Source: Armatimonas rosea
GTDB taxonomy: Bacteria; Armatimonadota; Armatimonadia; Armatimonadales; Armatimonadaceae
NCBI RefSeq assembly: GCF_014202505.1
Contig: NZ_JACHGW010000001.1
Location: 496,001-560,000 of the forward strand
Direction of reading: 5' to 3'
Length of the DNA: 64,000 nucleotides
Under the pieces are notes generated by a model. That model worked only from the letters and a program-made list of their open reading frames with translations, ran no database searches and was not told the origin of the DNA. The translations under genes were made by a program, and so were the position numbers. Positions 1 through 64,000 of this stretch are shown here, in pieces (positions within the stretch are counted from its first letter, which is position 1; the number at the start of each line of letters is the position of its first letter).

Positions 1-154
1 CCATAAAGTGCTGGTAGGGGTCCTGGTAGCCCGAGAGGACGTAGTAGTTGACAAACGGGATAAACAGCTCCCGCAGGTAGTGCGACGCGAACAGCGTCCC
101 CAGCAGGAGCTTGACAACCAGGACACCCCAGAACAGGTGGCTACGCACGGGCAT
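1..154 (-). CDS. Membrane protein, N-terminal fragment (runs off left edge)
   Basis: An ATG at 154-152 opens a frame that stays open to the window edge and gives 51 residues beginning MPVRSHLFWGVLVVKLLLG. The first 25 residues form a hydrophobic segment (signal anchor or first membrane helix), followed by an aromatic-rich stretch containing NYYVLSGYQDPY. The gene starts 4 bases after the stop of the nucleotidyltransferase gene on the same strand, so the two are probably co-transcribed. Too little is visible to name a family; a multi-spanning membrane enzyme linked to the glycan functions nearby is a guess. Confidence 0.55.
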   Translation of the reverse strand, partial: MPVRSHLFWGVLVVKLLLGTLFASHYLRELFIPFVNYYVLSGYQDPYQHFM

Positions 155-158
155 CGGT

Positions 159-1736
159 CTAGGCTCGGGCTCGCTGGGCGAAGTAGCCCGCCCAGTAGTC
201 GTAGGTGCGCACATCGTCGGGGACCCCGAAGCAGAGGTAGTGCTCCACGGGGAAGACCTGCGCGGTGTGGCCTTGCTCTAACAATAGATTGATGCTGGAG
301 TCCACATAGAACTCGCCGTTGACCCGCAGGTTCTGGGCGATCAGCGCATCGGCGGCGGCGAAGAAGTACTTGGCTTTCCTAAACCAGAACGCCCCGATCA
401 CCCCGTGCGCCTGCCGAATGTCGCCGTCGGGGGCCTGCTTGCAGAGGACCGTCTTGGCGTTGCCGGTGGTCTCATCGAGCGCCACCCAGCCGTACTGTTT
501 GGGGTTGCGGTTGGCGTGCGGGTGGTTCTGGAAGGTCCAGATCAGGCAGTCCGGGCCGCTGGCGCTGCGGGTCAGCATGTCGTAGTGCAGGGCATCGTAG
601 ACAAAGGCGGCATCGCAGGGGGCGATCAGCAGCGGTGCCTCCGGGTCGATCTGCTCGCGCGCTAGCAGGCAGGTGCAGGCCTGCCCCTCGGTGAGTGTCT
701 CGACCGGCAGGAGTGTCAGGTTGCGGCCGTCCTGGCCCATGTACTCCGCCAGGCAAGAGCTGGTCAGGTGCTCGGTGCGGCAGGCGGCGATCCAGTGCTT
801 GGCGGCGGGCAGCGAGCGCAGGGCACGGGCAATCATGGGAGTCCCATCGACCGGCACGAGCGGCTTGGCGACCTTGTAGCCCTCCTGGGCAAAGCGCATC
901 CCCGCGCCGGCCATGGGGATAAGATTGGTGCCAGGCATCTCCGCGAGCTCGGGCGCCCAGCCGTCTTTCTCGGCGTAGTGGCTAAAGTAGCGCGACCACG
1001 CCAGGTACTCTTCCAGGTCCTCGGGGGTGCCCCACTGGAGAAAGTGCTCTAGCTCGTAGACCCGCACGGGCTCGTCTTTCTCGACCAGGAGATTAAAGGG
1101 CATGCTGGCGTAGAACTCGCCGTTGGTGCTCAGGTCGCGCTCGACCGCCTCATGGAACGTCGCCTTGAGCAGCGCCCCGGAGCGGAAGTAGTAGGTCCCC
1201 GACGATGCAAACTCCTGCAGGCGGTTTTCGGTGAAGCAGTGCTTCTCCTGAATCTCCCGCATCTGGAGCGTGGCTTCGTCGTGGCGCAGATAGGCGTAGA
1301 GATTCGGCCCGAGGGAGTGGGGGTGGAAGCCGCGGTAGGCGGTGACACAGCCGGCGGGGTTCTCGCGCTCCATCGTGGCTTTAAAGTCCGCGTAGTCCCA
1401 GCCCACCGAGAAGTCCGTGTAGTTCAGCACCACGGGCTGGTCGTCCTTGATCCATGCCGCCGCTTGCAGGGCCGCCCAGACCGGGCCGCGCTTATGCGGC
1501 GCGATCCCGACAATCTTGCCCTGGGGGGCGAGGCGCTCCAGGGTCGGGCGGAGCGCAGGGATGGTCTCCAGGGCATCTTGGCCACAGATAAACAGAAAGT
1601 CGCTCTCGCCGGGGAACATCCGCACGACATGCTCGATCATGGGCATGCCCTCGACCTCGATCAGCGGCTTGAGCGCCGTGTAGCCCGCGCGCTGAAAACG
1701 GCTACCCTGGCCGGAGAGGGGAATTACGATTTGCAT
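159..1736 (-). CDS. Tandem two-domain sugar nucleotidyltransferase-like protein
   Basis: 525 aa made of two copies of the NTP_transferase (GT-A-like) fold. Domain 1 (about residues 1-255) opens with IVIPLSGQGSRF and ALKPLIEV; domain 2 (about 265-525) opens with LIPMAGAGMRF and AKPLVPV. Both keep the G-x-G-x-R-F nucleotide loop and the K-P motif, and each later has a matching NGEFY segment, so this is an internal duplication. The known family role is NTP plus sugar-1-phosphate to NDP-sugar; the substrate is not readable here. Either copy could be catalytic or regulatory. It is the first gene of a leftward unit with the membrane protein that follows at 4 bases. Its start codon is 74 bases from a divergent membrane protein gene. 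I see no clear ribosome binding site. Confidence 0.8.
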   Translation of the reverse strand: MQIVIPLSGQGSRFQRAGYTALKPLIEVEGMPMIEHVVRMFPGESDFLFICGQDALETIPALRPTLERLAPQGKIVGIAPHKRGPVWAALQAAAWIKDDQPVVLNYTDFSVGWDYADFKATMERENPAGCVTAYRGFHPHSLGPNLYAYLRHDEATLQMREIQEKHCFTENRLQEFASSGTYYFRSGALLKATFHEAVERDLSTNGEFYASMPFNLLVEKDEPVRVYELEHFLQWGTPEDLEEYLAWSRYFSHYAEKDGWAPELAEMPGTNLIPMAGAGMRFAQEGYKVAKPLVPVDGTPMIARALRSLPAAKHWIAACRTEHLTSSCLAEYMGQDGRNLTLLPVETLTEGQACTCLLAREQIDPEAPLLIAPCDAAFVYDALHYDMLTRSASGPDCLIWTFQNHPHANRNPKQYGWVALDETTGNAKTVLCKQAPDGDIRQAHGVIGAFWFRKAKYFFAAADALIAQNLRVNGEFYVDSSINLLLEQGHTAQVFPVEHYLCFGVPDDVRTYDYWAGYFAQRARA

Positions 1737-1810
1737 CTGTTTTTTATCGGTTGCTCGCTCGTATTATCTTCAGGCTCTAGCCGAAGAACTTTCCTGCCAA
1801 AAATACGGAG

Positions 1811-4492
1811 GTGAAACCCCACTCCCTACGGCAGAAACTCCTCCTGCTGGTCAGCTTTGTCCTGGTCTTCCTGGCGATTCGTGTCCAGATCATTACGGAC
1901 GATGGGGAGGGGACACTCTCGGTGGATCTGAACATTACGGGGCTCTCACCACAAGAGGACCCCCAGGTTCAGGTGTTTGCGCTCTCGGCTCTGGGAGAGG
2001 CGACTCCCTTGGCTCACCTGGATGGCACCACGCGCTGGCGGCAGGCGTTTCTCTACAAGACCCAGACCCTGCGGATCTATCTACCCCCGGCCGTCCTCCA
2101 AAAAAAGCTTCCTCTGACCGTGACCTGCGCGGGGCGCGTGCTCTTGGAGACCGACACAGCGACACTCGCCACGACCTGGACACCGGTTCCCAAACCGACC
2201 GGGCATCCGTCGCCGCTGGTTGCCCTGGACTCCCCGCCCCGCCTGCGAGGCACTTTTGGCACTCTCAACGGCCCCGAGCTCACTCCGTACGGGGAGGTAG
2301 GGGCGCAGGCGCTGGCGCTTTTGGGGGTCGGGTTTGGCCTGGTTTGGCTGAGCGAGTGGCTCGCGCCAAGGCTCCAGCGCCCCCTGCGGATCCTGCACCT
2401 CTGTCTTAGGCAACGTCCCGCGCGGGCGTATCCGACGGCGACAGAGCGCGTCTACCGGCTGGGAGGGCTCGCCTGTCTCGGGGGCTCTCTGGTGTTGCTG
2501 GTGCACGGTAAGCGCTACGGGTTTGTCCACGACGACAATATCACCCAGTTCTTGCCCGTGATTCTCCAGGGCTGTGAGAGCCTCTTTCGGGGGATCTTTC
2601 CCACCTACAACCCCTTCGAGCTCATGGGAAGCCCGACTGCCAGTGTGGGAACCTATGCCTTGACCTACCCGCCGACATATCTCTGCTACGCCGTGGCACG
2701 CTGGCTCTTCCACGATACCTACCTCACCCTCGATCTCTTTGAGGTGCTTCATCTCGCCCTGGGGTACCTGGCGACCTTTAGTCTCGCGCGACGCCTGGGG
2801 CTCCGGCCCGCGCTGGCGCTCTGTGTCGCCCTGTCGTTTGTGCTGTGTGGCTACTTTGTGGTCTACACCCGCTGCTGGTTTTACATGGGACCCGTGGCGC
2901 TCTGGACTCCCCTGCTCCTGCTCGCGCTCCTGCCCCTCACCGACCCCAAGCCCTTGACCGTCGGCTGGCCGCTGCGTACGGGGCTGGTGCTCGGCCTGTA
3001 CTTTCACGCGGGCAACGCCCAGATGTGGATCTACACGCTCTTATGTGCTGCCTGTCTGCTGCTCCTGTGGCAGCGGACGGGCCAGCTGGTGCGGGGGCGG
3101 CTCTGCTGGATCGTGGCGGCGCTGCTGGTGGGGCTTGCGATCGCCGCCCCGCTCCTGATTGTCCAGAGCATGGAGGTTGTGGGGATCCGGCGCAGTGCCA
3201 ACATCAAGGCGGGGGTCCTTCCGGGGCTCTTTGCGATGCTCCTCCCGACTCCCTTGGTCAAGGTTGCCATGCCCGGCATGTGGATGACCACAGGGCCTTG
3301 GAAGCACCTGGCGAACTTCTCACCGCTGTACTTCTGTGGTCCGTTTCTCCTGGGGACCGCGTTTCTGGGGCTCCTCTCGCCGAGCTGGTTTTGCTGGAGC
3401 CGACGCTTGGTAGGCGCGAATGTCTGGCTACTCTGCGGGGCGCTGGCCCTGGCGATCTGCCTGGGGGAGTGTGGGGGAATCTCGCAGCTCCTGGTGCTCT
3501 TGCCCGTCTTCAATAAGTTTCAGCATAGCTGGAAGTTTCTACCGCTTGTGGCGCTGTTCTGCGGGCTGGGCGGGGCACTGATGATCGAGCGCTGGCTCCG
3601 TCTACAGCGCCATCCCCAGACACACGAGCGTCTGCTGACGATCCTAACCCCGGCACTGCTTGCCTACAATGCCTTTGTCTCCCAGCCCGTCTTAACCCTG
3701 CCAGATGCTCCGTACGCGCCCCTGCCCGAGTCGGTGCGTGCCTTGGTGCTCGATCCTCGTGTGCCCCTGCAGCGGAGCATGGCGCTGGCTCCCTGGCTCC
3801 CGGAGTGGAGGGACCCTGGCTTGGTGGCGGGCCTGAGCCAGAACTTCGCGACTGTCTATGGCGTGCCGATGCTGGAGGGCTACGACCCCCTGGTGGCGAA
3901 GTCTCCGCTGAACGTGCGCCTCGCGGATCGCCTCTATGCCAATACCGCCGCCCCCCGGGCTCGCCAGGACTTCGACCCAACCCCACTGGTCGAGCCCCTG
4001 ACCGCCCTGCGCCGCTACGGGGTGCGCTGGGCCTTGCTGACAGAGGGCTACAAGGAGATCAAGGGCATCTATGCGCTTGAGAAGGCCCTGAAGGACAACG
4101 GGAGACTGCACAAGGCCACACGGCACACACAGGTGCGCGAGCTCTCCGGGTACGACCCACTCGCCTTTGTCGAAGGAGCCCCGGAGCGCGCGCTGCCTAT
4201 CGCCCTAACCGCTGAGGGAGTGCGGGTCACGCTGGGAGGAAGCGCCGCAGGGACCCTGACGGTGAACTTTCTGGCGCGCGAGCAGCTCCATGCCTATGTC
4301 GATGGCAAGCGTGTCCCGAGCACGAAAGACAGCTGGGACCGGGTGCGTGTCGCCGTGCCTACGGGAGCCCAGGCACTTACCCTGCGCTACGAGCCCGCCT
4401 GGGGGAAGGGATTTCTGGTGAGTGGCATCTTGCTCCTGATGGCTCTCGGGGCGATGTACGCCGCCACAAAAATTGCAGATTCCCCGGATTAG
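1811..4492 (+). CDS. YfhO-like multi-spanning membrane protein
   Basis: 893 aa read from a GTG at 1811, preceded by AAATACGGAG. A membrane helix at about residues 10-25 leads into a beta-rich extracytoplasmic segment to about 155. A long polytopic region follows to about residue 620, and it contains the GT-C-like motif VHDDNITQFLPV and a following NPFELMGSP loop. The C-terminal third is soluble and beta-rich, and a final helix is followed by a short tail. This layout matches the YfhO family, which is tied to glycosylation of cell-surface polymers and usually is near 850-900 aa. The acceptor and donor are unknown. It is divergent from the nucleotidyltransferase gene and 17 bases upstream of the GH44 gene. 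Confidence 0.65.
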   Translation: MKPHSLRQKLLLLVSFVLVFLAIRVQIITDDGEGTLSVDLNITGLSPQEDPQVQVFALSALGEATPLAHLDGTTRWRQAFLYKTQTLRIYLPPAVLQKKLPLTVTCAGRVLLETDTATLATTWTPVPKPTGHPSPLVALDSPPRLRGTFGTLNGPELTPYGEVGAQALALLGVGFGLVWLSEWLAPRLQRPLRILHLCLRQRPARAYPTATERVYRLGGLACLGGSLVLLVHGKRYGFVHDDNITQFLPVILQGCESLFRGIFPTYNPFELMGSPTASVGTYALTYPPTYLCYAVARWLFHDTYLTLDLFEVLHLALGYLATFSLARRLGLRPALALCVALSFVLCGYFVVYTRCWFYMGPVALWTPLLLLALLPLTDPKPLTVGWPLRTGLVLGLYFHAGNAQMWIYTLLCAACLLLLWQRTGQLVRGRLCWIVAALLVGLAIAAPLLIVQSMEVVGIRRSANIKAGVLPGLFAMLLPTPLVKVAMPGMWMTTGPWKHLANFSPLYFCGPFLLGTAFLGLLSPSWFCWSRRLVGANVWLLCGALALAICLGECGGISQLLVLLPVFNKFQHSWKFLPLVALFCGLGGALMIERWLRLQRHPQTHERLLTILTPALLAYNAFVSQPVLTLPDAPYAPLPESVRALVLDPRVPLQRSMALAPWLPEWRDPGLVAGLSQNFATVYGVPMLEGYDPLVAKSPLNVRLADRLYANTAAPRARQDFDPTPLVEPLTALRRYGVRWALLTEGYKEIKGIYALEKALKDNGRLHKATRHTQVRELSGYDPLAFVEGAPERALPIALTAEGVRVTLGGSAAGTLTVNFLAREQLHAYVDGKRVPSTKDSWDRVRVAVPTGAQALTLRYEPAWGKGFLVSGILLLMALGAMYAATKIADSPD

Positions 4493-4509
4493 ATGGTAGT
4501 AAGGGAGCC

Positions 4510-5967
4510 ATGCAGAAGACCGCCCGTATCACCATCAATGTCACCGAGACCTATCCGATCTCCCCACTGATCTACGGAGTGAACTTCCCCGACTGGAGCG
4601 GGATGCGTGGGCTCACCGTTCCTCTTGCGCGCCAGGGGGGAAACCGGATGACCGCCTACAACTGGGAGACCAACGCCAGCAACGCCGGCTCGGACTGGAA
4701 GCACCAGAACGATGCGTACTTGGACAAGACCGACGAAGCAGGCCACACGACACGGGTCTTCCTGGAGGGTGCTCTGCGCCACGGTGCCACCGCGATCTTG
4801 ACGGTCCCGATGGCGGGCTACGTGGCGGCGGACAAAAAGGGCGATGGCGATGTCAACCAGACCCCCAACTACCTGGCGACCCGCTTTCGGCGCTCCCTGC
4901 CCAAGAAGCCCGGGAAGCTTGTCTATCCTCCGAATCCCCAGGACGATGCGGTCTACCAGGATGAGTTTGTGGCGTGGGTGGAGAAGCAGAAGGGGGCGGG
5001 GACGGTCTGGTACGCGCTGGACAACGAGCCCGATATCTGGGCGGGCACCCACGCGCGCATTGTCCCCAAGACCCCGACCTACGCCGCGTTTCTGGAGCGC
5101 AGTATCGCCTACACCGCCGCGATAAAGTCCGTGGCGCCTCGTGCCAAGGTCTGCGGCCCCGTGAGCTACGGCTGGCAGGGCTTCCGGCGCTTCCAAGACG
5201 CCAGCGATGCGGGCAACCGGGACTTTCTGGACTTCTACCTGGATGGCATGCACGCCGCGGAGAAAAAGACCGGCAAGCGGCTGCTAGATTATTTGGACAT
5301 CCACTTCTACCCCGAGGCCCAGGGCGCTGGCGGGCGCATCACCGAGGACAAGCCCGGCAATGCGGAGGCACGGATTCAAGCCCCCCGCTCGCTCTGGGAC
5401 CCGAGCTATGTGGAGAAGAGCTGGATCACGGACTCGCTGGGCAAGAAGCCCATCGCGCTCCTGCCGCGCCTCTTGAAACAGATCGAGACCCACTACCCCG
5501 GCACGAAGCTGGCGATCACGGAGTACCACTACGGCGGGCGCAACGAGATCAGCGGCGCACTCTCCCAGGCCGATGTTCTGGGGGTCTACGGCCGCTACGG
5601 GGTCCACGCCGCCTGTATCTGGGGGATGAGCGCCAAGGACACGGCGCAGCTCGCGGGATTTAGAGCGTTTGCGGGCTTTGGTGAGCTCGGGCTGAAGGTG
5701 ACGGGCGAGACCCCTGCGGAGGACTCGGTCTATGCGGCGCGTAGTCGCAAGAAGCCCGGTGTCGTGCGGGTAGTGCTCCTCAACAAGACCGAGCAGCCCC
5801 GCGCCTTTACCCTCGCGCTCAAGGGAGCAACCGTCAAGGTGGCGACCGCGACCGTGACCACCGCCAACAACCTAGGCCAGGCAACGAGCCTCCCCGCAGG
5901 AGTCCAGGACGGCAAGGTGCTCCTCACCGCCCCAGCGCTGAGCCTGGTTACTTTGGAGCTACGCTAG
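4510..5967 (+). CDS. Glycoside hydrolase family 44 (endoglucanase/xyloglucanase-like)
   Basis: 485 aa. The N-terminus carries the GH44 signature QGGNRMTAYNWETNASNAGS. The likely acid/base glutamate lies in YALDNEPDIW and the likely nucleophile in AITEYHYGG, followed by the typical SQADVLGVYGRYG segment. The C-terminal 90 residues form the usual beta-sandwich. GH44 enzymes cut beta-1,4-glucans such as cellulose derivatives and xyloglucan. The ATG at 4510 follows a good AAGGGAG site. The protein starts directly at the catalytic fold and has no Sec, Tat or lipoprotein signal, which is unusual for an extracellular polysaccharidase. It lies 17 bases after the YfhO-like gene and upstream of the GH81 gene. 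Confidence 0.9.
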   Translation: MQKTARITINVTETYPISPLIYGVNFPDWSGMRGLTVPLARQGGNRMTAYNWETNASNAGSDWKHQNDAYLDKTDEAGHTTRVFLEGALRHGATAILTVPMAGYVAADKKGDGDVNQTPNYLATRFRRSLPKKPGKLVYPPNPQDDAVYQDEFVAWVEKQKGAGTVWYALDNEPDIWAGTHARIVPKTPTYAAFLERSIAYTAAIKSVAPRAKVCGPVSYGWQGFRRFQDASDAGNRDFLDFYLDGMHAAEKKTGKRLLDYLDIHFYPEAQGAGGRITEDKPGNAEARIQAPRSLWDPSYVEKSWITDSLGKKPIALLPRLLKQIETHYPGTKLAITEYHYGGRNEISGALSQADVLGVYGRYGVHAACIWGMSAKDTAQLAGFRAFAGFGELGLKVTGETPAEDSVYAARSRKKPGVVRVVLLNKTEQPRAFTLALKGATVKVATATVTTANNLGQATSLPAGVQDGKVLLTAPALSLVTLELR

Positions 5968-6021
5968 CCCCTCATTATGGCTGGAACGGCCTTCGTGTCG
6001 GAGCCTGCGACGACAGCAAGA

Positions 6022-6065
6022 CGCCCCCGTTTATGGGGGCGAGACGCCCCCCTCCAACGGGGGCG
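6022..6065. repeat. Twin GC-rich hairpins between GH44 and GH81 genes
   Basis: Two near-identical palindromes sit side by side. 6022-6041 pairs CGCCCCC with GGGGGCG around a short loop, and 6045-6065 repeats the same arms with a different loop. Neither is followed by a T run, so a rho-independent terminator is not supported; an mRNA processing or stability role is possible. Confidence 0.5.
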
Positions 6066-6113
6066 ACCAAACCGAGAAGGTCATCCCCGTTTGGAACGCG
6101 AATCTGACAGGTA

Positions 6114-8339
6114 ATGAAGAAACAACGCTTTAGCCCCGCGATTGTCCCGGTCGGGGCAGGAAGCTACACGACCGTGCTACCCCCCGGTGCCAAGGAGCCG
6201 GGAGTGGCTCCCTTTGTGACGGCCTCGGTCAAGCGCCCCGTGCCCACCAACGACTGGTGGAGCTCGCTGGCGTTTCTCCCGTTCTCCAACCAGATGTTCC
6301 CCCACCCGCTCGGTCTCCAGGCGGGGGCAAGGGGTCTGCGCCTCTACTACCCCGGAGTCGGCTACACCGCCAACCCCGAGGGGATCTTCACGGCGATCCA
6401 GCCCGAGCCGCATGACCTCACGATCGGCCACTCCGCACACCCCACCTTCCCCGATGCCCGTGTCGAGAGCTGGAGCGACTGGTTTGTGACGGCGGCCTTT
6501 GGCCCCCAGCTCCACCTGACCTTTGGCCACGGCTCCCCCTTTGTCTACGGCAAGCTCGAGGGCGGCGACCCGACCTTTCGCTTTGCGAGCCCCCCGACGG
6601 TCTTTGCGGGCGACAGCAAGAGCGCCGTGCTGGGGGTGCGTGTCCAGGGCCGCGCCTACGCCCTCTTTGGCCCAAGTGGCTGTGTCTGGGAGGGGGTGGG
6701 GACGGCGCAGCTTACCTGCAAGAGCGGGGGCAAGTCGTACTTCTCGGTGGCGCTGCTTCCTGATAGCAACCCCGAGACACTAGCACTCTTTGCGAGATAC
6801 GCGCACAACCATGTCACGGACTCAAAGGCGTCTTGGAGCTACGACGAGAAGGCGAGCAAGGTCACGACACGCTATACCTTGACCGTGAAGTCCTACGAGG
6901 GGGGGGCGCCGGGGACGCTCTACGCGCTCCTGCCGCACCAGTACCAGCGGAGCCGCGATCCCCTCACGGGCCATACCTACCAGTGCGCCCGCGGTGTCCT
7001 CAAGCTGGCAGCCGGAACGGGCTTTACCACGACCGTGCCCTTCCACGGGGTCCTGCCCCAGCTCCCGGATCTAGGGACTTACGACAAGGCGACACTCACG
7101 AAGTACCTCGACACCGATGCGGCCGGCTACAAGCCCGAGCTGGTCGATACCTACTGGACCGGCAAGTTCCTCGGAAAGCTCGCCACCCTCGCCGCCCTCG
7201 CCGATGCCACGGGCGATCAGGCGGCCAACCAGCAGTTTAAGCCCCGGCTCAAGGCGCTCCTGGAGGACTACTTTACGGCAAGACCGGGCAAGACCAAGGG
7301 GCTGTTCTACTACAACAAGCCCTGGGGGACCCTGATCGGCTACCCGGCGTCGTATGGCAGCGATGAGGCGCTCAACGACCATCATTTCCACTACGGCTAC
7401 TTTATCCGCGCCGCCGCCGAGCTGGCGCGCCAGGAGCCGCAGTGGGCCGCGCCCGAGAGGTGGGGCGGGATGGTCAAGCTCCTTATCCGCGACTGCGCCA
7501 ACCCGGACCGCGACGATCCCCTGTTCCCCTTCTTGCGCAACTTCGACCTCTACGAGGGCCACACCTGGGCCGATGGCAAGGGCGACTTCGCCGATGGCAA
7601 TAATAATGAGTCGTCGTCGGAGGCCATGAACGCCTGGACCGGGATGATCCTCTGGGGGGAGCTCATGGGCGATAAGAAGCTCCGCGACACGGGGATCTTT
7701 CTCTACGTGACAGAGAAGGACGCGATCGATACCTACTGGTTCGATGTCAACAAGCTCTACCCCAAGGCCTTCACCCGCTCGCTGGCGTCGATGGTCTGGG
7801 GGGCGAAGGCGGTCTTTGCCACCTGGTTCTCCGGCGACCCGATCCACATGCACGGTATCAACCTGCTCCCGGTGCAGAGCGGCTCGCTCTACCTGGGGAC
7901 CCACCCCACCTACATCAAGGAGAACCTGACAAGCCTCGCCGCCGAGCGTGTCGCCCACGATAAGAAAGACCCCAAGTTCGATCCGAGCAAGCCCCCGCGC
8001 ACGGGCAAGAACTGGGGCGGCTGGGGCGATGTGATCCTGATGTACCAGGCCCTCGCCGACCCCGCGGCGGCGCTGGCAAGCTGCAACTTCGAGACCCAGG
8101 AGATCGAGCAGGGCAACTCCCGCGCCAACTTCTACCACTGGGTGCATTTCCTCAACAAGGTCGGCCAGGTGGAGACGAGCGTGACTGCCGACACGCCGCT
8201 CTATGGCGTCTTCAAGAAAGGCACCCAGCGCACCTACGTGGTCTACAGCCCCACGGCGCAGCCGCGAAAAATCACCTTCTCCGATGGTAAGGTTGTCACC
8301 ACGAAGAAAGCGGGGCTGACTATCTCCAGTCGCCCATGA
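6114..8339 (+). CDS. Glycoside hydrolase family 81 (endo-beta-1,3-glucanase)
   Basis: 741 aa. The N-terminal domain has VPTNDWWSSLAFLPFSNQ, the usual GH81 entry motif. The catalytic region has DHHFHYGYFIRAAAEL, which contains the likely catalytic aspartate, and then FDLYEGHTWADG with DGNNNESSSEAMNAW, which carries the likely catalytic glutamates. The family hydrolyses laminarin-type beta-1,3-glucan. An in-frame TGA at 6105-6107 blocks any N-terminal extension, so there is no signal peptide. Like the GH44 neighbour it appears cytoplasmic unless another route exports it. Its last 20 bases overlap the convergent TPR-CHAT gene, and the last codons read the antisense of that gene's conserved C-terminus. 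Confidence 0.88.
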   Translation: MKKQRFSPAIVPVGAGSYTTVLPPGAKEPGVAPFVTASVKRPVPTNDWWSSLAFLPFSNQMFPHPLGLQAGARGLRLYYPGVGYTANPEGIFTAIQPEPHDLTIGHSAHPTFPDARVESWSDWFVTAAFGPQLHLTFGHGSPFVYGKLEGGDPTFRFASPPTVFAGDSKSAVLGVRVQGRAYALFGPSGCVWEGVGTAQLTCKSGGKSYFSVALLPDSNPETLALFARYAHNHVTDSKASWSYDEKASKVTTRYTLTVKSYEGGAPGTLYALLPHQYQRSRDPLTGHTYQCARGVLKLAAGTGFTTTVPFHGVLPQLPDLGTYDKATLTKYLDTDAAGYKPELVDTYWTGKFLGKLATLAALADATGDQAANQQFKPRLKALLEDYFTARPGKTKGLFYYNKPWGTLIGYPASYGSDEALNDHHFHYGYFIRAAAELARQEPQWAAPERWGGMVKLLIRDCANPDRDDPLFPFLRNFDLYEGHTWADGKGDFADGNNNESSSEAMNAWTGMILWGELMGDKKLRDTGIFLYVTEKDAIDTYWFDVNKLYPKAFTRSLASMVWGAKAVFATWFSGDPIHMHGINLLPVQSGSLYLGTHPTYIKENLTSLAAERVAHDKKDPKFDPSKPPRTGKNWGGWGDVILMYQALADPAAALASCNFETQEIEQGNSRANFYHWVHFLNKVGQVETSVTADTPLYGVFKKGTQRTYVVYSPTAQPRKITFSDGKVVTTKKAGLTISSRP

Positions 8340-11300
8340 GGACAAAGGGTGCCCAGTAGTACGGGTGTGCGTGCTTTTGGCTCTGCAGGAGCGTGAGCGC
8401 CGCCTGCCGCAATGCCGCACCCTTGCCCTGTTTCTTGGTGGCTAAGTTGCTGTAGAATCCCGCCATGAGTGTCGCCGTGCTGGCATCGTCCACGGCCCAC
8501 TGGCTCACCACTTGTGTCGGGCAGCCTGCGACAAAGAGCGCCCAGGTGAGGCCAATCACGCCATCCCCGGTTCGCTGAACGCCCCGCGCTGTGTTACACG
8601 CGGACAACACAACCATTTCCGCTGACAAGTCCAAGTCGAAGATCTCCCGTGCTGTGAGAAAGCCATCGTCCTTGCTGCCCGAGCTCGGTTGTGCCAGCAC
8701 GAGGGAAGAGAGAAGTGGGCTTGCATCATTGAAGAAGCCGTGCGTCGCAAAGTGCAAGTACTTGTACTTGCTGGCTTCCAGCTTTGCTCTGCCTTCTTGC
8801 GCCGCGCTGCCGGTCATGAGAGTTGCGGTTGGGAAGAGCTTCTTGAGGGCATCGGCCTCTCGTTGTGTGCCCGGAAGTGCGACAATGGCCTTGCCCCGTG
8901 AGACGCTATCGAAAGCACGGGAGGGAGAGTCAATGGGTCTGCTTGGTGTGTCGATGGGCCGGGAGGGAGTATCGATAGGCCGCGACGGTGTGTCGATGGG
9001 CCGACTTGGCGTATCTATCGGCCGGGAGGGGGTGTCGATCGGACGGCTTGGTGTATCAATGGGACGGCTTGGCGTGTCGATAGGCCTTTGTCCGGGTAGA
9101 TTGTCCAGATCGCCGAAGCGCTTGGTTGAGCCGAAGTCTGGGTTGGCGATTGCGAGTAGGGTTTGCGTGGGTTGCTTTCGATCTGCCTTCACCGTCAGCG
9201 CGGCTTGGACGCCGGTTGCGGAGTAGGCGTAGGAAATCTCGTAGCGCTGTGCGAGGAACTGGCCGTTCATGAGCAAGGCTTGAAACGGGACATCCCAGAG
9301 CGCTCCGTCGGGGCAGATGACGAGGCGCTTGACGCCCGTGAGCTGCTTTGCAGCCGGGGCGAGCAGGAGCTTGTGGAGCTCGGTGGCGAGCGGTTTGTAG
9401 TCCTTGCGCGGGTCGGCACAGGCGGAGCGAAGGGCCGTCGCCTTACTGACCAAGCTCTTGTAGACAATGGGGAGGATAAATGCGTTTACTCCTTTTGAGG
9501 TGACAACGAAGAGGGCCAGCTTCTCTTGACTCAGCACAATGTAGTCCAGAAGTGCCGTGTCGACCGGAAGGAGTTTGGCAATATCGGCGAGGTTTGCCGT
9601 CTTGGCGGCACGTTTTTGGGCGAACTCGGGATGACGGGAGTAGAGTGTGTCAGTGAGGGTTTGGAGGGCACGCTCGGTTTTGATCAGCTCTTCTTTCAGT
9701 GCGGCGTAGCGCTTCTTCGCCCCGACCTCGTTCTCTACCCCTTCTCTCACCATCTGAGCGTTGATAAAGTTAGCTTGTTGTTTGAGATCCTGCTCTTGTG
9801 CCCGCTCCTCGGGAGTTAGTGAGCCACTTAGCTCCACCCGGCCCGCCGCCAGTAGGTCTAGCAAACCCCGCGCCTTGGTCTTCTGTGCCAGTGCAAAGGC
9901 CTCCTCCCCTTGGCGAAGGTGCAAGAGTAGCTCCAAGTAGTGGTAGTAGGCGGTAAGGTTTGCCGTGAGGAGGGCGCTCTTGGCCTCCGTGTAGCCACCG
10001 AGCTGGGTGCGCTGGCTCTCGTAGAAGGCCACGGCCTTCTGGAAGTAGGGGAGGGCTTGGGAGTACTTTCGTGAGTTGCGCAAGACAATCCCGAGAGTAT
10101 AGAGCACATCTGCCTCTCCTTTTCGGCTGCCCACGGACTGATAGAGGTTACGTGCCTGCTCCAGGAGAGTGAGAGCCTTCTCCACTTGTTTTGTATTGGC
10201 CGCAACCGCGCCCAGGCTAGCGAGGACATCAGCCTCAAGCGCCGTGCGACCACTTGCTCGAAGGAGCCGAAGGGCGCTCTCGAAGTAGGTGCGGGCTTTG
10301 GCAAAGTTGGCTTGTGCGTGGTAGGTCGCCCCGATATTCCGAAGCGTATTGCCCTCGCCGTTTTTGCTACCCATCGCTCGGTAGACCGTGAGGGCTTTCT
10401 CGTAGGTGCGGAGGGCAGCGGCGTGTTCCCCGAGGGCCTGATGGAGCGTCCCGAGCGAGTTGAGGGTGTTGGCCTCGCCACTGCGTTGCTGGATGGCCTG
10501 ATAGAGCGTGAGGGCTTGCCCAAAGAACTCTTTTGCCTTAGCGGGCTGGCTGAGTCGCAGGTAGACATTGCCGATTCCTTGGACAGTGTTGGCCTCGCCG
10601 CTCTTGTCCCCGATCCCTCGGTGAAGCAGGAGGGACTGCTGGAAGTTGCTGAGGGCCTGTGGGAACTGGCCAAGGGCGCTCTGGAGGGTAGCGAGGCCAT
10701 GGAGGGACGCCGCCTCGCCGTAGAGGTTGCTACGGGTACGGCAGAGCACCAGCGCTTTCTCGAACGCCTCTAGCGCCTTCAAGGGCTGGCCTGCTTCCGA
10801 GTAGATCTCGCCCAAGAGCCTCTGGATATCCCCCTCACTCTCGGTGTCGCCGATAGATTTCTTCAGGGCAATGGTCTGCTCCAGATACTTCAGTGCCTTC
10901 GCGGGCTCCCCAAGGGTGGAGTAGAGATTGCTGATATTGCCCAGCGTGTTGGCCTCGAAGTTCTTGTTGCCCGTCGCTTGGTGGACAGGCAGGGCTTGCA
11001 GGTAGGTTTCCAACGCCTTGTCCGGCTTTCCAAGCTGGGTATAGACAATCCCGATATTGGTGAGGGTGGCCCCTTCGCCATTCTTATTACCGAGGTCGCG
11101 GAAGAGGGGGAGAACCTGCTGGTAGTACGCCAGCGCCTTGGGAAAAAGCCCCTGGTTGAGTGAGAGGATCCCCAGATTTCCGAGCGTGTTGGCCTCGCCT
11201 GCTCGGTCTTTGCGTTCTTGGTAGAGCGTGAGCGCTTTCTGGTAGTTGTCCTCCGCCTCTTGAGGACGGCCTTGGTTCATCAGGACAAAGCCAAGATAGC

Positions 11301-11472
11301 TGAGGGTGACCACCTCGCTGGAGCGATCTTTTTGGGAGCGTGCTTGGGTGAGAGCACTCTGCAAGAGGCGTAGTGCCTCAGGGAAGTTGCGCTGGCGCTG
11401 GGCATCCAGGGCGCGATCCAGCAAGGCCTGGACCTCGGGGTTGGGTTTTGTCTGTGCTGGGATGGAAGTCAT
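8320..11472 (-). CDS. TPR-CHAT caspase-like protease, paralogue 2, with RPIDTPS repeat tract
   Basis: 1050 aa. Residues from about 10 to 500 are tandem tetratricopeptide repeats with the pattern GEANTLGNLG and similar. A coiled region follows, then a C-terminal CHAT domain. The catalytic dyad is visible as His911 in HFATHG and Cys959 in VLSACNTARG. Between IANPDFGSTKRFG and LPGTQREAD, residues 796-858 are nine 7-residue units: seven RPIDTPS, one RPIDSPS and one degenerate RAFDSVS. CHAT proteins are caspase-like proteases, often used in bacterial immunity or programmed death; the TPR part is expected to sense or bind a partner. It lies 34 bases after its paralogue and has its own TATAAT 10 bases before the ATG. 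No target is evident. Confidence 0.85.
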   Translation of the reverse strand: MTSIPAQTKPNPEVQALLDRALDAQRQRNFPEALRLLQSALTQARSQKDRSSEVVTLSYLGFVLMNQGRPQEAEDNYQKALTLYQERKDRAGEANTLGNLGILSLNQGLFPKALAYYQQVLPLFRDLGNKNGEGATLTNIGIVYTQLGKPDKALETYLQALPVHQATGNKNFEANTLGNISNLYSTLGEPAKALKYLEQTIALKKSIGDTESEGDIQRLLGEIYSEAGQPLKALEAFEKALVLCRTRSNLYGEAASLHGLATLQSALGQFPQALSNFQQSLLLHRGIGDKSGEANTVQGIGNVYLRLSQPAKAKEFFGQALTLYQAIQQRSGEANTLNSLGTLHQALGEHAAALRTYEKALTVYRAMGSKNGEGNTLRNIGATYHAQANFAKARTYFESALRLLRASGRTALEADVLASLGAVAANTKQVEKALTLLEQARNLYQSVGSRKGEADVLYTLGIVLRNSRKYSQALPYFQKAVAFYESQRTQLGGYTEAKSALLTANLTAYYHYLELLLHLRQGEEAFALAQKTKARGLLDLLAAGRVELSGSLTPEERAQEQDLKQQANFINAQMVREGVENEVGAKKRYAALKEELIKTERALQTLTDTLYSRHPEFAQKRAAKTANLADIAKLLPVDTALLDYIVLSQEKLALFVVTSKGVNAFILPIVYKSLVSKATALRSACADPRKDYKPLATELHKLLLAPAAKQLTGVKRLVICPDGALWDVPFQALLMNGQFLAQRYEISYAYSATGVQAALTVKADRKQPTQTLLAIANPDFGSTKRFGDLDNLPGQRPIDTPSRPIDTPSRPIDTPSRPIDTPSRPIDTPSRPIDTPSRPIDTPSRPIDSPSRAFDSVSRGKAIVALPGTQREADALKKLFPTATLMTGSAAQEGRAKLEASKYKYLHFATHGFFNDASPLLSSLVLAQPSSGSKDDGFLTAREIFDLDLSAEMVVLSACNTARGVQRTGDGVIGLTWALFVAGCPTQVVSQWAVDDASTATLMAGFYSNLATKKQGKGAALRQAALTLLQSQKHAHPYYWAPFVLMGDWR
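8899..9087 (-). repeat. In-frame 21-bp tandem repeats encoding RPID[T/S]PS (paralogue 2)
   Basis: Nine consecutive 21-base units on the minus strand. Eight encode RPIDTPS or RPIDSPS and the last encodes RAFDSVS. Codon usage varies between units (for example Arg as AGG, CGT, CGG or AGA), so the peptide is conserved better than the DNA. The tract is inserted in the CHAT domain just before the conserved LPGT. Confidence 0.95.
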
Positions 11473-11482
11473 CTCAAGCGGA

Positions 11483-11488
11483 ATTATA
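11483..11488 (-). promoter_or_regulatory. Perfect -10 box (TATAAT) for TPR-CHAT paralogue 2
   Basis: TATAAT on the minus strand ends 10 bases before the ATG at 11472, within the 34-base gap after paralogue 1. The transcript would be leaderless or nearly so. There is no convincing -35 box. Confidence 0.55.
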
Positions 11489-11506
11489 ACATGGGGGTGC
11501 TAACGG

Positions 11507-14413
11507 CTATCTCCAGTCGCCCATGAGGACAAAGGGTGCCCAGTAGTAGGGATGCGCGTGCTTTGGATTCTGCAGGAGCGCGAGCGATGCCTGCCGCAAT
11601 GCCGCCCCCTTGCCCTGTTTCTTGGTGGCTAAGTTGCCGTAGAATCCCGCCATGAGTGTCGCTGTGCTGGCATCGTCCACGGCCCACTGGCTCACGACTT
11701 GGGTCGGGCAGCCTGCGACAAAGAGCGCCCAGGTGAGGCCAATCACGCCATCCCCGGTTCGCTGAACGCCCCGCGCCGTGTTACACGCGGACAACACAAC
11801 CATTTCCGCTGACAAGTCCAAGTCGAAGATCTCCCGTGCTGTGAGAAAGCCATCGTCTTTGCTGCCCGCGCTTGGCTGTGCCAGCACGAGGGAAGAGAGC
11901 AAGGGAGAGGCATCGTTGAAGAAGCCGTGGGTCGCAAAGTGCAGAAAACGGAATTTCGTTGCTTCTGCCTTTGCGGTGCTTTCCTGTGCCGCGCTGCCCG
12001 TCATCAGGGTTGCGCTGGGAAAGAGCCGCTTGAGTGCATCGGCTTCGCGCTGTGTGCCCGGAAGTGCGACAATGGCCTTGCCCCGTGAGACGATGTCAAA
12101 AGCGCGTGATGGAGAGTCAATGGGACGAGAGGGTGAATCGATAGGCCTAGACGGTGAATCGATAGGCCTAGACGGTGTATCAATAGGTCTGCTCGGCGTA
12201 TCAATGGGCCGTGATGGTGTGTCGATGGGGCGACTCGGAGTATCAATGGGACGTTGCCCTGGCAGGTTATCGAGGTCGCCGAAGCGCTTGGTTGAGCCGA
12301 AGTCTGGGTTTGCGATTGCGAGTAGGGTTTGCGTGGGTTGCTTGCGTTTGGCTTTAGTGGTCAGTGCGGCCTGTGCGCCTGTTGCGGAGTAGGCGTAGGA
12401 AATCTCGTAGCGCTGTGCGAGGAACTGGCCTCCGGTGAGCAGAGCTTGAAACGGGACATCCCAGAGCGCTCCGTCGGGGCAGATGACGAGGCGCTTGACG
12501 CCCGTGAGCTGCTTTGCTGCCGGAGTAAGCAGGAGCTTGTGAAGCTCCGTGGCGAGCGGTTTGTAGTCCTTGCGCGGGTCGGCGCAGGCGGCGCGAAATG
12601 TTGCGGCTTGGGTGACGAGCTTGGGGTAGCTAAGCGGCAGGGTGAGTGCCTTGACCCCACGGTGCGTCGCGACAAAGAGCGCCAGTGTCTTTTCGGAGAG
12701 CACGACATACTCCAGTAAGGCCGTGTCGGGGGGGAGGAGCGTGGCGAGCCCGGACAGAGTGACGGTCTTGGCGGCCTGAGCCTGCGCAAGCCGCGGATGG
12801 GTGGCGTAGAGGGTATCGGTGAGGGTCTGGAGCTGGCTCTCGGTCTTTTGGAGCTCCTGCTTGAGCGCGGCGTAGCGCTGCTTCGCGCCCACCTCGTTCT
12901 CGACTCCCTCCTTGACCATCTGCTGGTTCAGCGTATCCGCTCTCTCGCGGAGGGCCTGGAGTTTTTGGCGCTCGTCGGGCTGGAGCTCGGCGCTCAGATC
13001 GACTCGTCCCGCGGCCATGAGGTCGAGGAGCGAGCGTGCCTTGGTCTGCTGGGCGACCTCGAAGGCACGCGCCTCCTTGCCCTGCGCCAGCAGGAGCTGC
13101 AGGTAGCGGTAGTAGATCTCCAGGGTGCCTGCCAGGACGGTCGACTTGGCCTCGGTCAGCCCCCCGAGCCGGGTGCGGAGCCGCTCTAGCGACTCGATGG
13201 CCTGGGCGTAGTGCGCCTCCGCGCTGGCGGGACGCTTCAGCTGCTCGTCGGTGAGGGCGAGCTGGCTGAGGGCGCTGATCTCCCCCGTACGCTCGCCTGT
13301 CTCACGGTGGATCGCAAGCGCTTGTTGGAGGTAGGGGAGGGCCTTTTGGGGCTGCTGGAGCGCACTATAGGCCTTGCCGACACTGGTGAGGGTCTTCCCC
13401 TCCCCGCTACGGTAGCGGAGGGCCTGAAAGAGTGTGAGCGCCTGCTGGAAGGCGGCGAGTGCCTTCTGCGGCTGGCCCTGCTTCAGGTAGCTATCTGCCT
13501 GGTTGTGGAGGACGGTCGCCTCCCCTACCTTGTTGCCCAGCGCCCGGTAGAGCGTCCCCGCTTGCCCAAAGAGCTCCTGCGCTCGCTGAGGCTGGCCCTG
13601 CGTCTTGTGGAGAATGGCCATGTTGTTGAGGACATTGGCCTCGTTGTGCTTCTCCCCGGCCGCACGAAACAGGGGGAGGGCACGCTGGTAGAACTCCAGG
13701 GCCTTCTGTGGCTGCCCGAGCATGTCGTAGAGGTTACCGAGGTTGTTGGCGGTCTGGGCCAGTGTTGTCTTGTTTTTGAGCGTCTCCAGAGTGGGCAGGG
13801 CCTTGAGGTAGAACTCCAGGGCCTTCTGCGGCTGGCTCAGTGCCTGGTAGACATCGCCCAGCTTGCTCAGAATCTCCGCCTCCCGGGCCGTGTCGCCGAG
13901 GGCGCGGGTGGGGGGCAGGGACTGCTCCAGGTACTCCAGCGCCTTGAGCGGCTGGCCGATCATGTTCGCCAGCACCCCAAGGTTGCTCAGGGCCATCGCC
14001 TCCCCCTTGGCATCCTTGTTGGCGCGGTGGACACGCAGGGCACCCTCAAAGGACTCTTGGGACTTTTTCGGATCGTTCTGCTCGACGTAGAGCAGGCCCA
14101 GGAAGTTGAGGCTCACGCCCTCTTGCCGCAGGGAGCCTAGCTCGTGGTAGAGGGGGATGGCCTGCTGGTAGTACTCGATCGCCTTCGCGGTCTGGCCCTG
14201 GCGGCGGTAGATTCCGGCGGTGATGTAGAGGCTACCGGCCTCCCCGATCCGGTCCTTAAGCATCCGCGCTTTTTCGATGGCTTGGGAGTAGAGCTGTAGG
14301 GCTTTCTCGGGGTCTCCCGCGGAGTTCGCTTGCTGCGCCTGCCGCACAAGCTCCATGACCTCAGGAGCTGCCTTCTCCAAGACTTGCTGCATGCTATTGC
14401 GATTAAGAGTCAT
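11507..14413 (-). CDS. TPR-CHAT caspase-like protease, paralogue 1, with RPIDTPS repeat tract
   Basis: 968 aa with the same plan as its downstream paralogue. TPRs run to about residue 440 (units such as GQPQKALEFYQRALPL), then a helical linker, then a CHAT domain with His829 in HFATHG and Cys877 in VLSACNTARG. The repeat tract at residues 721-776 has four RPIDTPS, three RPIDSPS and one RAFDIVS. The last roughly 250 residues are almost identical to the paralogue, whereas the TPR halves are clearly divergent, so the genes are a tandem duplication with a homogenised effector part. It begins 32 bases after the cyclase-STAND gene, with a TATCAT box 6 bases before its ATG. Confidence 0.85.
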   Translation of the reverse strand: MTLNRNSMQQVLEKAAPEVMELVRQAQQANSAGDPEKALQLYSQAIEKARMLKDRIGEAGSLYITAGIYRRQGQTAKAIEYYQQAIPLYHELGSLRQEGVSLNFLGLLYVEQNDPKKSQESFEGALRVHRANKDAKGEAMALSNLGVLANMIGQPLKALEYLEQSLPPTRALGDTAREAEILSKLGDVYQALSQPQKALEFYLKALPTLETLKNKTTLAQTANNLGNLYDMLGQPQKALEFYQRALPLFRAAGEKHNEANVLNNMAILHKTQGQPQRAQELFGQAGTLYRALGNKVGEATVLHNQADSYLKQGQPQKALAAFQQALTLFQALRYRSGEGKTLTSVGKAYSALQQPQKALPYLQQALAIHRETGERTGEISALSQLALTDEQLKRPASAEAHYAQAIESLERLRTRLGGLTEAKSTVLAGTLEIYYRYLQLLLAQGKEARAFEVAQQTKARSLLDLMAAGRVDLSAELQPDERQKLQALRERADTLNQQMVKEGVENEVGAKQRYAALKQELQKTESQLQTLTDTLYATHPRLAQAQAAKTVTLSGLATLLPPDTALLEYVVLSEKTLALFVATHRGVKALTLPLSYPKLVTQAATFRAACADPRKDYKPLATELHKLLLTPAAKQLTGVKRLVICPDGALWDVPFQALLTGGQFLAQRYEISYAYSATGAQAALTTKAKRKQPTQTLLAIANPDFGSTKRFGDLDNLPGQRPIDTPSRPIDTPSRPIDTPSRPIDTPSRPIDSPSRPIDSPSRPIDSPSRAFDIVSRGKAIVALPGTQREADALKRLFPSATLMTGSAAQESTAKAEATKFRFLHFATHGFFNDASPLLSSLVLAQPSAGSKDDGFLTAREIFDLDLSAEMVVLSACNTARGVQRTGDGVIGLTWALFVAGCPTQVVSQWAVDDASTATLMAGFYGNLATKKQGKGAALRQASLALLQNPKHAHPYYWAPFVLMGDWR
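12086..12253 (-). repeat. In-frame 21-bp tandem repeats encoding RPID[T/S]PS (paralogue 1)
   Basis: Eight consecutive 21-base units on the minus strand: four RPIDTPS, three RPIDSPS and a final RAFDIVS. It sits at the same place in the CHAT domain as in the paralogue. Unit number differs between the two genes (eight versus nine), as expected for a tract that expands and contracts. Confidence 0.95.
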
Positions 14414-14419
14414 GCCAGG

Positions 14420-14425
14420 ATGATA
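14420..14425 (-). promoter_or_regulatory. -10-like box (TATCAT) for TPR-CHAT paralogue 1
   Basis: TATCAT on the minus strand ends 6 bases before the ATG at 14413, a leaderless spacing, inside the 32-base gap after the cyclase-STAND gene. There is no clear -35 box, so read-through from upstream is equally possible. Confidence 0.4.
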
Positions 14426-14445
14426 CCTGCACGCTCGAAGATAGA

Positions 14446-17139
14446 CTATGAACTATGCGACAGTGGGGCTGTGGAGTTCTCCTCGCTGAGGGCCCAGCCG
14501 CGCTGCGCCTCGGGGGAGAGGAGGCTTGCCTCGCGGCGGAGCGTGGCGAGCTCGGAGCTGGGGAGGGTGCCCGCGGTGGCGGCGCGGGTGAGCCACGCCT
14601 CGATCTCTTGGGCGAGGGGGGAGCGTACTTGTTCCAGGAGTAGGATTGAGCCAAGATAGAGCCGGACTGCCTTGCGGAAGTCCCGCTGGCTCTCCGCCAC
14701 CTCCCCGAGGTTGGCGAGCATAAAGCCCAGCCCGAGGGTATTGCGAAGAGACTCGTAGTGGGGGACCGCCTCGCGGTAGTAGCGATTGGCCTTCTCCCAC
14801 TCCTGGCGCTCAAAGGCCAGCACCCCAAGGTTATTGAGCGTCTCTGCGAGGCCCCGGCGGTCCTGGAGCGCGTGGCGGAGCCGGAGGGCCTCGGTGAGGT
14901 GTTGCTCGGCTTGGGTAGCCCGCGCCTCCCAGTCCTCGGGGGCACCGGAGCGGTCGCGGCGCAGGGTCACCCCCAGGTTGTTCTGGACAATCGCCACCCC
15001 CACTTGATCGCCGGCGGCCTCGAAGCTTGCCAGAGCCGCCAGGAACTGCGTGTGCGCGTCTGGGTAGTCCCGCTCCTGCATCGCGGCCTGGCCCAGGAGG
15101 TTCTGGGCGTGTGCCACCCCGAGCGCGTCTTGGAGGCGCGTGCTGATCGCCAGCGCCTCGTGAATGCACCGGCGGGTGCCGTCGGGCTGGTTAAAGTCCG
15201 CGTGGAGGCCCGCGCGCTCCAGGAGGAGCTTGGCACGCAGGGGAGCGGGTACGGCGGCCCCTAGCCCGAGCTCGATCGCCTCGACCGCCTCGTGGAGGAA
15301 GCCGTGGCGCTGGTGCAGGATGCCATTGGCAAGGGCCAGCTCCCCCAGGAGAAGGCTATCCCCCAGAGTCTGAGCCGCCTCCAGCGCGACCCGGAGGTTG
15401 GCTCCCTCTTTGGTGAGGGCTTCGAGTGCCTCGGCCTCTTCGGCGTCTCGGAGCTTCTGGAGCTGCACCTGCGCCAGACTCAGGAAGAACGCCGCATGCC
15501 GCTGAGAAGTCGCCTGGGCATCGTCGGGGTGTGCCGCCAGCTTCTCGGTCGCATACTCTCGGACCGTCTCCGAGAGCCGGTAGCGGGTATGGGCCTCCGC
15601 CTGGTCCGCGACCGCCAGGTTCTTATCGACCAGCGACGTGAGGAGATCCAGCACCTCCCAGTCCTCGATAGCATCGCCTGCACAGACCGCCTCCGCCGCG
15701 GGGAGTGTCCAGCCCCCGCTAAAGACAGAGAGGCGGTGTAGGAGCGCCTTTTCTTGGTCGTTGAGCAGGTCGTAGCTCCAGTCGATCAGGGCGCGCAGGG
15801 TCTGCTGGCGGGGTAGTGCGGTCCGCGAGCCCCCCGTGAGCAGGCGGAAGCGCTGGTTGAGCTTGGCATCGATCTCCTCCACCGAGAGTGAGCGCAGGCG
15901 TGCCGCGGAGAGCTCCAGCGCCAGGGGGATGCCGTCGAGGCGGCAGCAGAGCGAGGCGAGCGCCTTGGCGTTCTGCGCCGTGATCTGAAAGTCCGGGCGT
16001 GTGAGCCGGGCACGGTCCAGGAAGAGCTGCACGGCCTCAAACTGTGCGAGTGCCTCCGGGGTCTGGGGGCGGTGGCGGTCCGGGAGCGAGAGCGAGGGGA
16101 CGCGGTAGGTCTGCTCTCCCAGCACCCCGAGGGCCTCGCGGCTGCTGGCCAGGATCTGGACACCGGCACACTGGCGCACCAGGGTCTCCGCCAGCTTCGC
16201 GGTGGCATCGATCAAGTGCTCACAGTTATCAAGGAGTATAAGGAGCTGTTTCTCTTTGAGCGCTATGGTCAGGGCGAGCTCCAGCGGGAGGTCGGATTGC
16301 TCCTTTGCGCCGATCGTGCTTGCGAGCGCTTGGACCACCTGGCAGGCGGTGTCGAGCGGGGCGAGCTCCACGAACCAGATGCCATCGGGGAAGCGCTCTA
16401 GAAGCTCCGCGGCGACCTGAAGCGCGAGGCGGGTCTTGCCGGTTCCACCCGCGCCCGTGAGGGTTAGGAGGCGTGTCTGCTGGAGGAGCTCGCGCACCGC
16501 GACCGTCTCACGCTCTCGCCCGATAAACTGGGTCACCTGCTGGGGGAGGTTGTTGAGGTGGGTGGAGAGCGACTTGATCGGGGGGAAGCTCGCCGTGAGC
16601 TCCGGGTGCTCCAGCTGGTAGACATGCTCGGGGCTGGTGAGGTCCTTGAGCTGGTGGATACCCAGGTCACGGAGCGACTCGGGGCCGGTGAGGGTGCCTA
16701 GGACCAGCTGTGCGGTGCTCTGGGAGAGGAGGGTCTGGCCTCCGTGGGCGGTGGAGAGGAGCCGCGCGATCCGGTTGAGGGGCGGGCCAAAGTAGTCGTT
16801 GTCCCGGCTCTCGACCGCGCCCGTGTGGAGCGCCATCCGCACCTTGAGCGGGGTGCTCTCCGGCCACGGCTCGGCCCCGAGGACCTGCTGTGCCTTGGAC
16901 GCGGTCAGGACAGCACGCGTGGCATCGTCGAAGGCGACGCAGAAGGCATCCCCGACTGTCTTGAAGAGGTACCCGCCTCCCTCTTGGACGATCCCACGCA
17001 GGAGGGTGTCGTGGCGCGCGAGCGCGGCCCCCATCTCCTGGGGGAAGGCCTCCCAGAGGCGGGTACTGCCCTCGATATCGGTGAAGAGAAAGGTCAGTGT
17101 CCCTGAGGAAAACGGCGGGGGATCACCAGGCTGGCTCAT
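14446..17139 (-). CDS. Class III nucleotidyl cyclase-STAND ATPase-TPR protein
   Basis: 897 aa. Residues 1-180 are a class III adenylate/guanylate cyclase domain with a complete set of expected residues: Asp21 in FTDIEGST and Asp64 in KTVGDAF for metal, Lys60 for the base, and Asn122 and Arg126 in LNRIAR for the transition state. Next is an NB-ARC/AAA-type STAND ATPase with P-loop GAGGTGKT and Walker B LLILLDNCEH. The C-terminal 300 residues are TPR-like helices. Such proteins act as switches in which a ligand bound to the repeats drives ATPase-dependent assembly; here the output would be cyclic nucleotide synthesis. It heads a run with the two TPR-CHAT proteases. A TATAAT 10 bases before the ATG separates it transcriptionally from the MFS gene. 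It lacks membrane segments. Confidence 0.85.
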   Translation of the reverse strand: MSQPGDPPPFSSGTLTFLFTDIEGSTRLWEAFPQEMGAALARHDTLLRGIVQEGGGYLFKTVGDAFCVAFDDATRAVLTASKAQQVLGAEPWPESTPLKVRMALHTGAVESRDNDYFGPPLNRIARLLSTAHGGQTLLSQSTAQLVLGTLTGPESLRDLGIHQLKDLTSPEHVYQLEHPELTASFPPIKSLSTHLNNLPQQVTQFIGRERETVAVRELLQQTRLLTLTGAGGTGKTRLALQVAAELLERFPDGIWFVELAPLDTACQVVQALASTIGAKEQSDLPLELALTIALKEKQLLILLDNCEHLIDATAKLAETLVRQCAGVQILASSREALGVLGEQTYRVPSLSLPDRHRPQTPEALAQFEAVQLFLDRARLTRPDFQITAQNAKALASLCCRLDGIPLALELSAARLRSLSVEEIDAKLNQRFRLLTGGSRTALPRQQTLRALIDWSYDLLNDQEKALLHRLSVFSGGWTLPAAEAVCAGDAIEDWEVLDLLTSLVDKNLAVADQAEAHTRYRLSETVREYATEKLAAHPDDAQATSQRHAAFFLSLAQVQLQKLRDAEEAEALEALTKEGANLRVALEAAQTLGDSLLLGELALANGILHQRHGFLHEAVEAIELGLGAAVPAPLRAKLLLERAGLHADFNQPDGTRRCIHEALAISTRLQDALGVAHAQNLLGQAAMQERDYPDAHTQFLAALASFEAAGDQVGVAIVQNNLGVTLRRDRSGAPEDWEARATQAEQHLTEALRLRHALQDRRGLAETLNNLGVLAFERQEWEKANRYYREAVPHYESLRNTLGLGFMLANLGEVAESQRDFRKAVRLYLGSILLLEQVRSPLAQEIEAWLTRAATAGTLPSSELATLRREASLLSPEAQRGWALSEENSTAPLSHSS

Positions 17140-17149
17140 GGGTGCCCCT

Positions 17150-17155
17150 ATTATA
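17150..17155 (-). promoter_or_regulatory. Perfect -10 box (TATAAT) for cyclase-STAND gene
   Basis: TATAAT on the minus strand lies 10 bases before the ATG at 17139 and immediately after the MFS stop codon. A possible -35 17 bases upstream (CTGGAA) is weak. This would make the cyclase and the two CHAT genes a unit of their own. Confidence 0.55.
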
Positions 17156-17157
17156 GG

Positions 17158-18486
17158 CTATTCGTCGAGCGTTTCCAGCGAGCGGCCCTTGGTCTCGACA
17201 ATAAAAGGGAGCAAGAATAGCCCGACAAGGGGGACGCAGCCGACAATCACGAGGGCGCGGAAGGCGGCATCCAGCCCCTGCTGTGCGATCACCCCGACCA
17301 GAAACGGCCCGGCGGCGGCGATAATGCGCCCGATATTGTAGGTAAAGCCTGCGCCCGTGCCCCGCAGGCGGGTCGGGAAGAGCTCGGGGAGGTAGTAGGT
17401 AAAGCTGCCGAAAACGCCAAAGACGGTCAGGCCGATCGGGAAGTAGCCGTAGAGCCGGGTCGCGCCGGTCCAGGGGAAGGCAAAGGTGCCGATAATGCTG
17501 GCCGCGCCCAAGACAAAGTAGATCGCAAACATCGCCCGGCGGCCCATGAGCTTGGCGACCGGCACGGTGAGCAGGGTCCCGATCAGCCCGCCGGCGCAGA
17601 AGCTCACCAGGGCGATCGACTTCCAGCTCTCGACCAGCGCCTGGGTGGCGGGCTTGTCGAGGCCCTGGAGCTTGGCCTGTGCTCCCGCCATCTGCGAGGC
17701 GATCACCGATGCAAACGTGTTACAGCTCCACCAGGTGAGGAGCGCGACCAGGGCCATCGCCATCCCGCCGAGGGTCGCGCGGCGCAGCTCGGGGGTGAAG
17801 AGCTCGCGAATCGTGGGGCTCTTCTTCTCGCCCGCCACTTCCTGCCACTTCTCGGGCTCCTTGATGAACATGCGGATCACAAAGGCGACAATCGCAGGCA
17901 ACAAACCGCAGGCAAAGACCCAGCGCCAGCTGGTCTCGGGGCTGTCTTTGAGCAGGCCCCCAACAATATAGAAGCGCATGGCATCCGCGGCGAGCAGGCC
18001 CAGGGGTGCCGATGTGTAGAGCAGCGCTCCGGCCTCGACACGGCGCTTCTCGGGGACCACCTCGGCCACCATCGCCGCACCCGCCGCCCACTCGCCGCCG
18101 ATCCCAAAGGCCACAAAGACCCGGCAGAGGAGCAGCACCCAGATATTGGGTGCCAGCGCGCACATCGCCGTCCCCACGGAGTAGAGCAGCATGGTGAGGA
18201 GTAGCGTCTTCGTGCGCCCGAGCTTGTCGGTGATGCGCCCAAAGAGCACGCCGCCAATCGCCCAGAAGATCAGCAGGAGCGAGCCCATGATCCCGTTCCA
18301 GTACGGCACCGACGCCTTGGCCTCCGGGCTGCCAATGGCTTGGCCGAGCAGCACCGGGATCGCCTTATCCGCCACGAGGGCGTAGAGCAGCCCATCAAAG
18401 ATATCAAAGCCCCACCCCAGCCACGCGGCAAAGAGCACGGTCCACTGGTAGCCGTTCATGTCCAGAAAACGCCGTCGTCCATCCAT
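17158..18486 (-). CDS. MFS transporter (sugar/organic acid type)
   Basis: About 442 aa with 12 predicted membrane helices. It has the MFS motif GRITDKLGRTKT between helices 2 and 3 and the N-terminal GWGFDIFDGLLYAL, which resembles sialate, aromatic-acid or metabolite-proton symporters. The substrate cannot be read from sequence. I chose the ATG at 18486 (MDGRRRFLDMNGYQW) because TATAAT ends 7 bases before it; an ATG at 18495 overlaps that box and the frame further upstream is Pro/Arg-rich and not protein-like. It follows the phosphatase gene, whose stop overlaps the promoter, and precedes the cyclase-STAND gene by 18 bases. Confidence 0.8.
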   Translation of the reverse strand: MDGRRRFLDMNGYQWTVLFAAWLGWGFDIFDGLLYALVADKAIPVLLGQAIGSPEAKASVPYWNGIMGSLLLIFWAIGGVLFGRITDKLGRTKTLLLTMLLYSVGTAMCALAPNIWVLLLCRVFVAFGIGGEWAAGAAMVAEVVPEKRRVEAGALLYTSAPLGLLAADAMRFYIVGGLLKDSPETSWRWVFACGLLPAIVAFVIRMFIKEPEKWQEVAGEKKSPTIRELFTPELRRATLGGMAMALVALLTWWSCNTFASVIASQMAGAQAKLQGLDKPATQALVESWKSIALVSFCAGGLIGTLLTVPVAKLMGRRAMFAIYFVLGAASIIGTFAFPWTGATRLYGYFPIGLTVFGVFGSFTYYLPELFPTRLRGTGAGFTYNIGRIIAAAGPFLVGVIAQQGLDAAFRALVIVGCVPLVGLFLLPFIVETKGRSLETLDE

Positions 18487-18493
18487 GCCGGGC

Positions 18494-18499
18494 ATTATA
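18494..18499 (-). promoter_or_regulatory. Perfect -10 box (TATAAT) for MFS gene
   Basis: TATAAT on the minus strand ends 7 bases before the ATG at 18486 and overlaps the stop of the phosphatase gene. It supports the shorter MFS start and a leaderless message. Confidence 0.55.
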
Positions 18500-19208
18500 G
18501 CGGAAAATCGCGGGTGGTCTGGTCGGGGAGGGCTTGGTAGATGTGGCGCTCGGGCATTTGCAGGGCGGTGAGGGGGCCGCTGCGGCACGCACCCGTGTCG
18601 ATCCCTATCTGCCATGCGGAGACATCAGGCTCCGTTGTCGGGGTGTGGCCGTGGATCGTGAGTCGCCCCGAGCGGTCGGCGTACTCTAAAAACTCCCAGC
18701 GAATCCAGAGGAGAGTATCAGGGTGAGTGTCTTCGACGGGCTTGCCGCGCTCGGTGCCGGCGTGCACCCACACGCAGTGCGCCAGCTCGGGGAAGCGCTC
18801 GGTGGGGGCTTTCCAGTAGGTCTTGAGGAGCGAGAAGTAGCGGGCCAGGTCATCGGGGCACTCGCGCGCAAAGCAGGCGGGGGGATCGCGCTCCCAGCTG
18901 TGCATGGTCTCGATCCCCCCGTTGCGAAACCAGTCGTAGTCATCGTAGGCGATGCGGCAGGGATGCTTTCCGGTGAGGTAGGCCGACGCCATGTCCTCGT
19001 GGTTGCCCCAGAGCAAGACCGTGCGCTCCGGTGCGGCATCGTACTCGGCCAGCAGGCGGTTCACCACCCCGCGTGAGTCCGGGCCACGGTCGATCGCATC
19101 GCCCAGAAAGACTGTCACGTCCTCCGGCCCCCGTGGGAGCGCCGCCAGGAGCGTGTCCAGCCGCGCGGCCATCCCATGAATATCGCCAATTGCCCAGACC
19201 GATGCCAT
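18495..19208 (-). CDS. PPP-family metallophosphoesterase (Ser/Thr phosphatase or Ap4A hydrolase-like)
   Basis: 237 aa with the three diagnostic metal motifs in order: GDIHG (residues 8-12), GDAIDRGPDS (about 36-45) and GNHED (about 69-73), plus a later GHTPTTEP histidine. The family includes bacterial protein phosphatases and diadenosine tetraphosphate hydrolases; sequence alone does not separate these. No signal peptide, so it is cytoplasmic. It starts 14 bases after the CHAD gene, with TATACT 5 bases before the ATG, and its end abuts the MFS gene. Confidence 0.85.
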   Translation of the reverse strand: MASVWAIGDIHGMAARLDTLLAALPRGPEDVTVFLGDAIDRGPDSRGVVNRLLAEYDAAPERTVLLWGNHEDMASAYLTGKHPCRIAYDDYDWFRNGGIETMHSWERDPPACFARECPDDLARYFSLLKTYWKAPTERFPELAHCVWVHAGTERGKPVEDTHPDTLLWIRWEFLEYADRSGRLTIHGHTPTTEPDVSAWQIGIDTGACRSGPLTALQMPERHIYQALPDQTTRDFPL

Positions 19209-19213
19209 GGCCT

Positions 19214-19219
19214 AGTATA
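19214..19219 (-). promoter_or_regulatory. -10-like box (TATACT) for phosphatase gene
   Basis: TATACT on the minus strand ends 5 bases before the ATG at 19208, leaderless spacing. No clear -35 element. Confidence 0.4.
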
Positions 19220-19222
19220 CGG

Positions 19223-20038
19223 TCAAAGCCCCTGAAGCGTCGGCAGAGCGGCTTCCCACTGCTCCCGGAACGCGAGGTAGGCCGCGCCGCGCTCGGTCTG
19301 GAAGCGCTGGCGCAGGGCGGTGAGGCTCGTGCGCTGGCTCCGGCTGGGGCGCAGGCGGCGCTTTTTCTCCTGGAGCAGGCTGCGGAGCCAGAGGCGCAGG
19401 ATATCGAGGTCGTGGACCGTCCCCAGAATCGTTTGCAGCTCCGCGACCGTGGTCTTGAGGGCCTTTTGGGTCTCGGGGACGCGGCTGACGGTGAAGCGCA
19501 GGCGCTTGACGGCGATCCGCAGGTCGTGGAGCTCGGCGATATTTTTGGGGTCGCGGATGGGCGTGTCGAAGGCGAGGACGAGCTGTGCGGCGGTGTGGAC
19601 CTCGGCGTGGGTGGCGGCGGGCTCGCTGTCGGGGGCGAGGGCGGGAACTCCTTGAACCTGCTCGGCGCACTTGAGCCAGTCACGGGCGGCATCGCGGCGG
19701 CAGACCCGCTTGAGCGCTTGCCGTCGCCGCTTTTGCAGGACCTTTCCCGCAAACGCCAGCCCGACGCGCTCTGGTTCCGTTGCGGTGAGTGCGGCCTGGG
19801 TCAAGAGCTCCTGCTGGGCATCCAGGTCCCGCACCGAGCCCAGCGCACGGGTGAGGGTCTTGGTGTTGTCGAGCAGGCGCAGGCGGAGCTTCTTGGGGAG
19901 AGCAGCCGTGGAGAGGGGAAGGACAACCCGCAGACGGCGCCCGGTGGTGCGGGCCTTCTTCAGCGCGACCGGATCGCCCTTCAGTGCCAGGGGCAGTGCG
20001 GCGGTCAGGCGCTCGATAAGTGTCGTGATGGGTTCCAT
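19223..20038 (-). CDS. CHAD domain protein
   Basis: 271 aa from the ATG at 20038 (MEPITTLIERL). It is an all-helical, Arg/Lys- and His-rich protein with the repeated CHAD pattern: KKARTTGRRLRVVLPL with ALGSVRDLDAQQELL near the N-terminus, and LRIAVKRLRFTVSRV with ILGTVHDLDILRLWL in the second half. CHAD domains bind inorganic polyphosphate through the conserved basic residues. There is no fused CYTH domain. TACACT lies 5 bases before the chosen start; the longer reading upstream passes through the palindromic intergenic region and is unlikely. It leads into the phosphatase gene at 14 bases, so the pair may handle polyphosphate or phosphate signalling. Confidence 0.8.
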   Translation of the reverse strand: MEPITTLIERLTAALPLALKGDPVALKKARTTGRRLRVVLPLSTAALPKKLRLRLLDNTKTLTRALGSVRDLDAQQELLTQAALTATEPERVGLAFAGKVLQKRRRQALKRVCRRDAARDWLKCAEQVQGVPALAPDSEPAATHAEVHTAAQLVLAFDTPIRDPKNIAELHDLRIAVKRLRFTVSRVPETQKALKTTVAELQTILGTVHDLDILRLWLRSLLQEKKRRLRPSRSQRTSLTALRQRFQTERGAAYLAFREQWEAALPTLQGL

Positions 20039-20043
20039 AGCGC

Positions 20044-20049
20044 AGTGTA
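20044..20049 (-). promoter_or_regulatory. -10-like box (TACACT) for CHAD gene
   Basis: TACACT on the minus strand ends 5 bases before the ATG at 20038. This spacing is the basis for choosing the internal start. Confidence 0.4.
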
Positions 20050-20070
20050 CCGTGTGTGCCCGGACAACAC

Positions 20071-20224
20071 AGAGGCCCGGACAGATTTGCCCGGACAACG
20101 AGTGTCCGGGCTTGAGAAGACGACGGCTGCCTTCGCAGCCAATCATACGAGGCGAAGCCAAACCAATACACTGGGCACGAAGGTGCCCGTAGCCCTTTTA
20201 AGCCCGAAGACTCGTTCTTCGGGC
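20071..20224. repeat. Cluster of hairpins between divergent CHAD and anchored-protein genes
   Basis: Several perfect stem-loops stand in line: CCCGGACA/TGTCCGGG (20090-20110), GGCTGC/GCAGCC (20125-20140), GGGCAC/GTGCCC (20173-20188) and GCCCGAAGA/TCTTCGGGC (20202-20224). CCGGACA also recurs at 20060-20105. The gap holds no gene. It lies between two genes that start here in opposite directions, so simple termination does not explain it. Confidence 0.7.
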
Positions 20225-20283
20225 CTAAATCGTTCCTCGGCCGAGACCGTAACCAATCCACGCCGCTCTGCGTTATTCTCCCC

Positions 20284-21534
20284 ATGAGTACAGACAAACG
20301 TTTTTCGACCTCCGAGCGCGCCTTGGTCGCCATCGGTGTTATCGTGCCGTCGCTGGTGCTGGCCGGGGTGGCGATCAATGCCCGCCTCAATGAGATCCCG
20401 CCGCTGGTCTTGCCCCAGCGCGTCATGCCGGTTCCCAATGCCCACGATACCCTGCGAGTCGCTAAGACGCAGGAGATTGGCAAGCAAGGCGAGGCGGAGA
20501 CTGCCCCGCGGGAGGGCAAGTATGTCCAGCCGCTAGAGGACCGAAAGGCGCTCCTCGCCGCCAATGCGCGTGCGATTGCGACGGTTCGGGCGGCGCTGGA
20601 GCAGGAGTACCAGCAGCCCCTCACCTACGACATGACCCAGACCTTCCCCGAGTACGCCGAGGATCGGGAGCTGGCACGGATGCTCGCGTTTGCGTCGCAC
20701 ACCTACGCCGACCTGGGCAACTACCCCGAGGCCGCCCGCTGCGCCACCGATGCGATCGCGCTGGGCGTGAAGATTCCCCGCGGCAGCTCGCTGATCGGGA
20801 TGCTGGTGGGAATCGCCTGCGAGGGGATCGGGCGCAAGGCGCTCGCCGATGTCGCTCCCAAGCTCGATGCCGCAACTCTCAAAGCCACGCTAGAGCGGCT
20901 GGATCGGCTCGATACCCGGCGTTGGCCACTGGCGGAGACATTTGAAGTGGAGCACCTGTGGAGCCAGAAAACCATCCGTGATCTGGCAAAGATGGGGCCT
21001 GGGGAGCTCGCCAAGAGCTTAGGGATGGATCCCACCAATGAGAACCGCTGGCTGAGCTGGCGGCTGATGCTCACGCCCAAGCGCTTGGCCGCAGATAACA
21101 ATGACCGCTACTACGCCAAGCTCATCGCGATCGTCAAGCAGCCGTATCGAAAAGCCGTGGGCACGGCACGGGAGCCCCATGGGAGCGATCCGAATAGCGA
21201 TCCGATCAATGAGATTCTGAAACCCGCTTTTTGGCAAACTCAGTTTGTCGTGGCACGCAACCGCACCGAGGCGAACCTGCTCCGGGCGCGCCTTACCTTC
21301 CAGCTTACCGGGAAGCCCGATCCACGTCTCACCGATCCGCTGGGACAAGATCAGCCGCTCAAGTGGAAAAAAGATGGTGGCAAGACCGTGTTCTACAGTG
21401 TGGGCCCGGATGGCGATGACGACGGCGGTCGTGCGGGCGTGCCCACGGAGCCCGGTCGGAGTAGCGTGGCGCGAGGGCGTGTCTTAAACATCGACGATGA
21501 GGGCGATCTGGTGGATGGGGTCAATACGTTCTAG
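20284..21534 (+). CDS. Membrane-anchored hypothetical protein
   Basis: 416 aa. One N-terminal membrane helix (about residues 13-32, ERALVAIGVIVPSLVLAGVA) anchors a soluble, mostly helical extracytoplasmic part. The C-terminus has KTVFYSVGPDGDDDGG, a motif often seen at the end of secreted Planctomycete-type proteins of unknown function. Residues 110-200 contain helix pairs that look TPR-like. I do not recognise a named family. The start is supported by TATTCT 4 bases upstream. The next gene is gltD, with its own promoter-like box. Confidence 0.6.
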   Translation: MSTDKRFSTSERALVAIGVIVPSLVLAGVAINARLNEIPPLVLPQRVMPVPNAHDTLRVAKTQEIGKQGEAETAPREGKYVQPLEDRKALLAANARAIATVRAALEQEYQQPLTYDMTQTFPEYAEDRELARMLAFASHTYADLGNYPEAARCATDAIALGVKIPRGSSLIGMLVGIACEGIGRKALADVAPKLDAATLKATLERLDRLDTRRWPLAETFEVEHLWSQKTIRDLAKMGPGELAKSLGMDPTNENRWLSWRLMLTPKRLAADNNDRYYAKLIAIVKQPYRKAVGTAREPHGSDPNSDPINEILKPAFWQTQFVVARNRTEANLLRARLTFQLTGKPDPRLTDPLGQDQPLKWKKDGGKTVFYSVGPDGDDDGGRAGVPTEPGRSSVARGRVLNIDDEGDLVDGVNTF

Positions 21535-21550
21535 TGGGTTGGGCTTGTGA

Positions 21551-21556
21551 TAAAAT
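21551..21556 (+). promoter_or_regulatory. -10-like box (TAAAAT) for gltD
   Basis: TAAAAT lies 54 bases before the preferred gltD start at 21611. A GTG in the same frame at 21560 is only 3 bases after the box and therefore a poor start. Confidence 0.35.
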
Positions 21557-21610
21557 GCCGTGCACTACGCTGGCACCGGCGCCACGAAAAGGGTTTTGTG
21601 GAGCAGGAAA

Positions 21611-23059
<1,449 letters not shown>

Positions 23060-23127
23060 GTCTACAGACGGATACGCCCTCCGCAAAATCCACCCTGCGC
23101 CCGATGCGGGAACCTCGTGGTGTCGCC

Positions 23128-23133
23128 TAGAAT
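23128..23133 (+). promoter_or_regulatory. -10-like box (TAGAAT) for ECF sigma gene
   Basis: TAGAAT ends 9 bases before the ATG at 23143, which gives a leaderless or nearly leaderless transcript. Confidence 0.4.
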
Positions 23134-23142
23134 AGAGACATC

Positions 23143-23640
23143 ATGAGGACAGCGAGTTTTGAGAGTGCGGTCTTGCCCCACCGCGAGAACCTGATGCGCT
23201 TTGCACTGCACCTGACGCACGACACGGCAGATGCGCAGGACCTAGTGCAGGACACCCTGCTACGTGCCTACACCCGCTTTCACCAGCTGCGCACCCAGGA
23301 CGCCACCCTGGCGTGGCTGCGCTGCATCCTGCGGAGCATCTTCCTCCATAAAATCCAGCGCAAGCGCCGCGACCGTGAGGGCACCTACGAGATCGCGGAG
23401 TGGGAGTCCACCCGTGAGTTTGTCGGCCCGGAGAAGCGCGCCATCGACGGTGTCGAGGCCACGACGGTCTTGGACGCTGTGCAGACCCTCCCGGCAGGCT
23501 ACCGCGATGTCCTGCTGCTCACCCTCGCCGAGCTGAGCTACAACGAGATTGTCGAACGCACCGGCCTGCCCATGGCGACCGTCAAGGCCCGCATCCACCG
23601 CGCCCGCAAGATGGTACAAAAGCAGCTCGCGCTGGCGTAG
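23143..23640 (+). CDS. ECF-type RNA polymerase sigma factor
   Basis: 165 aa, a typical ECF length. Region 2 is visible as FALHLTHDTADAQDLVQDTL (core-binding and -10 recognition). Region 4 is visible as LPAGYRDVLLLTLAELSYNE followed by the helix-turn-helix TGLPMATVKARIHRARK. There is no anti-sigma gene next to it: gltD is upstream and the secE operon downstream, so its control is unclear. The regulon cannot be inferred. Confidence 0.88.
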   Translation: MRTASFESAVLPHRENLMRFALHLTHDTADAQDLVQDTLLRAYTRFHQLRTQDATLAWLRCILRSIFLHKIQRKRRDREGTYEIAEWESTREFVGPEKRAIDGVEATTVLDAVQTLPAGYRDVLLLTLAELSYNEIVERTGLPMATVKARIHRARKMVQKQLALA

Positions 23641-23659
23641 GGGACATCATCCCCTAAGT

Positions 23660-23710
23660 CCCTCTTCCCGCGACGAAGGAGCCGCCCGGAGGGCACCCGG
23701 GGGAAGAGGG
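23660..23710. repeat. Intergenic inverted repeat after ECF sigma gene
   Basis: CCCTCTTCCC at 23660-23669 pairs exactly with GGGAAGAGGG at 23701-23710. The 31-base interior is itself palindromic around GCCGCCCGGAGGGC. No T run follows, so it is a structured intergenic element rather than a clear terminator. Confidence 0.55.
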
Positions 23711-23769
23711 TCGCGCTCTAAGGCGCGGGGAGATGGCGCGAAGCGGCGACAGGGAACTCTTTTATCTGT

Positions 23770-23798
23770 TTGACAGGTACTAGAAAACGTGATAATCT
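23770..23798 (+). promoter_or_regulatory. Promoter of secE-nusG-rplK-rplA
   Basis: Consensus -35 TTGACA at 23770-23775. The -10 is either GATAAT at 23791-23796 (15-base spacer) or TAATCT at 23793-23798 (17-base spacer). Transcription would begin near 23805, about 60 bases before secE. Confidence 0.7.
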
Positions 23799-23806
23799 GC
23801 ACAGAT

Positions 23807-23836
23807 GCAGGGCACCTTCACGGTACCCTGCTTTTT
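23807..23836 (+). terminator. Hairpin plus T-run in the secE operon leader
   Basis: GCAGGGCACC (23807-23816) pairs with GGTACCCTGC (23822-23831) with one C-A mismatch, followed by five Ts at 23832-23836. This is an intrinsic-terminator shape placed directly at the predicted transcript start. It could attenuate the operon or simply cap the message; a terminator for an unseen upstream transcript is also possible. Confidence 0.55.
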
Positions 23837-23865
23837 GTTGCCCGCAGGACACTAGGGAAGAAACA

Positions 23866-24111
23866 ATGGCAAGCACAACCGCACAGCAACAAGCCGAGCC
23901 GAAGAAAAAGGCTCCTCGGCAGGGAGTTCAGGAGTACCTGAAGGGAGTCCAGCACGAGCTGAAGTCCCCCCAGACCCACTGGCCCAGCCGCCCCGAGATG
24001 ATCAAGATGACCCAGATCGTCTTATTGCTCATTGCCGTAGTCGCGCTCTACTGCGGTGGACTCGACTCAATTTTGACGCAGCTCGCCGAGCGTGTGCTGC
24101 CGCATAAGTAG
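23866..24111 (+). CDS. secE: Preprotein translocase subunit SecE
   Basis: 81 aa from the ATG at 23866 (MASTTAQQQ), preceded by AGGGAAG. The N-terminal half is charged, with the SecE-type amphipathic segment GVQHELKSPQTHWPSRPEM. One membrane helix follows (QIVLLLIAVVALYCGGLDSI). SecE is the essential single-span subunit of the SecYEG channel. Its place directly before nusG and rplK-rplA is the classical order and confirms the call. A longer frame upstream would begin inside the promoter and is rejected. Confidence 0.92.
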   Translation: MASTTAQQQAEPKKKAPRQGVQEYLKGVQHELKSPQTHWPSRPEMIKMTQIVLLLIAVVALYCGGLDSILTQLAERVLPHK

Positions 24112-24132
24112 GAAGTTTTAAAGGACAGCACG

Positions 24133-24663
24133 ATGCAGCGACACTGGTACGCGGTCCATACCTATTCGGGCCACGAGATGAAGGTCAAGATGACCATTGA
24201 GAAGCGCGCGGAGACAATGGGGCTCCGGCAGAAGCTTTTCCGCATCCTCGTGCCTACGGATACCGAGACCCGCAACCGCGGCGGTAAGAAGACAGAGTAC
24301 AAGCGCAAGGTCTTTCCAGGCTACGTGCTGATCGACATGGTTCTGGACGACGACACCTGGTACCTCATCAAGAGCACCACGGGAGTCACCGGCTTTGTTT
24401 CGTCGGGAAACAAGCCCGTCCCGCTCCAGGACAAAGAGGTGCGCGATATCCTCGATGCCCTCGATCCCAACAACGCGGCCTCGCGGCCCAAGAAGATCTG
24501 GGAGAAGAACCAGGTGGTGCGGGTCAACTCCGGACCGTTTGCGGACTTCACCGGCAAGATCGAGGAGGTCAACGATCAAAAAGAGAAGGTCAAGGTCATG
24601 ATCTCCCTCTTTGGTCGCGACACGCCGGTCGAGCTGGACTTCAACCAGATCGAAAAGATTTAG
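24133..24663 (+). CDS. nusG: Transcription termination/antitermination factor NusG
   Basis: 176 aa, the usual length. The N-terminal NGN domain starts RHWYAVHTYSGHE and contains KVFPGYVLIDM. The C-terminal KOW domain has GPFADFTGKIEEVN followed by GRDTPVELDFNQIE. NusG binds RNA polymerase and links it to Rho or ribosomal protein S10. AAAGGA lies 7 bases before the ATG. It follows secE by 21 bases. Confidence 0.96.
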   Translation: MQRHWYAVHTYSGHEMKVKMTIEKRAETMGLRQKLFRILVPTDTETRNRGGKKTEYKRKVFPGYVLIDMVLDDDTWYLIKSTTGVTGFVSSGNKPVPLQDKEVRDILDALDPNNAASRPKKIWEKNQVVRVNSGPFADFTGKIEEVNDQKEKVKVMISLFGRDTPVELDFNQIEKI

Positions 24664-24665
24664 TT

Positions 24666-24701
24666 AGCCCCCCTTCCCCCATTCATGGGAGCGAGGGGGC
24701 T
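24666..24701 (+). promoter_or_regulatory. Hairpin in the nusG-rplK gap
   Basis: AGCCCCC at 24666-24672 pairs with GGGGGCT at 24695-24701, with an inner CCCAT/ATGGG stem. It is 60 bases before rplK. In many bacteria L1 represses the rplK-rplA message by binding a leader structure; this hairpin is a candidate for that site, but I did not match it to the L1 consensus. Confidence 0.4.
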
Positions 24702-24761
24702 TGCTAAAGTAGGAGGCAGACCTCACTAAAAACCTGCCGCTAAAACTACGGAGAAGAAAAA

Positions 24762-25187
24762 ATGGCTAAAAAAGTAGTGGGCGTCGTTAAGCTGGCGCTC
24801 AATGCAGGAAAAGCAACCCCTGCGCCTCCCGTTGGTCCGGCCCTTGGTGGGTACGGAATCAACATGATGGAGTTCATCAAGGGCTACAACGCGAAGACCG
24901 CCGACATGGTGGGCTCGATCGTCCCTGTCGTGATCACCATCTACGATGATCGCTCGTTTGTCTACGAGACCAAGACCCCGCCTGCCTCGGACCTGCTCAA
25001 GAAGGCAGCGGGCGTCCCCTCCGGTTCTGGCAAGCCCAACACCGTCAAGGTGGGCTCCATCACCAAGGGCCAGCTCAAGGAGATCGCGGAGAAGAAGCTC
25101 CCCGACCTCAACACCAATGATCTGGATGCCGCCATGCGGATTATCGAAGGCACAGCGCGCTCCATGGGCGTGACGATCACGGACTAA
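24762..25187 (+). CDS. rplK: 50S ribosomal protein L11
   Basis: 141 aa, standard length. It starts [20 protein letters not shown], with [17 protein letters not shown] as the conserved N-terminal signature. The C-terminal rRNA-binding domain ends with [17 protein letters not shown]11 binds 23S rRNA at the GTPase centre. GGAGAAG precedes the start. rplA follows at 11 bases. Confidence 0.97.
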
Positions 25188-25198
25188 CGGAGAAATCA

Positions 25199-25921
25199 AT
25201 GCGAAAACAAGATCGAAAGCATATCGTCTCTGCGCGCTACAAGGCTGAGGTAGCCAAGGTCGACAAGGCCGCTGTCTACGAGCCGCTCGCCGCGCTTGAG
25301 CTGGTGAAGGCAACCTCCTCCACCAAGTTTGACTCGACCATCGATGTCGCCATCAACCTCGGGGTCGATCCTCGCCAGGGCGACCAGATGGTTCGTGGTA
25401 CCACCGACCTGCCCCACGGCACGGGTAAGAGCCAGAAAGTGGCTGTCTTCGCCAAGGGGGCCAACGCCGAGGCCGCGACCGCTGCTGGAGCCGATGAAGT
25501 GGGTGCCGAGGAGCTGATCACCAAGATTCAGAACGGCTGGCGCGACTTCGACGTCCTCGTGGCCACCCCGGACATGATGCCCGCGGTCGGTAAGCTCGGT
25601 CGTCTGCTGGCGGCCCGCATGCCCAACCCCAAGTCTGGCACCGTGACCACGGATGTCGCCAAGGTTGTCACCGCGATCAAGAAGGCGACCCGCGTTGCCT
25701 ACCGTGTGGACAAGGGCGGAATCATCCATGCCCCGATCGGCAAGGCCAGCTTCCCCGCCGAGCAGCTCCAGGAGAACCTGTCTGTCTTGGTCGGAACCCT
25801 GATCAAGGCCAAGCCCTCCAGCTCCAAGGGCCGCTACATCCAGAAGATCACCGTCTCCTCGTCGATGGGACCGGGGGTCAGTGTCGATGTGGCAGTCGCA
25901 CAGCGCGGCGCCGACAAGTAG
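25199..25921 (+). CDS. rplA: 50S ribosomal protein L1
   Basis: 240 aa, standard length. Diagnostic stretches are [40 protein letters not shown] and [15 protein letters not shown]1 forms the 23S rRNA stalk at the E site and is the usual autorepressor of this operon. GGAGAA precedes the ATG. It is the last gene before a strong terminator. Confidence 0.97.
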
Positions 25922-25936
25922 GCACCAAAAACCAAA

Positions 25937-25973
25937 AAGGCCCCCGGCGCAACCGCGCCGGGGGCCTTTTTTT
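25937..25973. terminator. Bidirectional rho-independent terminator
   Basis: GGCCCCCGGCGC (25939-25950) and GCGCCGGGGGCC (25955-25966) form a perfect 12-bp stem with an AACC loop. T-run follows on the plus strand, and an A-rich left side supplies the T-run for minus-strand transcripts. It serves rplA and the convergent membrane protein gene, whose stop codon overlaps the T-run. Confidence 0.93.
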
Positions 25974-26574
25974 AGTCGAAGCGAATCCCCAGCACGGTCA
26001 GCAAGAGCAAGAACGTGGTCAGCACCAAGGCCGCAACCGCTCCGATACTGGCTCCCGTGCGGGTCTTGCCGCCCAGGGTGCAGCTCAGGGCGATCAAGAG
26101 AGCAGGGATGCAGATATAGGTGGAGAGCATCGCGCCCCAGAGGATCGACTCTCGCCAGCCCATGCCACAGGTCGCGCTGACCAAGCAGAGAATCGCCACG
26201 AGGGCAAGCGCCGTGTTACGGGTCTGGGGGACCGCAAGGGCACACTCAGGGTCGGAGTGGCGCAGGGTGGTCGAGTAGAGAGGGAGCAGAAACAGCCCCG
26301 CTCCGCCTAAAAAGAGGCTTGTGGGTACAAGATAGGGGTTTGCGGTTGCGGCCCCAAGGGCGATGCTCGCCAATCCAAGCCCCGCCATCAGCTCACAGAG
26401 GCGGGCCTTCTCCCGCTGGGCGATGCCGCGCCCTAGCACATAGGCTCCTAGAATCGGTAGGAGATAGTCGCCCCAGTCGTAGTGGGGGGTCTCTCCAAAA
26501 AGTCGCCAGTGGATCAGCCCAACGACCAGTAGCATGGGCGGCAGTGCCCGGACAATCACAGTTCCTCGGTACAT
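25972..26574 (-). CDS. Polytopic membrane protein, unknown family
   Basis: About 200 aa from the ATG at 26574 (MYRGTVIVRALPPMLL), preceded by GGAGGA at the right distance; a longer reading from 26643 runs through a terminator and is unlikely. About five membrane helices, starting with PPMLLVVGLIHWRLFG and ending with GAVAALVLTTFLLLLTVLG. No catalytic motif is visible and I do not recognise a family. It is convergent with rplA and downstream of another minus-strand hypothetical gene. Confidence 0.6.
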   Translation of the reverse strand: MYRGTVIVRALPPMLLVVGLIHWRLFGETPHYDWGDYLLPILGAYVLGRGIAQREKARLCELMAGLGLASIALGAATANPYLVPTSLFLGGAGLFLLPLYSTTLRHSDPECALAVPQTRNTALALVAILCLVSATCGMGWRESILWGAMLSTYICIPALLIALSCTLGGKTRTGASIGAVAALVLTTFLLLLTVLGIRFD

Positions 26575-26624
26575 CTCGCGTCCTCCACTGCACAGGATAG
26601 CGGGAAAACGGGGGCAGTTGCAAC

Positions 26625-26660
26625 AAAAAGCCCCGGAGAGCACGCTCTCCAGGGCTTTTT
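26625..26660 (-). terminator. Rho-independent terminator after coiled-coil hypothetical gene
   Basis: AAAAAGCCC-GGAGAG and CTCTCC-GGGCTTTTT form a stem with one mismatch and a CACG loop. It lies 17 bases beyond the stop of the minus-strand gene ending at 26677. Confidence 0.8.
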
Positions 26661-26676
26661 ACAAGACGGGGCTAGG

Positions 26677-27423
26677 TTAGGCGGCGACCCGTAGCGGGGC
26701 TTCGTCGCTGCTCTCGTCCTCATCGTCCTCTAGGCCAAACGGCGAGAACGTGCTGTCGTCCTTGTCGCTGTCCTCTAGAGTGAGGCTGACAAGGGGCGTT
26801 GCGGCAGGAGCGGGCGCGGCGGTGGTGCTCTCCTCGTTGAAGAAGCTCAGGACGCTCTCTAGGCGGGTGGCCTCGGAGTCGCAGAGGTTGCGGATGCAGG
26901 CCTGCTTGTCCTGGGCGAGGGCGATCTCGTTCTCTTTTTCGGCGATCTTGCGCTGGAGCTCGGCGATCTCGCTCTCGGCAGCGGCGACTGTATCGTCGGT
27001 CTTCTTGCCCTGCGAGTCGGCGTACTGGTTGAGGGTCGTGCGCTTCTGGTCGGCATCGGCGACAATGCTGACACGGGTCGCTCCGATCGCGGTTCCCATC
27101 GCTCCCAGGGTCACCTGGACGGTCTGGCGCTTCATCTCCAGCGGCATGGCCGCGGGGAGCTGCTCTAGCATCGCGAGGGTCTGCTCTGCGGTGAAGGGGG
27201 CCGTGGGGACCTTGGCAAACTGGTAGATAGCCTGGAAGTCCAGAGTCTTATCGGCAGAGAGAGTGGGCGGCTCGGGGGCAACCAGGGGCTTTGGCGGCTC
27301 AACCGCGACGACAGGCGTGGGCGGAGCGGGTGCGGCCACGGGGGTAGCGGCAAGGCTAATCGGGGGAGCGACAGGCTCCAGAACATCGTCTTTTTTAGGT
27401 GTATTGCGTCCAAATAGCGACAT
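26677..27423 (-). CDS. Coiled-coil hypothetical protein with Pro/Ala-rich linker
   Basis: About 248 aa from the ATG at 27423 (MSLFGRNTPKKDD), preceded by AAAGGAT. Order: short basic N-terminus, Pro/Ala/Val-rich linker (about residues 15-60), a helical region, a coiled coil at about 130-190 containing IAELQRKIAEKENEI, another Pro/Ala segment, and a highly acidic C-terminus (LEDDEDESSDEA). No membrane helix or signal peptide. I do not recognise a family; the layout suggests a cytoplasmic scaffold or adaptor, which is speculation. Confidence 0.6.
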   Translation of the reverse strand: MSLFGRNTPKKDDVLEPVAPPISLAATPVAAPAPPTPVVAVEPPKPLVAPEPPTLSADKTLDFQAIYQFAKVPTAPFTAEQTLAMLEQLPAAMPLEMKRQTVQVTLGAMGTAIGATRVSIVADADQKRTTLNQYADSQGKKTDDTVAAAESEIAELQRKIAEKENEIALAQDKQACIRNLCDSEATRLESVLSFFNEESTTAAPAPAATPLVSLTLEDSDKDDSTFSPFGLEDDEDESSDEAPLRVAA

Positions 27424-27533
27424 GGTTTTCAATCCTTTGGGATGATCGTACACCGAGGATTATTGGCTCTTCCCTATCAAAATTACAGGGGTGAAAGAAA
27501 ATAATTTTCGCCAGAGAGCGGGGCTCCACGTGA

Positions 27534-27539
27534 TAAAAT
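27534..27539 (+). promoter_or_regulatory. -10-like box (TAAAAT) for def
   Basis: TAAAAT ends 10 bases before the ATG at 27550. It overlaps an earlier in-frame ATG at 27538, which argues that the later ATG is the true start. Confidence 0.4.
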
Positions 27540-27549
27540 GGGGGCTTGT

Positions 27550-28113
27550 ATGGCTTCTGAAAACCTCTCGGACCTGGCGGCAAAGTACAAGGATATTCCT
27601 TTTGATGATAGCCGCGTGGTCAAGTACAAAGAGACTCCTGGCTGGGAAGTGCTCCTCAAGACCGCTGCGGAGGTCAAGGTAGTGGACACGGAGCTGCGGG
27701 CTCTGATCGCGGAGATGGCCGATATCATGTACGCCGCGCACGGGGTGGGGCTGGCGGCTCCTCAGGTGGGGCAGAGCATTCGCCTGCTGGTCTACGATGC
27801 GGGAGCGGGGCTGAAGGTGCTCATCAATCCCCAGATCTCCAAGGCAAAGGGCGAGCAGTACGAGCCTGAGGAGGGCTGTCTCTCGATCCCTGGTCTGCGC
27901 GGTGTGGTCCGTCGCCCCAGCCAGATCTTTGTGCAGGCGCTCAATGGCAGCGGTCACCCCGTGCGCTTCAAGGCCCGTGATTTTGAGGCCCGGATTATCT
28001 GCCACGAGGTCGACCACCTCAATGGCATTCTCTTCACCGACCTCGCCGATCCCAAGACCCTCCACATGCTCACGCCCGAGGAGCAGGCCTCCGAGCGCGC
28101 TCCTGCCGAGTAG
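27550..28113 (+). CDS. def: Peptide deformylase
   Basis: 187 aa. All three motifs are present: GVGLAAPQVG, EEGCLSIPG with the metal-binding Cys, and ICHEVDHLNGILF with the HExxH metal histidines. It removes the formyl group from the initiator methionine of new proteins and works opposite fmt, which follows. The start at 27550 (MASENLSDL) is preferred over an ATG at 27538 on promoter grounds. Between def and fmt lies a large inverted-repeat element. Confidence 0.95.
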   Translation: MASENLSDLAAKYKDIPFDDSRVVKYKETPGWEVLLKTAAEVKVVDTELRALIAEMADIMYAAHGVGLAAPQVGQSIRLLVYDAGAGLKVLINPQISKAKGEQYEPEEGCLSIPGLRGVVRRPSQIFVQALNGSGHPVRFKARDFEARIICHEVDHLNGILFTDLADPKTLHMLTPEEQASERAPAE

Positions 28114-28117
28114 CATC

Positions 28118-28262
28118 TTAGATCGCCCCGGTTAGAGCGGGGCGTCAACGAGCGCTTCGCGCTGGGAAGGGCTTCGCCCATAAAATATTCGGGATGGCCG
28201 AAGGCCTTTGCGGCGGAGCTTGCGACGCCCGTTGACGCCCCGCTCTAACCGGGGCGATCTAA
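28118..28262. repeat. 145-bp element with 33-bp perfect inverted arms and internal hairpins
   Basis: 28118-28150 is the exact reverse complement of 28230-28262. The 79-base interior holds three further perfect small hairpins: AGCGC-TTC-GCGCT (28151-28163), GGGC-TTC-GCCC (28169-28179) and GGCC-GAA-GGCC (28196-28206). The RNA would fold as a long stem closed by a multi-branched loop. It sits between def and fmt, with fmt starting 21 bases beyond the right arm. No ORF or transposase is inside. It could be a MITE-like repeat or a structured RNA. Confidence 0.85.
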
Positions 28263-28272
28263 TGGAGGGCGA

Positions 28273-28278
28273 TAGAAT
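28273..28278 (+). promoter_or_regulatory. -10-like box (TAGAAT) for fmt
   Basis: TAGAAT ends 5 bases before the fmt ATG and just outside the right arm of the inverted-repeat element, so fmt could be transcribed separately from def. Confidence 0.4.
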
Positions 28279-28283
28279 TCAGC

Positions 28284-29228
28284 ATGCGTGTTATCTTCTT
28301 TGGAACCTCTCCCTTTGCGGTGCCGACCCTGCAAGCGCTTCATGACAGTGCCCACACGGTTCTTGCCGTCGTGACCCAGCCGGATCGGCCGGCGGGGCGT
28401 GGGATGCAGCTGGCGGAGTCTGCGGTCAAGAAAGCGGCGCGCGCACTGGGCTACGAGACCGTCTTGCAGCCCGAGAGAGTGCGCCGCAAGCCCTTCCCCG
28501 AGGAGCTGGCGGCGCTGGAGCCGGATGCGCTGGTCGTGGTCAGCTTTGGGCAGATTATTCCGCAGCGGGTGCTGGATATCCCACGACACGGCGGCATCAA
28601 TGTGCACGCCTCGCTCCTGCCTCGCTGGCGGGGTGCGGCTCCGATCCACCGTGCGATCATGGCGGGCGATACTGAGACCGGGGTCGCGACCATGCGGATG
28701 GAGGCGACTCTCGATACCGGGCCGGTCTTTCTAGAGGCGCGCCTTCCGATCACCCCTGATGATACGACGCTTCTCTTGGAGCCTCGCCTGGCGGAGGCGG
28801 GGGCGCTGCTCTTGGTGCAGACCTTGGATCGCCTTGAGCAGGAGCCTGGCTGGGAGCCGACGCCGCAGCGGGAGGAAGGCATGACCTACGCTACCATGCT
28901 CACCCGTGAGGACGGCTTTCTGGACCCGACTGCGGAGAGCGCGGCGCTCTTGGCCAATCGCGTCCGTGCTCTCACCCCTCGTCCGGCGGGCGTGCTCCTG
29001 CTGGTGGGGAAAGAAGTGAAGGTCTTGGAGGCGCAGGTCCTGCAGGGTGAGGAGCAAGATGTCCCGGGGACCGTGGTGGCGCTCACCAAGGCGGGGATAG
29101 AGCTGGCAACCCTCGCAGGGCGCCTGCGCCTTGTGACCGTGCAGCCGGTGGGCAAGCCCGTGATGGCGGCGGCGGCGTATGCGAATGGTGCGCGGCTCAG
29201 GCTCGGGGACCTCGCGAGCCGCCCATAA
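28284..29228 (+). CDS. fmt: Methionyl-tRNA formyltransferase
   Basis: 314 aa, standard length. N-terminus RVIFFGTSPFAVPTLQAL; the catalytic loop has NVHASLLPRWRGAAPI and includes the conserved Asn and His, followed by GVATMRMEATLDTGPV. A C-terminal OB-like domain binds tRNA. It formylates Met-tRNA(fMet) with 10-formyl-THF. def is upstream, the common pairing. Confidence 0.96.
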   Translation: MRVIFFGTSPFAVPTLQALHDSAHTVLAVVTQPDRPAGRGMQLAESAVKKAARALGYETVLQPERVRRKPFPEELAALEPDALVVVSFGQIIPQRVLDIPRHGGINVHASLLPRWRGAAPIHRAIMAGDTETGVATMRMEATLDTGPVFLEARLPITPDDTTLLLEPRLAEAGALLLVQTLDRLEQEPGWEPTPQREEGMTYATMLTREDGFLDPTAESAALLANRVRALTPRPAGVLLLVGKEVKVLEAQVLQGEEQDVPGTVVALTKAGIELATLAGRLRLVTVQPVGKPVMAAAAYANGARLRLGDLASRP

Positions 29229-29267
29229 GATTTTTTCTACAAAGAAGGAATCGCCGTGCCGACGTTG

Positions 29268-29273
29268 TATAAT
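29268..29273 (+). promoter_or_regulatory. Perfect -10 box (TATAAT) for secreted hypothetical gene
   Basis: TATAAT at 29268-29273 lies 64 bases before the ATG at 29338, giving a leader of about 57 bases. No good -35 box at 17 bases. Confidence 0.5.
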
Positions 29274-29337
29274 AGGCTGGCATCCTTGTCAGTTGTGCTT
29301 ACAGGATCAGTTGTGCCGAAAGGAATCGAGTTTGAAG

Positions 29338-30270
29338 ATGCGTGTCCTTAGCCGCCGTCTCGTGCGCTTTACCGCCGCCGCCGTTGTGGGCGGCATGGCA
29401 CTTGCTGCCGCTCTGGCTCAGGAGGGGGACGCTACCGTTGCGTTTACCCTGTTCAAAGGTGAGGAAAACTCGGTGACCCTGGGGAGCTGGGGTAGTGGCC
29501 GCGCCGAGGCCAGTCGGGGAGACAATGGGAAAGTGCTCATGGGCGACTACTCCATTAAAGTCACCACGCATGGCACCTACCAGGGTGGGCGAATCGACTT
29601 TGCCAAGCCCGTGGACCTGAGCGCAGCCCTTGCCAACCCCCGTTGCTACCTGCGCATGCGTGCCAGCTTCAATGCTACCCAGGAGGTTGTCGATCTCTCC
29701 GGGTTTGGACAGAAGAAGGCTGCGGCGGCATTCGAGCACATGCGCTTTCTTTTTATCATGGCCGATGGCTCCCAGTACGAGGTGGTTCGTCCCCTCGATA
29801 TCCCGCCCAGTGAGGACCCGGACTCCTATGTTCCCGTGACCATGCCGCTCTTGGCCCTGAAGAAGGCGGCCAAGAAGCCTCTCTCGGGCAATGGCGCGCG
29901 GCTCGCCTCACTGGTGATCAGTGGGGATAAGTTCGACTCCTTCTACGTGGGGGAGATGGATATCCTGACCGACGACACCGAGATCAGTGTCGCGGATCTG
30001 GAGGACCAGATCGCCTTTGCGGACAACGAGACCACGTTTGTGGGAGACGCCGAGGGCGGTGCAAGCACCCTGAAGTTCTCCTGGGACTGGGACGCGAGCG
30101 ATGGAATTCAGGAAGACGACACAGGACGCATCGTCAAGCATGTCTTCCCGGCACGTATCTTCCGTGGTGGTGAGCAGATTCACAAGACAGTCGTCACGCT
30201 GACGGTCTCCGATGTGGACGGGGTCAAGAAGCCCATGACAAAGACCCTGGCTCTTGAAATAGGACGTTAG
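29338..30270 (+). CDS. Secreted hypothetical protein with beta-sandwich-like domains
   Basis: 310 aa from the ATG at 29338 (MRVLSRRLVRF). An arginine-rich start and hydrophobic stretch (AAAVVGGMALAAALA) form a Sec signal peptide, cleaved near AQEGD. The mature part looks all-beta: residues 45-200 resemble a carbohydrate-binding-type sandwich, and the last 80 residues (SWDWDASDGIQEDDTG, HKTVVTLTVSDVDGVKK) resemble a PKD-like Ig fold. No catalytic motif. The longer frame upstream is not protein-like. It is 12 bases before the UbiA-type gene; function unknown. Confidence 0.65.
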   Translation: MRVLSRRLVRFTAAAVVGGMALAAALAQEGDATVAFTLFKGEENSVTLGSWGSGRAEASRGDNGKVLMGDYSIKVTTHGTYQGGRIDFAKPVDLSAALANPRCYLRMRASFNATQEVVDLSGFGQKKAAAAFEHMRFLFIMADGSQYEVVRPLDIPPSEDPDSYVPVTMPLLALKKAAKKPLSGNGARLASLVISGDKFDSFYVGEMDILTDDTEISVADLEDQIAFADNETTFVGDAEGGASTLKFSWDWDASDGIQEDDTGRIVKHVFPARIFRGGEQIHKTVVTLTVSDVDGVKKPMTKTLALEIGR

Positions 30271-30282
30271 CGTCTCTTCAGG

Positions 30283-31227
30283 ATGGCTTCGTCCGAGACC
30301 CCAACACAGCCCCTCTCTTCCTCCCAACCAGGTCGGCTCCCGGCCTGGTTGGAGGCAATGCGACCCAAGCAGTGGGTCAAGAATGTCCTTCTCTTTGCAG
30401 GGCTTCTCTTCACACAAGACCAGCAGCACGCCCCCCTCCACTGGGTAAAGGCGATCGCAGCATTCTTCCTCTTTTGTTTCCTCTCCGGCCTGACCTACTA
30501 TGTCAACGATCTCCTCGATGTTGAGGCGGATCGCCAGCACCCGAAAAAGCGCTTTCGACCGATCGCCTCAGGGCGTCTGCCTCTGGGCGTGGCTCGGGTT
30601 ATGGCGGGACTGGGAATCCCTGCCCTCCTAGTCGCGGCCCGGCTCTTGGAGTACGACCTAAGCGGCTGGCCCGCCTGGAAGTTCTTTACGGCTGCCAGTC
30701 TCTATCTGGTTGTCACGCTTTGCTACTCTTTTGTTCTAAAGCATCTTGTGATTGTCGATGTCTTGGTCCTGGCATCCCTCTTTGTCATCCGTGCGGTCGC
30801 GGGGGCCTTTGTGATCAACGTCCCCATCTCCGAGTGGCTCCTGCTCTGCACGCTCCTGCTCGCGCTTTTCCTTGGGCTCTCCAAGCGCCGCGGTGAGCTG
30901 GTTGCCCTCGGGAGCGCCTCTCCGACACGAGCGATCCTCAAAGAGTACAGCCTGCCCATGCTGGAGCAGATGATCACCATTGTCGCCTCTGCCTGTGTGA
31001 TGTCCTACACCCTCTACACGTTTTTTTCCAAGTCGCAGAACGGCCAGAGCCGCCCGTACTTGATGGCGACCATCCCCTTCGTGATCTACGGGCTCTTTCG
31101 CTACCTCTATCTCTCCCACAAAAAAGGCATGGGGGAGGCACCGGAGGCGACCCTGGTGGAGGACAAGGCGCTACTGGTCAATATCCTGCTCTGGGCACTG
31201 GTCGCCCTGATCGTCTTGCGCCTTTAG
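30283..31227 (+). CDS. UbiA-family prenyltransferase (decaprenyl-phosphate phosphoribosyltransferase-like)
   Basis: 314 aa. The start of the fold, AMRPKQWVKNVLLFAGLLF, is typical of the phosphoribosyl-transferring branch. The Asp-rich motif is NDLLDVEADRQHPKKRFRPI, with the following SGRL. About eight membrane helices follow. Known members make polyprenyl-phosphoryl-ribose, a precursor of decaprenyl-phosphoryl-arabinose for cell-wall arabinan. No partner epimerase genes (DprE1/E2-like) are nearby, so the pathway role is inferred. It follows the secreted protein by 12 bases. Confidence 0.8.
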   Translation: MASSETPTQPLSSSQPGRLPAWLEAMRPKQWVKNVLLFAGLLFTQDQQHAPLHWVKAIAAFFLFCFLSGLTYYVNDLLDVEADRQHPKKRFRPIASGRLPLGVARVMAGLGIPALLVAARLLEYDLSGWPAWKFFTAASLYLVVTLCYSFVLKHLVIVDVLVLASLFVIRAVAGAFVINVPISEWLLLCTLLLALFLGLSKRRGELVALGSASPTRAILKEYSLPMLEQMITIVASACVMSYTLYTFFSKSQNGQSRPYLMATIPFVIYGLFRYLYLSHKKGMGEAPEATLVEDKALLVNILLWALVALIVLRL

Positions 31228-31241
31228 TCTCACGCTTCAGG

Positions 31242-31247
31242 TACAAT
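31242..31247 (+). promoter_or_regulatory. -10-like box (TACAAT) for carboxypeptidase gene
   Basis: TACAAT ends 8 bases before the ATG at 31256, which has no ribosome binding site; leaderless arrangement. Confidence 0.45.
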
Positions 31248-31255
31248 GCCCCGAT

Positions 31256-32776
31256 ATGTCTGCTTACGAGAGTTTACTAGAACGTCTTTCTGAGCTGGGC
31301 CACCTAGGGCACGCGGCGGCGCTCCTCGGGTGGGACCAGCAGTGCTACATGCCCGCCGGTGGTGCCCTCGCACGGGCCAATGCCATGGGGGCGATGGGAA
31401 AGCTCCTGCACGAGCGCTTCACCGACGAAGCCACGGGGAGTCTGCTGGCGCAGGCCGAGGCCGAGGGGGCCGAAGAGGGCTCCGATAGAGCGCTCACCCT
31501 GCGGGCTGTACGCCGCGACTACGACAAGTCGGTCAAGCTTCCTACAGCGCTCGTGGCGAGCCTGGCACGGGAGACCGCTCTGGGCCACGAGGTCTGGGTG
31601 AAGGCGCGCCAGGACAACGACTTCGCCCACTTCTCCCCGACCCTGGAGAAGCTCCTGGATCTCTCCCGCCAGGTGGCCGATCACCTGGGGCACGGCGGGT
31701 GTCGCTACGATGCCCTCCTCGATCAGTACGAGCCCGGGGCGACCACCGAGCAAGTGGCGACAGTCTTTGCGGAGGTGCGCGATGGCCTCCTCCCGCTGAT
31801 GGAGATCATCCGTGAGGGCGAGCAGGTCGATAACTCGTGCCTCAAGCGCGGCTTTGATGAGGCAAACCAGCTTGCCTTTACTGAGTATGTCGCCAAGAAG
31901 CTGGGCTTTGACTTCAACCACGGGCGCCAAGACAAGGCGGTCCATCCGTTCTGTCAGGGCCTGCACCGCACCGATGTTCGGATCACGACCCGGGTGGAGA
32001 CCAACTGGCTGCCCTGTGCGCTCATGGGGACGATCCACGAGGCGGGCCATGGGATGTACGAGCAGGGCTTCGATCCCAAGGACGACGATACCCCGCTCTC
32101 GGGGGCGGCGAGCTTGGCGTTCCATGAGTCCCAGTCGCGGCTCTGGGAGAATGTGATTGGGCGCTCACGGACCTTCTGGAATGTCTTCTACCCGGGGCTC
32201 CAGCGCTACTTCCCCGGGGTCCTCTCTGATATCGACATCCACCAGTTCTACCGCGCGATCAACCATGTCGAGCCGTCGCTGGTGCGCGTTGAGGCCGATG
32301 AGGTGACCTACTGCCTGCACATCTTCCTACGCTTCGAGCTGGAGCAGGAGCTCGTGGCGGGAACCCTGGCGGTGAAGGACCTCCCCGATGCCTGGAACGC
32401 CAAGATGCAGAGCTACCTGGGGATTACCCCGCCCAGCGACTCTCTGGGCTGCCTCCAGGATGTCCACTGGTCCGGGGGGATGTTTGGCTACTTCCCGACC
32501 TATGCACTGGGGACCATGCTCTCCGCGCAGCTCTTTGAGAAGGCGCTGACGAGCCAGCCTGGCCTGGAGGGGGCTCTCACCCGAGGCGACTACGCGCCGC
32601 TCTTGGAGTGGCTCCGCGAGAATGTGCATCGTCCGGGGCGGCGCTACCTGCCCGGCGAGCTGACCGAGCGCATCTGTGGAGAGCCGCTCTCCGCCAAGCC
32701 CTTTATCCGCTACCTGCACAATAAGTACCGTGAGATCTACTTTGCCGAGCGCCGTCAGCGCAAGCGTATTTTATAG
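31256..32776 (+). CDS. M32 family metallocarboxypeptidase (carboxypeptidase Taq type)
   Basis: 506 aa, the usual M32 length. Zinc site HEAGHGMYEQG (HExxH), followed by the family signature FHESQSRLWENVIG with the third zinc glutamate nearby. N-terminal helices form the lid over the active site. It removes C-terminal residues of peptides in the cytoplasm. No signal peptide. The amidohydrolase gene starts 3 bases after its stop. Confidence 0.93.
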   Translation: MSAYESLLERLSELGHLGHAAALLGWDQQCYMPAGGALARANAMGAMGKLLHERFTDEATGSLLAQAEAEGAEEGSDRALTLRAVRRDYDKSVKLPTALVASLARETALGHEVWVKARQDNDFAHFSPTLEKLLDLSRQVADHLGHGGCRYDALLDQYEPGATTEQVATVFAEVRDGLLPLMEIIREGEQVDNSCLKRGFDEANQLAFTEYVAKKLGFDFNHGRQDKAVHPFCQGLHRTDVRITTRVETNWLPCALMGTIHEAGHGMYEQGFDPKDDDTPLSGAASLAFHESQSRLWENVIGRSRTFWNVFYPGLQRYFPGVLSDIDIHQFYRAINHVEPSLVRVEADEVTYCLHIFLRFELEQELVAGTLAVKDLPDAWNAKMQSYLGITPPSDSLGCLQDVHWSGGMFGYFPTYALGTMLSAQLFEKALTSQPGLEGALTRGDYAPLLEWLRENVHRPGRRYLPGELTERICGEPLSAKPFIRYLHNKYREIYFAERRQRKRIL

Positions 32777-32779
32777 ACA

Positions 32780-33631
32780 ATGAAGATTATTGATACCCAC
32801 CAGCACCTCTGGGACCGGGCGCGCTTCGACTTGCCCTGGCTGGAGACCGCGACCGAGCCCCTGAGCAAGAGCCACACGCCCGAGGACTACGCGCGTGCGA
32901 CCGCCGGGCTGGGGATTGCGGCGACGATCTACATGGAGGTCGATGTTCGCCCCGACCAGCGGGAGGCGGAGGCGCGCTATGTCCTGGGGCTGTGCGACGA
33001 TCCCCAGAACCCGATGGTGGGCGCGGTGGTGGGTGGTGACCCGGCGGCGAGCGATTTTTACGGCTATCTCGACAAGATCGCGCACCCGCACCTCAAGGGG
33101 GTGCGGCAGGTGCTCCATGGTGGGCTACCGCAGGGCTACTGCCTCCAGCCGGCGTTTGTGGCGGGCGTGCAGGAGCTGGGGAGGCGCGGGCTGTGCTTCG
33201 ATCTGTGCCTGCGCCCCGATGAGCTCACCGATGGTGCTGCGCTGGCCCGCTCCTGCCCGGAGACGCGCTTTGTGCTGGACCACTGCGGCAACGCGCCGGT
33301 CACGGGCACGCCGGCTCAGCTTGAGGCGTGGCGACAAGGGCTAGAGCAGGTCGCGGCCTGCCCCAACACGATCGTGAAGCTCTCCGGGATTATCGCGGGA
33401 ACCCAGCCGGGTGTTGATTTTGTGGAGCAGCTGGCTCCCTGCATCCACCACACTCTGACGACCTTTGGGCCAGAGCGGGTGATCTTTGCCAGCGACTGGC
33501 CGGTCTGCACGCTCCGTGCGAGCCTCGCCGAGTGGGTCGCGACCCTCAAGACCCTTGTCGCCTCCCTTCCCGACACCGAGCAACAGAAGCTCTTCTGGGA
33601 GAACGCCACCCGTTTCTATGGGCTAGGATAG
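32780..33631 (+). CDS. Amidohydrolase-2 family lactonase/decarboxylase-like enzyme
   Basis: 283 aa TIM-barrel. The first metal motif is DTHQHLWD at residues 5-12. Later motifs are FVLDHCGN and FASDWPVCTL, which carry the last metal residues. This is the layout of sugar-lactonases (rhamnono-, fucono-lactonase) and 2-pyrone-4,6-dicarboxylate lactonases; substrate unknown. Start is 3 bases after the carboxypeptidase stop, so it is co-transcribed. Its 3-prime end overlaps the convergent minus-strand gene by 9 bases. Confidence 0.82.
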   Translation: MKIIDTHQHLWDRARFDLPWLETATEPLSKSHTPEDYARATAGLGIAATIYMEVDVRPDQREAEARYVLGLCDDPQNPMVGAVVGGDPAASDFYGYLDKIAHPHLKGVRQVLHGGLPQGYCLQPAFVAGVQELGRRGLCFDLCLRPDELTDGAALARSCPETRFVLDHCGNAPVTGTPAQLEAWRQGLEQVAACPNTIVKLSGIIAGTQPGVDFVEQLAPCIHHTLTTFGPERVIFASDWPVCTLRASLAEWVATLKTLVASLPDTEQQKLFWENATRFYGLG

Positions 33632-34132
33632 GCTCTCCTGTGGGCCTTGGGGGAGCTGGCTGACACGCTCTAGGCGCAGCAGAAGGACCTCGCGCTTGGC
33701 ACGCTCCAGCGGGGTCTCATCCTGGCTCCCGATCCGCAAGCGCCCTTGTAGAGACCGGCACGCCCCGAGGAGCAGCTCCGCTTTTTCCCTCTCGCCGCGA
33801 TCCGCCGCCCGGGCCGCATGGCGCTGGAACATCGTCCCTAGCTGCAAAAAGAGCATCTCCGGGGCGTAGGGGACACTGTAGTCCCGCAGGAGGGCTGTCT
33901 CCAGGACCACGGTCTCCTTGGGCAGGCAGGCGAGCTGCTCCGCGGCGGTCATGGGCTGGTTGGCGTAGAGGAGCTTGAGAACCTCCTCGTAGCGCTGGTA
34001 GAGGATCCGCTGGCTCTCGCGGACGGTGCCAGCGTGTGGTGTTGCTGTCTGGTGCTGGTAGAGCGCGACCGCCACCAAGGCCAGGGTCGTGCTGCTCAGC
34101 TGTAGAAATAGAGTCCCGCGGGGGATCTTCAT
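33623..34132 (-). CDS. Small membrane-anchored hypothetical protein
   Basis: 169 aa from the ATG at 34132 (MKIPRGTLFLQLSSTTL), with AAGGAGAG upstream; the frame before it is not protein-like. One N-terminal membrane helix (about 8-25), then a helical soluble domain with leucine-rich stretches. No known motif. It is convergent with the amidohydrolase (9-base overlap). Upstream is the divergent lipoprotein deacetylase gene. Confidence 0.6.
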   Translation of the reverse strand: MKIPRGTLFLQLSSTTLALVAVALYQHQTATPHAGTVRESQRILYQRYEEVLKLLYANQPMTAAEQLACLPKETVVLETALLRDYSVPYAPEMLFLQLGTMFQRHAARAADRGEREKAELLLGACRSLQGRLRIGSQDETPLERAKREVLLLRLERVSQLPQGPQESLS

Positions 34133-34222
34133 TGGCGTCTCTCCTTCAATCCACTCCAGCCCCGTGGGGCTGTACTGAGAAATCAAGGGATCGCCGGGGG
34201 ATATTACAGGCAAAGGGAGCGA

Positions 34223-34228
34223 TATAAT
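34223..34228 (+). promoter_or_regulatory. Perfect -10 box (TATAAT) for lipoprotein deacetylase
   Basis: TATAAT ends 6 bases before a GTG start at 34235, so transcription should begin at the start codon itself. No recognisable -35 at 17 bases. Confidence 0.6.
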
Positions 34229-34234
34229 ACTTTT

Positions 34235-35335
34235 GTGAGAATCACCCCCCTTTTGTTTTGTCTGCCCCTCGTTGCTCTAACAGGGTGCCTTAAGTTTAAA
34301 TCGACCGGCCCCACCCCGACTCCTGGCCCGACGCCTGCGCCCAAACCGCCCACTTTTGACCTGACCAAGGTGCAGCCCGATGAGCTCGGGAAGATCCCGG
34401 TCATCATGTACCATGACATCGGCAAGAGCGGGAAGAACACGCCGCTGGACCGCACGGTGGCATCGTTTGAGAAAGACCTGGAGCTCCTCTACGAGAAGGG
34501 GTTCTACCCGGTGACCGCGGCCGATATTGTCGCCAACCGGCTGGATGTGCCGCTGGGCAAGACCCCGGTGGCGCTTACCTTCGACGATGCTCGCAAGACA
34601 CAGTTTGGGCTGATCCAGACCGACCAGGGGCCGCAGGTCGATCCCAACTGTGCGCTGGGGGTGATGGAGCGCTTTGTCAAGGCGCACCCGGACTGGAAGG
34701 TGAGTGCGACCTTCTTTGTCTTGCCAAAGTCCAAAGTCACCAATGAGTCGTTTGGGCAGACCGGGATGGGAAAAGACAAGATTGCCTATCTCCTGAAAAA
34801 TGGCTGTGAGATCGCAAACCACTCGACCCTGCACAAGAGCTTCGCCGACTACACCGCCGCGCAGATCCAAGAGGAGATCGGGGGTGCCGACAAGCTGGTC
34901 ACCGACCTCAACCCCGAGGTGAAGCTGGAGACCTTCGCCCTGCCGATGGGCAAGTACCCACGCAACAAGGCGCTCTGGCCGCTGCTGCTCAAGGGGACCT
35001 ACAATGGCCACAGCTACTCCTACAAGGCCGCCTTCGACGCCGCCTGGCGCCCGATTCCTTCCCCGGCATCGGTGAAGTTCAACCCGCTCCGGCTAGAGCG
35101 CATCAACTCGATCGATGGCCTCAATGGAATTCGCTACTGGGTCGAGAAGCTCACGGCTCCGGGCGGAGGCCGCTACATCTCCGATGGCGACCCCAGCTGG
35201 GTGAGCTTCCCCAAGGCCAAGGAGGCCGAGCTGGCACGCGAGCGGGTGGAGAAGCAGGGCAAGCAGCTCAATGCCTACGAGAGCCAGGGCATCCAAGGGG
35301 CAGGGGGAAAGCCGATCGTGCCCGCCTCGAAATAG
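34235..35335 (+). CDS. Lipoprotein polysaccharide deacetylase (NodB-type)
   Basis: 366 aa from a GTG. Lipoprotein signal with lipobox ALTGC (Cys at residue 18), then a Pro-rich tether (TPTPGPTPAPKPP). The NodB domain has IPVIMYHDI, the first metal motif as TFDDA (usual TFDDG), and the metal histidines in ANHSTLHKS. It likely removes N-acetyl groups from an envelope or exported glycan at the outer face of the cytoplasmic membrane or the outer membrane. The last 70 residues are charged. No operon partner; DUF1501 gene starts 90 bases later. Confidence 0.85.
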   Translation: MRITPLLFCLPLVALTGCLKFKSTGPTPTPGPTPAPKPPTFDLTKVQPDELGKIPVIMYHDIGKSGKNTPLDRTVASFEKDLELLYEKGFYPVTAADIVANRLDVPLGKTPVALTFDDARKTQFGLIQTDQGPQVDPNCALGVMERFVKAHPDWKVSATFFVLPKSKVTNESFGQTGMGKDKIAYLLKNGCEIANHSTLHKSFADYTAAQIQEEIGGADKLVTDLNPEVKLETFALPMGKYPRNKALWPLLLKGTYNGHSYSYKAAFDAAWRPIPSPASVKFNPLRLERINSIDGLNGIRYWVEKLTAPGGGRYISDGDPSWVSFPKAKEAELARERVEKQGKQLNAYESQGIQGAGGKPIVPASK

Positions 35336-35425
35336 CCTAGAGTGGAAAAATCCACCTGAACAGTCTCTTAGCCTCCTGCGTCCTTACCCTCAGACTACCG
35401 ATGATGAAGAGCGGAGGAGGCTGTC

Positions 35426-36814
35426 ATGAGTCGTTTACAAGATGTTGCACTGTGTTCGGGGCGTGAGGTGACTACGTCGCGCCGGGAGTTCCTGAGCCGG
35501 ACGGGGCTAGGAATCGGGGGGCTGGCGCTCTCGGCGCTCTTTGCGAGTGAGGCGAAGGCCGATACCGGAAATGCGCTCACCGCCGCCAAGAAAGCGCCGC
35601 TGCCGGCGAAGGCCCGGCATGTCATCCATATCTTCGCCTCCGGGGCACCGTCGCACCTGGACACCTTCGACCCCAAGCCCGGCATGGAGAAGTTCCGTGG
35701 GCAGACCGTCTCTGGGGCCAGCGGCGTGATCTTTCCCACCCCCTTCAAGTTCCAGAAGTGCGGCCAGAGCGGGCTGGAGATCAGCGAGCTCTTTCCCAAC
35801 CTCCAGAAGTGCGCCGATGACCTGTGCGTGATTCGCTCGATGAAGACCGACATCCCCGCGCACCCAGTGGCCGCCAAGATGATGAACACCGGCTCGACCC
35901 AGCTGGTCAAGCCGAGCCTGGGGAGCTGGGTGCTCTACGGCCTGGGCACCGACAACCAGGACCTGCCGGGCTTTGTGACGCTGGGAGGGAGCCCGGAGTG
36001 GCGCCAGTCGGCGTTTCTGCCCAGCCCGTTCCAGGGAACCCGCGCGGACTTCGCGCCCGGCAAGCCCGTGGATAAGGTGCTCCTGAACCTCAAGAATGAG
36101 TTTAGCTCCGCCGAGGCGCAGCGCATGCAGCTCGACCTGGCCCGGCAGCTCAATGGCAACCATAGCGCCAAGTTCCAGCATGACGAGCAGCTAGAGGCGC
36201 GGATCGACTCCTTTGAGCTCGCCTTTAAGATGCAGACCGCCGCGACCGATGCCTTCGATATCACCAAGGAGCCCGCCGCCGTGCGCGCCAAGTACGGGAC
36301 CTCGGACTTTGCGGGCAAGCTACTCTGCGCCCGGCGCCTGGTGGAGCGGGGCGTCCGCTTTGTCCAGGTCGAGATTGGGGGCTGGGACCACCACCAGCAG
36401 CTTGTCCAGAGCCTCAATCGAAAGGGCGGCGAGATGGACCAGCCGGTCGCGGCACTGATCGCGGACCTGAAGGAGCGTGGCCTGCTGGAGTCTACCCTCG
36501 TGATCTGGGGCGGTGAGTTTGGGCGCACCCCGACCACAGCGGGTAGCATCAACGACCAGTCCGGCCGCGACCACCACTCGCGCTGCTTCTCCGCGTTTAT
36601 GGCCGGCGGGGGAGTTAAGGGCGGAATGCACTACGGCGAGACCGATGAGCTGGGGATGAATATCGCCGCCAACCCGGTCCATGTCCACGACTTCCACGCC
36701 ACTATCCTGCGGGTCCTGGGCTTCGACCACACCAAGCTGACCTACCGCTACAACGGGCGTGACTTCCGCCTGACCGACAACTATGGGAACATTGTCAATG
36801 AAATTCTGGCTTAA
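35426..36814 (+). CDS. DUF1501 protein (Tat-exported, sulfatase-like)
   Basis: 462 aa. A Tat signal lies near residue 18 (SRREFLSRTG followed by a hydrophobic stretch and an Ala-rich cleavage site). The DUF1501 body follows: HVIHIFASGAPSHLDTFDPK near the start, and GGEFGRTPT and NDQSGRDHHSRCFSAFMAGG near the end, which carry the conserved Gly, Arg and His residues. This family resembles alkaline-phosphatase-fold sulfatases; its substrate is unproven. Strong GGAGGAGG site before the ATG. It is always found, as here, just before a PSCyt1/DUF1549/DUF1553 gene, and the two overlap. Confidence 0.9.
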   Translation: MSRLQDVALCSGREVTTSRREFLSRTGLGIGGLALSALFASEAKADTGNALTAAKKAPLPAKARHVIHIFASGAPSHLDTFDPKPGMEKFRGQTVSGASGVIFPTPFKFQKCGQSGLEISELFPNLQKCADDLCVIRSMKTDIPAHPVAAKMMNTGSTQLVKPSLGSWVLYGLGTDNQDLPGFVTLGGSPEWRQSAFLPSPFQGTRADFAPGKPVDKVLLNLKNEFSSAEAQRMQLDLARQLNGNHSAKFQHDEQLEARIDSFELAFKMQTAATDAFDITKEPAAVRAKYGTSDFAGKLLCARRLVERGVRFVQVEIGGWDHHQQLVQSLNRKGGEMDQPVAALIADLKERGLLESTLVIWGGEFGRTPTTAGSINDQSGRDHHSRCFSAFMAGGGVKGGMHYGETDELGMNIAANPVHVHDFHATILRVLGFDHTKLTYRYNGRDFRLTDNYGNIVNEILA

Positions 36815-39800
36815 AAATCCTCCCCGCTGGGCCGGGGTTGGCGGAGCCGTGGCCCTAGCGCTGGCCGCGGGGGCGCAGAAGCCCACGCCAAAGCCCCAAG
36901 CGCTCACCCCGGAGCAGACACAGTTCTTCGAGGCGAAGATTCGTCCGATCCTCACGGGCAAGTGCGCCCCCTGTCACGTGGATGGGGTCGCGCGCGGCGG
37001 GCTCTCACTGGACTTTCGCGAGTCCTGGCAGCGCGGCGGCGGAAGTGGCCCCGCGGTTGTCGCCGGAGACCCGGACAAGAGCCTGCTGATCCAGCGGGTG
37101 AAGAGCACGGGGGCGCCCATGCCGCCCGGAGGTAGGCTCTCCGCCAGCGAGCTCGCCGCCCTGGAGGCCTGGGTGAAGATGGGCGCGCCGGACCCACGCA
37201 GCGCCACGGACGTAAAGACGACCTCAAAAATGACGGGAATTACGGACAAGGCGCGCCGTCACTGGGCCTTTCAGCCCGTGGAGCGCCCCGCGATCCCCAA
37301 GGTAAAGAACGCGGCCTGGGTGAAGAACCCCATCGATAGCTTTGTGCTGGCAAAGCTCGAAGCCAGTGGCATGGTACCAACCGCGCCCGCGAGCCGCGCC
37401 GCGCTGATCCGCCGTGCCTACTACGATGTGATAGGGATGCCCCCCACGGTCGACGAGGTCCGGGCGTTTCTGGCCGACAAGAGCCCCACTGCCTGGGAGA
37501 AGGTGGTCGATACGCTCCTGGCATCGCCGCACTACGGCGAGCGCTGGGGACGGCACTGGCTCGATACCGCGCGCTACTCGGACACCACCGGCGCGACCCA
37601 AGTGGGCCAGAACCGCTTCTCGGACTTCCGCTACGCCAATGCCTGGACCTACCGGGACTGGGTGATCGGGGCACTCAACAAGGACATGCCCTACAACGAG
37701 TTCCTGATGGCGCAGCTGGCCGCGGATCAGATTCTCACCACCAAAGACGACCCTGCACAGCTGGCGGCTCTGGGCTTTCTGACAGTGGGGAAGCGCTTTA
37801 CGGATAAGAACGACCTGATCGACGAGCGCATCGACACGGTGACCAAGGCGACGATGGGCGTGACGGTTGCCTGTGCGCGCTGCCACGACCATAAGTTCGA
37901 CCCGATCCCCACGGCCGACTACTACTCGCTCTATGGCATCTTTAGCTCGATCGACGAGCCGGAGGTGGGGCCGGAGATTCCCGGTAGCGGCGATCCCGAT
38001 AAGCGCGCCGACTACGAGGCGCAGGAAAAAGTGCTCCTGGATAAGGGCAGGGTCGCCTACTACGAGTATGTTGGGGAGCACCTGGAGGCCTTCCAGAAGA
38101 AGGCCGCCGGCTACCTGATGCTGGCAACCGCCAATGTACGCTCCAAAGAAGGCAGTGAGCTGGCTGAGAAGTACGGGATCAATCCGTCCAATATCCGCGA
38201 GCGAGACATGCTACGCATCCTGCAGCAGGGGGTTCGTAGTAGCAAGGACACGCCCCAGATTCTGGCACCCTTCAACCTGCTCCAGCGCCTCCCCGAGAGC
38301 AGCTTCGCCAGCCAGTACGCCGTGGCGATCGGGAAGATGCTGGGGACCGCCCCCACGCCCGCAGCACCCGTCGGGCGCTTTGCTCGCCAGCGCGCCGCCC
38401 AAGCACCACGAGCCGGGGCCAATATCCCCGTGATGAAGCTCAATCCCCTTGTCGCCAAGGAGCTGGCAAGCCTCAAGCCCCGCTCGATCGCCGATGTGGC
38501 GGAGGCCTACGGGCGGATCTTCGCCAAGGTGGGGGAGCAGCGCGCGGCCTATATCGAGGCCCGTAAGAGGAACCAGGTGCTGAGTGTCGATAGCGCGACC
38601 GCACAGCTCATCGAGTTCCCCCTTGGCCTCCCGCCCGCCTCCCAGTTTAGCTCGGTGACCAACCTGCGCAAGCTGGCGGAGCGCTTCCGCGCCGATAACC
38701 GCGCCGCCGCACGCTTCCCCTTCGACGACCTCAACCGCCTCCAGCTCACGCACCCCGGCGCACCGGGGCATGCCATGGTGGTGGAGGATGTGGAGGAGCC
38801 CAAGGACGCGCGCATCCTGATCCGGGGAGAGAAGCAGCGCCCCGGCGATATCGTTCCGCGCCAGGTCTTTGCGCTCTGCACGCCGGGCTCGACACCGCAG
38901 CCCATTAAAGCGGGCTCGGGGCGCCTGGAGCTGGCACGGGCAATCGCGGCACCATCGAACCCCCTGACCGCACGCGTGCTGGTCAACCGGGTCTGGATGC
39001 ACCACTTCGGGGCGGCGTTTGTCCGCACCCCCGATGATCTGGGCAACATGAGCGAGAAGCCTAGCCACCCCGAGCTGCTGGACTGGCTGGCGACCCACTT
39101 TATGGAGACGGGCTGGAGCCTCAAGAAGCTCCATAAGTGGATCCTGCTCTCCAACACCTACCAGCAGGGCACCGAGACCAACGCGGCCTACGAGAAAAAA
39201 GACCCCGCCAACCGGCTCCTCTGGCGCGCCAACCTGCGGCGCCTGGACTTTGAGTCGATCCGGGACACAATGGTGGCGCTCACGGGCAAGCTCGACCCGA
39301 CTCTGGGAGGCAAGCCGGTGAATATCACCGATGAGCCGTATATCTACCGCCGCTCGGTCTATGGCTATATCGACCGCCTCTTCCTCTCGGACTTGCTGAC
39401 CCAGTTCGATGTGAGCGATCCGACCATGGCCAACACGGGACGTATCTCGACCATTGTCCCGCAGCAAGCGCTCTTCTTCATGAACAGTGCGATGGCGGTC
39501 GATGTGGCGCGGCAGGTGGTGGCCCGCGAGGAAGTCGGGAAGGCCCAGAGCGATGAAGAAAAAATTCGCTCGATCTACCTGATCCTCTACCAGCGCTCCC
39601 CCAAGCCTGAGGAGATCCAGGCGGGCCTGGGATTCCTTAGCAAGATCGGTGCGACAGCACAAGGCCCCGAGACCCCCGCTGCTACCGCAACGGGTAAGGG
39701 CCGCCTCCAACGACGGCCCGTGGTCAAGACTCCCGCAAAGAAGGGAATGGGGGTCGGCAAGTTCGCCCCGATCCGTAACAACACCGAGATGGTGGAGCGC

Positions 39801-39872
39801 AAGCCTCTTGATAGCTGGGAGCTCTACACGCAGGCACTGCTCTGCTCCAATGAGTTTGTCTACGTCAGCTAG
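36798..39872 (+). CDS. PSCyt1-DUF1549-DUF1553 protein (Planctomycete-type cytochrome c)
   Basis: 1024 aa from the ATG at 36798, 17 bases inside the upstream gene. A signal-like N-terminus (AVALALAAGAQ) precedes PSCyt1 with a haem motif CAPCH followed by GLSLDFRESW. The DUF1549 domain (about residues 190-400) has HYGERWGRHWLDTARYSD and a second CxxCH in CARCHDHKFDP. The C-terminal DUF1553 domain (about 690-1000) has NRVWMHHFG, LLDWLATHFMETGWSLK and QALFFMN. It is the usual partner of DUF1501; a role in sulfated polysaccharide use is proposed but not shown. A rho-independent terminator follows. Confidence 0.9.
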   Translation: MKFWLKNPPRWAGVGGAVALALAAGAQKPTPKPQALTPEQTQFFEAKIRPILTGKCAPCHVDGVARGGLSLDFRESWQRGGGSGPAVVAGDPDKSLLIQRVKSTGAPMPPGGRLSASELAALEAWVKMGAPDPRSATDVKTTSKMTGITDKARRHWAFQPVERPAIPKVKNAAWVKNPIDSFVLAKLEASGMVPTAPASRAALIRRAYYDVIGMPPTVDEVRAFLADKSPTAWEKVVDTLLASPHYGERWGRHWLDTARYSDTTGATQVGQNRFSDFRYANAWTYRDWVIGALNKDMPYNEFLMAQLAADQILTTKDDPAQLAALGFLTVGKRFTDKNDLIDERIDTVTKATMGVTVACARCHDHKFDPIPTADYYSLYGIFSSIDEPEVGPEIPGSGDPDKRADYEAQEKVLLDKGRVAYYEYVGEHLEAFQKKAAGYLMLATANVRSKEGSELAEKYGINPSNIRERDMLRILQQGVRSSKDTPQILAPFNLLQRLPESSFASQYAVAIGKMLGTAPTPAAPVGRFARQRAAQAPRAGANIPVMKLNPLVAKELASLKPRSIADVAEAYGRIFAKVGEQRAAYIEARKRNQVLSVDSATAQLIEFPLGLPPASQFSSVTNLRKLAERFRADNRAAARFPFDDLNRLQLTHPGAPGHAMVVEDVEEPKDARILIRGEKQRPGDIVPRQVFALCTPGSTPQPIKAGSGRLELARAIAAPSNPLTARVLVNRVWMHHFGAAFVRTPDDLGNMSEKPSHPELLDWLATHFMETGWSLKKLHKWILLSNTYQQGTETNAAYEKKDPANRLLWRANLRRLDFESIRDTMVALTGKLDPTLGGKPVNITDEPYIYRRSVYGYIDRLFLSDLLTQFDVSDPTMANTGRISTIVPQQALFFMNSAMAVDVARQVVAREEVGKAQSDEEKIRSIYLILYQRSPKPEEIQAGLGFLSKIGATAQGPETPAATATGKGRLQRRPVVKTPAKKGMGVGKFAPIRNNTEMVERKPLDSWELYTQALLCSNEFVYVS

Positions 39873-39897
39873 AGTAAGCCCGTACCAAAAAACGAAG

Positions 39898-39925
39898 GCC
39901 GGGAGCGATGCTCCCGGCTTTTTTT
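39898..39925 (+). terminator. Rho-independent terminator after PSCyt1/DUF1553 gene
   Basis: GCCGGGAGC and GCTCCCGGC (39898-39906 and 39910-39918) form a perfect 9-bp stem with a three-base loop, followed by seven Ts. Confidence 0.93.
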
Positions 39926-39944
39926 CCTGTACACTCAGAGCACG

Positions 39945-40916
39945 ATGAGGGCTAAGAGACAGATTCTGGTAGCCGTGGTCTTAGTGTTGGCTGGCGGCGG
40001 CGTAGCCGTTTCTCAGTGGATCGGCGCGGAGCCGTCGCAGGGGCCCGAAGACGATCTGGCCGGATTTCGCCCCTTTCGTCCTAACGATCCCTGGAATACC
40101 CCGGTCACAAAGGCGCCCGTGGACCCAAGCTCTGATGCGATCGTGGCGACCATTGGCCTCGACCGTCCCCTCCATCCCGACTTTGGCGCGAGCTATCGGC
40201 TCCGGCCCCATGGGATTCCCTACAACGTGGTTGGCCCCCAGACAAAGCGTGTGCCGGTAGACTTTTACTATCCGGCGGAGAGTGACCTCGCCGACTATCC
40301 TCTCCCTGAAAAGGTGCGCATCGAAGGCGGGGAGAAGGGCACCGGGGATCGCCATGTTCTGCTGGTGGACCGGCAGGAAGCGAGGCTCTATGAGCTCTTT
40401 GATGCCCACCGCAAGCCCGACGGTCGCTGGAAGGCGGGCTCGGGGGCGATCTTTGACCTCCGTAACAACACGAAGAGGCCACAGGGCTGGACCAGCGCCG
40501 ATGCCGCCGGTCTGCCGATCTTCCCAGGCTTGGCCCGCTACGATGAAGTTGCCCGTGGCGAGATCGCCCATGCCCTTCGCTTCACGGTTGTACGGACACG
40601 CGCCGCGTCTGTTCCTCCCGCAACCCATAAAGCGAGCCGTCTTACCGATCCAAATCTGCCGCCGATGGGCATGCGGGTGCGGCTCAAGGCGAGTATCCCC
40701 ATCGACGATCTCCCGCCCCAGGCACGGGTGATCGCCCGCGCCCTCAAGACCTATGGAATGCTCCTCGCCGATAACGGAGGTGACTGGTTTATCTCAGGGA
40801 CCCCCGATCGGCGCTGGGACGATCACGATATCGCGTCCCTGAAGCGTCTCCGTGGGCGGGATTTTGAAGTTGTGAAGCTCGGGTGGCCTTTAGATAATCT
40901 CTCTATATCCCCATAA
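39945..40916 (+). CDS. Secreted conserved hypothetical protein
   Basis: 323 aa. N-terminal signal or anchor (RQILVAVVLVLAGGGVAV). The body has a widely seen but unnamed pattern: GDRHVLLVDRQEARLYELF, WTSADAAGLPIFPGLARYDE, IAHALRFTVVRT, and then ALKTYGMLLADNG with DFEVVKLG. Conserved Asp, Gly and His residues suggest a catalytic or sugar-binding fold, but function is unknown to me. TACACT ends 9 bases before the ATG. It is separated from the preceding operon by a strong terminator. Confidence 0.65.
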   Translation: MRAKRQILVAVVLVLAGGGVAVSQWIGAEPSQGPEDDLAGFRPFRPNDPWNTPVTKAPVDPSSDAIVATIGLDRPLHPDFGASYRLRPHGIPYNVVGPQTKRVPVDFYYPAESDLADYPLPEKVRIEGGEKGTGDRHVLLVDRQEARLYELFDAHRKPDGRWKAGSGAIFDLRNNTKRPQGWTSADAAGLPIFPGLARYDEVARGEIAHALRFTVVRTRAASVPPATHKASRLTDPNLPPMGMRVRLKASIPIDDLPPQARVIARALKTYGMLLADNGGDWFISGTPDRRWDDHDIASLKRLRGRDFEVVKLGWPLDNLSISP

Positions 40917-40923
40917 TAAGGCC

Positions 40924-41514
40924 ATGCCACAGACGGTTCCGGTACTGTATGAGATCGAGATCAATATCACACGTCTGCTGGGCGCAAGCTTGACCCTGCT
41001 GGCAGACACCGCACTCTTTGTGCGCCAGCCCCTTCCTGTGGTCTCTCCTGCGGAGCTCGCCGATGCTGTGCGAGACCTGGAGGGGCGCAATCGCTCCCTC
41101 GTGCTGGATGGCTCGCTCGGGGAGGACGTGATGCTGACGATGCAGCGCAATGCGACCCGAATCCTACAGCTTGGTGTCTTGGCACGGGTACGACAGCACT
41201 TGCAGCGGAGCATGGAGCTCCTCTCCGAGGAAGAGCGGCTCGTGATTATCCGCCTCCTGGGACCCGCCGCGGACTCGGTTTTTTTGCTGGGGACACGCCT
41301 CCTAGCCGCCCTGATCGAGCCACCTGTCTCGGAGCCGATCCGGCTGGATACGTTTACCTGGGAGATGCTCATGGTAGATGGGGCCTTCCAGATCGCGCGG
41401 GAGGAGCTGACACGCAATCGCGCTCTCGGACGGGAGGGGCGGCGGGCGGCCCGAGCAACTCTCTGGGCGCTCCAAGTGGCGCGGGATGCCTTTCTGGTGA
41501 TCGGGAGCCGTTAA
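40924..41514 (+). CDS. Hypothetical helical protein
   Basis: 196 aa, no membrane helix, predicted all-alpha with a central RNATRILQLGVLARVRQHLQ. CATAAT ends 6 bases before the ATG; the previous stop is 5 bases before it. No family recognised. It lies between the secreted protein and the MATE transporter gene. Confidence 0.5.
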   Translation: MPQTVPVLYEIEINITRLLGASLTLLADTALFVRQPLPVVSPAELADAVRDLEGRNRSLVLDGSLGEDVMLTMQRNATRILQLGVLARVRQHLQRSMELLSEEERLVIIRLLGPAADSVFLLGTRLLAALIEPPVSEPIRLDTFTWEMLMVDGAFQIAREELTRNRALGREGRRAARATLWALQVARDAFLVIGSR

Positions 41515-41554
41515 AAGTCGGAACTCTACGACCCGGTTTGTGGTAGAAAGAGGA

Positions 41555-42952
41555 ATGACAAAAGATACGCGACAGGGGCTGATTCTCGAAGGGCCACTGG
41601 CAAAAGGTGTCTTTTTAGTCGCGATGCCCTCCGTGGCGATGATGCTAGTCCAGACCTTCAATGGGTTTCTGGATCGCTTCTTTGTCAGTAAGCTCGGCCC
41701 CGAGGCGATCGCGGCGGTCACGATCTGTACCTCGTGGATGTGGCTGATCCTCGCCGCCGCGATGGCGGTCTCCACGGGGACAACCGCGCTCGTGGGCCGC
41801 TTTATCGGCGCGGGCAAGACCGGCGACTCCGAGCATGCCGCTCGCTCGCTCCACGATGCCGCCTCCGCGACGCGCCAGTCTATCGTCCTCAGCCTGCTGA
41901 TCTCCGTGGTCGTGGGCGGGATTTTGATTGCCTTTCGCCACCCGCTCATGGTGCTTCAGGGCCTCGATGCCCATGCCCTCCCCCTCGCGGAGCCGTACTT
42001 GCTGGTCCTGGCGCTGGGGCAGCCCGTGCAGTTTCTGGTGATGATCCTCGGCGGTGTCTTCCGTGGCCTCGGTGATACGACCCGGCCGTTCTATGTCACC
42101 CTGGGCTCGGTGGCGGTGCATGCGGTGGGCAATGCGATCCTGATTCCCCGGATTGGGATTGTCGGTGGTGCCCTCGCGCTGATTGCCTCGCAGGTGCTGG
42201 CGCTGGCGCTGACGGTCTACTTCCTCCGGCGGAGCCCGGTGGCGGCGGGGCTGGGCGGCCCGTGGCGCCTCGACACCACCTGGGCATGGCGCATCCTCAA
42301 GATCGGCCTGCTCGCTGCGCTCCAGCAGCTAATCCGTGTGGGCTCGATGCTGGTCTTCCAGGGAATGCTGGCACGCTCGGCGGCGGGAAGCGCGGCCGTG
42401 GCGGCTCTGGGAGTCGGGCTCTTGTTTGAGTCGATCGCCTTCATGCCCGGCTTTGGCTACTCGATTGCATCGTCGGCGTTTGTAGGCCAGAACCTGGGGG
42501 CGGGCAATGTCAAGCGCGCCAACGCCGGTGCCTGGGCCGCGACCTGGCAGGCGATCGCGGTGATGAGCGTCATGGGCGTGGTCTGCTATGTCTTTGCCCA
42601 GCCCTTTGCCCAGATCTTTCTCCAGCACGGCACCGACTCGGCGCAGAACGACCGCGCCGACGAGACCCTGCGCCTGGCGGTGGCCTACCTCAAGATCGCC
42701 GCGCTCTCAGAGCCGTTTCTGGCGCTGGGAATGGGCCTCGTGGGGGCGCTCCAAGGCGCGGGGGAGACCCTCAGCCCGACCCTGCTGACCGCGGTCGCCA
42801 TGATCGTCGTCCGCCTGCCGCTGGCCTGGTACCTCCTCAACCACTTCGGCCTCAACGGTGCCTGGTGGGCCATGAGCCTCTCGACCATGCTCCAAGGCGT
42901 GCTTGTGGTGATTGTCTTCCGCCAAGGCCGCTGGCGCACGGTCCGTGTCTAG
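41555..42952 (+). CDS. MATE-family multidrug/flippase transporter
   Basis: About 465 aa from the ATG at 41555 (MTKDTRQGLILEG), 12 membrane helices in two halves. Typical features are PSVAMMLVQTFNGFLDRFFV in helix 1 and FRGLGDTTRPFY, repeated in the second half as QGAGETLSPTL. MATE proteins export cations or drugs using H+ or Na+ gradients. Substrate unknown. A small hypothetical gene follows at 12 bases. Confidence 0.9.
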   Translation: MTKDTRQGLILEGPLAKGVFLVAMPSVAMMLVQTFNGFLDRFFVSKLGPEAIAAVTICTSWMWLILAAAMAVSTGTTALVGRFIGAGKTGDSEHAARSLHDAASATRQSIVLSLLISVVVGGILIAFRHPLMVLQGLDAHALPLAEPYLLVLALGQPVQFLVMILGGVFRGLGDTTRPFYVTLGSVAVHAVGNAILIPRIGIVGGALALIASQVLALALTVYFLRRSPVAAGLGGPWRLDTTWAWRILKIGLLAALQQLIRVGSMLVFQGMLARSAAGSAAVAALGVGLLFESIAFMPGFGYSIASSAFVGQNLGAGNVKRANAGAWAATWQAIAVMSVMGVVCYVFAQPFAQIFLQHGTDSAQNDRADETLRLAVAYLKIAALSEPFLALGMGLVGALQGAGETLSPTLLTAVAMIVVRLPLAWYLLNHFGLNGAWWAMSLSTMLQGVLVVIVFRQGRWRTVRV

Positions 42953-42964
42953 CGCGCGCAAAAG

Positions 42965-43621
42965 ATGACCCGCGCCGAGTATTTCCGCTTTCGCACCCAC
43001 GCCTCCGGCCTCACCGACGACGAGCTGATCCACTTCGACTGGTTTGCCCGGGCAGCGATGGACGGTAGCTGGTCTTACTGGGTCCCTGCGGACGAGGCCG
43101 CGCTTCACATGAACCTGCCGTTTCAGCCCCACACCATGACCGATGCGGAGCTGATCGCACGGATAGACAGGTGGGAGGCGGCGGGACTGTTTCAAAGAAA
43201 CGACGAAGACCCTAGCTGCTTTATGCTCACCCCCGTGGGTGGGGCACTCTGGGCCGCCGAGCGCCTGCCGGTCTGGGAGCGCTACTATCGCGTGGATTTC
43301 TACAGCGGCGCACAGCGCTTTATGGTCACGGCACCCGACCAAGAGATCGCTCGCAAGCAGCTACGTAGCGCGATTGCCCGTGGCTACATCCGCTCGCACA
43401 AACGCCCCAAAACCTACCGCCTCCGTCGCTGGCCCGACGAAGACTTCCCGTGGCCACGCTTCAAGCAAGCCTGGCAGCGACAAATCCGCGTCAAGCACGG
43501 CATGGACACGTTCCCGGACTGGGAGCGCCTGGAAACAGACCGCGTGGGCTGGAGTCGCCCCGTGGAGCTGATCGCGCTACGGCTTAGCGAAAAATTGCCT
43601 TGGCCCGAGCCCAGACTGTGA
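42965..43621 (+). CDS. Hypothetical cytosolic protein
   Basis: 218 aa, no signal or membrane segment, with many Trp, Arg and Asp residues (WPDEDFPWPRFKQAWQRQIR). The N-terminal half has helix-turn-helix-like spacing (MTDAELIARIDRWEAAGLFQ, then MLTPVGGALW), which could be a winged-helix fold; this is weak. Its ATG is 12 bases after the MATE stop, so it is likely co-transcribed. It ends 9 bases before the convergent hydrolase gene. No family recognised. Confidence 0.5.
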   Translation: MTRAEYFRFRTHASGLTDDELIHFDWFARAAMDGSWSYWVPADEAALHMNLPFQPHTMTDAELIARIDRWEAAGLFQRNDEDPSCFMLTPVGGALWAAERLPVWERYYRVDFYSGAQRFMVTAPDQEIARKQLRSAIARGYIRSHKRPKTYRLRRWPDEDFPWPRFKQAWQRQIRVKHGMDTFPDWERLETDRVGWSRPVELIALRLSEKLPWPEPRL

Positions 43622-43630
43622 ACGACCCGG

Positions 43631-44641
43631 CTACAGGTGCTTCTTTAGAAACGCCCACGCCGACGGGTCGTGGAACTCGTGGCCGCCGTCGAAGATCAGA
43701 AACTCGAAGTTGTCTCCCTTGCCGACTTTTTTGTAGTGCTCCGCCGAGGCCGGTGCCAGCTTGACTCCACCCGCCCGGTGGTCGTCGTCGTCGCTCTTGC
43801 CCGCTTGAATCAGCAGGGCGCGGGGGCAGATCAGGGCGACCAAGTCGGAGTCGAGGAGCTGGGTGAAGCGATCCGGGAAGCGGAAATCCGAGGGCACCGA
43901 GAGCTCGTCGTGCTCGTAGCGCCACTCTTGGACCCCGAAGTAGCAGCTCGATACCGCCACTTTAATGCGCGGCTCCAGCGCCGGAGTGACCAGCGCGTAG
44001 TAGCCGCCGTAGGAGAGCCCCACCATCGCGACCCGCTTGGGATCGAGCTCGGGGCGCTTCAGCAAGACATCCAGGCTGCGCGTGATCTTGGCGATCTCCA
44101 CCGCCGTGAGGCTCGTCCCGACTAGTTTCAGGCGCTCGTCGGTGCGGGTGCGGATATCGCCGGGGAAGCCATCGGCGCGGAAGAGGTGCTGGGGCGCAAA
44201 GACCGCGTAGCCGTTCTTCACCCCACCGCGCACCATGTCGTGGTAGTTGGCCCCGCCGTTGAAGAGCGCGACCTCGGGCGAGCCGCCGCCGCCGTGCATC
44301 GAGATCACCAGTGGAACGCGGCCCGTGGCATTTTTCGGCGTGATGTAGATTCCCTCAGCGTGGACACCCGGCAAGATCGGGATCATCGCTCGGTAGTAAA
44401 CGCCCAGGCTGTCCTCGCCAATCTGCGTGAAGCTCGCCGGCTCTTTGGGGTCGGGCTTGCCGGGCGGGGGGTAGCCGATACTCTCCGCAAAGCGCTGGCG
44501 GAGCTTCTTGATGTCTGAGAGGCGACGGCTCTTGTCGGTCTTGAGGTGCTCGATATAGCGCTCCAGCTCACGGGCTTGCTCGGCGCGGAGCGGGTTCGAG
44601 GCGGCGACACTGTCGTTGTAGAGGGGCGGCTGTGCGGGCAT
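43631..44641 (-). CDS. Alpha/beta hydrolase (acetylesterase/dipeptidyl-peptidase-like)
   Basis: 336 aa. The oxyanion region is ISMHGGGGSP, the nucleophile elbow GLSYGGYYAL, and the C-terminal GGHEFHD supplies the likely catalytic histidine; the acid lies near AGKSDDDDH. No signal peptide. Fits the prolyl-oligopeptidase/acetyl-xylan-esterase-like group; substrate not known. ATG at 44641 with AAAAGGAT upstream and TATAAT 18 bases before the ATG. It is divergent from the TIGR03790 gene. Confidence 0.75.
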   Translation of the reverse strand: MPAQPPLYNDSVAASNPLRAEQARELERYIEHLKTDKSRRLSDIKKLRQRFAESIGYPPPGKPDPKEPASFTQIGEDSLGVYYRAMIPILPGVHAEGIYITPKNATGRVPLVISMHGGGGSPEVALFNGGANYHDMVRGGVKNGYAVFAPQHLFRADGFPGDIRTRTDERLKLVGTSLTAVEIAKITRSLDVLLKRPELDPKRVAMVGLSYGGYYALVTPALEPRIKVAVSSCYFGVQEWRYEHDELSVPSDFRFPDRFTQLLDSDLVALICPRALLIQAGKSDDDDHRAGGVKLAPASAEHYKKVGKGDNFEFLIFDGGHEFHDPSAWAFLKKHL

Positions 44642-44659
44642 AAAAAATCCTTTTGCCTC

Positions 44660-44665
44660 ATTATA
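44660..44665 (-). promoter_or_regulatory. Perfect -10 box (TATAAT) for hydrolase gene
   Basis: TATAAT on the minus strand is 18 bases before the hydrolase ATG, in the 47-base gap between two divergent genes. Confidence 0.55.
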
Positions 44666-44675
44666 ACCTCTCGGC

Positions 44676-44681
44676 TACACT
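44676..44681 (+). promoter_or_regulatory. -10-like box (TACACT) for TIGR03790 gene
   Basis: TACACT ends 7 bases before the ATG at 44689 and lies back-to-back with the hydrolase promoter, so the two promoters must compete or be co-regulated. Confidence 0.45.
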
Positions 44682-44688
44682 CTGGAGC

Positions 44689-46419
44689 ATGAAGCACGCT
44701 TTTCTCGCGACACTCGCCGCGCTCGCTCTCCTGACCCCCTTGGCCCGTGCCAGCGGCCCGGAGAGCTGGGTCTTGGTGGTCAATGGCGACAACCCCGACT
44801 CGGTGGCGGTCGCCGATACCTACGCCCAGCTACGGAAGATTCCCGCGAGCAACCGGATCACGCTGACCGGGATTCCCACGGGCAACACGCTGGGGGTGGA
44901 CGACTTCCGGGCAAAGGTCCTCCTGCCGATTCTTGCGGCGATCCGGGAGCGGGGGCTGACGGCGCAGATCGACGGCGTGGTCTACGCGCCGGGCTTTCCC
45001 TACAGTGTCGATGTGAGCGCGGATACCAAGGGCAAGAAGCTGGCGTTTTTCCAGACCAACCCGGCCTCGCTGACCGGCCTGACCTACCTCTACGAGCAAG
45101 TGCTCCGCCGCGACACAGGCTACTTGGAGCTGGACGCCAACTTCTACGCCCGCAAGCTCCAGGCATCGGGGACGGGTGCGCTGCCGGACCTGAGCGCGGT
45201 CTACGCCCACGCCCAGGCCGCGCCCTCCGGGAGCGCCAGCGCCGACGAGAAGAAGTGGCTGGCCGAGGCGGCAAAGCTCGCGCTGCAGCTCCAGGCCACG
45301 CCTGCAAAGTCGCCCGAGCTGCTCTACAACCTGGCCTGCACGCTCGCGCTGGGGAGGCTCCCCGACGATGCGATGGTGGCGCTGACCGCCGCCGCCGCTG
45401 CGGGCTGGATGAACGCGGGCCTCACGGAGGCGGACAGTGACCTGACCAGCCTGCGCGCCCGCCCGGACTTCAAGGCGTTGCTTGAGCGCATGCGCCAGAC
45501 CGCGGTGCAGAGCGAGCCGCCTGCGCCGTTTCACAATGTCTCGCTCTGGAGCCGCCCCGGTCAGGCTGGGCGGCGCTACCTGCTCTCCGCGCTGCTCGGT
45601 CACGTGGGGGAGAAGACGGAGAGCCGCGATGAGATCCTGGCACGGCTCCAGCGAAGCGTGGGGGCGGATGGGAGCAAGCCGGCGGGGACGATCTACTACA
45701 TGGCCTCGACCGACTGGGCACGCACCGGCCCGCGCAAGTGGATCTTTCCGTCGGCGGTGGCCGCGCTTCAGCCGCTAGGGGTGAAGGGGGAGAACCTGGC
45801 GGGGGCGATCCCTCCCCAAGGCGCGCAGGTGGCCGGGACCATGATGGGGGTCGCGGGTTTCGACTGGAAGGCCTCGGGGGCGACCCTTCTCCCTGGCGCG
45901 TTCTGCGACCACCTCACCAGCTTCGGTGGGGTTCTCACGGGTGCGGGCCAGACCCTGCTCACGGAGTACCTCAAGAACGGCGCGGCGGGCGCGTGCGGCA
46001 CGGTCACCGAGCCCTACAATGTCCCCGGCAAGTTCCCCACGCCCTTTGTGCATGTCTACTACGCCAGCGGCGCGACCCTCGCCGAGGCATTTTTCCAGTC
46101 GGTGACCGGCCCCTACCAGCAGCTCCTGATCGCCGACCCGCTCTGCCGCCCATGGGCCCACCCGACAAACCCGCTTGTCGCGGGGATCAAGCCCGGTGAG
46201 CTCGTGACCGCGCCGCGCACCGTGAAAGTGGTTGCCTCCCAAGCCACGCGCCTAGAGCTCTACGTGGATGGCAAGCGCCAGGCGACCGCGCTCCCCGGCA
46301 AGCCGCTCAAGCTCGACCCCCGCGGCCTCGCACCGGGCACGCACGAGCTTCGGATCGTGGCGGTGAGCGGCCCCCTAGAGGCAACAAGCCGCGCCATCGT
46401 CCCGTTTACCGTGCGCTAG
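44689..46419 (+). CDS. TIGR03790-type secreted protein with inserted TPR-like segment
   Basis: 576 aa from the ATG at 44689. Signal peptide MKHAFLATLAALALLTPLA ending ARASG. The N-terminal domain has WVLVVNGDNPDSVAVADTY, with LRKIPASNRITLTGIP, and the C-terminal part has GTVTEPYNVPGK, GATLAEAFFQSVTGPYQQ and ADPLCRPW, the usual TIGR03790 pattern. Residues about 160-275 are an extra helical insertion containing LLYNLACTLALGRLPDDAM and LTSLRARPDFKALLERM, a TPR end-of-group pattern. Function of the family is unknown. It is convergent with the GGDEF gene, 14 bases apart. Confidence 0.75.
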   Translation: MKHAFLATLAALALLTPLARASGPESWVLVVNGDNPDSVAVADTYAQLRKIPASNRITLTGIPTGNTLGVDDFRAKVLLPILAAIRERGLTAQIDGVVYAPGFPYSVDVSADTKGKKLAFFQTNPASLTGLTYLYEQVLRRDTGYLELDANFYARKLQASGTGALPDLSAVYAHAQAAPSGSASADEKKWLAEAAKLALQLQATPAKSPELLYNLACTLALGRLPDDAMVALTAAAAAGWMNAGLTEADSDLTSLRARPDFKALLERMRQTAVQSEPPAPFHNVSLWSRPGQAGRRYLLSALLGHVGEKTESRDEILARLQRSVGADGSKPAGTIYYMASTDWARTGPRKWIFPSAVAALQPLGVKGENLAGAIPPQGAQVAGTMMGVAGFDWKASGATLLPGAFCDHLTSFGGVLTGAGQTLLTEYLKNGAAGACGTVTEPYNVPGKFPTPFVHVYYASGATLAEAFFQSVTGPYQQLLIADPLCRPWAHPTNPLVAGIKPGELVTAPRTVKVVASQATRLELYVDGKRQATALPGKPLKLDPRGLAPGTHELRIVAVSGPLEATSRAIVPFTVR

Positions 46420-46433
46420 CGGAGGGGCTCATC

Positions 46434-48797
46434 CTAGTGCGAGGCGAGGAAGGCCTCGACCATGGTGGGGTCCCACTGGGTTCCGGCACCGTCTTTGAGG
46501 ATCGCGCGGGCTTTCTCGCAGGGCATGCCTTGGCGGTAGGGGCGGTTGGTGGTCATGGCGGAGAAGGCATCGGCGACCGCCATCAGGCGGGCGAGGCGGG
46601 GGATGTTCTCGCCCCCTAGGCCCGACGGGTACCCGGTGCCGTCCCAGCGCTCGTGGTGGTGGCGGACACAGTCTAGGATGGACTCTAGGCCGGGGACGGC
46701 GCTGACAATGGCGGCACCCATCGCGGCGTGCTGGCGGACGGCGTTAAACTCCATCTCCGTGAGCTTGCCGGGCTTGCGCAGGATTGCATCGGGGACCCCG
46801 ATCTTGCCCACATCGTGCAGGAGCGCCGCGACCGCCAGCGTGTGCTGCGTCTCCGCGTCCAGCCCCAGGCTCCGGGCGATCTGGAGGCAGTAGCCCAGCA
46901 CGTCCTCGGAGTGGCGGCGGGTGTAGCGGTCTTTGTTATCGACTGCGGTGACCAGCGCATCGAGCATGGAGAAGCCCTCCAGGGCCTTGCTCATGCGCAG
47001 GCGGGTTCTCTCAGCCTCGCTATCGCTCTCCCCGCCGCTCTTGGCACGCCGCAGCTGGGCGCTGGCGAGCTCGACCAGCTCGCTCCGGCTCCGGCTATCG
47101 TCGGGGAAGACCGAGACACCGAGCGAGATGGTCAGGGGAACCGCGCTCTCGTAGCCCTCTGGCTGGTAGGAGAGCCCGCTCATGTCGTTGTAGATACGCG
47201 CCTCCAGGTCCGCGATGCTGGTCGCACCGATATTGGGGAAGATCAGCGCGAACTCATCGCCGCCAAAGCGCGCCAGGGTGTCGTAGGGGCGGCAGATGTG
47301 CTGGAGACGCAGGGCCAGCAGGCGCAGGACCTCGTCCCCGATCGCGTGGCCGTAGGCATCGTTGAAGAACTTGAAGTTGTCCAGGTCCAGCATGATCACC
47401 GCGAGGGTGGTGTTCTCCCGCTGGGCGCGGTTGGTCTCTTCCTCTAGGCGACGGTGAAAGCTGCGGTGGTTGAAGAGGTGGGTGAGGGGATCGCGCTCGG
47501 CGCGCTCCTGCGCCTCACGGAGGGCCTCCTCGCGCTGCTCCTCCAGCCGCTTGCGCTCGGTGATATCCTGGCTCACCCCGATCAGCTGTGTGCGTGCCCC
47601 GGAGCTGTCCTCAATCGCCGCGCCGTGTGCCGTGAGCCAGCGGACACTCCCATCAGGGTGATAAATACGAAACTCCACGGTCGCGGAGAGGGTGCTCTGC
47701 AAGGCATCCTGGATCGTCTGCTCCACCTGAGGGAGGTCTTCGGGGAGGATCTGCTGGAGGCAGTCTGCCCAGGTAAAGTGCGCGTCTTCCGCGTAGCCAT
47801 AGAGTGTCTTGGAGCGCTCGGAGACATAGAGAAACTCTTGAGCGACCAGGTCGACATGCCAGAGCCCCATCGCCCCGTGGTAGAGCGCGAGCTGGAGCCG
47901 CTGCTCGCTGGAGTGGGTCTCTTGCTGCTGCTGGCGTAGCGCCTCGATGGCCGCCTCTCGGGGGCGCAGGTCACGAATCGAGGCGGTGAAGTAGAGCTCG
48001 TCTTGAAGCTGCACGGGGACCGCGGTGAGCTCGATCGGGAACTCGGTGCCATCGGCGTGGAGCGCAGGGACCTCGATGCGCTGATTGAGCGCCGGTCCCT
48101 CACCGGTCTGGAGAAAGTGAGCGATCCCACGTCTGTGGCTCTCGCGGAGGGCGGGGGGGATGATCAGCTCTGCGAGGTTACGCCCGAGGGCTTCGTCTGC
48201 GGAGTAGCCAAAGAGCTCCGCAGCCACGGCATTCCACTCCAGCACACGCTCCTGGGTATCGATGGAGACAACGGCATCGAGCGCCGCTTTTTGCAGGGCT
48301 TGCTGGCGCAGGTGCCCATCTTCAAGAGCGCCTTGTGCCCGCTTACGCTCGGTGATGTCGAGGGTCGTACCGATGAGCCGGACCACGTTTCCGGTAGCAT
48401 CGCACATCGGGCGTCCCTCGGCGTGGAGCCAGCGGACAGTGCCATCGTCGCAGAGGACCCGAGTCTCGGTGGTGAAGGGCTTACCATCGTGGATCGCTTG
48501 CTGGATGAGCGCCTGAACTTTGAGGATATCGTCGGGGTGGTGGTGTCTCAGCACGACCTCCGGCGAGGTATCGGTCTCGTCGGGGGAGAGGTTGAAGAGA
48601 CGCCGCTGCTCGTGGGAGAGCCAGCCCAGGCCTGTCGTCGGGTCAAACTCCCAGCTCCCACACTGCGACAGCGCCTGTGACTCCTGAAAGCGCTTCTGGC
48701 AGGTCTGGTGGTCTTCTCGCAGACGGACAAGCTCTTCAAGGAGCATACGTTGCTCCTCGTCGAGAGGCGGATTCCGCGAGGTAAAGGGGGTGGACAT
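46434..48797 (-). CDS. PAS-PAS-PAS-GGDEF-HD-GYP cyclic-di-GMP enzyme
   Basis: 787 aa. Three PAS domains (about residues 45-150, 165-285, 300-420) each end in a DITERKR or IRDLRPRE motif. The diguanylate cyclase domain (about 435-590) has RDPLTHLFNHRSF and the active-site FGGDEF. The C-terminal HD-GYP phosphodiesterase has LLHDVGKIG and HHHERWDGTGYP. Both cyclic-di-GMP synthesis and breakdown motifs are intact, so net direction is not predictable. No membrane helix: the sensor part is cytoplasmic. Upstream is an AT-rich 104-base gap with no clear promoter. Confidence 0.92.
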   Translation of the reverse strand: MSTPFTSRNPPLDEEQRMLLEELVRLREDHQTCQKRFQESQALSQCGSWEFDPTTGLGWLSHEQRRLFNLSPDETDTSPEVVLRHHHPDDILKVQALIQQAIHDGKPFTTETRVLCDDGTVRWLHAEGRPMCDATGNVVRLIGTTLDITERKRAQGALEDGHLRQQALQKAALDAVVSIDTQERVLEWNAVAAELFGYSADEALGRNLAELIIPPALRESHRRGIAHFLQTGEGPALNQRIEVPALHADGTEFPIELTAVPVQLQDELYFTASIRDLRPREAAIEALRQQQQETHSSEQRLQLALYHGAMGLWHVDLVAQEFLYVSERSKTLYGYAEDAHFTWADCLQQILPEDLPQVEQTIQDALQSTLSATVEFRIYHPDGSVRWLTAHGAAIEDSSGARTQLIGVSQDITERKRLEEQREEALREAQERAERDPLTHLFNHRSFHRRLEEETNRAQRENTTLAVIMLDLDNFKFFNDAYGHAIGDEVLRLLALRLQHICRPYDTLARFGGDEFALIFPNIGATSIADLEARIYNDMSGLSYQPEGYESAVPLTISLGVSVFPDDSRSRSELVELASAQLRRAKSGGESDSEAERTRLRMSKALEGFSMLDALVTAVDNKDRYTRRHSEDVLGYCLQIARSLGLDAETQHTLAVAALLHDVGKIGVPDAILRKPGKLTEMEFNAVRQHAAMGAAIVSAVPGLESILDCVRHHHERWDGTGYPSGLGGENIPRLARLMAVADAFSAMTTNRPYRQGMPCEKARAILKDGAGTQWDPTMVEAFLASH

Positions 48798-48901
48798 AAG
48801 AGCGGGTTACCCTAACGCAAGTGCGACCGGAATACTGGTGTTCTAAGACATATAGTCGGTGTATAGCGGATATTTAATTATGCTTTTAAGGCGTGCGATG
48901 G

Positions 48902-49630
48902 TTAAATTTCTGGAAAGAGTGTGCCCGCAAGAGGCTCTCCCACGGTCAGGCCGAGGGGATCGGTGACCACGTGGGGCTTGCCGCTGTAGGTCGTGCTATG
49001 CTCCATAAAGATCACGATATGCGCCACCCGGGGATCGTCGGTGAGGTTCGGGGTCGCCATGTGGGCGCAGCGCCCGTGGTGGAAGGTGCAGTCGCCCGCT
49101 TTGAGAGGGACCGTGACACGGGGGAACCAGATAAACTCGGGCTCGATCCCAAAGAGGCTCCGAGGGTCGGCGAGGCTCTGGGCGGGCAGGTCCGTGTGCT
49201 TAAACGAGCCGGGCAGAAAGGTCATGCAGCCCTTCTCCACGGGCACATCGCAGAGGGCGATCCAGGCGGAGATCGGGTTGGGCGATGTGGTATGCGGCCA
49301 GTAGGGCTGGTCCTGGTGGAACTCCGTGGCGGCGTTGTTGTGGGGCTGCTTGATGAGAATCTGGTCGTGCCAGAGGCGTAGCGGGGTGCCATTGAGCGCC
49401 TTGGCCGCCGCCGCAAGATTGGGGTGCAGGGTCAGCTCACGCATCGCGGCGTCCTCGGTCCAGACATTGACATGCTGGTCGAAGACCGGGCGGTGGGAGA
49501 GCGGCGGGTTGCGGTGGGCGTAGTCGAGGGCGGCCTCGTAGAAGTGTGCGGCTTCATCGCGCGAGATCACACTGGGGATGTGTACAAATCCCTGCGTGCG
49601 AAAGGCGGCTATCTGTTCATCGGTGACCAT
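48902..49630 (-). CDS. Phytanoyl-CoA dioxygenase (PhyH)-like Fe(II)/2-oxoglutarate oxygenase
   Basis: 242 aa from the ATG at 49630 (MVTDEQIAAFRTQGFVHI). The iron ligands are His and Asp in FHQDQPYW and the distal His in the HHGRCAHM segment. The conserved Arg in DDPRVAHIVIF would bind 2-oxoglutarate. TATAAT ends 6 bases before the ATG; the longer reading upstream is rejected. It lies just downstream of the EPS run, on the same strand, 40 bases from the deacetylase stop. Substrate not known. Confidence 0.88.
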   Translation of the reverse strand: MVTDEQIAAFRTQGFVHIPSVISRDEAAHFYEAALDYAHRNPPLSHRPVFDQHVNVWTEDAAMRELTLHPNLAAAAKALNGTPLRLWHDQILIKQPHNNAATEFHQDQPYWPHTTSPNPISAWIALCDVPVEKGCMTFLPGSFKHTDLPAQSLADPRSLFGIEPEFIWFPRVTVPLKAGDCTFHHGRCAHMATPNLTDDPRVAHIVIFMEHSTTYSGKPHVVTDPLGLTVGEPLAGTLFPEI

Positions 49631-49636
49631 GGGGTT

Positions 49637-49642
49637 ATTATA
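49637..49642 (-). promoter_or_regulatory. Perfect -10 box (TATAAT) for PhyH-like gene
   Basis: TATAAT on the minus strand ends 6 bases before the ATG at 49630. A short palindrome (GCCGATT/AATCGGC, 49649-49665) lies just upstream. Confidence 0.55.
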
Positions 49643-49670
49643 CGCCCCGCCGATTGGAAATCGGCGGCGT

Positions 49671-50519
49671 TTATGCAGCGCGGGCGAGCGTGGGTTTTGT
49701 GGTTGCGCTGGCGGGGGTGGGGAGCTGCTCGCGGACATGGATGGTCTGGCGGGAGGCGATGTACTCCAGGATCTGCTCAAACGACTTGAGCTTGTCGCAG
49801 AGGTAGAGCGTGATCGGGTGGATGATCAGGGTGCTGGTCTTGCCCGCCGCCTCGTTCTGGCGCAGGCCCTCCAGCACGTGCTCGGTCCACTCCTCCACAT
49901 AGTAGCTCTGCGGCCCGAAGTCATCGCTCCAGTTGTAGCGCTTGACCCACCAGTCCACCCACTCGGGCGTCCGCTCGGCGTGGTAGAGGTGCTCGTGGTC
50001 GGGGAGGATATTGATCGGTAGGTTGTAGATCCCGTCGGGGTGCTGCTCAGGGCCGTGAGAGTCTTTCTTGACACCGTCGGAGCAGACCTGAATCCCACAG
50101 GCCGCGAGCGCTTTCTCAGTGTGGGGGCCGTGCATATACATGTGGTTGCGCCAGCAGGAGATGCGCTGCCCGGTCTTCTTCTGGATGATATCGATCGTCT
50201 TCTGGGCATCGCGGGTCTGCCACCAGAGCGGGCCGTTGTAGCTCCCGAGCAGCTTCTTGCAGGCGCGGTGGAAGAGCTGGCACTGGAAGCAGTCGTAGTT
50301 GTGGCCGCCAAGCTCCACCAGCTCGCTCCCCACCAGCGGCTTGACATCGTCCCACTCCTCGGCGAAGCACTTCCCCGAGATAAAGAAGGTCACCTTGACA
50401 TTGGCCTCTTCCAGCATCTTTAAGTAGCGCTGCGCCACTTGGAGCTCGGTGATATCGCAGTGTTTCTGGTTGCCGGTCTGGAGGCTGGTGTGGTGTAGGT
50501 CACCGGTTAGACAGATCAT
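49671..50519 (-). CDS. Polysaccharide deacetylase-like protein, EPS locus
   Basis: 282 aa from the ATG at 50519 (MICLTGDLHHTSLQ). The N-terminal strand ends in a GDLHH motif at the place of the usual TFDDG; VKVTFFISGKCF and LVELGGHNYDCF follow in NodB-like order. There are several cysteines near the second motif (YDCFQCQ). It would act on a polymer of the adjacent pathway. ATGA overlap with the upstream nucleotidyltransferase-like gene. Much of the longer frame upstream is antisense shadow. Confidence 0.65.
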   Translation of the reverse strand: MICLTGDLHHTSLQTGNQKHCDITELQVAQRYLKMLEEANVKVTFFISGKCFAEEWDDVKPLVGSELVELGGHNYDCFQCQLFHRACKKLLGSYNGPLWWQTRDAQKTIDIIQKKTGQRISCWRNHMYMHGPHTEKALAACGIQVCSDGVKKDSHGPEQHPDGIYNLPINILPDHEHLYHAERTPEWVDWWVKRYNWSDDFGPQSYYVEEWTEHVLEGLRQNEAAGKTSTLIIHPITLYLCDKLKSFEQILEYIASRQTIHVREQLPTPASATTKPTLARAA

Positions 50520-51727
50520 GGGGTCTCCTCTAGGGTCAGGCCCAGCTTCTGGACCACGGTAGCAAAGTTGATATCGCCGTGGGTGCGCCAGGTCCGCAGG
50601 TAGGCACGGCGGAGCGCGGCGGGGCTCAGGTCCGCACTGCCCAGGAGCTCCCGGGCGAGCCCCCGCTCCCGGAGCTCGGGGAGGGTGTAGGCGACTGCGG
50701 GGAAGGCGGCGGAGAGCACCTCGCGCGGGCCGCCCAGCCGCACCCCAAGCGCGGCGGCGAGGGAGAGGGAGGCGGGGGCGGGGATCGCGCTCCCGCGCAC
50801 CAGGCGCGCGCCTTGGCGCAATAGGCTCTGGCGCTCGGGGCGGAGGTTGGCGCTCAGGGCGGTCTCGATATAGCCGTCCCAGCACAGGCCGGGCTTGCCC
50901 AGGCGCTGGCGCTCCACACTGAGGTGCACATCGCTGAGCTGGCAGCGCAGGTCGAGCTGCCAGAGCTTGAGGTCGCGGTGGGCGAAGCGGCTGTAGTCGG
51001 GGCGGAACCGGAAGGCGATCGCCTCTTCGTAGAGTGCCTTGAAGCGCTCGGGGACCACGGGGCTCTGCTGCATCCGGCGGCGCTTCTCGGCGTAGCTCCA
51101 GTCGTACTGGCCGTGGGCAAAGAGCAGCGCATCGCCGTAGCCGATAATCCCCTTGACCGCGTGCTTGACCACGGTCCGGCGCTCGGTCTCGCTCTCCAGG
51201 CCGCGCTCTAGGAGCATGTCGTTGATGACAAAGAGGGTGCCGCGGTTGACCAGCAGGCTGCGGATATCCCAGAAGGGGACACTCTCCAGGGAGAACTGTG
51301 TCAGCGACGGCATGAGCTGGGGGTCGCCGAGGATGGTCTTGTGGCCGAAGCGGGCATCGTACCACATCACCAGCGCCGGCGACCGGCGCAGCTTGGCTTC
51401 GTCGATCATGCCCAGGTCCAGCCCGAGGCTGTGCTTGGTTGCCAGGGTCGCTAGGGCGGCATCGAGCTGTGTCTTGAGCGTGCTGGAATCGCCACCAGAG
51501 AGCTGGCGGGTGACCAGCAAGAAGTCCAGGTTGTTGTGGGGGCGCTCCGTGCCATCGGGGAGGGTCTCGACCCCGCCCTCGCCGCGCCCGTAGCCGCCGA
51601 TCAGCAGCAGGCTGGTCCAGCGGTCCTTGGGCAGGAGCGGCTCCAGCGCGGCGCGCACATCGGCGATGATCTGCTGGAGCAGTGCCTCGACCGCAGGGCC
51701 GCCTTCTAGGGTGTAGCGCTCGGTCAT
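50516..51727 (-). CDS. Nucleotidyltransferase-fold protein, EPS locus
   Basis: 403 aa from the ATG at 51727 (MTERYTLEGGPAVEALL). Near residue 45 the motif LLLIGGYGRGEGG begins, as in the nucleotidyltransferase superfamily. The usual D-x-D reads NNLDFLLV, so the first acid is Asn; activity is therefore uncertain. The rest is helical. It overlaps the GT4 stop by ATGA and the deacetylase start by ATGA, so all three are translationally coupled. Role in polysaccharide synthesis is inferred from place. Confidence 0.6.
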   Translation of the reverse strand: MTERYTLEGGPAVEALLQQIIADVRAALEPLLPKDRWTSLLLIGGYGRGEGGVETLPDGTERPHNNLDFLLVTRQLSGGDSSTLKTQLDAALATLATKHSLGLDLGMIDEAKLRRSPALVMWYDARFGHKTILGDPQLMPSLTQFSLESVPFWDIRSLLVNRGTLFVINDMLLERGLESETERRTVVKHAVKGIIGYGDALLFAHGQYDWSYAEKRRRMQQSPVVPERFKALYEEAIAFRFRPDYSRFAHRDLKLWQLDLRCQLSDVHLSVERQRLGKPGLCWDGYIETALSANLRPERQSLLRQGARLVRGSAIPAPASLSLAAALGVRLGGPREVLSAAFPAVAYTLPELRERGLARELLGSADLSPAALRRAYLRTWRTHGDINFATVVQKLGLTLEETP

Positions 51728-52905
51728 GCGAGTTTCCTTAAGAGAGCGTGTAGGTTGTCGGTGTGGTGCTCGGGGGTGAAGCGCTCGAAGTAGCGCTGGC
51801 GCCCGGTCTCTCCCAGCCGAGCGCGCAGGGCCGGGTCGGAGAGCAGGCGGTCGATTTCCTGGGCGAGGGCGGCGGGGTCGTTCGACGGCACCGCGAGGCC
51901 GGTGACATTGTCCTCCAGCCACTCGCCGATCCCCCCGACTGTGGTGGCGATCACGGGGGTGGCGTGGCGCATCGCCTCGGGACCGATCAGGCCAAAGGTC
52001 TCGGGGGAGCGCGACGGCACCACGACAGCGGCGGCGCGACGGAAGGCATCTTCGAGGGTCTGGCCACTGGCCTTGCCCTTCCACTGCACCTTGCTGCCGA
52101 TCTCCAGCTGGGCGACCAGCTCTTTGTAGCGCCCCTCGAACTTCCCGGAGCCGTAGATCGCCAGGCTCACCGGGTTCTTGACCAGCGGGAGGGCCTGAAG
52201 CAGGGTATCGACTCCCTTGCCCATCGCCCCGAGCTGGCCGGCAAAGACCAGCTGCTGGGAGTCGCGCTCCGCAAAGGGAAGCGGGGGAAGCTGGGGCGGG
52301 TCGGCATAGAGGGGGAGCGTGTGCAGGCGCTCTTGGGGGAAGCCGTGCGCCTGGAGGTGCCGCGCCATGTAGCCCGAGCCGAGCACAAAGCCGGTGTAGG
52401 CGCGCCGGGAGGCCTCTTGCTGCCCGAGCAGGGTCATCGGGAGGGTCAGGCGGAAGCCGCGCCCTGCCTTGTTGACCACGCCCCCACAGGTAAAGCAGTT
52501 CATCCCTACGGTCTGGGTGCAGGTATTGCGCCCCACCACGGTGTACTTGTGCTCACGCGGGCAGAAGAGCTTGTGGTCGTGGAAGAAGCGCAGGGCGGGG
52601 ATCTTGAGCGCCTGGCAGGTCTTGCCGAGCTGGGCCGCGAGGTCCTCTTCGACTAGGCGGTGGACATAGACCACATCGGGCTTGAGCTTCTCGAGCTGCT
52701 CCCGGAGCGCCACGAGCGGGAAGACTCCCCCAGTGAAGGCCTCACGAACCCCCGGCGCGATCGCCTCACGGACATCGCGGTAGAGCAGGGTGGAGCGGAC
52801 ACCGTGACGCTCCTCTAGGTGCCCCGCGGTCTCACGAATGTAGCGCTCACATCCCCCCGTGGAGTCTGCCGTTTCATTTACCCAGACGACATGTAGCTTC
52901 TTCAT
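51724..52905 (-). CDS. GT4-family glycosyltransferase
   Basis: 393 aa GT-B fold. N-terminal WVNETADSTGGCERYIRETA. The C-terminal donor-binding domain has FAGQLGAMGKGVDTLLQAL and SPETFGLIGPEAMRHATPVI, including the E-x7-E motif. A cysteine-rich insert (FCPREHKYTVVGRNTCTQTV, then MNCFTCGG) in the acceptor domain resembles a metal site. It probably adds a sugar to the EPS repeat unit. Preceded by a 44-base gap with a tandem 11-bp repeat. Confidence 0.88.
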   Translation of the reverse strand: MKKLHVVWVNETADSTGGCERYIRETAGHLEERHGVRSTLLYRDVREAIAPGVREAFTGGVFPLVALREQLEKLKPDVVYVHRLVEEDLAAQLGKTCQALKIPALRFFHDHKLFCPREHKYTVVGRNTCTQTVGMNCFTCGGVVNKAGRGFRLTLPMTLLGQQEASRRAYTGFVLGSGYMARHLQAHGFPQERLHTLPLYADPPQLPPLPFAERDSQQLVFAGQLGAMGKGVDTLLQALPLVKNPVSLAIYGSGKFEGRYKELVAQLEIGSKVQWKGKASGQTLEDAFRRAAAVVVPSRSPETFGLIGPEAMRHATPVIATTVGGIGEWLEDNVTGLAVPSNDPAALAQEIDRLLSDPALRARLGETGRQRYFERFTPEHHTDNLHALLRKLA

Positions 52906-52922
52906 GGTACCTACCCTGTCCT

Positions 52923-52944
52923 AGTCGCGTTAAAGTCGCGTTAA
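52923..52944. repeat. Tandem 11-bp direct repeat upstream of GT4 gene
   Basis: AGTCGCGTTAA occurs twice without a gap (52923-52933 and 52934-52944), followed by ATCGCC. It is in the 44-base space between the Wzz-like and GT4 genes, 18 bases before the GT4 start. The 11-base spacing is one helical turn and looks like an operator. Confidence 0.6.
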
Positions 52945-52949
52945 ATCGC

Positions 52950-54962
52950 CTACAGTGATAAGAGATTTCTCTCTGCAACATCCAGCAAGACCAGGCCATT
53001 GAGCTCGGTGTGCTCGCTCAGGCCCGCGCTGGCTTTCTTGAGGGCCTTGGGCTTGGCCTTGCCGGGGAGACCCACAAAGAGGGTGTGCGCCGCCAGCTCG
53101 CTCGACTGGGGCCCGAGCAGCAAGAAGAGATCGTAGGAGCCCCGCAGGCTCTGAGGATCGACCGGGCCGCCAAACCAGTGGACCCCGCTAAAGCGTGTCG
53201 GGTGGCCCCCCGATGGGGTGGGGTCTTGGCCGGTGAGCAGGTTGCCGGGCTTGGAGTCGGGGCGGGTGTCGATCAGGGCGATACTCTGTCCCCGCTTGCT
53301 GAGGTAGACCGCCAGCGCCACCACGACCCGGAGCAGAGCACCGCCATCGACCAGGGGCAGGGCCTCCAGCGCGATACTGGCTCCCTTTTGGGGGGCGAGC
53401 TGGCGTAGGCGGCGTGCCAGCAGGCCGATCCGGCGGTTGTACTCCGGAGTGCCCCGCTTGGGAATCGTGCTGAGCAGGGGAACCGCAGTCATCCCCGAGC
53501 TCGGCGGCTTGGGCTTCTTGAGCGAGAGCACCACTGCAAGGGCCAGCCCCACAATGCCCCCGACAATCGGCAGGGCCAGGGGGATGAGCGCCTTCATGGG
53601 GTTCTTACCCGCCTCCGGTGCCGCGCTTGCCTCGGAGACAATGGTGAAGTCCTGCAGCGACGACTCCGCGTCGCGGGATTTCTGTGCGATCCGGCTCTCG
53701 ATCTCCCCCCGCTCGATCTCGCGTCCGCTGATATTGCGCTTGAGGGAGTCGTACTGCTGCTGGAAGCCGGGCATGAGGTCGAGGCGGGACTTCACCCGTG
53801 CACGGGCCTCGACCAGGGAGAGGACTTTTTTCTGGACCGCGATCTTCTGGAGCTGGATATCGAAGGTGCGTACCAGCATGGTCTGGAGGATCGGGGCCGA
53901 CGGCGCAGCACCCTCGGAGCCGCCGGGGACAATCTGCTGCTGGAGCTTGGCGCGCTCCGAGCGCCAGCGCTCGGTCTGCTCGGTCTCTTCAGTGAGGGTG
54001 CGCTGGACCTCAAACTCGCTGTTGATCCGGTCGTACTCCGCCTGGGAGATAAAGCCCTTGTCGAGGAGCTGCTTGGCGCGGTCGCGCTCGCGGCGGCGCA
54101 GCTCTAGCAGGGCGACATTCTTGCGGGTCTCCTTGTCCTCGCGGATGGTGTCTCGGAGGCGCTCGATCCGGGTGTTGACATCGGCCAGGTTCTCCAGCTG
54201 GGCCATGTTCTTGCTCTCGGCCTTGACCCGGTCCTTGAGCTCCTTGATCGCGCTATCGAGCTTGATGGCCTGCTCTTCGACGGTCTTGCGCTCGGCCTGG
54301 GCCTGCTCCAGCAAGACCCCGTAGTTGTTGTACTCCTCCAGGAGCGCCCGGGACTCTTTCTCGATATCGACAATCTTATTGGCGGTGGTGAAGGCGCGGA
54401 GCTGGACATCGTTTTGCTTGAGGGCGGCCCGCACCCGCTCCAGGCGCTTGCGCAGGTCCCCGATCTCACGCTGCTGCTTGAGCTGGACACGGGCCTGGTA
54501 GCGCTCCAGAAAGACATCGCGGATGGTATTGGCGAGCTCCGCGGCACCCCGTGCGGTTGGCCACTTGGTCTCGATCACCAGGAGAGTGGTGTTCTTCTGG
54601 ATATGGGCATCGATCGCCTTCCCAATGGCCTCTGCGGAGTCCTCTAGCCCGAGGCGCTCCTTGGCCGTGAGGATGTTCTCTCGGATCTTGAGGGTGTCCT
54701 TGAGGGTCGCGACCGTGGTCTTGGCATCGACATAGCGGGCGTTCTCTCCCACGGGCTGGAAGTTGAGGATCGTCTCCGCCTTGGACTCTTTCTTCTGCTT
54801 ATCGAGGAGCCCCGAGACCGGCTTGATGGCAGCCGTGCCAAGGGCCACACCGACCACGATCAGTGGCCAGCGTAGCAGTGCCCCCAGCAAGAGCCGCTTG
54901 ATATCCAGCGGCGGCTTGGCAGGAGCCTTGGGCTTGTCGTCCTCTTCCTCTTCTTCGTCCAT
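52950..54962 (-). CDS. Wzz/GumC-like polysaccharide chain-length protein
   Basis: 670 aa. Very acidic start (MDEEEEEDDK), first membrane helix at about residues 25-45, long periplasmic coiled coil (about 140-430), second helix near residue 475 (LIPLALPIVGGIVGLALAVV), then a cytoplasmic domain with LRVVVALAVYLSKRGQSIAL. The tail resembles a BY-kinase or MinD fold but no Walker A GKS/T motif is seen. Such proteins set polymer length and link the flippase-polymerase machinery to export. Upstream flippase gene ends 15 bases before its start. Confidence 0.82.
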   Translation of the reverse strand: MDEEEEEDDKPKAPAKPPLDIKRLLLGALLRWPLIVVGVALGTAAIKPVSGLLDKQKKESKAETILNFQPVGENARYVDAKTTVATLKDTLKIRENILTAKERLGLEDSAEAIGKAIDAHIQKNTTLLVIETKWPTARGAAELANTIRDVFLERYQARVQLKQQREIGDLRKRLERVRAALKQNDVQLRAFTTANKIVDIEKESRALLEEYNNYGVLLEQAQAERKTVEEQAIKLDSAIKELKDRVKAESKNMAQLENLADVNTRIERLRDTIREDKETRKNVALLELRRRERDRAKQLLDKGFISQAEYDRINSEFEVQRTLTEETEQTERWRSERAKLQQQIVPGGSEGAAPSAPILQTMLVRTFDIQLQKIAVQKKVLSLVEARARVKSRLDLMPGFQQQYDSLKRNISGREIERGEIESRIAQKSRDAESSLQDFTIVSEASAAPEAGKNPMKALIPLALPIVGGIVGLALAVVLSLKKPKPPSSGMTAVPLLSTIPKRGTPEYNRRIGLLARRLRQLAPQKGASIALEALPLVDGGALLRVVVALAVYLSKRGQSIALIDTRPDSKPGNLLTGQDPTPSGGHPTRFSGVHWFGGPVDPQSLRGSYDLFLLLGPQSSELAAHTLFVGLPGKAKPKALKKASAGLSEHTELNGLVLLDVAERNLLSL

Positions 54963-54977
54963 AGCTGCGTAAACTAC

Positions 54978-56468
54978 TTACTTTTTCCTGCGCCATCGCC
55001 GATCCTCGGGGCGGGTGAACGCCACCAAAAACAGGCCGGCAAAGGCCAGCGCACCTGGCACGGCCAGGGGCAGGATCCCCAGCAGGTGGGTCGGGGCGGG
55101 CAGGACCGCCTTGAGCCCCAGGGTCACCAGAGCCTGCGCGCCACCACACACCAGAGCGGGGCCAAACACGGTCGCGAGATAGTGCCCAACCCCCACTCCC
55201 GCGCACCGGCAGGCTCGGGGCAAGACCGTAAAGACATCGACTGCCACGGTCGCCACCAGGGTCCCCAGCGCCACCCCGACCGGCCCAAAGACTCGGACCA
55301 GCACGAGGCTCGCGCCCACGTTTAAAAACATCCCGACTGTCTGGGCCCGCGCCGAGAACCCGTGGTGCCCGGTCATCACCAGCACGAGCGCCGCCACGAG
55401 CTGCGGTGCCGCTAGGGCCATCGCGCCCAGCAGGACAACCAGCGGGACCACCGCGCCTTGCATCTGTGGCCCCACCCAGAGCGTCACTACTTCTCGTGCC
55501 AGGCAGGCAATCGCCACACTGAGCACACTGGCACCGGCCAGCACAAACTTCGAGCCCCGCACAAACAGCGTCTTTATCTTCTCGGTCTCGCCGGCTCCAT
55601 GGAGCTGCGCGACCACCGGGGCCAGCACATTGACCGCCTGCTTGATGAGCAGCAGGGCGCTCTCCGCGATCCGGAGCGCCACGGCGTAGGCCGCCACCGG
55701 CTCCAGGCCACAGAAGAGCTGCACCAGGATCGGGTCGGTGCGCAGGCGGACCAGCTGCGCGATATTGACCAGGAGCTGTGCGCCCGAGAACCCCATCAGG
55801 GTCTTGAGCTGGCTCCGCTCCGCCAGGCCGAGCGAGAGCTTGAGTCCAGGGACAACGCGGCGGACCAGAAGGGCATACACTCCATATTCGGCAAGCATGG
55901 CCGCAAGATTGATAGCACCGACAATAATAATTCCGGCTCCGAGCTTTAGGGCGACCCAGACCGCGGCGGCGTAGACCACGGTCGCCCCCGCTTGCACCGC
56001 GCTGAGCAGGGCGTTTTTCTGCTCGCCAAACAGCAGGCTATGGAACAGCGAGAGCGGCAGGGCGAAGATCACCGAGCGCAGCGCCAGCAGCCAGAGCAGC
56101 GCGAGCGCGACCCCGGCCTTGGCCTCCGGGAGGTGGAACCAGTGGACATAGCCCAGCGAGAGAGCGAACACCGCGACAGTCGCGACCCCGGCGAGCCCCA
56201 GATAGAGCGCTAAAAGCGTGCTGGCGATCTTATTGCGCCGCTCCGTGTCTCCGCTGCCGCGGCACTCGGCGATAAACTTCACCGCGCTGGTCGCTAGGCC
56301 ACCGTCCATGAGCCCCAAGAAGCCCATCACGGCAAAGGTCAGCGACCAGAGCCCGAAGTCCTCTGCGCCCACGGCTTTGAGAATGATGGGCGTGAGCGCA
56401 AACTGCACCGCCATGACGACCAAGAACCGGCCGTAGCTGGCTAAGACATTGCCTTTTAAACCGCGCAT
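54978..56468 (-). CDS. Wzx-like polysaccharide flippase (MOP superfamily)
   Basis: 496 aa with about 14 helices. N-terminal KGNVLASYGRFLVVMAVQFA, then GAEDFGLWSLTFAVMGFLGL as in Wzx/RfbX. It would flip undecaprenyl-linked repeat units across the inner membrane. The Wzy-like gene overlaps its start by 13 bases. Confidence 0.88.
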   Translation of the reverse strand: MRGLKGNVLASYGRFLVVMAVQFALTPIILKAVGAEDFGLWSLTFAVMGFLGLMDGGLATSAVKFIAECRGSGDTERRNKIASTLLALYLGLAGVATVAVFALSLGYVHWFHLPEAKAGVALALLWLLALRSVIFALPLSLFHSLLFGEQKNALLSAVQAGATVVYAAAVWVALKLGAGIIIVGAINLAAMLAEYGVYALLVRRVVPGLKLSLGLAERSQLKTLMGFSGAQLLVNIAQLVRLRTDPILVQLFCGLEPVAAYAVALRIAESALLLIKQAVNVLAPVVAQLHGAGETEKIKTLFVRGSKFVLAGASVLSVAIACLAREVVTLWVGPQMQGAVVPLVVLLGAMALAAPQLVAALVLVMTGHHGFSARAQTVGMFLNVGASLVLVRVFGPVGVALGTLVATVAVDVFTVLPRACRCAGVGVGHYLATVFGPALVCGGAQALVTLGLKAVLPAPTHLLGILPLAVPGALAFAGLFLVAFTRPEDRRWRRKK

Positions 56469-57847
56469 GGAGCCTCCTCAACGGCTTGTAATTCCTGCAC
56501 TTCGAGCGCTTTGAGCTTCTTGACCGGCTTTTTCTTCTGGGGGATCAGGTCGTAGCCGCCACCGTCCTTGAGCCCCATCGCGAGGCCGGCCATGATGGCG
56601 TACATGTAGGTCACGGGGGTGATACGAAACACCCACTCGGCAAAGCCGCTCACGTGGAGGGCGCACTCCCCGATAAAGACACTCATGCAGAGCCAGCCGA
56701 CCATGTTGTGGCGGTTCTTCCAGAAGCCGATCAGTGCATTGCCCCCAAAGTAGACCAGGATCACCACAAAGACATAGAGCCCCGGCTTGCCCAGCTCCGC
56801 CGCCGTCAGGTTGTAGATATGGTGGCAGACCCCCGCCTCGTCCTCGTCCTCCATCACCGTGATGAACTGGCTGTAGCGCGCTTGTTTGGTGAGGGCGTGG
56901 GAGAAGTTATTGACCCCAACCCCAAACGGGTGGTCCTCGGCCATCTTCTTGGCGGCGATATTGAACTCCTTGCGGGCGAGCTCACTCTCCTCGGGGGCGG
57001 TGCGGATGCGCTCCATGATCGACGGCAGGGCGAGAAGCCCCCCGACAATCACTCCCGTCACCGCAAAGACGGTCACGCCGCGGACACGCTTGGTGCGGCA
57101 GAAGATATTGGCGATCAGGAGCGAGCCAAAGAAGCCACTGACCGAGAGTAGCATCCCCAGGCGCGAGAAGGAGCTCTGGCTGGCGACACAGAGCCCTAGG
57201 CAGCCGATCGTACTCAGGACCGACTGGGCATTGCTGAGCTTCTTGTCGGTGAGGCCCCACATGGCCAGCACGGGGAGAAACTGGTTGATAAACAGCGGGA
57301 CGGTGTTGGAGTGGTCGAAGCAGGCCGCCACCCGGTAGACATGGCCGATGTACTTGTCCTTGAGCGCCCAGAGAAAGAGGGTCCAGCCCGCGATCACCAT
57401 TCCCAGCCAGATATTGCGCCGCGGCCAGGGCATCCTCAGCATGTTGTAGGTGATCCAGTAGATGCCGTAGGCGCGCGCCCACTTGAACAGCGAGAAGAAC
57501 GAGACCAGCTTAAACTCCGCGCCCGCCACGGAGATCGTTGCGATGATATAGAGCGCTAGCAGCAGCCAGCTTCCGGGGGGGAACTTGACAATTCTCTCGG
57601 GGTACTTCTTGTGCAGGACAATGCAGAGTGCCAGGGCGATCAGGTCGCAGGTGCAGACCTCAAAGCCTCGGTCGGGGCCGCGGTAGGTCTCCATCGAGAC
57701 AAAGTTGACCTTGCCTTGCTTGACCAGGAGCGCAAAGAGAAAGATCCCCCCTGCCAGCAAGCCGCGGACCTTGGCATCGATCACGGCCCGGTTGGCGAGC
57801 AGCGGCACCCCCACGCAGAGCATGAGGAAGAAGACAACATACTTCAC
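56456..57847 (-). CDS. Wzy-like O-antigen/EPS polymerase
   Basis: 463 aa, about 11 helices. A large periplasmic loop, with the WaaL/Wzy_C-type signature AEDHPFGVGVNNFSHAL preceded by EEFN-type residues, followed by EAGVCHHIYNLTAAELG. Joins repeat units at the periplasmic face. The C-terminus is basic (PQKKKPVKKLKAL). It overlaps the phosphodiesterase-like gene by 4 bases and the flippase by 13 bases. Confidence 0.85.
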   Translation of the reverse strand: MKYVVFFLMLCVGVPLLANRAVIDAKVRGLLAGGIFLFALLVKQGKVNFVSMETYRGPDRGFEVCTCDLIALALCIVLHKKYPERIVKFPPGSWLLLALYIIATISVAGAEFKLVSFFSLFKWARAYGIYWITYNMLRMPWPRRNIWLGMVIAGWTLFLWALKDKYIGHVYRVAACFDHSNTVPLFINQFLPVLAMWGLTDKKLSNAQSVLSTIGCLGLCVASQSSFSRLGMLLSVSGFFGSLLIANIFCRTKRVRGVTVFAVTGVIVGGLLALPSIMERIRTAPEESELARKEFNIAAKKMAEDHPFGVGVNNFSHALTKQARYSQFITVMEDEDEAGVCHHIYNLTAAELGKPGLYVFVVILVYFGGNALIGFWKNRHNMVGWLCMSVFIGECALHVSGFAEWVFRITPVTYMYAIMAGLAMGLKDGGGYDLIPQKKKPVKKLKALEVQELQAVEEAPCAV

Positions 57848-59007
57848 GTCTTCAGGCCGGACTCCGCGCGCATCAGGCCATAGAGGTCGGTGAGGCGGTG
57901 GGGGAGCGCGTCGGTGGGGGTGTTGGAGAGGTAGCTCGCCGCCGAGTCCTTGTCTGCGGGGTCGTAGCCGTGCATCCCCGCGATCGGGCGGGTTCCCATG
58001 AAGCTGGGGCAGAGCAAGACGCCCGGGTTGAGCAGGAAGAACAGGTCTCCAAAGCGCTTGTCGGCGAAGTTGCAGCCGAAGTTTTCCAGCTCCGTGTCGG
58101 TGAGGATGCGGCCCTGGGGCTCTTTGGTGAGCGCGGCGGGGATCGCCTGGCGTGCCTTGTCCGAGAGGAGCCAGAAGCGCGCCATCGTCGAGTCGTAGAC
58201 CGCGGCGTAGTCCTTGCCCCAGGCCAGCCCGAGCGCCTCGATCTGGGCCATGAGGTTGCAGGTGCTGGTCACGTTGGTCATCCCATGGTCGGAGAAGACA
58301 TGCAGGCGGACCTCGCTGTACTGGGTCTGGGCCTGCGCCACCAGCCCCGTGAGTTTTTCGTCGTACCAGGCCAGCTTCTGGCGCACCCGCTCGGAGTTCG
58401 TCCCCTCCGCGTGCAGGATGCCGTCCATGCCCGCCAGGTAGAGATAGGCCGTGCGGGGCTTCTGCGTGGTCAGTGCCTCGGCGAGTGCCGCCACACTGGC
58501 CGTGTCGTCCTTGCGCCAGTCCGAGACAAAGTGTGGGATATTGGCCGCGCGCAGGTCATCGGTGAGGGTTTTTTGGCCCCCATTGATCCCTTGTGGCTGG
58601 TAGAGATCGCGCTTCTCCGTGTACTCCAGGTCGGGGAGGCGGTGAAAGGGGACCGCGTAGAGGTTGAAGTAGCCCGTGTAGCCGAGCTGTTTTTTGTAGA
58701 GCTGGCTGATCTTGCTTCGCACCCGTGCGCGGTCGGTGACAGCGGTCGGAAGGAGCCCCAGCAGGCTGCACGGGAGCTTGCCAAAGGGCGAGCGCTCGGG
58801 GGCGTAGACAAAGAAGGAGAAGTGACCATTCTCACGGGGGAGTCGTCCCGTGAGAATGGTCGGATCGCAGGTACAGGAGTACCCGAGCACGGTCTCTAGG
58901 CGCGTGCGGACGGGCGCGAGCTCTGTCAGAAACGGGTTCTTCTGGAGCAGCTCCCAGCCGAGCGCGTCGATAAAAACAAAGAGTGCGAGGGTTCCCTGTC
59001 GTGCCAT
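57844..59007 (-). CDS. Type I phosphodiesterase/alkaline-phosphatase superfamily protein
   Basis: 387 aa. Metal Asp in FVFIDALGWELL, catalytic Thr or Ser in CDPTILTGRLP, and later metal residues in LHVFSDHGMTNV and AGMHGYDP. No signal peptide despite a glycan context. The family hydrolyses phosphodiesters or transfers phospho-groups onto glycans. GGAGAAG lies before the ATG. It sits first in the EPS part, 38 bases after the STAS gene and overlaps the Wzy-like gene by 4 bases. Confidence 0.82.
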   Translation of the reverse strand: MARQGTLALFVFIDALGWELLQKNPFLTELAPVRTRLETVLGYSCTCDPTILTGRLPRENGHFSFFVYAPERSPFGKLPCSLLGLLPTAVTDRARVRSKISQLYKKQLGYTGYFNLYAVPFHRLPDLEYTEKRDLYQPQGINGGQKTLTDDLRAANIPHFVSDWRKDDTASVAALAEALTTQKPRTAYLYLAGMDGILHAEGTNSERVRQKLAWYDEKLTGLVAQAQTQYSEVRLHVFSDHGMTNVTSTCNLMAQIEALGLAWGKDYAAVYDSTMARFWLLSDKARQAIPAALTKEPQGRILTDTELENFGCNFADKRFGDLFFLLNPGVLLCPSFMGTRPIAGMHGYDPADKDSAASYLSNTPTDALPHRLTDLYGLMRAESGLKT

Positions 59008-59045
59008 CTTCTCCTGCCTTCTGGTGTCTTTCCATGTGGACGTTA

Positions 59046-59399
59046 CTACGCTGCCTTGGGGAGGGCGAAGGCGGCTTGGGCATCTTCCGCGCTGGCGGCG
59101 ATGGGAACGATCTTCTGCATGCGGACGAGCTCGAACATCGCCATGACCCGTGGCTGGACACCGCAGAGGCGCAGCTCGCCGCCGCGGGTGCGCAGGTCGC
59201 GCAGGAAGGAGAGGATCGAGCCCAGCCCCGAGCTATCGACAAACTCCACTTGGCTGATGTCCAGGATCACCTGGGTCTCGCCCTGGGCAACTTGTACTAT
59301 CTTTTTCTTGAACTCGACCGTGTTGCTCATGTCCAGCTTGTGGATATTGAGGACGATATAGGAAACGCCATTCTCTAGGTAGGTCTTAGTAAGCTCCAT
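59046..59399 (-). CDS. STAS-domain anti-sigma factor antagonist
   Basis: 117 aa STAS fold. The phosphorylatable serine is in FVDSSGLGSILSFLRD. Works in partner switching, in which a kinase phosphorylates it and a PP2C phosphatase restores it. The phosphatase and a kinase-like ATPase are fused in the gene immediately upstream (4 bases away). Confidence 0.93.
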   Translation of the reverse strand: MELTKTYLENGVSYIVLNIHKLDMSNTVEFKKKIVQVAQGETQVILDISQVEFVDSSGLGSILSFLRDLRTRGGELRLCGVQPRVMAMFELVRMQKIVPIAASAEDAQAAFALPKAA

Positions 59400-59403
59400 T
59401 TTT

Positions 59404-61038
59404 TTACTTTCTAGGGGTATTCAGGTTGATTTTAAGTCTCAAGCGGTTTGAGCCGAGCTCATCCCGGAAGTAGGTCACCTCGTCGAAGCAGCTCTGGATC
59501 ATGAACCAGCCAAAGCCACCGTCTTGGGTGCCGTCGAAGGCCGGGTCGGAGACCTGGCCAGGGACAAAGGGACAGCCTCGGTCGCTTAGGCTGAAGAGCA
59601 GGTAGTCCGCGTAGGCGCTGGCCTCGAAGCGGAAGCGCTGGTCCGAGCGGCCGGCGTAGGCGTGCCGGATGATATTGCTGGCGGCCTCGGTGAGGCCAAG
59701 GAGCACGTGGTCGGCGAGCTCGGGGACCGCGCAGGCCGAGCAGAAGTCCTCGGCGACCTTGCGCAGGTCTTCCAGGACAGCGGGGTCGGTGCGGAACTCG
59801 CGGGACTTGCGCAGGGCGGGCTGCTCGGGCTTCTTGATCGAGCCCTCAATCCGCACGACCACACAGGTGAGGTCATCGCCCTTGCCGTTGCGCCAGAGAT
59901 TGACCTGCCGGCAGAGCCCATCGGCCTGCTCCTGGGGAGAGAGCGTGAGGTCGAGCGCCGCGATCAGCCGCTGCTCGCCAAACTCCTCGCCGTCCTCGTT
60001 CTGTGCCTCGACCAGACCATCGGAGTAGAGCACAAAGACATCGCCCGCCTCGAACGTCGTGGACTGCTCCAGGTAGAGCTCATCGGGGATGATCCCCAGC
60101 GGGACATTGTCGCCGCGCAGGAAGACAAACTCCTGCTCGTGTGCCTTCCAGTGCAGGATGCTGGGGTGTCCGGCATCGACATAGTGCAGGCAGTTGCGCT
60201 CGCGGATAAAGCGGGCGTAGGTCAGGGTCACGAAGCAGTCGAGGTCCGTGAGGGCGGGGGTGAGCCCGGCCTGGAGTGCCCCGACAATTTCTTGCGGCTC
60301 GGGGAGGCGTCCAAAGGGCTGGAACTCCGCGGTGAGGCGGCGTGCGGCGAGCTGGAGCTGGCTCTTGACCGCGGCTCCTACTAGTGCGGCGGACATTCCC
60401 TTGCCCATCACATCGCCCAGGATCACATCGAAGCACTGCTCACGGAAGGTCAGAAAGTCGCAGTAGTCGCCGGTCACCCGCTCGGCGCCGGTGATATGCA
60501 CCCCGAGCGAGAGGCCGGGCGCGACCTTGGCGGGGCCATGGCGCAGCAAGAGCGTCCGCTGGATCGCCGCGCCGACCTCGGCCTCGCGCTGGCGGGAGTC
60601 CGAGAGGGCCTGTGCGGTGACCCGGAGCTCTTCTTCCACTTTTTTCTGCGCCACCGCGTAGCGGATCGAGCGGGCCATCAGGTCGGGGGTCGCCTCGTTC
60701 TTCACCAGGTAGTCCGATGCCCCCACCGCCAGCGCTTCGTCGTCCACCGAGCGCTCGCTGCTTCCGGTGAGAAGAAAGACCGGCAGGCTGTAGCCCTGGG
60801 TGCGTGCCTGGCGGAGCACCTCGATTCCCGAGACCGCGCCGAGGCGGTAGTCGAGGAGGCAGAGAACATGGTTGGGGGCCTCGCCGCTCTTGGGGAGCAT
60901 GTGGGCGAGCGCCTCCTCGGGGGTTCGTGCCCAGAGTGCTTCGTAGCGTGGCTCTCCCGTGATATCGCGCAAGAGGTCCCGTGCGATCAGGAAGTCCTCT
61001 TCGTCATCGTCCACGACCAAGATATTCTGTGTGCTCAT
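59404..61038 (-). CDS. REC-PP2C(SpoIIE)-HATPase fusion regulator
   Basis: 544 aa. Residues 1-125 are a receiver domain (ILVVDDDEEDF, phospho-Asp in CLLDYRLG, Lys in YLVKNEAT). A coiled coil and then a PP2C/SpoIIE phosphatase (about 165-395) follow, with GDYCDFL, ILGDVMGKGMSAALVG and YSDGLVEAQN. Residues 410-544 are a RsbW-type HATPase (GLTEAASNIIRHAYAG, GGFGWFMIQS). A single protein thus joins phosphorelay input, phosphatase and anti-sigma-type kinase. Target is probably the STAS protein. ATGA overlap with the upstream response regulator. Confidence 0.93.
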   Translation of the reverse strand: MSTQNILVVDDDEEDFLIARDLLRDITGEPRYEALWARTPEEALAHMLPKSGEAPNHVLCLLDYRLGAVSGIEVLRQARTQGYSLPVFLLTGSSERSVDDEALAVGASDYLVKNEATPDLMARSIRYAVAQKKVEEELRVTAQALSDSRQREAEVGAAIQRTLLLRHGPAKVAPGLSLGVHITGAERVTGDYCDFLTFREQCFDVILGDVMGKGMSAALVGAAVKSQLQLAARRLTAEFQPFGRLPEPQEIVGALQAGLTPALTDLDCFVTLTYARFIRERNCLHYVDAGHPSILHWKAHEQEFVFLRGDNVPLGIIPDELYLEQSTTFEAGDVFVLYSDGLVEAQNEDGEEFGEQRLIAALDLTLSPQEQADGLCRQVNLWRNGKGDDLTCVVVRIEGSIKKPEQPALRKSREFRTDPAVLEDLRKVAEDFCSACAVPELADHVLLGLTEAASNIIRHAYAGRSDQRFRFEASAYADYLLFSLSDRGCPFVPGQVSDPAFDGTQDGGFGWFMIQSCFDEVTYFRDELGSNRLRLKINLNTPRK

Positions 61039-61454
61039 AGGACAAGCTCCGGTGCGTAGCGCGCGACCATCTCTTGGACAATGGCGACCAGGCCCTCGAA
61101 GGTCACGGGCTTGGTGATAAAGCCCTCGGCGCCGGCGGCATTGGCGGAGGCCACATCGACGGAGTCGGTCGAGGTCGTGAGGATGACCACGGGAATGCTC
61201 TTAAAGTTGGGGCTTGCCTTGAGGATATGGAGGGTCTCCAGGCCGTTCTTGCGGGGCATGTTCCAGTCGAGGAGGATCAGGCGCGGCAGCGGGCTTAGGC
61301 TCGTGAGAAGCTCCAGCAAGGCCTGGCCGTCCTCGACAAAGCCGGCGCAGTCGACCGCATCGCACTCCTCGAAGGCATCGCGTGTCAGCATCCGGTCATC
61401 GGGGTCGTCGTCGGCCATGACGATCCGAAGGGGGTGTTTGGGCGTGAAGGTCAT
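61035..61454 (-). CDS. Single-domain response regulator
   Basis: 139 aa, REC only. Acidic pocket in IVMADDDPDDR, phospho-Asp in ILLDWNMPRKNG, and the Lys in GFITKPVTFEG. Without an output domain it likely relays phosphate or acts by binding a partner, as in CheY-type proteins. ATGA overlaps with both neighbours show coupling to the kinase and the PP2C fusion. Confidence 0.94.
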   Translation of the reverse strand: MTFTPKHPLRIVMADDDPDDRMLTRDAFEECDAVDCAGFVEDGQALLELLTSLSPLPRLILLDWNMPRKNGLETLHILKASPNFKSIPVVILTTSTDSVDVASANAAGAEGFITKPVTFEGLVAIVQEMVARYAPELVL

Positions 61455-63919
61455 GCGCCGGCCCCTTTCTGAAACAGAGGGATCTCGATGGTAAAGAGGG
61501 CTCCCTCGCCCGGGGTGCTGGTCGCTTGGATCGTCCCCCCGTGGCGCTCGACAATGCGGCGGCTGATGGCCAGCCCCATGCCCGTGCCTTCGTAGGTGCC
61601 GTGGCCATGGAGCCGCTCGAAGACCTCGAAGATGCGCTCGGTGTACTCGGGGGCGAAGCCGATCCCATTGTCGCTGACGAAGATCTTGGTAAAGCCGGGC
61701 TTTCCGGCGGACTCGGCCCAGACCACGACCTCGGGAGCGACTCCGGGGCGTGCGAACTTGAGGGCGTTGCCGATCAGGTTCTGGAGGAGCTGGCGCATCT
61801 GAAGCGGGTCGGCCTCCAGCTCGGGGAGGGGCTCTAGGCGCACACGGCCGCCGGACTGGAGCACGCGTGCCTCTAGGTCCGAGACCACATCGTAGGCGAT
61901 ATTGTTGAGGTTGACCGCCACAAAGGGCTGTGCCTTGCTGGTCACCCGCGAGTAGGCCAAAAGATCGTCGATCAGCACCTGCATCCGCTCGGCGGCGGAG
62001 AGCATCCGGGCGAGGTAGTCCTGTCCATCCGTGGAGAGATTCTGTGCCTCTTTGGACTTGAGCCGTCCGCCAAAGGCCTGGATCTTGCGCAGGGGCTCCT
62101 TGAGGTCGTGGGAGGCGATCGAGGCGAACTCTTGGAGGGCCTTGTTGCTACGTTGGAGCTCGCTGGTCAGGCTCTGGAGCGCCTCTTCGGCCTCCTTGCG
62201 CTCGGTGACATCGACCGCGGCGCCCAGGATCTGGTCGGGGCGGCCGTGATGGTTGCGCTGGAAGACCGTGTAGCGGCTGTGGTACCAGCGCCAGGCCCCG
62301 CTGGCGGCTTGGAGGCGGCACTCAAACTCCAGGGTCTCATCGAGCGTACTGGAGCGCAGGCGGCGGAACTCGCGCTGGAGCATGCGGCGGTCTTCGGGGT
62401 GCATCAGGCTGGCCAGCTCTCGTCCCACAAACGAGGCGCGTGTCTCGGGGGAGTAGTTGAGCATCTCCGCGATCGAGCGGTTGGCGTAGAGATCCCGGCG
62501 CTGGTTGAGATCGTAGAGGTAGATCAGCATGGGGGCCGTGTCGTTGATCCGGCTGACAAAGTGATTGGCCTCGGAGAGCATGCGCACCGCCTCGGCGCGC
62601 GCGGCATCATCGCGGTAGGCGCTGATGATATTGGCGCAGGCCGAGAGAAAGGGCTGTAGGTAGGCGATTGTCGCTTCGTCGTAGCCGCCGGGCCGGTTGG
62701 CGATCCCCGCGATCCCCACCAGCTCGGTGCCGCGGAAGACCGGGAGCCCGAGGAAGTGCTCGAGCGGTGGGTGGTTGGGCGGGAGGCTGCCACAGCGCGG
62801 ATCGTTTGTGGGGTCGTTGGCGATAACGGGTTTTTCGGTCGTCAGCACCTCACCAAAGATTGCCTCGAGGTTTCTGAACTCAAAACTACCGGTATAGGTG
62901 TCACTGAGCGCCTGGGTCGCGTCGTTCCAGGCGACACTGGTGATGGCATGGGTCTTGACATAGGGCTTGCCGTCGAGCGTGTAGAGCACCTCACCTAAGA
63001 AGCCGTAGTCGCTCTTGGTGAGCGAGAGCAGGCTCTTGAGCAGGCCACCAAACGTCCCTTCAAGGTCTGCATTGTCCAGGAACTGCTGGGAGGCCATGGA
63101 GAGCGCGGCCATGAGCTCTTTTTCTTTTTGGAGTGCTTTCTCGGTCTGCTTGCGCTCGGTGATATCGCGGTAGACCCAGAGGTGACCGCGGTAGTTGGCT
63201 TCGTAGAAGATCGGCAGGTAGTCGCGCTCCAGGATACGGCCATCGGCGAGGCGGAGCTCCTCTTCCCGGACAGGCTCTTGCGCGGCGAGAATCTCTCCCA
63301 CCCGGGTGACAAACTGCTCCGGGGTCGCAAAGAGCTCCTTGCTCTGCTCGCCGGACTGGGAGCAGTCTTGGCCGATCAGCTGCTCAGGCGCGACCGGGAC
63401 CTGGAAGAGATCACAGAACTTCTGGTTGGTGAGGGCGACCTTGCGGTTCTCGTCCTCCAGGAGGACACCGGCGTAGAGATTGGCCACCAGGGTCGCGAGG
63501 CGGTTTTCGCTGGTCTCGAGGGCGCGGGCACTGCGCTTGCGCTCGGTGATATCGCGGATATAGGCCATGAAGTAGAGCGTCTCACCGGGGAGGCGATCAA
63601 TGGCAAGCTCGATATCGATCAGGCTACCGTCGCGCTTGAGGGCCGAGATCTCGATGCGCTTTCCCAGGACATGTGCCTCGCCGGTGGCGAGGTAGCGCTT
63701 CAGGCCGGCCTTGTGGGCATCGCGAAGGTCGTGGGGGACAAGCGTCTCGGCGAGCGGCTGGCCCAGGATCTCGGCGCGGGTGTAGCCAAAGAGGGTCTCT
63801 GCGGCGGGGTTGAACTCCACCACCTTGCCCTGTGTGTCCATCACCACGACCGCATCGAGCGCGATCTCCAAGAGTGTCTGTAGCCCCGTCAGCGAGGAGA
63901 GAGGGGAGTCGGGCTTCAT
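61451..63919 (-). CDS. PAS-PAS-GAF-PAS histidine kinase
   Basis: 822 aa from the ATG at 63919. Cytoplasmic. Order: PAS (VVEFNPAAETLFGYT), PAS (VALTNQKFCDLF), GAF (about 280-440, HFLGLPVFRGTELVGIAG), PAS (YANRSIAEMLNY), HisKA with IASHDLKEPLRKI, and HATPase with NLIGNALKFA, DNGIGF and GTGMGLAISRRI. Start chosen because the ATG forms an ATGA overlap with the end of the upstream gene; a GTG at 63943 is the alternative. It is the most likely donor to the response regulator next to it. Confidence 0.92.
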   Translation of the reverse strand: MKPDSPLSSLTGLQTLLEIALDAVVVMDTQGKVVEFNPAAETLFGYTRAEILGQPLAETLVPHDLRDAHKAGLKRYLATGEAHVLGKRIEISALKRDGSLIDIELAIDRLPGETLYFMAYIRDITERKRSARALETSENRLATLVANLYAGVLLEDENRKVALTNQKFCDLFQVPVAPEQLIGQDCSQSGEQSKELFATPEQFVTRVGEILAAQEPVREEELRLADGRILERDYLPIFYEANYRGHLWVYRDITERKQTEKALQKEKELMAALSMASQQFLDNADLEGTFGGLLKSLLSLTKSDYGFLGEVLYTLDGKPYVKTHAITSVAWNDATQALSDTYTGSFEFRNLEAIFGEVLTTEKPVIANDPTNDPRCGSLPPNHPPLEHFLGLPVFRGTELVGIAGIANRPGGYDEATIAYLQPFLSACANIISAYRDDAARAEAVRMLSEANHFVSRINDTAPMLIYLYDLNQRRDLYANRSIAEMLNYSPETRASFVGRELASLMHPEDRRMLQREFRRLRSSTLDETLEFECRLQAASGAWRWYHSRYTVFQRNHHGRPDQILGAAVDVTERKEAEEALQSLTSELQRSNKALQEFASIASHDLKEPLRKIQAFGGRLKSKEAQNLSTDGQDYLARMLSAAERMQVLIDDLLAYSRVTSKAQPFVAVNLNNIAYDVVSDLEARVLQSGGRVRLEPLPELEADPLQMRQLLQNLIGNALKFARPGVAPEVVVWAESAGKPGFTKIFVSDNGIGFAPEYTERIFEVFERLHGHGTYEGTGMGLAISRRIVERHGGTIQATSTPGEGALFTIEIPLFQKGAGA

Positions 63920-64000
63920 GTGGGGATCCTTAGGTTCTGCCACTGGAGCCGCATCAGCCGTGCGATGGCTCCGGGATCGTCGTTCTGGCGTGCAAGGGCG
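63916..64000 (-). CDS. C-terminal end of an upstream gene (runs off right edge)
   Basis: The last 27 codons of a frame are visible, ending ARLMRLQWQNLRIPT and TGA. The stop overlaps the kinase ATG by 4 bases (ATGA), the same spacing as the other junctions in this unit, so it is likely the preceding gene of the same operon. Too short to name. Confidence 0.5.
   Translation of the reverse strand, partial: ALARQNDDPGAIARLMRLQWQNLRIPT

Follow-up and report, generated by a model that had tools for sequence, protein, structure and literature searches.

A selected heptapeptide array in the L1 loop of CHAT proteases from Armatimonadota: a candidate docking strip

Separase and caspases have bacterial relatives in the CHAT proteases, some of which, in the phylum Armatimonadota, carry, in a loop next to the catalytic cleft, a tandem array of seven-residue units that are individually under purifying selection, to judge from their codons. 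The array was followed up from P2, one of two neighbouring paralogues encoded in a 64,000-nucleotide stretch of Armatimonas rosea DNA (the window, to whose numbering the coordinates below refer). We read it as a disordered multivalent docking strip beside the active site, a reading to which we give a probability of about 0.4 and which draws on the position and period of the array, the selection on each unit, the recurrence in the phylum, the uniformity of units within one protein, and the gene neighbourhood. A broader proposal is put forward more tentatively: the L1 array could be an undescribed build of caspase-like protease that evolved at least twice, with a period of seven and a tie to cyclase/STAND genes, serving exported and cytosolic CHATs as a multivalent recruitment strip or a tunable gate.

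The array and its place in the caspase-like fold

P2 (8320..11472, minus strand; 1050 aa) combines TPR repeats with a CHAT caspase-like protease domain. Its membership of the CHAT family PF12770 follows from a Pfam match over the full domain (aa 694-1048, E 6.2e-78, profile positions 2-289 of 289; several TPR families are matched as well), from a His-Cys dyad, and from the caspase-like alpha/beta fold of its model; protease activity is predicted. His911 in HFATHG (8740..8742, minus strand) and Cys959 in LSACNT (8596..8598, minus strand) stand in invariant columns of a 45-sequence alignment, and homology with the dyad of CHAT, separase, and caspases predicts their catalytic roles. The P2 gene and a convergent ORF (6114..8339) overlap at their 3′ ends by 20 nt (window 8320-8339).

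The P2 array (8899..9087, minus strand; aa 796-858) consists of nine in-frame 21-base units, namely seven RPIDTPS, one RPIDSPS, and a final RAFDSVS, which is degenerate and better seen as a cap. The loop is bounded on its N-terminal side by IANPDFG (9130..9150, minus strand) at the end of beta-1, and on its C-terminal side by LPGT (8866..8877, minus strand) at the start of alpha-1. Between IANPDFG and the array lie 14 non-repeat residues, STKRFGDLDNLPGQ, and seven more (RGKAIVA) connect the array with LPGT. AlphaFold2, run on P2 residues 560-1050 with 45 sequences, gave a model with a mean pLDDT of 84.6 and a pTM of 0.81, in which residues about 787-860, i.e., the tract and its flanks, have a pLDDT below 50. 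This disordered stretch sits between a strand (model residues 211-219) and a helix (model residues 308-320). In caspase anatomy, L1 is the loop that joins beta-1 to alpha-1 and forms one wall of the substrate groove; in the model, it is this position, beside the catalytic cleft, that the array occupies. Foldseek matched the model to the Craspase TPR-CHAT/Csx29, the CHAT of DdvA, separase, gingipain RgpB, and SAVED-CHAT, and weakly to caspase-8.

A sequence-only reading of the window had already reported a flexible tract of nine 21-base units at 8899-9087, between IANPDFG and LPGT of the CHAT fold and next to the active-site cleft. Coordinates and unit count proved exact on direct reading, the flanking motifs are as described, and the model agrees with both the flexibility and, together with the Foldseek matches, the placement. 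That reading had reported the tract for the second paralogue, but it is not special to one protein: three paralogues of this genome and other families of the phylum have such arrays.

The P2 array is not a chance pattern, since TRF picks it up independently and the eight CHATs with RP-type arrays (units beginning with Arg-Pro) top the ranking of tandem peptides among 580 long ORFs from 1.06 Mb of phylum DNA. In that set, a period-7 array of similar score occurs in just one other protein, a subtilase. As a sequence query against the PDB, the tract gave no useful match, its single hit having an E-value of 0.35. Heptads of the coiled-coil type, with hydrophobic a and d positions, were rejected for this tract because each unit contains two prolines and the model has no helix there.

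Eight CHAT loci are present in the A. rosea genome. P1 (11507..14413, minus strand; 968 aa; Pfam CHAT E 1.4e-78), likewise a TPR and CHAT protease, bears an array at 12086..12253 (minus strand; direct reading and TRF) of four RPIDTPS, three RPIDSPS, and a RAFDIVS cap. In a pairwise alignment, the CHAT halves of P1 and P2 are nearly identical and the TPR halves are about 40-60% identical in DNA (window 8320-14413). The contrast suggests that the protease half has undergone recombination or gene conversion. The next most related CHAT of the genome, P3 (G000:C1:320615-321538), has four RPIIAPE units in the same L1 loop.

Selection on the units and recurrence in the phylum

Within the arrays, the peptide is kept and the codons vary, as the sequence-only reading had put it, and the counts now bear this out. 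In 63% of unit pairs, the third codon positions are different; in P1 and P2 together, the differing codon pairs are 479 synonymous and 44 non-synonymous ones, all 44 being T/S exchanges at position 5. The within-array pS and pN are 0.81 and 0.105 for P2, 0.79 and 0.131 for P1, and 0.51 and 0.000 for P3. The corresponding values elsewhere in the phylum are 0.77/0.123 (G133), 0.70/0.011 (G074), 0.64/0.098 (G201), 0.53/0.160 (G105), and 0.28/0.044 (G134), so that the eight RP arrays together span pS 0.28-0.81 and pN 0-0.16, with a single identical pair among 163 unit pairs. When units were compared with 2000 random draws from local codon usage, those of P2 shared codons at 0.31 against 0.40 +/- 0.05 for the draws (nominal P 0.025, one of eight tests). 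Sharing was no higher than chance in six of the eight arrays (P1, P2, P3, G133, G074, and G201); the units of G105 and G134 retain some DNA similarity. Since the codons are as divergent as random draws while the P2 peptide changes only from T to S, purifying selection is indicated for each array unit. By the same codon evidence, the units of most arrays have lost the DNA memory of their common origin and the peptide has stayed. A DNA-level element was rejected, inter-unit codon sharing being at the random level in most arrays.

Slippage is a real source of tandem arrays, and the units of G134 are still alike in DNA, as a functionless neutral expansion would leave them. This explanation was nevertheless rejected on the codon data and can hardly be credited: silent sites are saturated while the peptide is identical, identical unit pairs are down to 1 of 163, and the array recurs in several families.

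A scan of 291 Armatimonadota genomes found RPIDTPS, RPIDQPS, and RPIDLPS units with RAIDSLS caps in G105, G133, and G134 (family f14), four RPFDTPS units in G074 (family f24), and ten units of the RPLTAGE, RPITAGE, or RPITAGA kind in G201 (family f30). A profile-based survey covered 80 CHAT genes from the phylum, whose loops split cleanly by tandem score, 13 scoring at least 7 and 67 at most 4. All 13 arrays have period 7, and they span two separate CHAT clades. Eight of them fall in one clade of 12. The other five, of the RG type, form a separate clade (100/99) and have units of the form RG[x]Y[MI]P[IV] in the same L1 loop. A plain spacer or entropic linker, of which only length and flexibility matter and whose sequence is incidental, would fit the disorder of the P2 tract, and array-less CHATs do have L1 loops that vary in sequence and range in length from about 9 to 110 residues, the loop of the array-less sister G004 being a Gly/Pro-rich filler. 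However, selection is strong at every residue but position 5 and RPIDxPS recurs between families of the phylum, and a mere spacer is accordingly quite improbable.

The RG-type CHATs (L225, L217, L211, L174, and L298) bear a second array, RGxYMPI, in a helical linker, which AlphaFold2 places at the tip of a helical hairpin outside the L1 loop and predicts to be disordered like the L1 one. Both arrays of one RG protein share lineage-specific residues (YIPI in G049, YMPI elsewhere), with a pS between them of 0.44-0.85. Such covariation, together with uniform units, a strict period of seven, and the precedent of one CHAT protease known as a filament (SAVED-CHAT, 8tl0), would suit a zipper in which the arrays of adjacent protomers, or both arrays of an RG protein, pair and hold an active oligomer together. 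But AlphaFold2 gives no confident pairing even with both arrays in one chain, the RP type has one array per chain, and one clade contains both 4-unit and 10-unit arrays; we consider pairing of this kind unlikely.

In the tree, P1 and P2 of the window group with the array-less G004 and G061 (96/94), and therefore array loss or repeated gain has occurred. These closest array-less sisters have a functional-looking CHAT, and the array is thus dispensable for the fold. The sequence-only reading had pointed to loop length in homologues as a check and to absence from close relatives, coupled with no effect on activity, as a ground for doubt: the length is highly variable outside the arrays, and the absence is real in G004 and G061 but does not extend to other families of the phylum, where the array is present.

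Ahead of LPGT, many array-less CHATs have residues that approximate R-x-[ILV]-D-L, for instance TRAIDFENRIFPALPGT in L064 and RRSVDMRALSFPPLPGT in L100. On inspection, the caps RAFDSVS and RAIDSLS resemble this native element, and for this reason it is proposed that the heptad may have arisen by its duplication. The heptad array was found in none of 97 CHATs from one cross-phylum scan. The corresponding loop region in a CHAT-encoding locus of Cyanothece sp. SIO2G6 (L060) contains a tandem repeat of 13 residues, RETSIRPPFSRPE. In G087 (C646), a subtilase-like exported protease (L253:4011-5426, minus strand) is encoded directly downstream of a TPR-CHAT gene and carries, between prodomain and catalytic domain, four QFIFTAD heptads with synonymous codon differences; this array was not found in 25 other genomes. 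In G268, a 2099-aa frame (L298:6041-12337, minus strand) seems to fuse the CHAT with its partner, but such a fusion was rejected, since a frame break close to the end of the CHAT leads into an unrelated gene.

Gene neighbourhood and the proposed docking

Upstream of P1 lies the gene of an 897-aa protein with a class III nucleotidyl cyclase, an NB-ARC/STAND NTPase, and TPR repeats (14446..17139, minus strand; Pfam Guanylate_cyc E 6.6e-12, NB-ARC, AAA_22, TPR_12), a proposed operon partner. On the minus strand, cyclase-STAND-TPR is followed after 32 nt by P1 and, after another gap of 34 nt, by P2. A transporter-like ORF on the same strand (17158-18615) ends 18 nt ahead of the cyclase-STAND start and may belong to the same transcript. 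The pair of STAND and array CHAT is found also in G105, G133, G134, and G201; in G074, a STAND beside the array CHAT is cut by the contig end, and the neighbour of P3 is an NB-ARC/TPR protein with, by eye, a SARP-like N-terminus. For the RG type, a cyclase-AAA-TPR gene lies directly downstream in G255 and G049. Altogether, a cyclase or STAND neighbour occurs at 10 of 11 testable array loci versus 2 of 47 others (Fisher 1.3e-8 if the loci were independent, which they are not). The tree yields only two independent contrasts. In neither does the partner run opposite to the array, and with the RP type taken alone both are concordant; at G061 C625, the upstream flank falls outside the contig. Of the 291 genomes of the phylum, 125 encode cyclase-STAND proteins, which are thus common, but the three foreign proteins that match the window STAND best, all above any own-genome paralogue, are STANDs beside array CHATs in G134, G133, and G105, which speaks for co-inheritance of the pairs.

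A second protein with the motif was not found near the array CHAT genes. PADLOC returned general TPR models and weak partial matches only, with no defence-specific model among them. A RiPP link was rejected, the matches to HaaT, FxSxx, and TOMM kinase/cyclase models being far below cut-off and confined to the shared TPR, NTPase, and cyclase parts; for RPIIAPE, a graspetide-like core is excluded because the unit lacks Thr, Ser, and Lys.

The sequence-only reading had offered the tract as either a self-cleavage or a docking site, citing the preference of caspase-like enzymes for Asp and Arg. Cleavage within loops is how caspase-type zymogens become active, the array loop is exposed, flexible, and near the active site, and the cap units (RAFD, SRG) have an Arg that is not followed by Pro, so that cutting at Asp or Arg might activate the protease or free a piece of it. 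Yet RPIIAPE, RPITAGE, and RGxYMPI have no Asp, Pro follows the array Arg in all RP arrays, and a single site would do. As Asp is not conserved across the array types and the RP-type Arg precedes Pro, this half of the proposal is very unlikely, and docking becomes the better-supported half.

In the proposed docking, a partner or substrate would have one kind of binding pocket, and each heptad would offer it the same small epitope (Arg1, Pro/Gly2, in RP arrays a hydrophobic residue 3, and Pro/Gly6). With eight or nine copies next to the active site, the array would gain avidity for a multivalent ligand, such as an oligomeric substrate, an activator, or a surface polymer, and the ligand held at the cleft would set when and what the protease cuts. 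Units within one protein keep the same variant (RPIDTPS, RPFDTPS, RPIIAPE, or RPITAGE) with no homogenisation of the DNA, as is expected if all of them face the same pocket. The residues shared by the two arrays of an RG protein, in spite of their divergent silent sites, count in favour of docking too. We infer the docking step itself, and both the partner and its motif-binding domain are putative. A single ligand common to all array types is unlikely because the motif residues differ strongly between types. By eye, the CHATs of G105, G133, G134, G201, G074, G255, and G268 have signal-peptide-like N-termini, which P1, P2, and P3 do not. With several relatives beginning in this way, the cytosolic STAND itself is unlikely to be the ligand, and direct docking onto that partner is doubtful; the STAND/cyclase gene would more likely encode an upstream sensor or controller of the module.

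The same loop could instead act within the molecule, as a gate or pseudosubstrate that folds over the cleft, fills S1 with an uncut Arg-Pro, and is released by a signal or a competing ligand. Arg-Pro bonds are poorly cut by Arg-specific proteases, in the RP type the array Arg is always followed by Pro, and the array lies in L1, beside the cleft. Prokaryotic orthocaspases are described as cleaving after positively charged residues (PMC6426788). Against a gate, one pseudosubstrate site is enough, which leaves eight or nine selected copies unexplained, the Arg-Gly of RG-type arrays should be cleavable, and the second RG array sits at a helical hairpin tip away from L1. A gate is therefore rather unlikely, and the docking strip remains our preferred reading. 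An array of motifs in L1 would offer a direct handle on the control and substrate choice of CHAT proteases, and the cyclase/STAND link suggests a sensor-protease module outside CRISPR.

Comparison with known systems

The CHAT family is already known; what appears to be new is a selected heptad array in its L1 loop. A literature search on CHAT proteins with repeats, STAND, Armatimonadota, and DdvA found no description of such a tract, in line with the sequence-only reading, which knew of none in described CHAT proteins.

The best fold match in the PDB is the Craspase TPR-CHAT/Csx29 of the type III-E CRISPR-associated system (8eey, 7y84, 8d9f; Foldseek E 3e-13 to 1e-10, sequence profile E 3e-10), which, like P2, combines TPR and CHAT and has a His-Cys dyad. 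The two are about 12% identical, the partner of Craspase is a CRISPR effector (Cas7-11/gRAMP) whereas the P2 neighbour is a cyclase/STAND NTPase gene, with cas genes not noticed around it, and in the literature found no heptad array is reported for Craspase. The CHAT of the transmembrane anti-sigma factor DdvA (8rot, 8rw5; Foldseek E 2e-10) belongs to a bacterial membrane/envelope signalling protein and differs from P2 in its anti-sigma architecture.

Separase (ctSPD, 5fby; human separase, 9hn5) has a caspase-like, CHAT-related fold like that of P2 (Foldseek E 5e-10 to 4e-9). It cuts after Arg in a known motif, and we know of no array at its L1-equivalent loop. Separase is inhibited by securin (PMC9729208).

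In its manner of working, the P2 array may have an analogue in the C-terminal domain of RNA polymerase II, both being built of disordered, selected heptads, with no homology implied. The YSPTSPS heptads of the latter are disordered, Ser/Thr/Pro-rich, selected seven-residue units engaged in multivalent binding. The consensus of P2 is RPIDxPS or its relatives and not YSPTSPS, and it is placed in the loop of a protease rather than in the tail of a polymerase.

Follow-up and report, generated by a model that had tools for sequence, protein, structure and literature searches.

Introduction

As described in the cited sections of two reports, REPINs and BIMEs are inverted pairs of palindromic units with a variable spacer, dispersed between genes and bearing compensatory changes, and a Y1/HUH gene is flanked by such units (PMC3116915, PMC6006769). 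Another arrangement, outlined in the cited part of PMC3733652, is that of the TIRYTs and TIRtrons, in which a tyrosine transposase gene lies between long terminal inverted repeats (Di Nocera 2013); some of these repeats are self-complementary and occur as dispersed dimers. According to the cited portion of PMC6006769, a later classification assigned 20 of the 26 TIRYTs then described to TnpAY1 subclass 2.1, which has a helix-turn-helix tail. The CGTC-tagged REPs have stems of 8-9 bp, loops of 4-5 nt and an unpaired tag, and the cited part of PMC3733652 names no transposase for them. TnpAY1 subclass 1.2 is characterised by DH[IV]H, by Y---Q--HH with QKEHH, by a length of ~150 aa, by a conserved C-terminal domain of its own and by several divergent copies per genome; in the sections cited here, Table 1 has "no" for this subclass under REP, and the end structures typical of IS200 are said to be generally absent (PMC6006769). 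A literature search by title and start of abstract, with most subscription papers and all preprints outside its scope, returned no published work linking subclass 1.2 to repeats. We describe here an element that is very probably a REPIN-like, non-autonomous mobile element mobilised by a Y1 transposase; its movement we infer from sequence.

Results

The window, meaning the whole 64-kb stretch of DNA that was analysed (bases 496001-560000 of contig 1 of the 6.33-Mb source genome, G000), carries the element between two genes that we take to be def and fmt, in agreement with the earlier note on this DNA. That note had reported a 145-bp sequence with 33-bp perfect inverted arms and three inner hairpins with TTC or GAA loops. 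The arms (28118-28150 and 28230-28262) match each other's reverse complement at all 33 bases (97% over 37 nt), and the three inner perfect stems are present with loops TTC, TTC and GAA. The structure is far beyond chance: the RNA fold has -109.4 kcal/mol compared with -65.4 +/- 4.7 for shuffled sequences (z -9.5; reached by 0 of 200 shuffles), the DNA fold has a z of -12.4, and the element is the longest inverted repeat within 300 bp across the window. The description is correct as sequence and incomplete as an account of the element, which has six hairpins, three per half, in a longer insert (28117-28280). Each 33-bp arm folds as its own hairpin, CGCCCCG-GTTAGAG-CGGGGCG, and an additional right-hand stem, GGCG/CGCC (H5 in Table 1), mirrors the first inner stem. 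When the right half is reverse-complemented, it and the left half prove to be variants of a single ~60-nt unit consisting of H1 (7-bp stem, with the loop GTTAGAG conserved as GTTRGAG in most copies), H2 (AGC...GCT) and H3 (GGSC-TTC-GSCC). The basic unit is this three-hairpin module, in an inverted pair around a 12-bp spacer, and not a long palindrome. The outer right layer of the insert holds an outer repeat resembling GGCGAT and, at 28273-28278, a -10-like TAGAAT, and the exact ends of the element are undefined because the outer partial repeats vary.

Table 1. Features of the element and of its two neighbouring genes, in window coordinates.
Feature	Coordinates	Strand	Basis or remark
Whole inserted segment, 164 bp	28117..28280	.	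absent from sister species G001
Flanking AGCAT	28112-28116 and 28281-28285		either side of insert
Left three-hairpin unit	28122..28181	+	covariance model R1, 74.0 bits
Hairpin H1, 7-bp stem, loop GTTAGAG	28124..28144	+	compensatory changes in stem
Hairpin H2 (AGC...GCT)	28151..28163	+	copy alignment
Hairpin H3 (GGGC-TTC-GCCC)	28169..28179	+	every pair formed in 30/30 copies
Variable spacer, 12 bp, AAAATATTCGGG	28182..28193	.	spacers of 93 pairs compared
Right three-hairpin unit, inverted	28194..28258	-	R1, 81.8 bits
Hairpin H4, mirror of H3, GGCC-GAA-GGCC	28196..28206	-	copy alignment
Hairpin H5, mirror of H2	28212..28229	-	copy alignment
Hairpin H6, mirror of H1, loop CTCTAAC	28236..28256	-	copy alignment
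Outer right layer of insert, CTAATGGAGGGCGATAGAATTC	28259..28280	.	within segment absent from G001
def (peptide deformylase), upstream neighbour	27538..28113	+	ORF, putative start codon; tblastn orthologues
fmt (methionyl-tRNA formyltransferase), downstream neighbour	28284..29228	+	ORF; homologues in 17/19 genomes including own

Other structures were seen in the window. A second copy, at 5977-6084, has a single right-hand unit on the minus strand (56.8 bits) next to an additional terminal hairpin; its partner unit is weak (15.3 bits). At 25934-25971 and 26625-26660, on either side of a minus-strand ORF, lie two hairpins, perfect or nearly so, that are flanked by runs of A and T and look like putative bidirectional intrinsic terminators. 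Repeats at multiples of 120 bp (10323-14225) are probably coding repeats, which we presume to be tetratricopeptide-like.

In the sister species G001, the sole other genome of the genus searched, a single base separates the two genes (TAG C ATG), compared with 170 bases in G000; the G001 sequence reads GAGTAGCATGCG and lacks the whole inserted segment. The gap is also at most 3 nt in five of the seven other genomes whose def-fmt region was read in + orientation, so the element does separate genes that are usually translated together, as had been proposed. An unrelated inverted repeat, GGGGCTTATCGTAGCGC...GCGCTACGATAAGCCCC, lies in the def-fmt gap of a genome of the same family (G008, L055). The insert places TAGAAT five bases before the fmt ATG, where it might be a candidate leaderless promoter for fmt; no sigma-70 promoter for the new fmt start was identified by a consensus scan of the + strand. 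A secondary regulatory effect of the element on fmt may exist.

For the comparison with G001, 1.23 Mb of its sequence was set against the window and 107 loci of G000, which gave 17 sites where both flanks or the whole stretch aligned. Six of these are empty in G001 (L001, L005, L028, L040, L096, L138) and six are occupied in both species, one by the same subfamily (L108) and five by different subfamilies, each pair at its own shared intergenic site (G000/G001: L008/L091, L111/L176, L120/L184, L124/L095, L129/L195); one has a solo hairpin in G001 (L099), and four differ otherwise (L015, L019, L025, L155). Because six sites are occupied in both species, five of them by different subfamilies, simple insertion alone is insufficient to account for the pattern, and the shared sites may be hot spots or may reflect conversion of whole elements. 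The counterpart in G001 of the degenerate unit pair at L099 is one perfect hairpin standing alone, TGATCGCCCCGGTTGGAGCGGGGCGATCA (L090:13440-13600), possibly a simpler, older form. A target-site duplication is hinted at in the window by the AGCAT (5 bp) on both sides of the insert; the flanking overlap is 2 and 0 bp at two other base-exact empty sites, so that no fixed target duplication is seen at these three sites, a small sample with diverged flanks.

The element belongs to a large family. BLAST gave at least 81 matches in its own genome (40 of 110 candidates scored, palindromic copies being counted on both strands). A covariance model derived from 28 selected units (R1) was then run on the genome: every one of the 150 candidates scored fits it, so that the family has at least 150 units, those scored lying at 106 sites. 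Two units lie within 150 bp of each other at 44 of the 106 sites, and in 44/44 they are inverted with H3 inward. Across 102 loci R1 detects 201 units and 93 adjacent pairs, 92 of which have the same inverted orientation, H3 inward. Spacer lengths in the 93 pairs cluster near -2 to 0, 7-13 and 17-23 bp, and one pair overlaps by 15. Of the 93 pairs, 6 have exactly AATTCGGT as spacer and another 7 have ACCGAATT, the same sequence on the opposite strand; recurrent spacers, including AATTCGGT and CCCGAG..ACTCGGG, occur at unrelated places, which suggests that the unit pair spreads whole. At least 15 of the 93 pairs join two different typed classes. In the outer flanks of L111, L138, L037 and L030, layered partial copies of the first half-hairpin, ATCGCCCCCGTTNNN, were observed; they lie outside the units, at times two or three in series. 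That these outer repeats are halves of a target hairpin was considered and rejected, the repeats being located inside the inserted segment at L096 and L138.

A search for further copies and a covariance search in relatives had both been proposed in the earlier note. The family is at more than 100 sites in its own genome; among the relatives, R1 has 97 unit matches in G001, and neither BLAST nor R1 gives any in the other 39 genomes searched across family, order and phylum. The family is confined to the genus among the relatives examined. A first DNA-pattern scan of named genomes, from which the source genome was possibly excluded, gave 0 hits.

Covariation was measured on an alignment of 30 copies (A1). 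Pairing within the six local hairpins amounts to 99.0%, two-sided changes number 67, and the covariation score of 0.250, compared with 0.088 after shuffling, was reached by 0 of 500 shuffles. Arm-to-arm pairing stands at 90.6% in the same 30 copies, in which no arm-to-arm covariation was detected (score 0.064 versus 0.069 shuffled; reached by 407 of 500 shuffles). At one position, H1 has G-C in 16 copies and C-G in 14, and H6 has C-G in 19 and G-C in 11, the position being paired in 30/30 copies in each hairpin; between the left and right units it is paired in only 13 of 30. Pairing of the long arms as the conserved feature was thus rejected, as it is without covariation across the copies, and the perfect 33-bp stem of the window copy is incidental because both its units happen to share one subtype. 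The earlier argument from the perfect long stem, to recent insertion or to selection on RNA structure, is not supported, since the local hairpins covary instead; structural constraint was rightly suspected, and nothing here indicates an RNA role. The simplest reading of the constraint is that the units would serve a transposase as ends in single-stranded DNA.

G000 has seven PF01797 (Y1_Tnp) genes. R1 units stand in inverted orientation on both sides of three of them (L047, L050, L051), at similar distances in the three loci. The remaining four sit between other long inverted repeats, whose arms have few or no dispersed copies in the stretches examined, which are biased to unit sites. The Y---Q--HH motif was found in all seven genes. 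Six proteins were aligned and scanned, the short L052 being left out: DHVH (HUH) and YxxxQKEHH are invariant in the six, all six are over the cut-off of the NCBIfam IS200/IS605 model NF033573, none reaches that of the RAYT model (25-36 bits versus 80), and Y1_Tnp is the sole domain in the Pfam scan. L047 also matches solved IS200-type transposases. Directly inside its right unit lies AATTCTGT, one base off the recurrent 8-nt spacer AATTCGGT, and this near-identity fits loss of the gene between the ends. The window's A-type units adjoin a transposase on one side only, at L051, where the other unit is B-type; the exact partner enzyme is uncertain for this reason. Of two intact Y1 genes in G001, neither has strong units alongside, and one has weak matches (20.8 and 21.8 bits). 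The Y1 frames of L046-L051 begin with, or are preceded by, a conserved stretch, TTTTNTCAGATTTGG...CCGTTATAGGGGCRTG, which may be a coding N-terminus or a promoter.

The surroundings of homologous transposases were examined in the best 80 of 415 homologue loci in named genomes; by motif, 71 of the 80 are of subclass-1.2 type, and 68 of these could be scored. A gene was taken to lie between inverted repeats when a repeat spanning it scored more than 30, a cut-off chosen after inspecting shuffles (maximum 29) and controls (maximum 28). By this measure 38 of the 68 genes are positive, as against 0 of 47 control windows, which were shifted outward by 900 bp. The arrangement seen in G000 is therefore widespread, although it is missing at the other 30 of the 68 scored genes. 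Two or more perfect hairpins were found in the arms of 23 of the 38 (mean 1.76, compared with 0.35 in shuffled arms). By record title the 38 come from Armatimonadetes, Chloroflexi, Cyanobacteria, Gemmatimonadetes, Planctomycetes, Acidobacteria, Proteobacteria, Bacteroidetes, Chlamydiae and Calditrichaceae, with at least three from the window's genus or family (L216, L221, L223); the ranks that we place above these titles are our assumption. In 12 genomes picked as positive, 18 of 19 scored subclass-1.2-type genes have arms. Arms were dispersed in two of the three genomes tested. Hormoscilla has 56 matches, with neighbours less than 100 bp apart mostly in same-strand tandem (11/12), and Caldilineaceae has 50, with close neighbours forming inverted pairs in 10/10; the arms of the Kiruna Armatimonadetes genome are barely dispersed (6 matches), indicating that high copy number is not universal. 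In the other subclasses, one of two subclass-1.1-type and one of four subclass-2-type genes scored have arms, numbers that do not establish the arms as specific to a subclass.

Discussion

In the mechanism that we propose, the substrate of the Y1 transposases would be the unit folded as single-stranded DNA, probably in the lagging-strand template; the enzymes would bind it, cut and rejoin it in the manner of IS200/IS605, and so mobilise the short elements in trans. These short elements would have been born by loss of the transposase gene between two end units and would then have spread whole. Selection for recognition would keep the local hairpins while the left and right units diverge.

Among the alternatives, the least improbable is that recombination or template switching between palindromes spreads and homogenises the units, with the transposase genes merely trapped among them. 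Pairs of mixed subfamily (at least 15 of 93), different subfamilies at one site in two species and the layered outer partial repeats are what it would lead one to expect; nevertheless, the insertions are clean in otherwise collinear DNA, three of the seven transposase genes are bracketed on both sides at similar distances, and the same arrangement recurs around homologous genes in several phyla, and we consider this explanation improbable. Slightly less probable again is a classical MITE of a DDE transposase (mariner- or IS5-like, for example), moved through its terminal inverted repeats with target duplication. Against it, the outer ends vary and the inner hairpins are conserved, the three sites with base-exact boundaries show duplications of 5, 2 and 0 bp, and the genes found between units are Y1/HUH rather than DDE, even though the long terminal inverted repeats, the 145-bp size, the many copies and the 5-bp AGCAT on both sides are all in keeping with such an element. 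The MITE-like insertion proposed in the earlier note was right in kind, given the many copies and the clean empty site in G001; the class of enzyme, the unit and the cause of the symmetry are different. The least probable alternative, a structured RNA (5'-UTR or intercistronic regulator, or small RNA) maintained by selection in a transcript, would explain the strong fold and the covariation of the local stems but conflicts with the empty site in the sister species, the many dispersed copies, the lack of any Rfam match in the window at gathering thresholds and the lack of a preferred strand, which follows from the two halves being mirror copies.

A REPIN-like element mobilised by a Y1 enzyme thus remains our preferred reading, and it can be extended. 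The chances seem to us evenly balanced that subclass 1.2 is a separate HUH system acting on compound, multi-hairpin single-stranded ends, and that it has filled many phyla (by record title Armatimonadota, Chloroflexota, Cyanobacteria, Planctomycetes, Gemmatimonadota and others) with unrecognised REPIN-like inverted pairs. A subclass published without a DNA partner gains in this way a concrete, testable candidate substrate, and the abundant palindromic repeats of poorly studied phyla a possible origin. At def-fmt, an insert can be seen to break up two closely spaced genes, and a close relative supplies the empty site as a reference.

How does the element compare with the systems described to date? 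Like IS200/IS605 (subclass 1.1), it is associated with Y1 proteins over the NCBIfam cut-off and has hairpins at its ends; unlike IS200/IS605, there are long inverted multi-hairpin arms on both sides, the gene copies are divergent rather than near-identical, and the non-autonomous population is far larger. The Y1 genes of G000 resemble TIRYTs and TIRtrons in lying between long terminal inverted repeats with dispersed copies, but their proteins show the subclass 1.2 signature Y---Q--HH, with Y1_Tnp the only Pfam domain in 6/6. As far as the cited part of the CGTC REP description goes, the A-type unit is similar in having CGTC after the first hairpin and in forming dimers with variable spacers; it differs in its 7-bp stem, its 7-nt loop and the paired CG of the tag, the B-type unit has no CGTC, and a transposase is linked to the family. 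The traits given in the cited sections for REPINs and BIMEs with their RAYTs (TnpAREP) are present in the window family, including the inversion of two palindromic units (92 of 93 pairs). The unit, however, has three hairpins where that of a REPIN has one, no conserved GT[AG]G was seen by eye in the 28-unit alignment, where the foot of the A-type is ATCG, and the transposases of G000 fall below the RAYT cut-off and carry Y---Q--HH instead of Y--NP. Assigned by motif rather than by published profile or tree, these proteins are like subclass 1.2 in having DHVH and Y---Q--HH with QKEHH, in their length of ~150 aa and in the presence of several divergent copies in one genome; in contrast to the subclass as portrayed in the cited sections, their genes are bracketed by arrays of hairpins, and some of these arrays have copies scattered through the genome. 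On sequence grounds, this comparison points to an element that would work like a REPIN, outside the GTAG and CGTC REP families as tested, and that is a candidate substrate of TnpAY1 subclass 1.2.
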